This document shows, piece after piece, positions 1-33,329 of a stretch of DNA of 33,329 nt. The DNA comes from Defluviitalea phaphyphila (GTDB lineage: Bacteria; Bacillota; Clostridia; Lachnospirales; Defluviitaleaceae): assembly GCF_001466305.1 (NCBI RefSeq), contig NZ_JWID01000018.1, forward strand, positions 1 to 33,329. Direction: 5' to 3'. The number at the start of each line of letters is the position of its first letter. Positions within the stretch are counted from its first letter, which is position 1. The notes under the pieces are model-generated. The model saw only the letters and a list, made by a program, of their open reading frames with translations, ran no database searches and was not told the DNA's origin. The translations under genes and the position numbers were made by a program.

Positions 1-8
1 GCACCTAA

Positions 9-39
9 ATCATACATGATTTCTCACTATGGTTGTCAA
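9..39 (-). promoter_or_regulatory. possible outward promoter at the window edge
   Basis: On the minus strand TTGACA (34-39) and TATGAT (9-14) are separated by 19 bases, pointing out of the window downstream of rho. The -10 lies within a small palindrome, ATCAT-ac-ATGAT. The spacing is long for a sigma-A promoter, and whatever it would drive lies outside the window (rpmE or another gene would be usual after rho in clostridia), so this is tentative. Confidence 0.25.
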
Positions 40-47
40 TTATTTTT

Positions 48-1397
48 TTATATTTTTTTATCTGTTGCATTTAATTTTACAACGAACCGCTTTTTTTCAA
101 TAATATTTATAAATTCTTTGTTATTTTTTGTATGACTAAGGGTGTCCACAATACTTTCTGTTACTTCTAAAGGAGTTAATTTACCCATAGCTTTTCTAAT
201 CCTATAAACCACTTCTAATTCATTCTGAGAAAGTAGAAGCTCTTCTTTCCTTGTTCCTGATTTATAAATATCAATAGCTGGGAAAATTCTTTTTTCTGAA
301 AGTCTTCTATCTAAAACTAATTCCATATTACCCGTTCCTTTAAATTCTTCAAATATTACTTCATCCATTTTGCTCCCTGTTTCTACCAAAGCAGTAGCCA
401 ATATAGTAAGACTTCCTCCTTCTTTTATATTTCTTGCAGCACCAAAGAATTTTTTAGGCATATGAAGAGCAACTGGGTCTAGTCCTCCTGATAAAGTTCT
501 TCCACTAGGAGGAATTGTAAGATTATATGCTCTTGCCAAACGGGTAATACTATCTAATAAAATAATTAAATCTTTCTTTTGTTCTACTAGTCTTTTAGCT
601 CTTTCTAAGACCATTTCTGCAACTCTTTTGTGATGTTCTGGCTGCTCATCAAATGTTGAATATACTACTTCTACATTTTTACCACTAATAGACTGTTTCA
701 TGTCTGTTACTTCTTCTGGTCTTTCATCTATTAAAAGCACAATGAGTCTAGCTTCTGGATAATTTTTAGTTATGGCATTGGCAATCTTTTTTAAAAGAAC
801 TGTTTTCCCTGCTTTAGGAGGAGCTACTATCATTCCTCTTTGCCCTTTACCAATTGGTGCTATAAGGTCAATAAGTCTAGTAGATAATTCCAATTGAGTT
901 GATTCTAATTGAAATTTTTCTTTTGGATATATGGGAGTTAAATCTTCAAAATTAGGTCTTTTTGCGGCTATCTCAGGATTATCTCCATTTACTTCTTTTA
1001 CATATAAAAGAGCACTAAATTTTTCTCCTTCTTTAGGAATACGAATATTCCCTTTAATTAAGTCTCCTGTTTTTAAATTAAACCTTCTTATTTGAGAAGG
1101 TGATACATATATATCTTTAGCTCCTGGAAGATAATTTTCAGAGCGTAAAAAGCCATATCCATCTGCTAAAACTTCTAAAACCCCTTCTTCTACTATTCCA
1201 CTATCTAATTGCTCTATTCCAACAGGGATTTTAGGGTCTTCTATTTTAGACTCTTCTTTAGATTCTTTAGATAAATTATGTTCATTAATTAAATCTATTA
1301 ATTCTTTTTTCTTATATTTTGTTACGCTTTTTATGCCTAACTTTTTAGCTATTTCTCTTAATTCCACAAGAGTTTTATTATTTAAATCGCTATGCAT
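48..1397 (-). CDS. rho: transcription termination factor Rho
   Basis: Hexameric RNA-dependent ATPase and translocase that ends transcription of untranslated RNA in the cytoplasm. The 449-residue protein has the usual order: an N-terminal Rho_N helical domain (about residues 1-45), a cold-shock-like RNA-binding domain (about 70-145), then the RecA-type ATPase domain with the P-loop [11 protein letters not shown] near residue 195, the Walker B region [10 protein letters not shown] and the Q/R-loop region [10 protein letters not shown]. Length is normal for the compact Firmicute form, without the long acidic insert of some actinobacterial Rho proteins. The ATG at 1397 has a good ribosome binding site (AAAGGTGG, 6 bases away). 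It follows the LysM gene by about 20 bases with no terminator between, so the two are probably co-transcribed. Identity is secure. Confidence 0.97.
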
Positions 1398-1417
1398 ATT
1401 TTACCACCTTTATTGTT

Positions 1418-2131
1418 TTACAATTTTGGAATTATTAATTTCATACCTTCTTCTAAATCTGTTTCACTTTTTAAATTATTATAATTCATAATAGTTTCAT
1501 AATACTTTCCTACTCCATAAAATTTTTGGCTTATCTTCCATAAAGTATCGCCTTTTTGAACAGTATAATAAATTATATCTTGTGATAAATTTTCTTCTTG
1601 ATTTGTTTCTTCTTGAGAAAAATTTTCTTCCTGATTTATTGCTTCTTGGGAGGATTCATCAGATATTTGATTTGATTCTATATAGGACTCTTCAGAGTTT
1701 ACCGTTAATTTTTCTATTTCTTCTTTAAGCTCCTGATTTTCTAACTTTAGATTTTCATTTTCTTCTTCTAATTTAATAATCTCATTATTTAATTCTTCTA
1801 TTCTCTGATTAATTTTATCATTTTTTAATATAGAATTAAAGATAATTAATATTATTCCTATAATTATTATAGCTCCTACTCCTAAAATAGTTGCACTTAT
1901 AATTTTTTCTTTTACTATATATCTTTTATTTTTTCTCCTTCTTGAATTAATAGAATAAAAACTTTCTAACTCTTCTTCTGTCAATTTTTGTTCTTTTTTA
2001 AGAGGATTAGTACTTTCTAGGATAACTTTTAACTCTTCTTGTTTTCTTCTTTCTTCTTCTTCTTCAAAATAATCTTTTTCTTCAAAATAATCTTTTTCTT
2101 CTTCATTATTAACCAAAGTTTTATTATCCAT
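1418..2131 (-). CDS. single-pass membrane protein with coiled coil and C-terminal LysM domain
   Basis: Probable cell-envelope protein that binds peptidoglycan. Seen in the sequence: a strongly acidic cytoplasmic N-terminus (about residues 1-65), an Arg/Lys-rich stretch, one hydrophobic helix (about 77-101), a Glu/Lys/Leu coiled coil (about 106-145), a Gln/Glu/Asn linker with degenerate repeats (NQEENFSQEE and NQEENLSQ), and a LysM domain at the end (YTVQKGDTLWKISQKFYG through EGMKLIIPKL). The charge pattern suggests N-in, LysM outside. The ATG at 2131 is chosen because AAGGAG stands 9 bases before it; an in-frame ATG at 2140 directly abuts that site. An 18-bp tandem duplication (2063-2098) encodes EKDYFE twice. 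It is first in a probable operon with rho. Enzymatic function: none visible. Confidence 0.85.
   Translation of the reverse strand: MDNKTLVNNEEEKDYFEEKDYFEEEEERRKQEELKVILESTNPLKKEQKLTEEELESFYSINSRRRKNKRYIVKEKIISATILGVGAIIIIGIILIIFNSILKNDKINQRIEELNNEIIKLEEENENLKLENQELKEEIEKLTVNSEESYIESNQISDESSQEAINQEENFSQEETNQEENLSQDIIYYTVQKGDTLWKISQKFYGVGKYYETIMNYNNLKSETDLEEGMKLIIPKL
2063..2098 (-). repeat. 18-bp tandem duplication inside the LysM gene
   Basis: The 18 bases at 2063-2080 are repeated exactly at 2081-2098. In the coding frame each copy gives EKDYFE, in the acidic N-terminal tail. Perfect identity suggests a recent slippage event or a copy-number-variable tract. Confidence 0.85.
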
Positions 2132-2174
2132 AAAATACATCTCCTTATTTATTTCGACATATAATATATAGTAA

Positions 2175-2203
2175 AATATACCATTATTTATACATAATGT
2201 CCA
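2175..2203 (-). promoter_or_regulatory. sigma-A type promoter of the LysM-rho operon
   Basis: Minus-strand TGGACA (2198-2203), a 17-base spacer ending in TGG, and TATATT (2175-2180) form a convincing sigma-A promoter. Transcription would start about 35-40 bases before the LysM start codon. Confidence 0.6.
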
Positions 2204-2312
2204 CTATAAAAACAAATTCATAATTATATTATAATTTAAAATATATTTTTTATTAAGAGCTTTTTATAATTTAATCCTCTTAAAATATAAAATCTTTTTA
2301 ATATACAACAAT

Positions 2313-2336
2313 AAGGGCGAATTATTCGCCCTTTTT
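2313..2336 (-). terminator. terminator hairpin after the DegV gene
   Basis: A 9-bp stem (AAGGGCGAA with TTCGCCCTT) with a 3-base loop begins 14 bases past the DegV stop. The strand read by DegV has a mixed T/G tail (ATTGTTGT), while the opposite strand has a clean T run, so it may work in both directions. The gap 2141-2349 otherwise holds only the LysM promoter and AT-rich DNA. Confidence 0.6.
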
Positions 2337-2349
2337 ATTAAAAATATAT

Positions 2350-3186
2350 TTAAAATGCTATCACAAGTCCTCCTTCATCAGCATAAGTAGAGCTTAATCC
2401 TCCCATCTCTACTATAATTATATCCTTAAATTTATATCTTTTTAATATTTCTTCTTTGAATTTTAAAGCTCTATCTAAACAATTACAGTGTGCTATACCT
2501 AATACCTTTTCTTCTAAATTTTTTCCTTCTTCTCCTATAATATCTATAAATTTATTAAAAGCTTTTTTATATCCTCTAACCTTTTGAACTAATCTAATAG
2601 TACCTTCATCTGTTGAACCCATAATAGGTTTTATAGATAATACAGATGCTATTTTGGCTATAATAGGATTAAGTCGTCCTGCTTTGGCTAAATGCTCTAA
2701 ATTTTCTAATAGAAAAAAAGTTTTCATTTCTTTAATATATTTATTAACTTTTTTTATAATTTCTGCTTCTTCTATATTTATTTTTGCAAGTTCATGAATT
2801 CTTAAACTAACAAGTGTTTCTCCAATTGAAGCGCTAAATGAATCAAAAACATGAATAAATTTATCCCCTACTTCATCTAAAAACATATTTTTTGCTAATA
2901 TAGCACTATTATATGTGCCACTTAAAGCAGATGATAAAGTAACAACAAATATATTATCATTTCCTTCATATCTTTTCATAAATTCCTCTGGCGAAGGACA
3001 TGCACTTTTTGGAGGATTTTTGCATTTTTTCATATCTTTTATATAAGCTTTAACATCTAATTTTTCATCATCTACATACTTTTTGTCTTCTAATTGAAGA
3101 GTTAAAGGAGCAATTTCAATATTCATTTCTTCCTTCATTTCTTTCGTTAAATCACAACTACTATCAGCAATAATTTTTATCCCCAT
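2350..3186 (-). CDS. DegV family fatty-acid-binding protein
   Basis: DegV (FakB-like) proteins bind a fatty acid in a pocket; in several Firmicutes they present it to the kinase FakA for entry into phospholipid synthesis. The 278 residues match the family length. Motifs seen: the N-terminal IIADSSCDL strand-loop, the ligand-binding TLSSALSGTYNSA (about residues 82-94), LEHLAKAGRLNP (about 161-172), and the C-terminal segment MGGLSSTYADEGGL. The ATG at 3186 has an excellent AGGAGG site. No FakA partner is visible in this window. The gene is monocistronic, with its own promoter and a downstream hairpin. Substrate specificity cannot be read from the sequence. Confidence 0.93.
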   Translation of the reverse strand: MGIKIIADSSCDLTKEMKEEMNIEIAPLTLQLEDKKYVDDEKLDVKAYIKDMKKCKNPPKSACPSPEEFMKRYEGNDNIFVVTLSSALSGTYNSAILAKNMFLDEVGDKFIHVFDSFSASIGETLVSLRIHELAKINIEEAEIIKKVNKYIKEMKTFFLLENLEHLAKAGRLNPIIAKIASVLSIKPIMGSTDEGTIRLVQKVRGYKKAFNKFIDIIGEEGKNLEEKVLGIAHCNCLDRALKFKEEILKRYKFKDIIIVEMGGLSSTYADEGGLVIAF

Positions 3187-3218
3187 TTCAAGCCTCCTGT
3201 ATTTATTATAATATTATA

Positions 3219-3247
3219 ATATTAATATAGTTATTCTAATTATGCAA
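3219..3247 (-). promoter_or_regulatory. probable promoter of the DegV gene
   Basis: Minus-strand TTGCAT (3242-3247), a 17-base spacer and TAATAT (3219-3224), about 33 bases before the start codon. The -10 is imperfect, and the surrounding DNA is so AT-rich that other placements are possible. Confidence 0.35.
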
Positions 3248-3310
3248 GTATACTCATTTTATAAAATTATTATGTACATGATAAAGTTTTTAATACTTCT
3301 TATTATAATT

Positions 3311-5005
3311 TTAATATCTATTATTTAAAAATTTTTCTACTTCCTCAGCCGGTACTGGCTTACTCCAATAATATCCTTGTCCTATATCACATTTAAGTTT
3401 TAATAATTCTTCTAGTTGATCTTTATTTTCTATCCCTTCTGCAATTGTTTTTAAATTTAAACTATGAGCCATAGAAATAATAGCATTTACAATAGCCTTA
3501 TCATCTTCATCTTTAGTAATATCTCTAATAAATGATAAATCTATCTTTAAATAATTTAGCGGAAATTTTTTAAGATAGCTAAGTGAAGAATACCCTGTCC
3601 CAAAGTCATCTATAGAAATCGAAAAACCTAAATCTTTCATATTTCTTAAAATTTCATAACTCGAACTAATATCTTCCATAAAAGTGGACTCTGTAATTTC
3701 AAATGTAAGCATTTCTGCATTTAAATCATAATCTAAAATAATTCTCATAATTTCTTGAAATAAGCTTTTATCTCTAAATTGAACTGGAGAAAGATTAATA
3801 GCAACTGGAACTGTTAAAAATCCTTTATTAATCCATTCTCTAATTTGTTTACATACTATTTTTATAACTTGAATCCCTACTTCTTTTATTAATCCAGTTT
3901 CTTCTAAGATAGGTATGAATAAATTTGGAGATATCATTCCTTGTTTTTCGTCATATAATCATATTAATGCTTCAAATCCTTGCAACCTTTTATCTGCCAA
4001 ATTAAAATAAGGTTGATAAAATACAGTAAATTTATTTTGTTTAAAAGCTTTTAATAACTTATTTTCCATAATTAGAAAATTTTTAGCATCTAAATTCATA
4101 TGCTTCCCATAAAACATGTATTTAAAAGAAGGATTTCTTTTTGCTTGGGATAAAGCTATTTCTGCATTAGATAAAAGCTGTTTCATATTCATACCATCAT
4201 TGGGGTAAATAGAGATCCCTATAGACATAGCTAATATAACTTCTTGTTTTTCAATTTTAATAGGTTTTTCCGTTGATTTTAAAATTTTCTCTATATAAAT
4301 AAATATATCTTCTAACTTTTTAATATCTTTTAATATAATGCCAAATTCATCTCCACCAATACGACTTACTATATTTTCTTCCCCTACTATTTTACATAAA
4401 CGATTTCCTATAACCTTAAGAACCATATCACCAAATTCTGTACCAAAAGTTTCATTAACAAAAATAAATTTTTTTATATCTATAATAACTAAAGCTAATA
4501 TCTTTTTTTCTAATTCTGCACTATCTATTTCTTGAGTTATTTTTCTACAAAACTGCGTTCTATTGGGAAGACCTGTCATAATATCATAATGATATAAATA
4601 GTTTAACTTATCCTCTAATTTTTTATTCTCTGTAATATCTTTTCCAGTAGAAACAAAATATATAATTTCTCCATTTTCATCTCTTATAGGAGAAATACTT
4701 TGATCTAGATAAAATATCTCTCCGTCTTTTTTTCTATTCAAAATAATATTTCTATAGGGTTGTCCACTCGAAATAGTATCCCATAAAACTTTATAAAATT
4801 CCTTATTATATTTGTCTGATTTCCAAATAGCAGGGGTTTTCCCTAAAATCTCATCTGTTTTGTATCCTGTTATTCTTTCCACAGATTCATTAGCATATTC
4901 AATTATTCCATTTTTATTAGTTATTAAAAACCAATCTACTGCTTGACCTACTGCCATCATAAACTTTTTTATATCTGATGTTATTTTGTTTGTAAAATGA
5001 CTCAT
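3311..5005 (-). pseudogene. PAS-GGDEF-EAL cyclic-di-GMP protein interrupted by one in-frame TGA
   Basis: A sensor that would make and/or degrade cyclic di-GMP. The first part (5005 to 3959, 348 residues) carries a PAS domain (about 15-130) and a GGDEF domain (about 137-300) with the start motif DIMTGLPNR and an intact GGDEF at 217-221 without an RxxD inhibitory site. It ends GFEALI followed by TGA (3959-3961). The same frame continues without another stop as LYDEKQGMISP and a further 200 residues of EAL domain with intact INLSPVQF, EITEST, IDDFGTGYSSL, AEGIEN and GQGYYWSKP. The TGA falls at the Arg that normally follows EAL(I/L), a residue that contacts the substrate. So one substitution (CGA or AGA to TGA) splits a protein of about 564 residues. 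No ribosome binding site is placed to start the second part. The truncated product could still act as a diguanylate cyclase. The start has GGAGGGG 4 bases before the ATG. Confidence 0.85.
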
Positions 5006-5016
5006 ATTTCCCCTCC

Positions 5017-5069
5017 GTCATGTTAATAAAACAAATAAAACAAATTATATATTATGATTTTAACATGAC
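5017..5069 (-). repeat. 10-bp inverted repeat around the promoter/leader of the GGDEF-EAL gene
   Basis: GTCATGTTAA (5017-5026) and TTAACATGAC (5060-5069) are perfect inverted arms 33 bases apart. The proximal arm touches the GGAGGGG ribosome binding site, and a TATAAT-like element lies between the arms. It could be a looping operator or an mRNA stem that masks translation; the sequence does not decide. Confidence 0.55.
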
Positions 5070-5104
5070 TTAGATAAAAAACAAACTTTTTTTGTTTTTT
5101 ATCT

Positions 5105-5130
5105 ATAAAAAATGTGTACCAAAGGTACAC
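5105..5130 (-). terminator. rho-independent terminator of the FMN-binding lipoprotein gene
   Basis: GTGTACC (5124-5130 read on the minus strand) pairs with GGTACAC across a TTT loop and is followed by ATTTTTTATA. It begins right at the stop codon. Confidence 0.85.
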
Positions 5131-5643
5131 TTATTGCGATGCTTTTTCTAAGGCTCTCCTAACTGCTTCTTTCCAATTAGCTGTACTCACAGTTGCTCCT
5201 GAAATTGTATCTACATCATAAGTTTGTTCTCTAATCATTTCATTAGCCATATCGATACGATATTGTTTTAAATTAGGATATGTTTTTCCGTCTATTTCTT
5301 CTCCTGTCCATTCATCATAATTAACTTCATTCCCTGAACTATCTAATCTTCTTAAAGTAACTTCTACTATTTTTCCTCCTGATATAGTGACAGTTGCATC
5401 TTCACTCCCATATTCCCAAGGATCTCCAGTAGCTGTATATGTTCCATCTTCCCAAGGACCCATTGTTTGAGGTTCTTCCACCGTATCCATATTATCTTCA
5501 TCATCATTATCAGATATAGTACTCCCCTCATTCTGAGTAACATTATCATTTTCTTGATTGCTTTCTTCATTATTATTAGCACATCCAAATAAAGATAATT
5601 TCATTATTATTATAGCTATTATAAAACTTATATATTTTTTCAT
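5131..5643 (-). CDS. FMN-binding domain lipoprotein
   Basis: Probable extracytoplasmic flavoprotein anchored to the membrane by lipid. Residues 1-20 are a lipoprotein signal peptide ending in the lipobox LFGC with Cys21 as the lipid-attachment residue, then an acidic Asn/Asp/Glu linker (about 22-60), then an FMN-binding domain (about 65-168) ending in SGAT (148-151). In RnfG/NqrC/PplA-type proteins, FMN is attached covalently to that threonine by the transferase ApbE. At 170 residues it is a single-domain member, resembling the FMN-bearing lipoproteins used in extracellular electron transfer. ApbE and NDH-2-like partners are not visible here, so the electron-transfer role is inferred. The ATG at 5643 has AAAGGAAG at good distance. 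It is monocistronic, with a strong terminator. Confidence 0.9.
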   Translation of the reverse strand: MKKYISFIIAIIIMKLSLFGCANNNEESNQENDNVTQNEGSTISDNDDEDNMDTVEEPQTMGPWEDGTYTATGDPWEYGSEDATVTISGGKIVEVTLRRLDSSGNEVNYDEWTGEEIDGKTYPNLKQYRIDMANEMIREQTYDVDTISGATVSTANWKEAVRRALEKASQ

Positions 5644-5737
5644 ACTATCTTCCTTTCCTATGACTTTTATATATTTATTTTAATCAAATATTAGTATTTT
5701 ATTCTTCAATATAAATTGTATTTTTTTAACAATATAA

Positions 5738-5789
5738 AAAATCATCAAAATCTCTAATACTTATTTTAAATTAGGATTTTGATGATTTT
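5738..5789 (-). terminator. long terminator hairpin after mgsA
   Basis: A 15-bp perfect stem (5738-5752 with 5775-5789), extended by 5 bp after a one-base bulge, with an 11-base loop. On the minus strand it is followed by TTTATATTG after a run of T, and it starts a few bases past the mgsA stop. Confidence 0.85.
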
Positions 5790-5793
5790 CCAT

Positions 5794-6243
5794 TTATAAT
5801 TCTAAACGTTGTTTATAATCAATTATCAATCTTTCATACTCTTTATTCATCAAACTAGAAGTTAATAAAAAATCAGCTGTTGCTCTATTATTAGCTACTG
5901 GAATATCATATAATACAGCAATTCTTAAAAGAGCTTTTACATCTGGGTCATGAGGTTGTGCAGATAATGGATCCCAATAAAAAATCATAAAATCTATTTC
6001 TCCCTCTACAATTCTAGCTCCTATTTGTTGGTCTCCTCCTAAAGGCCCACTATTAAATGTAATAACAGAAAGTCCTGTTTCTTTTTCCACCATACTTCCA
6101 GTGGTTCCTGTTCCATATAAAATATGTTTACTTAACATTTCTTTATTTTCCTTAACCCAATGTAATAAATCCACTTTTCTATTGTCATGGGCAATCAATG
6201 CTATCTTTTTTCGTTTATCCATTTTTATTCTTTTATCAGCCAT
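5794..6243 (-). CDS. mgsA: methylglyoxal synthase
   Basis: Converts dihydroxyacetone phosphate to methylglyoxal and phosphate, a bypass that relieves sugar-phosphate build-up when phosphate is short. The 149 residues are of family length. The phosphate-binding and catalytic features are visible: [10 protein letters not shown] (14-23), GTGTTG (44-49), GPLGGDQQ with the catalytic Asp at 71, and [14 protein letters not shown] with the active-site His at 98 and Asp at 101; these fall at the same positions as the Escherichia coli enzyme's Asp71, His98 and Asp101. The start at 6243 has AAGGAG 8 bases upstream. It has its own terminator and reads divergently from the CorC-type gene, with a 13-bp inverted repeat in the shared control region. 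Identity is secure. Confidence 0.97.
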
Positions 6244-6279
6244 ATTTTCAACTCCTTTAATTTATTTAGTATAATATTA

Positions 6280-6323
6280 TTGCTATATTAATCATTTTAC
6301 ATATAAATCTATTAATATAGCAA
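6280..6323. repeat. 13-bp inverted repeat in the mgsA/corC divergent control region
   Basis: TTGCTATATTAAT (6280-6292) and ATTAATATAGCAA (6311-6323) are perfect inverted arms separated by 18 bases. They lie about 40-80 bases upstream of mgsA and 140 bases upstream of the plus-strand gene, a position suited to an operator or an mRNA leader stem. No known regulator motif is recognised. Confidence 0.6.
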
Positions 6324-6401
6324 CAAAATTCTTAAAATTTATTGATTTAAATTTTCTGCAATGTACAAAATTATAAAAGACTATGAAAAATAAATTTTTT
6401 A

Positions 6402-6410
6402 TGGTATAAT
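6402..6410 (+). promoter_or_regulatory. extended -10 promoter of the CorC-type gene
   Basis: TGGTATAAT (TG at 6402-6403, TATAAT at 6405-6410) is a perfect extended -10, about 55 bases before the start codon. A -35 element is weak, as is common for extended -10 promoters. Confidence 0.55.
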
Positions 6411-6463
6411 TTATCAAGTAATTTATTTTATAATATATAAAATTTTTAGGAGTGTGATTTATT

Positions 6464-7708
6464 TTGGAACCTGGTGAGATGTGGCAGGTTTTTGCTCTGC
6501 TGATTCTTTTATTCTTTTCTGGCTTTTTTTCTGCTTCTGAAACTGCCTTAACTTCTTTAAGCAAAATAAGATTAAGACATATGATGGAGGAAAAAATTAA
6601 AGGAGCAGATACTATTAATAATTTAATAGAAAACCCCAGTAAACTATTAGGTTCTATTTTAGTAGGAAATAATATCGTTAATATTGGAGCTTCTGCCCTA
6701 GCAACTTCTCTAGCTATGAGCATTTGGGGAAATGCAGGGGTAGGTATAGCTACAGGAATTATGACTATTCTTGTTTTAATTTTTGGAGAAATAACTCCAA
6801 AATCGCTTGCAGTACAGAATGCTGAAAAAATAGCTTTAAAAATATCTAAAATAATAAAAACTATAACTATTATTTTAGGTCCTATAGTCAATATTCTTAT
6901 GCATATTACTAACTTCATAATTAGATTATTGGGCGGAAATCCTGAAAAACAAACTCATTTTATAACAGAAGAAGAACTAAAAACAATAGTAGATGTAAGC
7001 CATGAAGAAGGGGTTTTAGAAGGCGAAGAAAAGAAAATGATTTATAATGTTTTTGAATTTGGTGAATCCCAGGCTAAAGATGTAATGACTCCAAGAACTG
7101 ATATGGTCGCTATTGATGTTAATTCTTCTTATGATCAAATTATTTCTTTGTTTAAAAAAGAACATTTTTCAAGAATGCCTGTATATGAAGATAATACTGA
7201 TAATATAATTGGTATTTTATATATTAAAGATTTGTTTTTCTTTGATGGTAATAAAGAAAAATTTAATTTAAAAGAAATACTTAGAGAACCTTTTTTTACT
7301 TATGAATTTAAAGGAATAGCTGAATTATTTACAGAAATGAGAAATAATAGAATTCCTATGGCCATTGTTTTAGATGAATATGGAGGAACAGCAGGAATAG
7401 TGACAATGGAAGATTTAGTAGAAGAAATAGTAGGCGATATAGAAGATGAATATGATGATGAAGATGAGGAAATAGAACGAATTAATGAAAATGAATTTAT
7501 TGTTGATGGAAGTGCAAGAATTGACTTAATTAATAAAATACTAAATATTAATATAGAATCTGAAGATTTTGATTCAATAGGTGGTTTCGTAATAGGAAGA
7601 CTTGGACGGTTTCCTGAAAAAGGTGAAACTGTAGAATATACGAATATAAAATTTATTGTAGAAAGTACTGATAAAAATAGAATTGAAAAATTAAGAATTT
7701 TAACTTAA
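6464..7708 (+). CDS. HlyC/CorC family CBS-domain membrane protein
   Basis: Integral membrane protein of the CNNM/CorC type, linked in characterised members to divalent-cation (Mg2+, Co2+) transport; 'hemolysin' is a historical label. Domains in the 414 residues: an N-terminal DUF21 membrane domain (about 1-160) with GNNIVNIGASALAT and FGEITPKSLAVQ, a CBS pair (about 195-325) starting at DVMTPRTDMV, then a CorC/HlyC C-terminal domain (about 335-410) with SARIDLINKIL and DSIGGFVIGRLG. The start is a TTG at 6464, 11 bases after AGGAG; the next in-frame ATG (residue 6) is also possible. It is transcribed alone from an extended -10 promoter, divergent from mgsA. The transported ion is not certain. 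Confidence 0.92.
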   Translation: MEPGEMWQVFALLILLFFSGFFSASETALTSLSKIRLRHMMEEKIKGADTINNLIENPSKLLGSILVGNNIVNIGASALATSLAMSIWGNAGVGIATGIMTILVLIFGEITPKSLAVQNAEKIALKISKIIKTITIILGPIVNILMHITNFIIRLLGGNPEKQTHFITEEELKTIVDVSHEEGVLEGEEKKMIYNVFEFGESQAKDVMTPRTDMVAIDVNSSYDQIISLFKKEHFSRMPVYEDNTDNIIGILYIKDLFFFDGNKEKFNLKEILREPFFTYEFKGIAELFTEMRNNRIPMAIVLDEYGGTAGIVTMEDLVEEIVGDIEDEYDDEDEEIERINENEFIVDGSARIDLINKILNINIESEDFDSIGGFVIGRLGRFPEKGETVEYTNIKFIVESTDKNRIEKLRILT

Positions 7709-7761
7709 ATATAAAAAATATTTTTTATTATAAGTTTTTGCATATATTTTTCTCTATTAGG

Positions 7762-7788
7762 AAATACTTAAAATGATTAAGTATTTTT
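7762..7788 (+). terminator. AT-rich hairpin between the CorC-type gene and ferredoxin
   Basis: A 10-bp stem, AAATACTTAA with TTAAGTATTT, a 5-base loop and a T run. It ends only a few bases before the ferredoxin ribosome binding site, so it either terminates the upstream transcript or acts as a leader structure for the ferredoxin gene. Confidence 0.5.
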
Positions 7789-7804
7789 AAGGAGGAAAAT
7801 AAAA

Positions 7805-7996
7805 ATGATTGCAAAAATTGACAGAGATGGATGTATTGCTTGTGGAACTTGCCCTTCAGTATGTCCTGAAGTATTTCGTATGGCTGATGATGGTTTAGCT
7901 GAAGTTTATGTGGACAAAGTTCCTGAAAATGCAAAAGACTCAGCAATAGAAGCAATGGAAGAATGTCCTGTTTCTGTTATTACTGTAGAAGAATAA
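7805..7996 (+). CDS. single-cluster [4Fe-4S] ferredoxin
   Basis: Small cytoplasmic electron carrier of anaerobic metabolism. The 63 residues hold Cys10, Cys13, Cys16 and Cys20 in CIACGTCPSVCP, and Cys54 in EECPVSVI. By comparison with Thermotoga-type ferredoxins, Cys10, 13, 16 and 54 would bind one [4Fe-4S] cluster, and Cys20 would be extra. There is no second CxxCxxC motif, so this is not the two-cluster clostridial 2[4Fe-4S] type. The rest is acidic, as usual. AAGGAGG stands 9 bases before the ATG, and a strong terminator follows at once. Redox partners cannot be told from context. Confidence 0.93.
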   Translation: MIAKIDRDGCIACGTCPSVCPEVFRMADDGLAEVYVDKVPENAKDSAIEAMEECPVSVITVEE

Positions 7997-8025
7997 AGAT
8001 GGATTTTTCCATCTTTATTTTTTTA
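7995..8025 (+). terminator. rho-independent terminator after ferredoxin
   Basis: AAAGATGGA pairs with TCCATCTTT across TTTT and is followed by a run of T. The stem overlaps the stop codon by two bases. Confidence 0.9.
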
Positions 8026-8144
8026 TTTCATACTTAAAGTTTCATTTCTAAACCTCTTATTCTTATTTATTTTGTTCTATAAAAATCCCTAATAAAATAA
8101 AATATAAAAGATATAATAAAAAGTCATTAGGGAGGAAAAATATT

Positions 8145-9002
8145 TTGCGAAAATTAATCTTTAGTATAATCTTTATATTTTTAATCTTATTTATCACCAT
8201 CCCTAATAATCCTAATATAGCAAGAAAAGAAACTTTTGAAGATACTCCTTTAGTATGCATTTTATCCTCTAAAACAATAGACGTAGGAAATTTCCCTTAT
8301 TTAAATGTTAAAGGTGGTCTTAAATATACAAGACCCCTATCCCTATGGCAAACTGGAGAAGATGTAATGCAAATAAAAAAATCTCTCAAAAAAATAGGAT
8401 ATAATATTAGAACAACCTCCTACATATTTGATCAAAATATGAAAGATGTAATTTTAAAATTTCAATACGACCAAGGAATAAAAGTAGATGGTGTTATAGG
8501 ACAAGAAACTATTAATACAATAAATAAAATATTAATAGAAAATGGAATGACTCCTCCTATTATACAAACAATAGTGTCTAACCCCCCTACTAATGGTTAC
8601 TGGATTACAATTAATAAATCTTCTAACACCTTAACACTTTTAAAAGGTAATCAAATAATAGAAAAATTTCCTGTAGCAACAGGTAAAAATCCCAAACTTA
8701 CTCCAGAAGGAAAATTAATAATTCAAAATAAAATCATAAATCCTGCTTGGAAAAATATTGAAGGAGGAGTTCCTCAAAATCCTTTAGGATATCGATGGAT
8801 GGGACTTAATATAGATGATGGATATCTCTATGGAATTCATGGAACAAATAATGAAGGAAGCATTGGATATTTTGTTTCAAATGGCTGTATAAGAATGAAA
8901 AATTCCGATGTGGAAAAAATATTTAATATTGTAAAACAAGGGACCCCCGTATGGATTGGAACTCAAGAAAAACTTGCTAACTGGGGATATGTAATCAAGT
9001 AA
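8145..9002 (+). CDS. L,D-transpeptidase (YkuD) with peptidoglycan-binding domain
   Basis: Cell-wall enzyme that forms 3-3 peptide cross-links or related bonds outside the membrane. The 285 residues comprise an N-terminal membrane anchor or signal (about 4-20, very hydrophobic), a PG_binding_1 domain (about 66-130; WQTGEDVMQIKKSL and VDGVIGQETINTIN), and a YkuD catalytic domain (about 150-272). Catalytic residues are His232 in YGIHGTN and Cys248 in SNGCIRM; the usual His two residues before the Cys is Asn246 here, a variant seen in many clostridial members. The start is a TTG at 8145, 9 bases after AGGGAGG. It stands alone between terminators and the feo operon. Confidence 0.92.
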   Translation: MRKLIFSIIFIFLILFITIPNNPNIARKETFEDTPLVCILSSKTIDVGNFPYLNVKGGLKYTRPLSLWQTGEDVMQIKKSLKKIGYNIRTTSYIFDQNMKDVILKFQYDQGIKVDGVIGQETINTINKILIENGMTPPIIQTIVSNPPTNGYWITINKSSNTLTLLKGNQIIEKFPVATGKNPKLTPEGKLIIQNKIINPAWKNIEGGVPQNPLGYRWMGLNIDDGYLYGIHGTNNEGSIGYFVSNGCIRMKNSDVEKIFNIVKQGTPVWIGTQEKLANWGYVIK

Positions 9003-9113
9003 AAAATCTTTTTTAAAATAAAAGTTTTATACTAAACTTATTTTCTAAACTAAATATATTTTTTAATTATTTCTTTTTATGTATTAATTTGTTTTTAATT
9101 CAATATTATTATA

Positions 9114-9142
9114 TTGACAATTATTATCATTGATAATATACT
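9114..9142 (+). promoter_or_regulatory. feoAB promoter overlapping a Fur-like palindrome
   Basis: TTGACA (9114-9119), a 17-base spacer and TATACT (9137-9142) make a near-consensus sigma-A promoter. The spacer contains ATTATCA-T-TGATAAT (9123-9137), a perfect 7-1-7 inverted repeat built from the half-sites of the Fur box. A repressor bound here would cover the -10. Confidence 0.8.
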
Positions 9143-9170
9143 ACAATCGAACAAGGTTTTTATTTTCAAT

Positions 9171-9185
9171 TGATAATAATTATTA
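9171..9185 (+). promoter_or_regulatory. second Fur-type box in the feoA leader
   Basis: TGATAAT-A-ATTATTA is the 7-1-7 Fur-box arrangement with one mismatch. It lies just before the feoA ribosome binding site. Together with the promoter palindrome it forms an 11-bp inverted repeat (9119-9129 with 9171-9181), which suggests two repressor dimers on this control region under iron-replete conditions. Confidence 0.65.
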
Positions 9186-9203
9186 TTACAAGGAGGAACC
9201 CTT

Positions 9204-9425
9204 ATGTGTCTATCCAATGCCCGTCCTGGTCAATTTATAGAAATTATATCTATCCCGGACCCTGATGTTAAAGCTCAAGCTATTCGTTTTGGTATTTATG
9301 AAGGTGCTAAGGTCAAATGTTCTGAGGTTATTAATTCAGGGCCTGTTATTTTACAAAATCGTATGCAAGAAATCGCAGTTGGACATAATTTAGCAAAAAA
9401 AATCAAAATTAAACTAGTTTCTTAA
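9204..9425 (+). CDS. feoA: ferrous iron transport protein A
   Basis: Small cytoplasmic SH3-like protein required for FeoB-mediated Fe2+ uptake. The 73 residues show the typical pattern of a FeoA domain: RPGQFIEIISI, a small helix (DVKAQAIRFGIYEGAKV), then VILQNRMQEIAVGHNLAKKI. AAGGAGG precedes the ATG. It is the first gene of feoA-feoB-(cysteine-rich protein), 19 bases before feoB, under a promoter carrying Fur-type boxes. Confidence 0.95.
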   Translation: MCLSNARPGQFIEIISIPDPDVKAQAIRFGIYEGAKVKCSEVINSGPVILQNRMQEIAVGHNLAKKIKIKLVS

Positions 9426-9444
9426 TCATTATAGGAGGATTACT

Positions 9445-11313
9445 ATGAGCTCTGATCACTCAACTAACATGCCATTTGACCTAAAAAGTCATTCAGATAA
9501 AATTAAATTAGTTTTAGTCGGAAACCCTAATGTTGGTAAATCTGTATTTTTCAATGCTTTAACAGGTATATATGTAGATGTATCTAATTTTCCAGGTACA
9601 ACAGTAGATATAAGTCATGGAATATATAATGAATATATAGTTTTTGATACTCCTGGAGTATATGGGGTGTCATCTTTTAATGATGAAGAAAGAGTAGCTA
9701 GAGATGTAATACTTAGTGGAGATATTATTTTAAACGTAGTAGATGCTGTACATATGGAAAGAGATTTATTCCTTACTCAGCAATTAATAGATATGGGTAA
9801 AAAAGTAATCGTAGCTCTTAATATGATGGATGATGTAAAACGAAATGGTCTTAAAATAGATATAGAAAAATTATCCGAAATGCTAGGAGTTCCTATTATA
9901 CCAACTGTAGCAGTACATAAGATAGGTTTAGATGAAGTAAAAAATAAAATAAATACTGCTTGCACAGGTAATCCTATTAGTGGAATTCGGGAAAAACTAA
10001 AGGAAGTGATGCCTTTGGTATCAAATCCTTCTGAAGCCTTACTTGTACTAGAAGAAGATGAAAATATAATAGCAAGAAATAATATACAAAAAGATTATAA
10101 TCTTAGGGAAAAAATTTATCATCAAAGACGTGAAAGAGTTAATGAAATAGTAGATAAAGTAGTAACTCAAACAAGCCAAGGAGCTTCTTTTAAAACTCGT
10201 TTAAGTCAAATGATGTTAAAACCCCTTACTGGTATTCCTATATTAATATTCACCCTTTTTATTATGTATGAATTTTTAGGAGTTTTCATAGCTCAGACTG
10301 TTGTAGGTTTTACAGAAGAAATTATTATGGGAACTTATTATAATAATTTTATAGTTAGTATATTTGAACCCTTGTTAAAAGGGCATAATTTCTTAGAAAA
10401 ATTCTTAATAGGAGAATTTGGAATTTTAACTATGGTTCCTATTTATATCTTAGGACTTCTTTTACCTTTAGTTATAGGATTTTATTTTCTGCTATCTATA
10501 TTAGAAGATTCTGGATATCTTCCTCGAATTGCAACTTTAGTAGATAAATCCTTAACTAAATTAGGTTTAAACGGAAGAGCTATTATTCCTATTATCTTAG
10601 GTTTTGGATGCGTCACTATGGCAACCATTACAACCAGACTTTTAGGATCTAAAAGAGAAAGATTTATAGCGACTATGCTTTTAGGACTAGCCATTCCCTG
10701 TTCTGCTCAATTAGGAGTAATTGTAGGTATGACCAGCTCTATTGGAATTTCTTATTTCTTAGTTTATGTTTTAACCATAGTTTTAGTATTCATTATTACA
10801 GGAACTATTTTAAATAAAATTTTACCTGGAGAATCTACGGACTTACTTATTGATATCCCTCCTCTTAGAATACCAAGAATAAAAAATATTTTATCTAAAA
10901 CTTACACTAAAACTATAATGTTTTTAAAAGAGGCTTCTCCTCTTTTTGTAATAGGAGCTGTACTTATAACTTTTATGGAGCATTTTAATATATTAGTAGG
11001 AATTCAAAATATTATAGCACCATTAACAGAAGGATTTTTACAATTGCCAAAAGAAGTAGCAACAGCCTTTATAATGGGTATTATTAGAAGGGATTTTGGA
11101 GCTGCTGGACTTTTTAGTTTAGCAGAACAAGGACTGCTAAATGATGCACAAATTTTAGTTTCTTTAGTTGTAATCACCCTTTTTGTTCCATGTATAGCTG
11201 CCATATTAGTTATATTTAAAGAAAGAGATTGGAAAGAATCAGCTCTTATTTGGTTTGGAAGTATATTTATATCATTTTTAGTTGGAGGTATTTTATCGTT
11301 TATTCTAATATAG
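9445..11313 (+). CDS. feoB: ferrous iron transporter FeoB
   Basis: GTP-dependent Fe2+ importer of the cytoplasmic membrane. The N-terminal G domain shows G1 GNPNVGKS (26-33), G2 in NFPGTTVD, G3 DTPG (68-71) and G4 NMMD (126-129). A helical guanine-dissociation-inhibitor region follows (about 185-250), and then about eight to ten membrane helices with the Gate motifs, including ILEDSGYLPRIA and ILGFGCVTMATITTR in the first half and FIMGIIRRDFGAAGLF in the second. At 622 residues it is a compact clostridial form. AGGAGG stands 6 bases before the ATG. It is second in the feo operon; a small cysteine-rich gene follows after 14 bases. Confidence 0.97.
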   Translation: MSSDHSTNMPFDLKSHSDKIKLVLVGNPNVGKSVFFNALTGIYVDVSNFPGTTVDISHGIYNEYIVFDTPGVYGVSSFNDEERVARDVILSGDIILNVVDAVHMERDLFLTQQLIDMGKKVIVALNMMDDVKRNGLKIDIEKLSEMLGVPIIPTVAVHKIGLDEVKNKINTACTGNPISGIREKLKEVMPLVSNPSEALLVLEEDENIIARNNIQKDYNLREKIYHQRRERVNEIVDKVVTQTSQGASFKTRLSQMMLKPLTGIPILIFTLFIMYEFLGVFIAQTVVGFTEEIIMGTYYNNFIVSIFEPLLKGHNFLEKFLIGEFGILTMVPIYILGLLLPLVIGFYFLLSILEDSGYLPRIATLVDKSLTKLGLNGRAIIPIILGFGCVTMATITTRLLGSKRERFIATMLLGLAIPCSAQLGVIVGMTSSIGISYFLVYVLTIVLVFIITGTILNKILPGESTDLLIDIPPLRIPRIKNILSKTYTKTIMFLKEASPLFVIGAVLITFMEHFNILVGIQNIIAPLTEGFLQLPKEVATAFIMGIIRRDFGAAGLFSLAEQGLLNDAQILVSLVVITLFVPCIAAILVIFKERDWKESALIWFGSIFISFLVGGILSFILI

Positions 11314-11327
11314 TTAGGGGTGAGTTT

Positions 11328-11486
11328 ATGAAATGCCCTACTTGTGGAAATGAAGTAGATATTAAAATAAATTCTCGTTGTCCTAGGTGCAATACTATAG
11401 TTAATTATCCATATAAAAAATGTGAAGATTGTAAAGGTTGTTCTTTTTTCAAAAAATGTCCTAAAGATAATTTAAAATCAAAATAA
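11328..11486 (+). CDS. eight-cysteine mini-protein at the end of the feo operon
   Basis: Function unknown. The 52 residues contain eight cysteines. The N-terminal half is a zinc ribbon (Cys3, Cys6, Cys18, Cys21 in two CPxC pairs), and the C-terminal half has C-x2-C-x2-C-x5-C-P (Cys32, 35, 38, 44), similar to an iron-sulphur or second metal-binding site. The ATG at 11328 is chosen because it follows AGGGGTG and the cysteine motif begins at once; an upstream in-frame ATG would lie inside feoB. It starts 14 bases after feoB and ends before a terminator, so it is part of the iron operon. By position it could serve as a FeoC-like accessory or iron sensor, but there is no sequence match to FeoC that I can assert. 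Confidence 0.8.
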   Translation: MKCPTCGNEVDIKINSRCPRCNTIVNYPYKKCEDCKGCSFFKKCPKDNLKSK

Positions 11487-11505
11487 ATAATTGTATTTTT
11501 TAATA

Positions 11506-11535
11506 ACCATCTTGAAAAATAGATGGTATTTTTTA
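11506..11535 (+). terminator. terminator of the feo operon
   Basis: ACCATCT pairs with AGATGGT over an 8-base loop and is followed by ATTTTTTATT. The T tail runs into the first of two direct repeats upstream of agrB. Confidence 0.8.
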
Positions 11536-11564
11536 TTACATTTCACTACAATTTTATTACATTT
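11531..11564 (+). promoter_or_regulatory. paired 13-bp direct repeats, candidate LytTR (AgrA-like) binding site
   Basis: TTTTATTACATTT occurs exactly at 11531-11543 and again at 11552-11564, a 21-bp period or two helical turns. Regulators with LytTR domains bind two 9-10-bp direct repeats with this period just upstream of the -35. The second copy abuts the -35-like TTAACA of the agrB promoter, and a LytTR regulator is encoded nearby. Binding itself is inferred. Confidence 0.6.
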
Positions 11565-11595
11565 TTAACATTAATGTATTTTTTTATGTTATAAT
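11565..11595 (+). promoter_or_regulatory. agrBD promoter with extended -10
   Basis: TGTTATAAT (11587-11595) is a perfect extended -10. TTAACA (11565-11570) stands 19 bases upstream as a weak, over-spaced -35, which fits a promoter that depends on an activator. The leader is about 40 bases. Confidence 0.6.
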
Positions 11596-11642
11596 TGTAT
11601 CATCTTAAAGATATATTTTAAAAAAGGTTTGGTGAATCTGCT

Positions 11643-12203
11643 TTGCAATATTTAATTAATTTAATATCATTTAAAGTTTATAGGGAAAAATTAATATCTC
11701 ATAGTGATATTCGTAAAATGAGATATGCTATGACAGTTATTGCCCATGAATTTACCAAAACATTTCTTCTTTTCATTATTTTTTCTTTACTTGGTTATTT
11801 TAAATTGTTTTTATTTTCATTTTGTGTCTTAATATTTATACGACCTTTTTCAGGGGGCTTACATTTTAAAAGTCCTTCTGTTTGCTTTTTAGTATCCTTG
11901 ATTTTCTTTCTGATGACAGTTATTATACTACCCCATATTTTTATACCAAACTTTTTTATTTCCTTGATAATAGGAGGTATAAGTATATTATTAATCTTCT
12001 TAAATTCTCCAAAACCATCGCCCCTACGTCCTATTATCAATCCAAAAAGAAGACAAAATTTTAAATATGTATCTACCGTATTTTCTTTGATTTTGCTAAT
12101 TATTTTACTTACATTTATACATAATTCCACATTTTTAGCTTGTGGAATATATACTTTGTTTCTTCAATCTTTACAATTATTAGGGAAGGGGGATGTATTA
12201 TGA
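11643..12203 (+). CDS. agrB: AgrB-type autoinducing-peptide processing protease
   Basis: Membrane cysteine protease that cuts the AgrD precursor and forms the thiolactone ring of the autoinducing peptide. The 186 residues have the family length and about six hydrophobic segments. The hallmark RPFSGGLHF holds His74, and Cys81 follows seven residues later, the same spacing as the His77/Cys84 catalytic pair of Staphylococcus aureus AgrB. The Pro/Arg/Lys-rich cytoplasmic loop near 125-140 is typical. The start is a TTG at 11643, about 7 bases after GGTGA. The stop overlaps the agrD start (ATGA), indicating translational coupling. It is preceded by an extended -10 promoter and LytTR-type direct repeats. 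Confidence 0.92.
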   Translation: MQYLINLISFKVYREKLISHSDIRKMRYAMTVIAHEFTKTFLLFIIFSLLGYFKLFLFSFCVLIFIRPFSGGLHFKSPSVCFLVSLIFFLMTVIILPHIFIPNFFISLIIGGISILLIFLNSPKPSPLRPIINPKRRQNFKYVSTVFSLILLIILLTFIHNSTFLACGIYTLFLQSLQLLGKGDVL

Positions 12204-12337
12204 TAAAGAGAAAAATCTTAACACCTGTTCTACTTTCTCTTGCAAATTTCTTTGTACTCGCTGCTTACACAACTAAATTGTATGTTTGCTTCTACATGTG
12301 GGGAGAACCTAAATGCCCAAAAGATTTATTAAAATAA
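12200..12337 (+). CDS. agrD: AgrD-type autoinducing peptide precursor
   Basis: Precursor of a cyclic quorum-sensing peptide. The 45 residues have the three AgrD parts: an amphipathic N-terminal leader (MIKRKILTPVLLSLANF), a core with Cys30, and a charged C-terminal tail, GEPKCPKDLLK (35-45), matching the DEPK.PTEL pattern of AgrD proteins. By family logic AgrB would cut after Trp34 and close a five-residue thiolactone Cys30-Phe-Tyr-Met-Trp34, with an exocyclic tail ending in LYV. The N-terminal end of the mature peptide cannot be read. The start at 12200 overlaps the agrB stop and follows a purine-rich site (GGGAAGGGGG). An extra Cys39 in the tail is notable. Its last three codons overlap the 3' end of the convergent kinase gene. 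Confidence 0.9.
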   Translation: MIKRKILTPVLLSLANFFVLAAYTTKLYVCFYMWGEPKCPKDLLK

Positions 12338-13588
12338 TATCTTAAAGGCTATATATGGATTTTCTAAGGAAAGCTCTATGGTTCCATTATATTTATCAAC
12401 TATGGTCTTAACATTATATAGACCATAACCATAGTGCTTTCCTTCCTTAGTGGAAAAACCCTTTTTAAAAATAGAATTAAGATATTTAGCTGGAATAGGT
12501 TTCCCCGTATTTTTCACCTCGATTAAGTTTTGATTACCCAAAGTTCCTAGAGTTACTATAACCTCTTTAGGAACTTTTTCTAAATCTTCTACTGCTTCTA
12601 TAGCATTATCTAATAAATTTCCTAAAACTTCTACTAACTCATATTTTTCTAACTTATATTCTGGTATTTTATTTACTATATTAAGTTTAAAATCAATTTT
12701 TTTATCTTCAGCCAAAATTTTTTTACTATAAATAATAGCACTTAAAACAGGGTCACTAATATTTAAAATTTTATCTAATTTTTTGAAATCTTTAATTAAT
12801 CCTTGTAAATATTTATTTATTTCTTCCATAGCTTTTTCTGAATTTTCTATTTCTGTAATACCATAAATAGAATTTAAATGATTAGAATAATCATGTTGTT
12901 TTCTCCTAGTTTCTTCCATGAGTTTTTTTACATAAGGTATATATTTTTCATTAACAAAAATCTGTTCCTCTTGTGTTCTTAATATAATAGTTTGATAAAA
13001 AATATAAACATTTATGGATATCCATAGAAATAATCCTATTAATTTTATAGGATTATTATTAAACTCCACATTATTATTCATATACCAAATATATAAAAAA
13101 CCCATAATTAAAGAAATACTATTTAAAAATATTATACCTAAAATTCTATATTCTTTATTTAATATTTTTTTTATATTATTTACAATTCTGTACTTTTTTA
13201 TTATAATACAGCATATAATTATAATACTATTAATAAATAATCCATTAATAAATGTATAATAACTATCTTTTAAAAATATTATTAAAATATATGTAACGAT
13301 CATTTGAATTCCCATGACAACTCCAAAAGCTATAAGAAATATAAAAAACATCTTTTTAAAAGGAACTTTAAATAATTTATTTCCTAAAATAAATGTTACA
13401 AAATATATTATTATAAAACTATTAGATAATTCATATCGATTTAATATAAACACTAAAAAAGATATTATAAAAATCAATATTAATTTTTTTAAAAAATTTT
13501 TATTAAATTTTTCATTTAAACTTTCACATATTGTTAAAAAACCTATTATTTCCATTATAGATAGTATAATTGCTTCATACAACTTCAT
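12329..13588 (-). CDS. AgrC-like GHKL sensor histidine kinase
   Basis: Membrane sensor kinase, the probable receptor for the AgrD peptide encoded opposite. The 419 residues comprise six or seven hydrophobic segments (about 5-200), a linker and coiled coil, the phosphoacceptor His232 in RKQHDYSNHL (the HDY context is typical of AgrC-type kinases), and a GHKL ATPase domain with N box LGNLLDNAIEAVE, G1 box VKNTGKPIP and G2 box GYGLYNVKTIV. The start at 13588 has AGAGGTGA and overlaps the end of the upstream regulator gene by 14 bases, so the two are coupled. Its stop lies inside agrD on the other strand. Pairing with agrBD is inferred from family and position. Confidence 0.9.
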   Translation of the reverse strand: MKLYEAIILSIMEIIGFLTICESLNEKFNKNFLKKLILIFIISFLVFILNRYELSNSFIIIYFVTFILGNKLFKVPFKKMFFIFLIAFGVVMGIQMIVTYILIIFLKDSYYTFINGLFINSIIIICCIIIKKYRIVNNIKKILNKEYRILGIIFLNSISLIMGFLYIWYMNNNVEFNNNPIKLIGLFLWISINVYIFYQTIILRTQEEQIFVNEKYIPYVKKLMEETRRKQHDYSNHLNSIYGITEIENSEKAMEEINKYLQGLIKDFKKLDKILNISDPVLSAIIYSKKILAEDKKIDFKLNIVNKIPEYKLEKYELVEVLGNLLDNAIEAVEDLEKVPKEVIVTLGTLGNQNLIEVKNTGKPIPAKYLNSIFKKGFSTKEGKHYGYGLYNVKTIVDKYNGTIELSLENPYIAFKILF

Positions 13589-14333
13589 TATTGTTCACCT
13601 CTTTTCTATCTATAACATTTATAAATTTATTTTTATATTTATTACTTATATAAGCTGGGATTTTATAATTGTAAAAATATACAGTCCAAGCATTTCGACC
13701 CTTTTTTTTAATCTCTTTTATGTACTCAACATTAATAATATAAGACTTATGAGTTTGCATAAATAAATCTTTTGATAGCATATTTAAAACTTTTTTCATA
13801 CTTAAATTATTTATTTCATAAACTTCATTTTGAGTATGTATTAAACAATTTCGGCCTTGGGATTCTATAAATATTATTTCATCTTCATAAATTGATAAAA
13901 TAAAACTTTTTAATTTAAATTTTATCTTTTTTCTTTCTGTCTTATTATTTTTTACTTCTTTTTTTATAGCTCTTATTAATTTTTCAGTTACTTCTAATAT
14001 ATCTTTTTTTTCATAGGGTTTTTCTATAAAATCATAACAATGAATTTTTTTAAAAGCTTTTAATTGAAAATATACATGACTAGTAATAAAAACTATATAA
14101 CTAAATTCATATCTATCAATTTGTCTAATTTTTTCTGCAAGTTCTATTCCAGAAATATCTGGAAGTTCTATATCTAAAAAAAATAAATCAATATCCTGAT
14201 TTCTTAATATTTCTATAGCTTTTTTCCCAGTTTCTGCTTCATATATATTTATTTCATAAGTAATTTCTTTTAAAATATTTATTACTCTTTTCCTTTCATG
14301 GAAGTTATCTTCTACTAATAAAATTTGTATCAT
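13575..14333 (-). CDS. LytTR-family response regulator (AgrA-like)
   Basis: Cytoplasmic two-component regulator. The 252 residues comprise a receiver domain (about 1-120) with the acidic pocket VEDN (7-10), the phosphoacceptor Asp54 in FFLDIELPDISG and the conserved Lys in FIEKPYEKKD, then a LytTR DNA-binding domain (about 140-250) with ILSIYEDEIIFIES, MQTHKSYIINVEYI and the C-terminal KNKFINVI. The ATG at 14333 is chosen because GGAGG lies 6-7 bases upstream; an upstream in-frame TTG at 14351 has no such site. It precedes and overlaps the kinase gene. LytTR domains bind paired direct repeats, and such repeats lie before agrB. Confidence 0.93.
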   Translation of the reverse strand: MIQILLVEDNFHERKRVINILKEITYEINIYEAETGKKAIEILRNQDIDLFFLDIELPDISGIELAEKIRQIDRYEFSYIVFITSHVYFQLKAFKKIHCYDFIEKPYEKKDILEVTEKLIRAIKKEVKNNKTERKKIKFKLKSFILSIYEDEIIFIESQGRNCLIHTQNEVYEINNLSMKKVLNMLSKDLFMQTHKSYIINVEYIKEIKKKGRNAWTVYFYNYKIPAYISNKYKNKFINVIDRKEVNNNEVV

Positions 14334-14372
14334 AAAATTCCTCCATGACAAATAGTTGTATTTTATATCATT

Positions 14373-14401
14373 ATTTTACCATCAATTCAATATAAATACA
14401 A
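14373..14401 (-). promoter_or_regulatory. promoter of the regulator-kinase operon
   Basis: Minus-strand TTGTAT (14396-14401), a 17-base spacer ending TGG, and TAAAAT (14373-14378): a good sigma-A promoter with an extended -10 TG, about 40 bases before the regulator start. Similar short motifs flank it (AAATAGTATTTTA at 14414-14426, AAATAGTTGTATTTTA at 14350-14365). Confidence 0.6.
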
Positions 14402-14429
14402 GTTTTTTCAAAAAAATAGTATTTTAATT

Positions 14430-14481
14430 ATAAAAATACCATATAAGATAGTAAATAGAATTCACTATCTTATATGGTATT
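14430..14481 (-). terminator. 18-bp terminator stem after the rubrerythrin-like gene
   Basis: A perfect 18-bp stem (14435-14452 with 14464-14481) and an 11-base loop. On the minus strand it is followed by a T-rich tail. It lies 11 bases after the stop and insulates the regulator-kinase promoter downstream. Confidence 0.9.
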
Positions 14482-14492
14482 CATATATTATT

Positions 14493-14957
14493 TTAATTTA
14501 TTTTTTCCTTATATGTCTTTAATTTATTATAATGACCTTCTTCTTCTTTTATTAAATTTTGTAAAACTTCTTTTGCTTTGGATTTTGCATGTTCTAAAAG
14601 ACTTTTGTAATATTCTATAGTAATTTTTTCTGTATTAATACCCATATCAATAGCTTCTTCTAAAGAATTTGGTATTTCTTCTCTCCCATCAAACCCTTTA
14701 GTCTTTGCATAACTTTTAAAAAATAAATCCACAGTTTCTTCAAAGAGATAGTCTTCTTTATTATCTGTATTAATATCATCGTACCATTTAGTAAATATTT
14801 TTTTATGTTTTACTTCATCTTCTGCTAAAGAAAGAAGTCCTTCTTTAATTTCCCCTTTAGCTTTTTCTGCTAATTTTTTATAAAACTTTTCTCCTTCTTC
14901 TTCCATACTAATTGCAAATTTTAATATTTCTTTAGCATCATATTTAGGCTCTCCCAT
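14493..14957 (-). CDS. rubrerythrin-like ferritin-fold diiron protein
   Basis: Probable oxidative-stress protein. The 154 residues form a four-helix ferritin-like bundle with two diiron half-sites: Glu20 with Glu48-x2-His51 (EDEVKH), and Glu110 or nearby with Glu139-x2-His142 (EEEGHY). It lacks the C-terminal rubredoxin-like CxxC domain of classical rubrerythrin, but a separate rubredoxin gene lies directly upstream, which could supply electrons. Rubrerythrins reduce hydrogen peroxide in anaerobes; that activity is inferred for this one. AGGAG stands 7 bases before the ATG. It is separated from rubredoxin by a hairpin, so it is probably co-regulated by partial readthrough or an own promoter I cannot place. 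Confidence 0.85.
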   Translation of the reverse strand: MGEPKYDAKEILKFAISMEEEGEKFYKKLAEKAKGEIKEGLLSLAEDEVKHKKIFTKWYDDINTDNKEDYLFEETVDLFFKSYAKTKGFDGREEIPNSLEEAIDMGINTEKITIEYYKSLLEHAKSKAKEVLQNLIKEEEGHYNKLKTYKEKIN

Positions 14958-14995
14958 AATATCACTCCTATCTTATTTAATAATAAATATTTTAA

Positions 14996-15017
14996 AGGGC
15001 AGTCAATGGACTGCCCT
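14996..15017 (-). terminator. hairpin between rubredoxin and the rubrerythrin-like gene
   Basis: GGGCAGTC pairs with GACTGCCC over a 4-base loop, with one further A-T pair, six bases past the rubredoxin stop. The tail TTTAAAATATTTATT is only moderately T-rich, so termination may be partial. Confidence 0.7.
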
Positions 15018-15022
15018 AAATA

Positions 15023-15181
15023 TTATTGTTCTTCAAATTGGTCTTTACCTACCCCACAAAGAGGACAAACCCAATCATCTGGAATATCTTCAAATGCTGT
15101 TCCTGCTGCTATTCCGTTATCTGGGTCTCCTTCTGCTGGGTCATATACATATCCACATACTAAACATACCCATTTACTCAT
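15023..15181 (-). CDS. rubredoxin
   Basis: Small cytoplasmic iron-sulphur-free electron carrier with one Fe bound by four cysteines. The 52 residues show Cys6-x2-Cys9-Gly and Cys39-Pro-x-Cys42-Gly with the conserved aromatic core (Trp4, Tyr11, Tyr13, Phe30, Trp37) and acidic surface. The ATG at 15181 is chosen because GGAG lies 8 bases upstream and MSKWVC is the usual beginning; an in-frame ATG at 15205 lacks a site. It has a strong own promoter with a palindrome at the start of its leader, and the neighbouring diiron protein suggests a peroxide-reduction pair. Confidence 0.96.
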
Positions 15182-15207
15182 ATTAATTTCTCCTTTCATA
15201 TTCATAT

Positions 15208-15229
15208 ATATGTATAATACTATACATAT
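15208..15229 (-). repeat. 22-bp palindrome in the rubredoxin leader
   Basis: ATATGTATA-ATAC-TATACATAT, a perfect 9-bp inverted repeat with a 4-base centre, lies between the rubredoxin -10 and its ribosome binding site, close to the expected transcription start. It could be a repressor operator or a 5' stabilising stem. Confidence 0.6.
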
Positions 15230-15240
15230 CTCTTATAAAT

Positions 15241-15269
15241 ACAATATCATTTTATTTGAATTTTGTCAA
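15241..15269 (-). promoter_or_regulatory. rubredoxin promoter
   Basis: Minus-strand TTGACA (15264-15269), a 17-base spacer, TATTGT (15241-15246). The -35 is perfect. It lies just past the pyk stop, so rubredoxin is transcribed independently of glycolysis genes. Confidence 0.75.
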
Positions 15270-15276
15270 ATGTCTA

Positions 15277-17052
15277 TTACTTAATAATTATTTTCTTCTT
15301 TTCTGGTACTCCATTATATACTAATCCTTTTTTACTATCTACTGTTATTATAGTACCATTCCTAATTAAATCTACTGCATTGCTACATCCTATTATAACT
15401 GGAATATCTAAAGCTCTACCAACAATAGCTGCATGATTATTCTCTCCCTCTTCTCCATTTTCGACTATAATAGCTGAGGCTTTTTTCATATAGGGGAGAA
15501 ACTCATTATCAGTATTATAAGTAACTAATATATTCCCTTTTTTAAAATATTTTTCAGCTTCATCTACTACTTTAATTACACTAGCAGTACCTGATACAGT
15601 TTGTTGTCCTATACCTTTTCCCTTTACTAATACATTTCCTACAATATGTACTTTTAAAATATTTGTGGTTCCAGATATCCCTACAGGAACTCCTGCTGTA
15701 ATTACTATTATATCTCCTTTCTTAGCTATCCCAGTTTCAACTGATTTTTGTATAGCTTGAGCAAAAATCTCATCCGTTGTAGATTTTATATTTGTTTTTA
15801 CTGGTACACATCCCCAAACTAAACTTAATTTTCTCCATACTTGTTCATCTGGAGTACATCCTAATATAGGAGAAGATGGGCGAAATTTAGATACCATTTT
15901 TGCTGTACTGCCTGATCTAGTTACAGTTACAATACATGCTGCATTTAACTGTGTTGCAGTTGTACACGTAGCATGACTTATAGCATTAGTTATATTAGTT
16001 TGAATAGAATTTTGAACTTCACTCATATTTTTCATATAATCAATAGAATTTTCTGTTCTTTCAGCAATAGTAGCCATTGTTTTTACACTTTCTATAGGAT
16101 ATGACCCCTTTGCTGTTTCTCCAGAAAGCATTATAGCATCTGTCCCGTCAAAGATTGCATTAGCGACATCATTAGCTTCAGCTCTTGTAGGTCTTGGATT
16201 TCTAACCATGGAATCTAGCATCTGTGTAGCTGTTATTACAGGCTTCCCTTTTTGATTAGCTTTTTTAATTAGCATTTTTTGTATAAGAGGGACTTCTTCT
16301 GTTGGAATTTCAACTCCTAAATCTCCTCTTGCTACCATTATTCCATCAGACACTTCTAAAATTTCATCTATATTATTTACTCCATCTCTATTTTCTATCT
16401 TGGCAATAATATCTATATTACTTCCATCATTTTCTTCCAATATTTTTCTGATTTTAATAATATCATTGGCTGAACGAATAAAAGAAGCTGCTATGTAGTC
16501 AAATCCCATTTTTATGCCAAATTTAATGTCTTCTATATCCTTTTCTGTTAAAGAAGGAAGATTTACATATACATCTGGAATATTAACTCCTTTTTTAGAA
16601 CTTAAAGGTCCACCATTTATTACTTCACATTCAACTTCTGTATCTGTTAAATTTTTCACTCTAAGTTCTATTAGACCATCATCTAAAAGTACCCTGCTTC
16701 CCCTATTAAGATCAAAAGGAAGATTCTTATATGTTACACTTACTCTTTTTTCATCTCCTTGTACGTCTTCTGTTGTAAGCACAAAGGTTTGTCCTTGTTT
16801 TAAAAAGATTTGTTCTTTACTAAAATCTTTAATGCGAATTTCAGGTCCTTTTGTGTCTAACATTAAAGCTATAGGAATCCCTAACTCTTCTCTAGCTTGG
16901 ATAAGATTTTTAATAATCTTTCCATGGGATTCATAGGTTCCATGGGAAAAGTTAATTCTAGCTGCATTCATGCCATATTTAATTAATTCTTTTATAGTTT
17001 TTATATCTCCAGACGCTGGTCCTAATGTACATACAATCTTTGTCTTTCTCAT
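15277..17052 (-). CDS. pyk: pyruvate kinase with C-terminal PEP-utiliser domain
   Basis: Last step of glycolysis: phosphoenolpyruvate plus ADP gives pyruvate plus ATP. The 591 residues comprise the (beta/alpha)8 barrel with B domain (about 1-345; RINFSHG, IAKIENRDGV, MVARGDLGVEIP, ATQMLDSM), the alpha/beta allosteric domain (about 355-470; TRSGSTAKMVSKFRP), and an extra C-terminal domain (about 480-585) with NNHAAIVGRALDIPVIIG, the swivelling phosphohistidine-type domain found in Bacillus and clostridial pyruvate kinases, His retained. The ATG at 17052 is chosen from MRKTKIVCTLGPASG and an AGGAG 7 bases away. It starts 10 bases after pfkA, same operon. Confidence 0.97.
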   Translation of the reverse strand: MRKTKIVCTLGPASGDIKTIKELIKYGMNAARINFSHGTYESHGKIIKNLIQAREELGIPIALMLDTKGPEIRIKDFSKEQIFLKQGQTFVLTTEDVQGDEKRVSVTYKNLPFDLNRGSRVLLDDGLIELRVKNLTDTEVECEVINGGPLSSKKGVNIPDVYVNLPSLTEKDIEDIKFGIKMGFDYIAASFIRSANDIIKIRKILEENDGSNIDIIAKIENRDGVNNIDEILEVSDGIMVARGDLGVEIPTEEVPLIQKMLIKKANQKGKPVITATQMLDSMVRNPRPTRAEANDVANAIFDGTDAIMLSGETAKGSYPIESVKTMATIAERTENSIDYMKNMSEVQNSIQTNITNAISHATCTTATQLNAACIVTVTRSGSTAKMVSKFRPSSPILGCTPDEQVWRKLSLVWGCVPVKTNIKSTTDEIFAQAIQKSVETGIAKKGDIIVITAGVPVGISGTTNILKVHIVGNVLVKGKGIGQQTVSGTASVIKVVDEAEKYFKKGNILVTYNTDNEFLPYMKKASAIIVENGEEGENNHAAIVGRALDIPVIIGCSNAVDLIRNGTIITVDSKKGLVYNGVPEKKKIIIK

Positions 17053-17062
17053 TTTTACTCTC

Positions 17063-18037
17063 CTATATTGATAAAATTTTAGATACTGAATACATTTTCT
17101 CATCTATTGTTTTAGTCATGTTTAATGCTTCGTTAATATCATAATCTACATATTGACCATTTTTATAAGCTACAATTCGATTACTTTTTCCTTCATAAAG
17201 AAGTTCAACTGCCTTAGCTCCCATCATAGATGCATGTAATCTATCAATCGCCGATGGGCTTCCTCCTCTTTGAAGATATCCTAAAATTGTTGCTCTTGTT
17301 TCTATTCCTGTTACTTCTTCTATTTTTTTAGCTAATTTTTCTGACCCACCAACTCCTTCTGCTACAATAATGAGATAGTGTCTTTTCCCTTTTTGTTTAT
17401 TTTCTAATATTTCTCTTATAATTTCTTCATCAGTTGGTCTTTCTTTTTCAGGAATAAGAATTAATTCTGCCCCATTAGTTATTCCACTCCAAAGAGCAAT
17501 ATACCCTGCATTTCTTCCCATAACCTCTACAACACTACATCTTTCATGGGAAGTTGAAGTATCTCTTATTTTATTAATAGCAGTCATAGCTGTATTTACA
17601 GCTGTATCAAATCCAATAGTATAATCAGTACAAGCAATATCAAGGTCTATAGTTCCTGGAATTCCTATGGTGTTAATCCCTAAAGCTGCTAATTTTTCTG
17701 CTCCTTTAAAGGAACCATCTCCTCCAATAACTACTAAACCATCTATACCAAATACTTTGCACATTTGTGCCCCTCTCTTTTGTCCTTCTTCTTTAATAAA
17801 TTCAGGGCATCTTGCAGTTTTAAGCATAGTTCCCCCTCTTTGAATTATATCTGATACACTTCTTTCATTCATTTCAAAGATATCACCATGAATAAGACCA
17901 TTATATCCTTTTCTTATCCCCATTACTTTAATACCCTTTGAAATTGCAGCCCTAACAACAGCACGAATAGCTGCATTCATTCCAGGAGCGTCCCCTCCAC
18001 TAGTTAATACTCCTATGGTTTTTACTTCTTTGCCCAT
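17063..18037 (-). CDS. pfkA: ATP-dependent 6-phosphofructokinase
   Basis: Phosphorylates fructose 6-phosphate to fructose 1,6-bisphosphate, the committed step of glycolysis. The 324 residues show the ATP site LTSGGDAPGMNA (11-22) and VIGGDGSF, the catalytic region PGTIDLDIACTDYTIG, the effector/substrate segment VVEVMGRNAGY, and GYLQRGGSPSA. GGDGS (Gly after Asp) marks the ATP-dependent rather than pyrophosphate-dependent type. In the catalytic loop the usual TIDND is TIDLD; the catalytic and metal-site aspartates are kept. The ATG at 18037 has AAGGAGG 8 bases upstream; an in-frame ATG at 18058 does not. It is first in pfkA-pyk and close behind dnaE. Confidence 0.97.
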   Translation of the reverse strand: MGKEVKTIGVLTSGGDAPGMNAAIRAVVRAAISKGIKVMGIRKGYNGLIHGDIFEMNERSVSDIIQRGGTMLKTARCPEFIKEEGQKRGAQMCKVFGIDGLVVIGGDGSFKGAEKLAALGINTIGIPGTIDLDIACTDYTIGFDTAVNTAMTAINKIRDTSTSHERCSVVEVMGRNAGYIALWSGITNGAELILIPEKERPTDEEIIREILENKQKGKRHYLIIVAEGVGGSEKLAKKIEEVTGIETRATILGYLQRGGSPSAIDRLHASMMGAKAVELLYEGKSNRIVAYKNGQYVDYDINEALNMTKTIDEKMYSVSKILSI

Positions 18038-18126
18038 AGTACTTACCTCCTTAATCATTTTATATATAAATAAATCTATTATATAGATTTTAATATAACA
18101 GCCCCTCCATTATAAAATCCTTATTA

Positions 18127-18155
18127 ATTGTAATAAAATTATTTTTGTATTGCAA
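18127..18155 (-). promoter_or_regulatory. pfkA-pyk promoter
   Basis: Minus-strand TTGCAA (18150-18155), a 17-base spacer, TACAAT (18127-18132), right after the dnaE stop. The leader is about 85 bases and contains a purine-rich GGAGGGG not followed by a start codon, and a 7-bp hairpin (18072-18090, AAATCTA/TAGATTT). Confidence 0.65.
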
Positions 18156-18171
18156 CTAAAAATATATATTT

Positions 18172-21100
18172 CTATTTATTTTTAATTACAACATTTTTAT
18201 CTCCTAACATATTTTTTAAATTAGAAATTAACTCTTTTTCTGGATAAATCCATAAATTTTTTGTCGCTTTCATAGTTTTTTTCAAAGCTTCAACATGAAT
18301 AATTACCGGAATATCTCCTTTATAAATTTCTAAAATAGGTTTTATTTTTTCTACTACTTCTATTCCTCCCTTTGAACTAGGAATTTTTAAATAAAGTTTT
18401 GTATTTTGTTTATTTTTAATATATTTCATATTTTCAAATGGAATAATATCTTCACATATTAATTTTCCATCCTCATCTTCTCTTAAAGAAACTCTTCCTT
18501 TTATGTATACAACTTCATCTTCTTTTATTAGATTAATATATTTTTCATAAATCTTAGGAAATACTATTACTTCAACACTTCCATATAAATCTTCTAATGT
18601 GATAAATGCCATTATTTGATTATTTCTAGTAGATTTTATACTTTTGTGGACTATCATTCCACCTATAATTACTATCTGCCCATCAACTATCTTCTGAATA
18701 TCTTCTGAATCTGTTTTTATAAAATCTAAACTTTTAGCACTAGTATTTTTATCTAAATCCTCTTTATACTCCTCTAAAGGATGTCCACTCAAATACATTC
18801 CAAGAACTTCTTTTTCCATTGATAAAAGTATGTTATTAGGATATTCCTCTATATCAGGAAGTGTATCTTTTTTATTTATACTTTTATCTCCAAAATCAAA
18901 TAAATCAATCTGACCTTCTACTATTTTCTTCCTTTTACTAATTATATTATCTGAAATCTGTTTATAAACTGAAAGATATTGCTTTCTTTTCCCTCCTAAA
19001 GAATCAAATGCTCCTGCTTTAATTAAACTTTCAATACTTCTTTTATTTAAATAAGAACTATCCATTCTTTCAAAAAAATCTGTTAAACTAATAAATTTAC
19101 CATTTTCATTTCTTTCTTTTACTATAGCTGAAATCATAGTTTTCCCTACATTTTTTATAGCAGCAAGACCATATCGTATTTTACCATTAGAGACAGAAAA
19201 AGAAGCAAAACTTTCATTTATATCTGGAGAAATTATGTCTATCCCCATTTTTTTACATGCATGAATATATTCTTTTATCTTATCTGTGTTATCCATTACA
19301 GAAGTCATAAGAGCAGCCATAAATTCCACTGGATAATGGGTTTTAAGCCATGCTGTTTGATATGCAACCACTGCATATGCGGCTGCATGGGACTTATTAA
19401 ATGCATATTTTGCAAAATCCGTCATTTCATCGAATATTTTTTCAGCAATTTTAACTGGGACCCCTCTATTTACACAGCCAGGAATTTCTTTACCATTTCC
19501 ATATATAAAATTTTTCCTTTCTTCTGCCATTACATCTGCCTTTTTCTTAGACATAGCTCTTCTAACTAAATCACTTCTACCTAAACTATATCCCGCTAAC
19601 TCTCTTACTATTTGCATAACTTGTTCTTGATATACTATACATCCATAAGTTGTACTTAAAATAGGCTCTAGGGCAGGAAAAGTATATTCTATCTCATTAG
19701 GATTTCTTTTTCCTTTTATATATTTAGGAATAAAATCCATAGGACCTGGACGATAAAGAGAAATTCCCGCTATAATATCTTCTATATTTCTAGGTTGAAG
19801 TTCTTTTATAAAATTCTTCATTCCAGTACTTTCTAATTGAAATACTCCTTCCGTATTAGCAGAAGAAATTAAATCATATACTTTTGGATCATTAAAATCT
19901 ATATTATCTATATCTATTTTTATACCATAATTAGCTTCTACTTGTTCTATAGCATTACGAATAACAGTTAAAGTTCTAAGCCCTAAAAAATCCATCTTCA
20001 AAAGACCTAATTCTTCTAAAGTAGTCATTGTAAATTGAGTGTTTATATTGCCGTCACTAGCACTTAAAGGAACATATTCTACTACAGGTTCTTTTGATAT
20101 TACTACTCCTGCGGCATGAGTGGAAGAATGTCTTGGCAACCCTTCTAATCTTTTTGACATATCTATAAGATAATTAACCTTTTCATCATTTTCATATAAA
20201 TTTCTAAGTTCATGATTGATTTCTAACGCCCTATCAATGGTAATTCCTAATTCTGAAGGTATCATTTTTGCTACTTTATCCACTTCTGCATAAGGCATGT
20301 TAAGAGCTCTCCCCACATCTCTTATAACTGCTCGTGCGGACATAGTTCCAAAAGTGATAATTTGTGCTACTCTATCTTCTCCATATTTTCGTATAACATA
20401 GTCTATTACTTCTTGCCTTCTTTCATAACAAAAATCAATATCTATATCTGGCATACTAACTCTTTCTGGATTTAAAAATCTCTCAAAAAGTAATTGATAT
20501 TTAATCGGATCAATATTTGTAATTTGAAGACAATAAGCTACCATACTTCCTGCTGCAGACCCTCTTCCTGGCCCTACCATTATTCCATTGTCCTTAGCAT
20601 ATTTTATAAAGTCCCATACTATAAGAAAATAATCTACATATCCCATTTGTTCAATAATTGATAATTCATATTCAAGTCTTTCTTTAAGTTCATCTTTATA
20701 ATTAGGATACCTTAATTTTAATCCTTCAAAGCATAACTTTCTTAAATATTCACTAGAAGTATAGCCTTCTGGGACATCATATTTGGGAAGTTTTAAATCA
20801 TGAAATGTAAATTCTACATTGCATCTTTTAGCTATTTTATATGTATTTTCTAAAGCTTCTTTAGCATAAGGAAATCTATCTAACATTTCTTCTGGAGATT
20901 TTAAATAAAACTCTCCTCCTGGATAAATCATTCTATCTTCATCATTTATAGTTTTCCCTGTTTGAATACAAAGTAGTATTTCATGAGCTTTTGCGTCTTC
21001 TTTATAAGTATAATGAATATCATTAGTAACAACTAAAGGTATTCCTATTTCTTGACTCATTCTAATTAAATACTGATTTACTTCCCCTTGTTCTCTTATA

Positions 21101-21654
21101 CCATGATCTTGAAGTTCAAGATAAAAATTATTTTTTCCTAATATTTTTTCATATTTAAGAGCAACTTCCACAGCTTTTTCATAAGAAACTTCCATAATTG
21201 TTTTAGCTACTGGCCCTGCTAAACAAGCACTAAGTCCAATTAGTCCCTTAGAATATCTTTCTAAAAGTTCTAAATCTATTCTAGGTTTATGATAGAATCC
21301 TTCTATAAAGCCATAAGAAACTAATTTAACTAAATTTTTATATCCTTCCATATTTTCTGCTAAAAGTACAAGATGAAAATAATTTGCATCTTCTTTTTCC
21401 TTATCAAAACGACTTCTAGGTGCTACATATACTTCACACCCTATAATTGGTTTTATCCCTTGTTTTTTAGCTTCTTTATAAAAATCAATAACCCCATACA
21501 TTGAACCATGGTCAGTTATTGCTATACTATCCATCCCTAATTCTTTAGTTCTCGCAATTAATTCTTTAATTTTACATGAACCATCTAAAAGACTATATTC
21601 CGTATGAACATGAAGATGAGTAAAGGGAATTTTATTTAAGGCGGTTGTATCCAT
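18172..21654 (-). CDS. dnaE: DNA polymerase III alpha subunit, DnaE type
   Basis: Replicative polymerase subunit; in Firmicutes DnaE works beside PolC, chiefly extending RNA primers. The 1160 residues have the full DnaE order: PHP domain (about 10-280; HLHVHTEYSLLDG, ITDHGSMYG), palm and catalytic region (GPGRGSAAGSMVAYCLQ, MPDIDIDFCYERR, SRHSSTHAAG-like PRHSSTHAAGVVIS), fingers (PGPMDFIPKYI, KSHAAAYAVVAYQTAWLK), helix-hairpin-helix (about 840-900) and an OB-fold (about 1000-1080, TRNNQIMAFITLEDLYGSVE). The start at 21654 (MDTTALNK) follows GAAAGGGTG by 6 bases; the in-frame GTG at 21663 is part of that ribosome binding site. It is followed by the pfkA-pyk operon, as in many clostridia. Confidence 0.97.
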   Translation of the reverse strand: MDTTALNKIPFTHLHVHTEYSLLDGSCKIKELIARTKELGMDSIAITDHGSMYGVIDFYKEAKKQGIKPIIGCEVYVAPRSRFDKEKEDANYFHLVLLAENMEGYKNLVKLVSYGFIEGFYHKPRIDLELLERYSKGLIGLSACLAGPVAKTIMEVSYEKAVEVALKYEKILGKNNFYLELQDHGIREQGEVNQYLIRMSQEIGIPLVVTNDIHYTYKEDAKAHEILLCIQTGKTINDEDRMIYPGGEFYLKSPEEMLDRFPYAKEALENTYKIAKRCNVEFTFHDLKLPKYDVPEGYTSSEYLRKLCFEGLKLRYPNYKDELKERLEYELSIIEQMGYVDYFLIVWDFIKYAKDNGIMVGPGRGSAAGSMVAYCLQITNIDPIKYQLLFERFLNPERVSMPDIDIDFCYERRQEVIDYVIRKYGEDRVAQIITFGTMSARAVIRDVGRALNMPYAEVDKVAKMIPSELGITIDRALEINHELRNLYENDEKVNYLIDMSKRLEGLPRHSSTHAAGVVISKEPVVEYVPLSASDGNINTQFTMTTLEELGLLKMDFLGLRTLTVIRNAIEQVEANYGIKIDIDNIDFNDPKVYDLISSANTEGVFQLESTGMKNFIKELQPRNIEDIIAGISLYRPGPMDFIPKYIKGKRNPNEIEYTFPALEPILSTTYGCIVYQEQVMQIVRELAGYSLGRSDLVRRAMSKKKADVMAEERKNFIYGNGKEIPGCVNRGVPVKIAEKIFDEMTDFAKYAFNKSHAAAYAVVAYQTAWLKTHYPVEFMAALMTSVMDNTDKIKEYIHACKKMGIDIISPDINESFASFSVSNGKIRYGLAAIKNVGKTMISAIVKERNENGKFISLTDFFERMDSSYLNKRSIESLIKAGAFDSLGGKRKQYLSVYKQISDNIISKRKKIVEGQIDLFDFGDKSINKKDTLPDIEEYPNNILLSMEKEVLGMYLSGHPLEEYKEDLDKNTSAKSLDFIKTDSEDIQKIVDGQIVIIGGMIVHKSIKSTRNNQIMAFITLEDLYGSVEVIVFPKIYEKYINLIKEDEVVYIKGRVSLREDEDGKLICEDIIPFENMKYIKNKQNTKLYLKIPSSKGGIEVVEKIKPILEIYKGDIPVIIHVEALKKTMKATKNLWIYPEKELISNLKNMLGDKNVVIKNK

Positions 21655-21692
21655 ACTATACACCCTTTCATAAACTACATATCATTGTTTTT

Positions 21693-21701
21693 ATTATAAC
21701 A
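21693..21701 (-). promoter_or_regulatory. extended -10 promoter of dnaE
   Basis: Minus-strand TGTTATAAT (TATAAT at 21693-21698) about 40 bases before the start; the -35 region (AGGTAA) is weak. Confidence 0.5.
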
Positions 21702-21754
21702 TAATTGATATGTGTTTACCTTACTTATATGGAATAAAGTAAATATAAAAAATC

Positions 21755-21779
21755 AATAAAAAAAGCCTTTTAAAAAGGC
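21755..21779 (-). terminator. terminator after the hemolysin III gene
   Basis: GCCTTT pairs with AAAGGC over a short loop and is followed on the minus strand by TTTTTTTATTG, 6 bases past the stop. It also protects dnaE from readthrough. Confidence 0.85.
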
Positions 21780-21784
21780 ACTTT

Positions 21785-22426
21785 TTATAATAGATTTAAC
21801 ATAAAACAAAAATGACATATACTTCCTCCTAATACGAATATATGAAATATCTCATGAAATCCAAAAAACTTTAAGTTTATTTTAGGTCTTTTAGTTCCAT
21901 ATATTATTCCACCTATGGTATAAAAAATTCCACCTAATATTAAATAAACTAACCCTCTATAATTAACTGCTTTAACTAAAGGTACAAAAGCTACTATCAC
22001 AATCCACCCCATTATTATATAAGATAATGTAGATAACCATCTTGGAGCGTTAAACCAAAATATTTTTAAAAATATTCCTATCAAGGCAATAATCCATATA
22101 AATATAAATAAACTCCAGCCCAAAATTCCTCTCAAGGCAACTAAACATACTGGCGTATATGTTCCTGCAATTAATACATATATCATCATATGATCTATTT
22201 TTTGTAATATTTCTGTTTTTCTTTTTGATAGATTAAGAGCATGATAAAGAGTACTTGCTGTATATAGCAAAATTAAGCTAATCCCAAATATACTAAAGGA
22301 TACTATATGCCATGTTGTTCCTTTTGACATGGAATAATATAACAAAAATCCTAATCCTATTATAGAAAGAATGTCTCCTATTAGATGAGTTAACACATTT
22401 ACAGGTTCTTTTATTTTTTTTAACAT
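21785..22426 (-). CDS. hemolysin III family (PAQR/YqfA) membrane protein
   Basis: Seven-helix integral membrane protein of the PAQR-related hemolysin III family; its bacterial function is poorly known and 'hemolysin' should not be taken literally. The 213 residues match the family. Conserved polar residues lie where expected for a metal site: THLIGDILS near 13-21, STLYHAL (58-64), KIDHMMIYVLIAGTYTPV (about 76-93) and HEIFHIFVLGGSICHF near the end. AGGAG stands 7 bases before the ATG. It is monocistronic, with its own terminator, upstream of dnaE. Confidence 0.93.
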   Translation of the reverse strand: MLKKIKEPVNVLTHLIGDILSIIGLGFLLYYSMSKGTTWHIVSFSIFGISLILLYTASTLYHALNLSKRKTEILQKIDHMMIYVLIAGTYTPVCLVALRGILGWSLFIFIWIIALIGIFLKIFWFNAPRWLSTLSYIIMGWIVIVAFVPLVKAVNYRGLVYLILGGIFYTIGGIIYGTKRPKINLKFFGFHEIFHIFVLGGSICHFCFMLNLL

Positions 22427-22608
22427 ACAATCACTCCTAACATAGTATTTAATACTACTTATTATATTTGTAATAATTATATTATATATTTTTTAAAAAT
22501 TCAATATATATTTTTATTATTTTGATATATGAATGTTTTTATTATTATATGAATATATTTATATTATATATTTTTATATTAATAAATATTCTTTGCTACA
22601 ATGACATA

Positions 22609-22617
22609 TGATATAAT
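22609..22617 (+). promoter_or_regulatory. extended -10 promoter of the DUF1836 gene
   Basis: TGATATAAT (TATAAT at 22612-22617) lies 33 bases before the start. The rest of the divergent gap 22427-22650 is almost pure A/T with no clear -35. Confidence 0.5.
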
Positions 22618-22650
22618 AGTATTAAAATTAATAAAATAGGAGAGATGCCA

Positions 22651-23253
22651 ATGAATTTTAATAAAGATATAATAAAAGAACTTATTGAAGAATTTAATAA
22701 TTTGAATGTTATAGAATTATTAGATATTCCAAAAATTGATTTATATATGGATCAAGTAACTACTTTTTTTGATGATCAACTAGAATCATGGAAAGTAAAT
22801 AAGAAAGATAAAATTCTTACAAAAACAATGATTAATAACTATACTAAAGCTGGTATCCTTTTTCCTCCTATAAAAAAGAAATATTCTAATAAACATATGA
22901 TTTTACTTATATTAATTTATCATTTAAAACAAATTTTATCCCTTGATGATATTCATACTTTATTATCTCCTGTTATTGAAGAAAATATGTTAAATGAATC
23001 TAAGAATTTTTCTTCTCTTTATTCTATATATGAACAATTTCTTAATATTCAAAAGGAGGAAATTAAAAATTTTGTTGAAAACTTCTCTAATAAAATAGAT
23101 TCTCTTTATGATAAAAATGATTTTAAAAACGATAATGAATACTATTTACTATTTATTACTATTGTTAATTTAATTATAAGTTCTAATATCCAAAGGATTT
23201 TTGCAGAAAAATTAATTGATAAATTTAAAGAATTGCAAATAAATAAGGAATAA
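22651..23253 (+). CDS. DUF1836 family protein
   Basis: Function unknown; DUF1836 proteins are Firmicute-specific and resemble MerR-type DNA-binding proteins in their N-terminal region. The 200 residues show the family core: IPKIDLYMDQVTTFFDDQL (about 25-43), LTKTMINNYTKAGILFPP (about 55-72), a Lys-rich KKKYSNKHMILLILIYHLK, then an all-helical acidic C-terminal half. No membrane segment or signal. The ATG at 22651 (MNFNKD) is chosen because it is 8 bases after AGGAG; the in-frame ATG at 22645 is only 2 bases away. It stands alone with an extended -10 promoter and ends at a terminator shared with crh on the other strand. Confidence 0.88.
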   Translation: MNFNKDIIKELIEEFNNLNVIELLDIPKIDLYMDQVTTFFDDQLESWKVNKKDKILTKTMINNYTKAGILFPPIKKKYSNKHMILLILIYHLKQILSLDDIHTLLSPVIEENMLNESKNFSSLYSIYEQFLNIQKEEIKNFVENFSNKIDSLYDKNDFKNDNEYYLLFITIVNLIISSNIQRIFAEKLIDKFKELQINKE

Positions 23254-23287
23254 TAAAAAGATGCCATAAAACTGGCATCTTTTTATT
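23252..23287. terminator. bidirectional terminator between DUF1836 gene and crh
   Basis: A perfect 15-bp stem (23252-23266 with 23273-23287) with a 6-base loop, with A and T runs on both sides so that both strands read hairpin plus T tract. It overlaps the stop codon areas of both convergent genes. Confidence 0.9.
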
Positions 23288-23546
23288 ATTCCTCAGGAGA
23301 AGTTAAAAACTTTTCTAACACATCAATCGCTTCTTTTTCATCTTCACCTTCTGCCCTGATTGTTAATTCTTGTCCTTTTAATGCTCCTAAAGACATCATT
23401 CCCATTATGCTCTTTGCATTCACTTGCTTATCTTCCATTAATACATGAATATTACTTTTATACTGACTAGCTATCTGTACAAATAAAGCTGCTGGCCTTG
23501 CCTCTAATCCTGTTTCCATATTTACTTTAACTGTTTTTTCAATCAT
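23286..23546 (-). CDS. crh: Crh-type HPr paralogue (His15 replaced by Glu)
   Basis: Regulatory HPr-like protein for carbon catabolite control. The 86 residues are a full HPr fold: TGLEARPA at 12-19, and NAKSIMGMMSL at 43-53. HPr carries the phosphotransfer histidine at 15; here it is Glu15, so it cannot pass phosphate in the sugar PTS. Ser46, the HprK target, is kept. Bacillus subtilis Crh has Gln15 in the same situation and sits in the same gene order (yvcJ-yvcK-yvcL-crh), which supports the name. The start overlaps the whiA stop (ATGA), with AAGGAGG 6 bases upstream. HprK is encoded 5 kb away in the same direction. Confidence 0.9.
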   Translation of the reverse strand: MIEKTVKVNMETGLEARPAALFVQIASQYKSNIHVLMEDKQVNAKSIMGMMSLGALKGQELTIRAEGEDEKEAIDVLEKFLTSPEE

Positions 23547-24505
23547 ATTGATCCTCCTTTTTGCTCTCTTAATTGATCTGCAATCCTACTTATTTTTCTA
23601 AGTCTATGGTTGACTCCCGATTTTCCAACGGGGGGGTCTAACATAGCTCCTAATTCTTTTAAACTAGCTTCAGCATATTGTACCCTAAATCTAGCTACAT
23701 CTTCTAAAGCTTTTGGAAGACTACTAAGCCCCATATATTTATCAATAACTTTAATATCTTCTATTTGTTTTATTGCTGCAGAAACAGTCTTTTTTAAATT
23801 GGCTGTCTCACAGTTAACTATACGGTTTACATTATTTCGCATTTCTTTTATAATACGAACATTTTCTAAATCCATTAATGCTATATGAGCTCCCATAATA
23901 TTAAGAAGATCTACTATTTGAGACCCTTCTTTTAAATAAACTACATAATATTTCTTTCTTTTTACAATCTTTGCATCCATTTCAAATAAATTGATTAGTT
24001 GTTTTAAATCTTCACTATGATTAATATTTTGATTTACAAATTCTAAGTGATATGTTTTTTCAGGGTCACTTAAAGACCCTGCTCCTAAAAAAGCTCCTCT
24101 TATATATGCCCTTTTACAACAAGTGCTTTGTACAATTAAAGGATATATCCCTTGCCTTTTTATAATTTGTCCATTTTTTTCTAAAATAAGACCTGTTGCC
24201 TGTAGAACTTTTTTTGCATCTTTGGTTTTATTAATAAAAAGAACATATATTTTATTTTTTTTAAATTTAGTATTCTTTCTTATCAATACTTCTGTATTTA
24301 TATTAAAAGTTTTCTTAATTAATGTAAAGTATTTTCTTGCAACTGCTGCATTTTCTGTTTGAAATTTTATTGATATTTTATTTTCTTTATTTATAAGAAC
24401 TTCTCCACACATATTAATTAAAGCGGCAATCTCTGCTATCTTACAATGTCTCGTATTATCTAGGTGCCTAGCTAATTCATTCTTAACTTGTGAAGAAAAT
24501 GACAA
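23543..24505 (-). CDS. whiA: WhiA, LAGLIDADG-type DNA-binding regulator
   Basis: Chromosome-associated protein that in Firmicutes affects cell division and chromosome segregation, and in actinobacteria controls sporulation genes. The 320 residues comprise a degenerate homing-endonuclease-like N-terminal part (about 1-215; ALINMCGEV, KRAYIRGAFLGAGSLSDP) and a C-terminal helix-turn-helix (about 225-315; ANLKKTVSAAIKQI, SLKELGAMLDPPVGKSGV, RLRKISRIADQL). The TTG at 24505 is taken as start: it is 6 bases after GGAGGTG and gives MSFSSQVKNELARH, the typical family beginning. GTG codons further upstream lie inside or before that site. It follows yvcK with one base between and overlaps crh. Confidence 0.95.
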   Translation of the reverse strand: MSFSSQVKNELARHLDNTRHCKIAEIAALINMCGEVLINKENKISIKFQTENAAVARKYFTLIKKTFNINTEVLIRKNTKFKKNKIYVLFINKTKDAKKVLQATGLILEKNGQIIKRQGIYPLIVQSTCCKRAYIRGAFLGAGSLSDPEKTYHLEFVNQNINHSEDLKQLINLFEMDAKIVKRKKYYVVYLKEGSQIVDLLNIMGAHIALMDLENVRIIKEMRNNVNRIVNCETANLKKTVSAAIKQIEDIKVIDKYMGLSSLPKALEDVARFRVQYAEASLKELGAMLDPPVGKSGVNHRLRKISRIADQLREQKGGSI

Positions 24506-24506
24506 C

Positions 24507-25511
24507 TTATTCACCTCCACAAGAAAACTCTTTATGTTTTATTATTATTTCCATAACAACTTTTGCTAGTTTATATGAATTATGTCTTACTAATTTTTTA
24601 TCAGAATATATTTTAAGAACTGGAGCTAATACAATAGAAAATCCTTTATTTTTTATAGCTTTTATATCATATTTAACTGCTTCTGCCCCTTCTTCTTTAT
24701 ATATATCTAGTAATTCTTTTGGAATAGTTTCTGTATTTATAATAACATAATCTATAATATTTTCCCCACCATATTTCTCTAATTCTTCAATATGATTTAA
24801 TAAATCAAAGCCATCGGTTTCTCCTGGCTGTGTCATTACATTCCCTATGTATATTTTTATAGCTTTTGAATTTTGAATTGCTTCTGGAACTTTTTTAACT
24901 AAAAGATTTGGTATTATACTAGTATATAAACTACCTGGCCCCAATATAATAGCATCTGCATTTTCTATTGCATCTAATACCTCAAAAAGTGGCTCAGGTT
25001 TCTTAGGATATAAATATATTTCCTTAATAGAAGTTTTTACTTTTTTACTTCTTTCTACAATTTCTGTCTCTCCACAAATAATTTCTCCATTTCCTAATTT
25101 AGCACAAAGTTGTACATCTTGCTTAGTAACTGGTAAAACTTTTCCTGTTACAGCTAAAACTTCACTCATTTTTTGAACTGCTTCTTCAAAATTTTTAGAA
25201 ATTCCTGTCATAGCTGCCAAAAATAAATTTCCAAAACTTTGTCCTTTTAAGCTTCCTTCTTTAAATCTATATTGAAGCAATCTTTCCATAACAGGCTCTG
25301 TATTAGCTAATGCCAAAATACAATTTCTAATATCTCCCGGCGGAAGTATATTCATTTCTTGTCTTAAAATACCAGACCCCCCTCCATTATCAGATACTGT
25401 TACTACAGCTGTTATATTAGATGTGAATTTTTTTAAGCCACTGAGCATAGTAGAAAGCCCTGTTCCTCCTCCTATGGCTACTATTTTAGGCCCTCTATCC
25501 AATAAATTCAT
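24507..25511 (-). CDS. yvcK: YvcK family protein (gluconeogenesis factor, CofD-like)
   Basis: Cytoplasmic UDP-sugar-binding protein of the CofD fold, needed in Bacillus for growth on gluconeogenic carbon sources and for cell shape. The 334 residues show KIVAIGGGTGLSTMLSGLK at the start, VTVSDNGGGSGILR, LPPGDIRNCILAL, and ADAIILGPGSLYTSIIPNLL plus IYIGNVMTQPGETDGF further on, all hallmarks of the family. The ATG at 25511 has GAGG about 7 bases upstream; the ATG two codons earlier (25517) directly abuts that site and is the alternative. It lies in rapZ-yvcK-whiA-crh. Confidence 0.95.
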   Translation of the reverse strand: MNLLDRGPKIVAIGGGTGLSTMLSGLKKFTSNITAVVTVSDNGGGSGILRQEMNILPPGDIRNCILALANTEPVMERLLQYRFKEGSLKGQSFGNLFLAAMTGISKNFEEAVQKMSEVLAVTGKVLPVTKQDVQLCAKLGNGEIICGETEIVERSKKVKTSIKEIYLYPKKPEPLFEVLDAIENADAIILGPGSLYTSIIPNLLVKKVPEAIQNSKAIKIYIGNVMTQPGETDGFDLLNHIEELEKYGGENIIDYVIINTETIPKELLDIYKEEGAEAVKYDIKAIKNKGFSIVLAPVLKIYSDKKLVRHNSYKLAKVVMEIIIKHKEFSCGGE

Positions 25512-25520
25512 ACTCATTCC

Positions 25521-26393
25521 TCATTTTCCTAATTTATTATCTTTATCTATATCTCTATGGTCTAAAACTGTTCTATGCCCTTTATTTTTAAGAATATGAT
25601 GTAATTCATTAGCTAAGGTAACTGATCTATGTTTACCTCCTGTACATCCTATACTAATTACTAGCTGATTTTTGCCTTCTTTAATGTAATTAGGTATTAA
25701 AAATTCTACTAAGTCTACCATCTTTTTTAAGAATTCCTTACTTTCATCCCAGCTCATTACATATTCTTGCACTTCTATATCATTTCCCGTTTTTTGACGC
25801 ATTTCGGGGATATAATAAGGATTAGGTATAAATCTAACATCAAAAACCAAATCTGAATCAGTGGGTATTCCATACTTAAATCCAAAAGATAATACTGTAA
25901 TTATTAAACTTTCAAATTTTTTCCCTTTAATAAAAATATGAAATAATTCTTCTTTTAATTGTCTTGTTAATATATTACTCGTATCAATAATATAATCTGC
26001 TTTTTCTTTTACATCTTTTAATATTTTTCTTTCTTTTTCTATCCCTACATTAATTCTTTCATTTTTTATTAATGGATGCCTTCTTCTTGTTTCTTTAAAA
26101 CGTTTTACTAAAATATCATCTGAAGCATCTAAAAAAAGAATTTCATATTTATATCCTTTGTTTTTTAGGGATTCTAATCCTTCAAATAATTCAGAGAAAA
26201 GTATTCCTCCTCTAGTATCAATCCCTAAAGCTACCTTATCAAATTCATTCCCATGCATTGAACAAATTTCTGCAAATTTAGAAATTAATGAAGGTGGTAA
26301 ATTATCTACACAAAAAAATCCTATATCCTCTAACATTTTGATCGCAGTACTTTTCCCAGCTCCAGACATTCCTGTTACGATAACAAATCTCAT
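25521..26393 (-). CDS. rapZ: RapZ family nucleotide-binding protein (RNase adapter/YvcJ)
   Basis: P-loop protein; in Escherichia coli RapZ directs decay of the small RNA GlmZ to control glucosamine-6-phosphate synthesis, and in Bacillus the orthologue YvcJ hydrolyses nucleotides. The 290 residues have Walker A GMSGAGKS (8-15), [11 protein letters not shown] (about 24-34), [16 protein letters not shown] and a C-terminal domain with [20 protein letters not shown] and [14 protein letters not shown]. The ATG at 26393 is placed by [14 protein letters not shown] and the AAGGTGAGGAAG site just upstream. It heads the four-gene operon ending with crh; an extended -10 lies 30 bases before it. Confidence 0.95.
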
Positions 26394-26422
26394 CTTCCTC
26401 ACCTTTATAATGTTTTTCTTAT

Positions 26423-26431
26423 ATTGTACCA
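26423..26431 (-). promoter_or_regulatory. extended -10 promoter of the rapZ operon
   Basis: Minus-strand TGGTACAAT (TACAAT at 26423-26428), giving a short leader to rapZ. No strong -35 is visible in the A/T-rich gap after murB. Confidence 0.45.
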
Positions 26432-26463
26432 TATATTAATATAAAATATAAATAATATAAAAT

Positions 26464-27378
26464 TTATTCTTCACCTATTATTCTTATTTCTGGTTCCATA
26501 AAAACTCCAAATTTTTCTTTTACTGTATTTTGAATATGCTTTATTAAATTAATAACATCTTTTGCCGTAGCATTTCCTGTATTTACTACAAATCCACAGT
26601 GTTTTTCTGAAACTTTGGCTCCTCCAATAGAATATCCTCTAAGACCAGAATCCATTATTAATTTACCTGCATAATATCCTTTAGGCCTTTTAAAAGTACT
26701 TCCTGCACTAGGCATATCTAAAGGCTGTTTACTTACTCTTTTATCTGTTAAATATTTTATTTTTTCTTTTATTTTATTAACATCTCCTTTTTTAAGTTTT
26801 AGTCTTCCACTTAATGCAATATATCCTTTTTTTTGAAGTATGCTATTTCTATATCCTAATTCTAATTCTTCATTACTTAATGTCATTTGATTCCCATATT
26901 CATCTATAACATCAGCAGATACTAATACCTGTTTTATTTCTCCTTCATAAGCTCCTGCATTCATATATATAGCTCCTCCAAAGGTTCCAGGAATCCCACT
27001 GGCAAATTCAAAACCTGTAAGCTTTGCTTCAACTATTTTTTTAGATAACGAAGAAAGTAAAATCCCAGCTTCAGCCCATACTTCTTCTCCTTCTATTTTT
27101 ACATTATTCATATTTTTATAAATTTGAATAATAACTCCTCTAAATCCTTTATCACGTACTAATAAATTACTTCCATTTCCCAGAATATAAAAAGGTATTT
27201 CATTTTCTCTACATACCTTAACAGCATACTTTATATGTTCTATATTTTTAGGAACAATAAATATATCAGCAGGACCTCCTATCTTAAAGGAGGTATGATT
27301 TTTCATAGGTTCGTCTATTTTAATTGACTCTTTTGGAAGTTTTTCTAACATTTTTTTAATGATTTTATTATTATCCAA
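26464..27378 (-). CDS. murB: UDP-N-acetylenolpyruvoylglucosamine reductase
   Basis: FAD-dependent cytoplasmic reductase that completes UDP-N-acetylmuramate, the second committed step of peptidoglycan precursor synthesis. The 304 residues comprise the FAD-binding part (HTSFKIGGPADIF, ILGNGSNLLVRD, ASGIPGTFGGAIYMNAGAY) and the substrate domain with YRNSILQ, PSAGSTFKRPKGYYAG (the catalytic Ser) and the terminal Glu in FMEPEIRIIG. It is the short type-IIb form of Firmicutes. The TTG at 27378 is chosen: it lies 6 bases after GAGGTG, whereas the in-frame GTG at 27387 is part of that site. Gap to glk is 146 bases. Confidence 0.96.
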   Translation of the reverse strand: MDNNKIIKKMLEKLPKESIKIDEPMKNHTSFKIGGPADIFIVPKNIEHIKYAVKVCRENEIPFYILGNGSNLLVRDKGFRGVIIQIYKNMNNVKIEGEEVWAEAGILLSSLSKKIVEAKLTGFEFASGIPGTFGGAIYMNAGAYEGEIKQVLVSADVIDEYGNQMTLSNEELELGYRNSILQKKGYIALSGRLKLKKGDVNKIKEKIKYLTDKRVSKQPLDMPSAGSTFKRPKGYYAGKLIMDSGLRGYSIGGAKVSEKHCGFVVNTGNATAKDVINLIKHIQNTVKEKFGVFMEPEIRIIGEE

Positions 27379-27435
27379 TTTTTTCACCTCTATAACATAT
27401 ATAGATATTTCTTTAAATTATATGAATATAATTAT

Positions 27436-27503
27436 AGGGAACAGTCTTAAATCGTTTTATAATAAATTATTATTTAACAATTAACGATTATCGACCCTTC
27501 CCT
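27436..27503. repeat. 68-bp imperfect inverted repeat between glk and murB
   Basis: The ends AGGGAA (27436-27441) and TTCCCT (27498-27503) are inverted, followed inward by GTC/GAC and AATCGTT/AACGATT, with mismatches between; 16 of 21 positions pair across a 26-base A/T-rich centre. It could be a terminator or processing stem after glk, or a remnant of a small palindromic element. Neither is proven by this single copy. Confidence 0.5.
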
Positions 27504-27524
27504 ATTAATGATTAATATATAACT

Positions 27525-28478
27525 TTATTTTTCCATTTTACCAAGCATTGCAGCCCCTATAATTCCCGCATCATTACCTAATTCTGCTATACGAACCTCA
27601 ACTTTAGAGGGTTTTAATCCATAAGCATTTTCTTTTACAAACTTTTTAATAGGATTAAGAAGATAGTCTCCTTGGGCACATACTCCTCCTCCTATTACAA
27701 CTACTTCTGGCTGTAATATGTTTACCATGCTTGTAATTCCTTCTGCAACATATTTTATATATCTATTTACTACTTCTTGTGCTATTTCATCTCCATTTTG
27801 AGCTGCATCAAAAGGAATTTTAGCATTTATTTTATTAAGATCCCCATTTACTAAAGAATATATTTGAGATTCTGGATGTTTTATAGCAGCAATTTTAGCT
27901 TCTCTAATAAGAGCTGTAGCAGAACCATAAACTTCCCAACAGCCTTTTCTTCCACAGGTACAAGGTTCTCCATCTACAACTATTACATTATGTCCAATTT
28001 CGCCTCCGCCATAAAAACTACCACTAAATATCTTTCCATCTATTACTATTCCTCCACCTATTCCTGTTCCTAAAGTAACTGTAATAGAATTTTTATACTC
28101 TTTTGCAGCTCCTGATGTGGCTTCTCCTAAAGCAGCACAATTAGCATCATTTTCTAAATATACCGGTAAGTTAATATATTTTTGAATTTCACTACGAATA
28201 GGTACATTTTTAAATCCTAAATTATTAGCATAAATTAATACCCCTTCCTCAGGATCAAAAGTACCTGGACTCCCTACTCCAATAGAATGTATTTCTTTAA
28301 TTGAAATATTTTCTTCTTCTATAAGAGTTAAGCATAAATTCCCCATATCTTTTAAAATTTCTTTATAATGTCTTTGTCTTAAGGTAGGAATACTCTTTTT
28401 TCTTATTATTTCCCCTTTTTCTGTAACAATTCCTGCTGCAATATTTGTTCCTCCAAGATCTACTCCTATATAATACAT
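27525..28478 (-). CDS. glk: ROK family glucokinase
   Basis: Phosphorylates glucose with ATP to glucose 6-phosphate, feeding non-PTS sugar into glycolysis. The 317 residues show the phosphate-1 motif GVDLGGTNIAAGI (4-16), SIGVGSPGTFD, the catalytic ENDANCAALGEA with its Asp, phosphate-2 TLGTGIGGGIVIDG, the zinc site GEIGHN through CTCGRKGCWEVYGS (one His, three Cys), and the adenosine motif VVIGGGVCAQGD. No N-terminal helix-turn-helix, so it is a kinase, not a ROK repressor. GGAGGGG precedes the ATG. It starts 16 bases after hprK, probably one operon; glucokinase specificity is inferred from the typical motif set. Confidence 0.92.
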   Translation of the reverse strand: MYYIGVDLGGTNIAAGIVTEKGEIIRKKSIPTLRQRHYKEILKDMGNLCLTLIEEENISIKEIHSIGVGSPGTFDPEEGVLIYANNLGFKNVPIRSEIQKYINLPVYLENDANCAALGEATSGAAKEYKNSITVTLGTGIGGGIVIDGKIFSGSFYGGGEIGHNVIVVDGEPCTCGRKGCWEVYGSATALIREAKIAAIKHPESQIYSLVNGDLNKINAKIPFDAAQNGDEIAQEVVNRYIKYVAEGITSMVNILQPEVVVIGGGVCAQGDYLLNPIKKFVKENAYGLKPSKVEVRIAELGNDAGIIGAAMLGKMEK

Positions 28479-28494
28479 CTTTCCCCTCCAAAAT

Positions 28495-29436
28495 TTAATT
28501 TTCTTCTTCTTGTTTTTTCTTTTTTAAATTTTTGGTTATACGATCATTTAATTCTTCAGCAGCATTATATCCCATCTTCTTTTGCCTGTGGTTAACTGCT
28601 GCAGTTTCACAAATAATAGCTAAATTTCTTCCTGGACGAATTGGAATAGAATGACATACTACTTTATTACCTAAAATTTCTATATACTCTTCTGTTAAAC
28701 CTAATCTATCATATTCTTTTGTATCATCCCATAATTCCATTTTTATAACTAAATCAATTGTATGCACATCTTCTACAGATTCAACTCCATAAAGTTCTTT
28801 TACATCAACAACTCCTATTCCTCTTAATTCTATAAAATGTCTTATAACTTCTGGAGAAGAGCCTATTAAAGTCTGATTAGAAACTTTTTTAATTTCCACT
28901 ACATCATCTGCTACTAGTCTATGCCCTCTTTTTATAAGTTCTAAGGCAGCCTCACTTTTACCAACTCCACTCTCTCCCATTATAAGAACTCCTTCTCCAA
29001 ATATATCTACTAAAACACCATGAACTGACATTCTAGGAGCTAACTCAACTTTAAGCCATCTAATTAGTTCTGACATAAATTCAGAAGTAGTATCTTTACT
29101 TTTTAAAATAGGGACTTTATACTTATTGGCATAAGTCAGCATTTCAGGAAATGGATCTAAGTCTCTACATAATATTAAACACGGAATATGAAATTTAAAT
29201 AATTTGTCTAAAATTTGTTTTCTTTTATTTTTCTCTATTCTTTTTAAATAGGTATATTCTACTCTTCCAATAATTTGTACCCTTTCTGCATCAAAATAAT
29301 CAAAATATCCAGCTAACTGAAGAGCCGGTCTATTAACATCTGACTGTGTTATCTTTATATGATTACAATCAATATCGGGAGTTATATTTTCTATATTAAA
29401 TTTTTTTATTATTTGATTTATAGTTACTGAATACAT
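28495..29436 (-). CDS. hprK: HPr kinase/phosphorylase
   Basis: Bifunctional sensor enzyme that phosphorylates and dephosphorylates Ser46 of HPr and Crh according to fructose 1,6-bisphosphate, ATP and phosphate, the core of carbon catabolite repression in Firmicutes. The 313 residues comprise an N-terminal MurF-like domain (about 1-130) and a catalytic domain with SVHGVLVDIFG (His139), Walker A GESGVGKS (154-161), GHRLVADDVVEI (Asp177/178), the signature region ELRGIGVVDVKELYG, and PIRPGRNLAIICETAAVNHR. AGAGGG lies before the ATG at 29436. It is followed closely by glk and has its own promoter after uvrC. Confidence 0.97.
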   Translation of the reverse strand: MYSVTINQIIKKFNIENITPDIDCNHIKITQSDVNRPALQLAGYFDYFDAERVQIIGRVEYTYLKRIEKNKRKQILDKLFKFHIPCLILCRDLDPFPEMLTYANKYKVPILKSKDTTSEFMSELIRWLKVELAPRMSVHGVLVDIFGEGVLIMGESGVGKSEAALELIKRGHRLVADDVVEIKKVSNQTLIGSSPEVIRHFIELRGIGVVDVKELYGVESVEDVHTIDLVIKMELWDDTKEYDRLGLTEEYIEILGNKVVCHSIPIRPGRNLAIICETAAVNHRQKKMGYNAAEELNDRITKNLKKKKQEEEN

Positions 29437-29468
29437 TCTCGCCCTCTTTTCTTAATACTCTTTTTTTC

Positions 29469-29496
29469 ATTTTATCATAGTTTCAGTTAAAATCAA
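29469..29496 (-). promoter_or_regulatory. hprK-glk promoter
   Basis: Minus-strand TTGATT (29491-29496), 16-base spacer ending TGA, TAAAAT (29469-29474), about 35 bases before hprK. Confidence 0.55.
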
Positions 29497-29529
29497 TAAA
29501 ATAATTCTTCTATAAAAAACTAAAAGATT

Positions 29530-31392
29530 TTATTTATGAAAAAAATTATATATATTTTCTGCAATATTACTAGGAATGCCTTTAACCTTTTTTATATCCT
29601 CAATAGAAGCTTCTTTTATTCTTTGTACACTCTTAAAATGTAAAAGTAAAGCCTTTTTTCTTACAGCTCCTACTCCAGGAATTTCATCTAAAACTGATTG
29701 TATCTGTTTTTTACTCCTAAGCCTTCTGTGATATTCTATAGCAAAACGATGAGCTTCATCTTGTATACGGGTTATAAGTTTAAATCCTTCTGTCCCTTTA
29801 GGAAGTCTTACTTCTTCTCCTTTATAAAGTAATCCTCTAGTTCTATGTTTGTCGTCTTTTACCATTCCGCAAACAGGAATTGATATATTAAGTTCATCTA
29901 AAACTTGTATAACAACTTTAACTTGTCCTTTCCCTCCATCAATTAATATAAGATCTGGAAGTTTGCTAAATTTACCTTCTTCTAAACTTAACCCCTTTTT
30001 CTCTAGTTCTTTTAATTCTTCTTTTGCATGGGTAAAACGTCTTCTTATAACTTCTTCCATACTAGCATAATCATTAGGTCCTATAACTGATTTTATCTTA
30101 AATTTTCTATAATCACTTCTTTTAGGCTTCCCTTCTTCAAATACTACCATAGACCCAACTGATTCTATTCCTTGAGTATTTGATATGTCATAAGCTTCTA
30201 TTCTATTAATATTTTTATCTAAACCTAAGGCATTTTGAATTTCTTCTAATGCTCCTTTAGTTCTTTTTTCTTTTCTTTTCATTTCTTCTCCAAACTGATT
30301 TAAAGTTAATAAAGCATTTTGAGCAGCCATATTAACCAATTTAGATTTATCACCTTTTCTTGGAACTTTTATATAAACCTTCTTTCCTTTACGGCTACTA
30401 AGCCACGACTGAATTATATTTATTTCATCAATTTCTTCTTGTAGTATAACTTCCCTAGGAATAAAAGTTGTTCCAGCATAAAATTGTTTTACAAAAGAAG
30501 TCATAATTTCCTTTTGACTTCTTTCATCCACTCCGTCTAATAAAAAATGCTCTCTTCCTATTACCTTCCCTCCTCTTACAAAATAAACCTGCACTAAAGC
30601 TTCATTATCTGTTTTAGCAAAAGCAATAACATCTTGATCTTCCATAGCAGAGTTTATCATTTTTTGTTTTTGTGCTATTCTCTTTATGCTATCAATTTGG
30701 TTTTTAATTTTAGCTGCTTTTTCAAAATTTAAATTCTCGGAAGCCTCTTTCATTTGTTTTTCTAATTCTTTTATTACTTTTTCATATTTTCCATCTAGAA
30801 AAGATATTATTTCTTCGATCATCTTTTTATATTCTTCTTCTGAAATAAAGCCAGCACAAGGAGCTTTGCACTGTCCTATATGATATTGCAAGCAAGGTCT
30901 TTCTTTCCCTATATCCCTTGGCAAAACCCTATTACAGGTTCTAATTGGCCAAAGTTTTACAATAAGTTCTAATGTTTCTTTTAAAGCTGTTGCATCAGTA
31001 TAAGGTCCAAAATATTTAGCCTTATCTTTTAATAATTTTCTAGTCATAAATACTTTTGGATAACTTTCATTTATTGTAATCTTTATATAAGGATAATTTT
31101 TATCATCTTTTAAACGAATATTATATTTAGGGCGATATTTTTTAATAAGATTACATTCTAATATAAGAGCTTCTACCTCTGAATCAGTGACTATATATTC
31201 AAATTCTTTTATTTGCAGAACCATTCTCTTAACTTTAGGGGAATGATTCCTCGAATTTTGGAAATATTGACGAACTCTATTTCTTAAATTAACCGCTTTT
31301 CCAACGTATATAATATTATCATACTGGTCCTTCATAAGATATACTCCTGGCTTTTGAGGCAACTTCTTTAATTCTTCTTGTATATCAAACAT
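29530..31392 (-). CDS. uvrC: excinuclease ABC subunit C
   Basis: Nuclease of nucleotide excision repair that makes the 3' and 5' incisions around a lesion with UvrB. The 620 residues comprise the GIY-YIG nuclease (about 12-95; PGVYLMKD, IIYVGKAVNLRNRVRQYF), a cysteine-bearing region (RTCNRVLP, CLQYHIGQCKAPCAG), the UVR/UvrB-binding helix pair (about 205-240; EKQMKEASENLNFEKAAKI), the RNase H-like nuclease (about 380-540; RIEAYDISNTQG, DLILIDGGKGQV) and tandem helix-hairpin-helix motifs at the end. The ATG at 31392 has GGAGG 6 bases upstream. It lies upstream of hprK with a promoter between. Confidence 0.97.
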   Translation of the reverse strand: MFDIQEELKKLPQKPGVYLMKDQYDNIIYVGKAVNLRNRVRQYFQNSRNHSPKVKRMVLQIKEFEYIVTDSEVEALILECNLIKKYRPKYNIRLKDDKNYPYIKITINESYPKVFMTRKLLKDKAKYFGPYTDATALKETLELIVKLWPIRTCNRVLPRDIGKERPCLQYHIGQCKAPCAGFISEEEYKKMIEEIISFLDGKYEKVIKELEKQMKEASENLNFEKAAKIKNQIDSIKRIAQKQKMINSAMEDQDVIAFAKTDNEALVQVYFVRGGKVIGREHFLLDGVDERSQKEIMTSFVKQFYAGTTFIPREVILQEEIDEINIIQSWLSSRKGKKVYIKVPRKGDKSKLVNMAAQNALLTLNQFGEEMKRKEKRTKGALEEIQNALGLDKNINRIEAYDISNTQGIESVGSMVVFEEGKPKRSDYRKFKIKSVIGPNDYASMEEVIRRRFTHAKEELKELEKKGLSLEEGKFSKLPDLILIDGGKGQVKVVIQVLDELNISIPVCGMVKDDKHRTRGLLYKGEEVRLPKGTEGFKLITRIQDEAHRFAIEYHRRLRSKKQIQSVLDEIPGVGAVRKKALLLHFKSVQRIKEASIEDIKKVKGIPSNIAENIYNFFHK

Positions 31393-31440
31393 ATAGTACC
31401 TCCAATCATCTTAAATCTTTACTTAAACTTATATATCTTT

Positions 31441-31449
31441 ATTATAACA
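31441..31449 (-). promoter_or_regulatory. extended -10 promoter of uvrC
   Basis: Minus-strand TGTTATAAT (TATAAT at 31441-31446), about 50 bases before the uvrC start; the -35 is weak. No LexA-type box was recognised around it. Confidence 0.5.
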
Positions 31450-31539
31450 TAAGGGATTAATTTAATGTCTAATAGTATATTGCTTAATTATTACAAAGTT
31501 AAATTTACATTACAAATCATCAAATAAGCTTCCCATTCC

Positions 31540-31568
31540 TTGAAAAAAATATAATATTTCCTTATAAT
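31540..31568 (+). promoter_or_regulatory. promoter of the acidic repeat protein gene
   Basis: TTGAAA (31540-31545), 17-base spacer, TATAAT (31563-31568): near consensus, about 38 bases before the start. Confidence 0.75.
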
Positions 31569-31606
31569 GATTTTAAAATAAATTAAATATACTAAGGAGG
31601 ATCAAA

Positions 31607-32716
31607 ATGAATATAAATCCTAAAAAACGTTTTATAGCATTAACAACTACTGCATTACTATCTTTATCAACTACTACAGCTATACATGCTGCTCCTGTAA
31701 CTAAAACTTTAAAAGCAGTATTTAATGATATTAAAGTTAGTTATAACGGAGAAGTAAAAAGCAGTGATAAAGAACCTTTTATTGTAGACGGTACTACATA
31801 TGTTCCTATTAGAATGGTAGGAGAATTAGTTGGAAAAGTTGTACAATGGGATTCTGCAAACAAACAAATTCTTATTACAGATAGCAGTTCTTCTTCTGAT
31901 GATTCTGCTAAAGTTTCACAATTAACTGCCCAGTTAGCTCAAAAAGATATTGAAATTATTCGTTTAAAACAAGAAAAAGCTGCTTTAGAAAGTCAGCTTG
32001 AAGCCCTTGAAGAAGAATATGAGGAATATGAAAGTTATGATGAAGATTATGATGATATTGATGAAGCTTTAGAAGAATTAGAAGATAAACTTAATGATGA
32101 ATATGAAGAATATGAAGATATAGAATTTGATATTTACCTTGATGGAGATGAAGATGATATTGAGATAACCATAAAAACTAACTTAGATGATTATTATGAT
32201 GAATGGTATGATTTAGATGAAGATGATATTGAAGATTTTATAGAAGATATTTGTAATGATATTTGGGATTGGGATATTTTTGAAGATGCAGATATAGAAG
32301 GAACCATATACGATAAGGATTCTAAAGAAAATTTAGTGGAATTTGAAAGTGATTCTGACCAAGACCTTGATTTTGATTTTTATAGTATAGTTGATTTATC
32401 TGATTTAGAAGATGATTTAGATAAGTATTATGATGATTATTTTGACGATATAACTTTATCTGTTGAAATAGACGGAGATATAGATTCTATAGTATATGAA
32501 GTTAGAATTGATTATGATGAGTATGAAAAAGAATGGGAAGATCTTAGTGATTCAGAAATTAAATCTTTTATGGCTGATATATATGATGATATAGAAGATG
32601 TACTACCTTATGCAGATATAGAAGGATATGTATATACTTCTTCTAACAAAACAAAACTTGCTGAATATTGGATTTCTAGTTCTGGTTCTAGTAGATTTGA
32701 AAGATATGATTATTAA
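31607..32716 (+). CDS. secreted acidic protein with stalk (copper amine oxidase N-like) domain and two internal repeats
   Basis: Function unknown. The 369 residues comprise a signal peptide (about 1-29, ending AIHAAP), a copper amine oxidase N-terminal-like or 'stalk' domain (about 35-92; FIVDGTTYVPIRMVGELVG, VQWDSANKQILI) common in clostridial surface proteins, a coiled coil (about 100-165) that becomes extremely Glu/Asp-rich, and two homologous repeats at about 155-247 and 265-354. The repeats share (I/L)xxDGDxDxI, an EW.DL segment, DI..DI and DADIEG/YADIEG followed by a (K)xxLxE end. No LPxTG anchor, SLH domain or C-terminal helix, so it may be soluble or bound non-covalently. Overall charge is very negative, suggesting Ca2+ or other cation binding. 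AAGGAGG stands 6 bases before the ATG, and a strong promoter precedes it. Confidence 0.88.
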   Translation: MNINPKKRFIALTTTALLSLSTTTAIHAAPVTKTLKAVFNDIKVSYNGEVKSSDKEPFIVDGTTYVPIRMVGELVGKVVQWDSANKQILITDSSSSSDDSAKVSQLTAQLAQKDIEIIRLKQEKAALESQLEALEEEYEEYESYDEDYDDIDEALEELEDKLNDEYEEYEDIEFDIYLDGDEDDIEITIKTNLDDYYDEWYDLDEDDIEDFIEDICNDIWDWDIFEDADIEGTIYDKDSKENLVEFESDSDQDLDFDFYSIVDLSDLEDDLDKYYDDYFDDITLSVEIDGDIDSIVYEVRIDYDEYEKEWEDLSDSEIKSFMADIYDDIEDVLPYADIEGYVYTSSNKTKLAEYWISSSGSSRFERYDY

Positions 32717-32818
32717 TAGTGTCTGTAAATAATTTTGTGTTTTAGACTAAATTTGATTCCTATCTGACAATAATTACTAAAGCTTAAAGCTAATAATTAT
32801 ATATGTTTATTAATATAA

Positions 32819-32866
32819 TTGCCAAAGTTGTAAGATAATATTCATAAAATCTTATAACTTTGGCAA
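32819..32866. repeat. 18-bp hairpin in the gap after the acidic repeat protein
   Basis: Bases 32819-32836 pair with 32849-32866 (17 Watson-Crick pairs and one G-T), 12-base loop, core GCCAAAGTT/AACTTTGGC. There is no T run on either side, so it is a poor rho-independent terminator. It lies between the acidic protein gene and the transposase remnant. The gap 32717-32928 otherwise contains only an IS256-end-like stretch near 32719-32746. Confidence 0.6.
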
Positions 32867-32928
32867 TAATTGTTATAATGAAGGAGTATGCCTTTATATT
32901 GTAGTAAAAATAAACTTTATTTAATATT

Positions 32929-33329
32929 TTATAAAATATATAAATTTTTTAAGCTATTTTTATAGGATATATGAGGGCTAATTCTAGCTTCGAAGAAAAT
33001 CATTAGTTGGTTAAGTACTAAATCCCAATTCCTATATCGAAGAGTCTATTTTTTCATTACATTTTCCTTGATTTGCTGCAATCTTTCATAAGCTTGTTCT
33101 TCATTAATAGCTGTATATACTGTTTTAAAGTCCATTTCAGCAGATATTTCTATTCCATATATATCTTTTAATTGCTCATGTATATCCCCTGTAGACATTC
33201 CCCTAGCATATAAAGATATAACTTGATCCTCTATACCTGAAATTCTTTGGTACAACTACTGGTTCGAATTCACCATTTCTATCTCTAGGTACATTTATTT
33301 CCATATCTCCAAAATTAGTTTTTACTTTC
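32929..33329 (-). pseudogene. decayed IS256-family transposase, partial at window edge
   Basis: Remnant of a mutator-type (IS256) transposase reading leftward, its 5' end beyond the window. Pieces in order: DMEINVPRDRNGEFEPVVVP (about 33313-33254), then a frameshift, then ISGIEDQVISLYARGMSTGD and DIYGIEISAEM (33240-33130), then directly DFKTVYTAINEEQAYERL, then MKK-TAG, then RNWDLVLNQLMIFFEARI (33030-32980) in the same frame. In intact members the segment after ISAEM carries the first catalytic Asp and the DGLKGF second Asp; both are missing here through internal deletion. The TAG replaces the Trp of the usual KKWT. The frameshift fits loss of one of two TACCAAAG units. So it is non-functional. 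Confidence 0.8.

Follow-up and report, generated by a model that had tools for sequence, protein, structure and literature searches.

In the textbook agr quorum-sensing loop, the signal and the receptor rise together. A locus of Defluviitalea phaphyphila raises the question of whether a complete agr set can be organized in such a way that the two are controlled separately. In the stretch of DNA analyzed here (33,329 nucleotides; hereafter, the window), agrB and agrD, on the plus strand, run head-on into a sensor kinase gene that is itself preceded, on the minus strand, by the gene of its response regulator (Table 1). The original prediction had described this four-gene set, with agrBD facing the kinase-regulator pair from the opposite strand in an order unlike that of the textbook operon, and both the set and the order were borne out by the open reading frames (ORFs) and domain searches. 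The analysis described below indicates that the window probably encodes a functional agr-type quorum-sensing system that consists of two convergent units and in which feedback is confined to the signal unit.

Table 1. Features of the convergent agr locus, with coordinates given as positions in the window
Feature	Position	Strand	Details
Intrinsic terminator of the upstream feo gene group	11506..11527	+	Terminator scan: 7-bp stem, then T run
Putative LytTR-type operator	11538..11567	+	ACATTTCAC (11538-11546), 12 bp, ACATTTTTA (11559-11567)
Putative extended -10 of the agrBD promoter	11587..11595	+	TGTTATAAT, read from the sequence
agrB	11643..12203	+	186 aa, TTG start; His74, Cys81; PF04647
agrD	12200..12337	+	45 aa; TIGR04223 narrowly above cut-off
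agrD/kinase gene tail-to-tail overlap	12329..12337	.	9 bp
AgrC-like sensor histidine kinase	12329..13588	-	419 aa; GHKL + SPOB_a; His232; 7 hydrophobic segments
AgrA-like response regulator	13575..14333	-	252 aa from ATG at 14333; REC + LytTR
Possible regulator-kinase promoter	14365..14393	-	TTGAAT, 17 bp, TATAAA; by eye

In the Pfam domain search, AgrB matches PF04647 with 115 bits (cut-off 23, E 2.5e-33); its ORF starts with TTG, without a nearby Shine-Dalgarno sequence, and shares 4 bp with the ORF of agrD. The AgrD protein has no match in the Pfam search and narrowly passes the NCBIfam model TIGR04223 (19.6 bits, cut-off 19). Its predicted ring consists of five residues, C30-F-Y-M-W34 (12287-12301), and precedes the sequence GEPKCPKDLLK. 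On the other strand, the regulator gene lies ahead of the kinase gene, the two ORFs overlapping by 14 bp, and the regulator combines PF00072 (REC, with Asp54) and PF04397 (LytTR) according to the domain search. All the residues singled out in the original prediction, namely, AgrB His74 and Cys81, AgrD Cys30, kinase His232, and regulator Asp54, are found where they had been placed. Their conservation holds for all but one: H74 and C81, along with R67, G71, and G72, are identical throughout a 19-sequence AgrB alignment, Q231-H232 and N236 of the kinase are identical in all of a 22-sequence alignment, and Asp54 is invariant across the three closest regulator sequences (the window aligned with loci L024 and L026), whereas about half of the relatives have Ser in place of AgrD Cys30.

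The kinase appears to be of the AgrC type, with a predicted multi-transmembrane sensor. The top match of its profile among solved structures is the AgrC kinase module of Staphylococcus aureus (6e52; 7e-22), and AgrC is also the first PDB fold match of its AlphaFold model (22 sequences; mean pLDDT 77.7, pTM 0.48), both matches covering the cytoplasmic part. The sensor part comprises 7 hydrophobic segments by hydropathy, and the NCBIfam model of staphylococcal AgrC spans the kinase end to end, with a score far below the cut-off. An unrelated type of sensor is not supported given that profile and fold both lead to AgrC, and the kinase does not group with non-peptide receptors. Origin of the locus from a phage or plasmid was considered and rejected as well: searches of the phage and plasmid collections gave no match for AgrB and, for the kinase, distant plasmid matches.

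The genus of the window is represented by one genome. In another genus of the same family, two genomes (L024 and L026) match the window in all four genes, in their layout, and in the 9-bp overlap. When 392 genomes of the order were searched with the AgrB alignment, 42 loci were obtained, in 25 of which (families f1, f4, f6, f8, f22, and f23) agrB-agrD converges on a kinase-regulator pair; the layout occurs in no fewer than five further families of the order and, according to a class-level search (391 genomes), in other orders, too. The five kinases closest to that of the window (>300 bits) all converge on agrB, and accordingly, location of agrBD and the kinase-regulator pair at unrelated loci, which would speak against their functional pairing, was not seen among these relatives. 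The more distant kinase relatives are mixed, and some, such as L115 and L117, have no neighboring agrB. In an AgrB tree of 91 rows sampled across the class, which were picked by similarity to AgrB of the window, so that the counts are not class-wide frequencies, the kinase gene converges on the 3' end of agrB in 41 rows, is upstream and co-directional in 15, downstream and co-directional in 8, and divergent in 7; 6 rows represent the type of the second locus (see below), and the remaining 14 lack a nearby kinase or could not be judged. The tree implies at least 10 changes between the convergent and other layouts, with many of the deep forks unsupported. The repeated occurrence of the layout among relatives, families, and orders excludes a chance gene neighborhood.

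Ahead of the agrB promoter, there is a 9-12-9 direct repeat with a 21-bp period, that is, with the same spacing as at P2 of S. aureus, near which AgrA binds two 9-bp sites separated by 12 bp (PMC10482373). We regard this repeat as a putative pair of LytTR sites at the signal promoter. Alignment of the repeat with L024 and L026 requires no gaps (three genomes with the window), and the extended -10 sequence TGTTATAAT is aligned in both with TGCTACAAT, at an equal distance from the repeat. The fuller operator motif has a single match in the genome at three or fewer mismatches, and the reversed-pattern control has 0. We then analyzed the 21-bp period in 21 order-level convergent loci that remained after the removal of four close relatives; these loci still share ancestry, and hence, the z-scores overstate independence. 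Upstream of agrB, the period is pronounced (z 6.8, 8.3, and 8.5 for three word sizes), in contrast to the region upstream of the regulator gene in the same loci (z -0.2, 0.4, and -0.4). Outside the order, the period is again enriched upstream of agrB in convergent loci (16 loci, z 6.4) but not in those with other layouts (17 loci, z -1.1). The repeat is strong, with at least 9 matches of 10, in only about one-third of the convergent loci tested, and its letters vary among lineages. The presence of such repeats before agrB, and not before the regulator gene, suggests that signal and receptor are under separate control, in agreement with the original prediction.

The related claim, that each unit has a promoter of its own, is plausible. 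The possible regulator-kinase promoter, TTGAAT-N17-TATAAA, is not listed by a stricter promoter scan, which gives another match at 14455-14427. The location of the putative operator beside the promoter fits activation or repression alike. We found no indication of a wider regulon: searches with three forms of the operator motif recovered, besides the agrB site, one or two matches with one mismatch, a frequency not above that of the reversed control, and no regulator target other than agrBD was found by the operator-motif searches in the genome itself. In several relatives, a second, inverted copy of the operator lies upstream, and this copy is missing from the window. The terminator of the feo group ends shortly ahead of the agrBD control region.

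At the opposite end, the 3' ends of the two units come together. In most order-level loci (20 of 25), the spacing of the two stop codons, that of agrD and that of the kinase gene, ranges from a 4-bp gap to an 18-bp overlap, and in the other five, there is a gap of 14 to 71 bp; the 9-bp overlap of the window is found also in L083 and L084, from another family, and in L154 and L156, from outside the order. By comparison, the median gap of 26 other convergent ORF pairs, taken from the fetched loci by a crude rule and thus constituting a small and approximate background, is 83.5 bp, and 1 of these pairs falls within the range of -20 to +5. A simple scan of both strands detected an intrinsic terminator at 2 of the 25 order-level junctions and none at the other 23. 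There is no room for a terminator where the two units meet, so that the agrBD and kinase-regulator transcripts probably overlap at their 3' ends. In L107, which carries two agrD genes, the distance at the junction is 15 bp.

The same genome harbors a second agr set, on contig C67 (L017), in which the regulator, kinase, and agrD genes are located on one strand and agrB alone on the opposite strand, converging on them. Loci of this type recur in five other genomes of the family and contain no 21-bp repeats. Absent from the original prediction were this second convergent locus, the tail overlap of 9 bp and the lack of a terminator beside it, the operator, and the conservation of the layout.

The AgrD proteins of nearly all convergent relatives keep the pattern [C/S]-x3-[aromatic or hydrophobic]-G-E. 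At the ring position, the 25 order-level loci are split about evenly between Cys and Ser (counting L026 as Ser, with its ring, SILLW, read by eye), and parsimony requires 5 exchanges between the two according to the kinase tree and 4 according to the AgrB tree; even two genomes of one genus differ in this residue (Ser in L083, Cys in L084). Such repeated exchange offers natural pairs for studying how receptors track a changed ring chemistry. The AgrD of L024 has Cys beside Ser, so that its ring is uncertain, and that of L100 fits a six-residue ring.

By analogy with the agr family, AgrB would cleave and cyclize AgrD, yielding a peptide whose predicted ring, CFYMW, is a five-residue thiolactone, and the seven-transmembrane AgrC-like kinase would sense this peptide and phosphorylate the LytTR regulator. 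The latter, in turn, would bind the 9-12-9 repeat beside the agrBD promoter, resulting in more signal. Because the repeat stands before agrB and is conserved there, the feedback would be limited to signal output, without involving the receptor unit. The kinase could, alternatively, sense something other than the AgrD product of the window, in which case the neighborhood would be incidental. The distant kinase relatives without a nearby agrB (L115 and L117) are compatible with this possibility, as are the agrBD genes of L003/L122 (with a Ser ring), which have no facing kinase on a short contig. Nevertheless, we consider it very unlikely given that the five closest kinases all face agrB, that the kinase is nearest to AgrC, and that the agrB/kinase pair recurs across families and orders.

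The convergent order might also be a neutral rearrangement of an ordinary agr system that is regulated as in the textbook loop, with the tail overlap resulting from genome compaction. Indeed, every part of the locus is standard agr, the layout follows the AgrB tree fairly well, such that common descent alone could account for its spread, and clostridia with separate agrBD and agrCA operons are known (PMC12312760; PMC10301443). However, such a rearrangement appears somewhat unlikely in view of the repeat period, which is found before agrB but neither before the regulator gene nor before agrB in other layouts, and of the tail distances, which are far tighter than those in the small background set (20 of 25 compared with 1 of 26 in the comparable range). 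Conversely, the overlap itself might be regulatory, with strong agrBD transcription running antisense into the kinase gene and lowering receptor output in a self-limiting, excludon-like switch. This would be consistent with the 23 of 25 junctions that lack an intrinsic terminator on either strand, especially, by contrast with the L017-type loci, which keep a gap of 18-34 bp and, in 5 of 6 cases, a hairpin; overlapping transcripts have precedents in the excludon review (PMC7154746) and in the streptococcal peptide locus sil, which has an opposing, overlapping transcript (PMC3673130). Yet, the gaps of 14 to 71 bp in the six-locus f6 clade speak against such a switch, and compaction alone may explain the overlap, which makes a regulatory role somewhat doubtful. 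A still more elaborate scenario, a self-limiting clostridial form of agr that would combine feedback on the signal unit alone, damping of the receptor by antisense agrBD transcription, and several switches between thiolactone and lactone rings, seems unlikely. We therefore favor the functional system of two convergent units with feedback confined to the signal unit. If correct, the combination of AgrA-like repeats before the signal genes only with tail-to-tail units would amount to a control logic unlike that of the textbook loop.

Among the known systems, agrBDCA of S. aureus (the P2 operon) shares with the window AgrB, an AgrD with a five-residue ring, a multi-transmembrane AgrC, and a LytTR regulator. 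There, however, one operon drives both signal and receptor, with RNAIII divergent, whereas the window contains two convergent units, with repeats before agrBD only. No Rfam family reaches the gathering score within the window, although a divergent RNAIII analog could escape such a search. In Listeria monocytogenes, the reported ring, A[CFMFV] (PMC12312760), resembles the predicted CFYMW, but agrBDCA is all in one order. The lactone peptides of S. pseudintermedius and Enterococcus faecalis, in which Ser replaces the ring Cys (PMC12312760), parallel about half of the convergent relatives, whereas AgrD of the window itself has Cys. In Clostridium acetobutylicum, agrBD and agrCA form separate, adjacent operons, as in the window; in the sections of the two reports that cover this locus (PMC10301443; PMC12312760), however, agrCA follows agrBD and precedes the next gene, so that the operons are apparently co-directional, the ring has six residues, and no tail overlap is described. 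We found no description of the convergent agr form in the open-licence papers searched, which is weak evidence of novelty; with modest confidence, we consider this form new, separate agrBD and agrCA operons being already known in clostridia. In practice, agrB followed by a small ORF and then by a converging kinase gene provides a handle for genome mining that points to likely signal-receptor pairs in Clostridia and reaches also those AgrDs that are too short or too divergent for annotation.

The agr2 locus of Clostridioides difficile (agrACDB) is likewise a complete set, with the regulator gene ahead of the kinase gene, but all its genes run in one direction, and a single transcript has been suggested (PMC3754575), unlike the convergent units of the window. 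The second locus, L017, is closer to agr2 than the locus of the window is, except that agrB is inverted. The AgrB clade of the L017 type adjoins a clade in which the kinase gene and agrB are co-directional (support 86), which suggests that this type arose by inversion of agrB.

Besides the agr locus in the window, the genome of Defluviitalea phaphyphila has another complete set on contig C67 (locus L017), which is convergent in a manner unlike the first: the regulator, kinase and agrD share one strand, and agrB lies alone on the opposite strand. This set, which adjoins a tRNA cluster, is of a type kept in five other genomes of the same family.

Unlike the window, where no inverted second copy of the putative operator repeat pair lies upstream of agrB, five of the loci fetched for comparison (L024 and L026, from another genus of the family, and L094, L096 and L101) contain such a copy in that position, facing a divergent gene. 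In the window itself, the putative agrBD control region 5' of agrB is separated from feoB by a small zinc-ribbon-like ORF, with feoB immediately 5' of the latter.

In the compared locus L091, agrB and agrD form a single open frame, with no intervening stop and an internal ATG where agrD begins; this may be a natural fusion or two starts within one frame. Downstream of agrB in L107 lies a tandem pair of agrD genes with different predicted rings (SFLFF vs SFCFF). Multiple convergent agr sets and fragments lie near one another in L155 and L153 (contig C18 of genome G471) and L154 (genome G564); in-frame TGA stops occur there in some of the agrB copies, and the kinase is short in some of its copies.

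Elsewhere in the window, a PAS-GGDEF-EAL gene is broken into two ORFs by a single in-frame stop directly past the EAL motif (FEALI*LYDE), and might represent a pseudogene, a sequencing error or two proteins.

Coordinates of the features in the window and in the compared loci
Feature	Location	Coordinates	Strand
Second agr set	L017, contig C67	660-3651	
Inverted operator copy	L024	6826-6918	
Inverted operator copy	L026	7832-7918	
Single agrB-agrD frame	L091	3852-4673	-
agrB upstream of tandem agrD genes	L107	3990-4574	-
Split PAS-GGDEF-EAL gene	Window	3311-5005	-
Small Cys-rich zinc-ribbon-like ORF, 52 aa	Window	11328-11486	+
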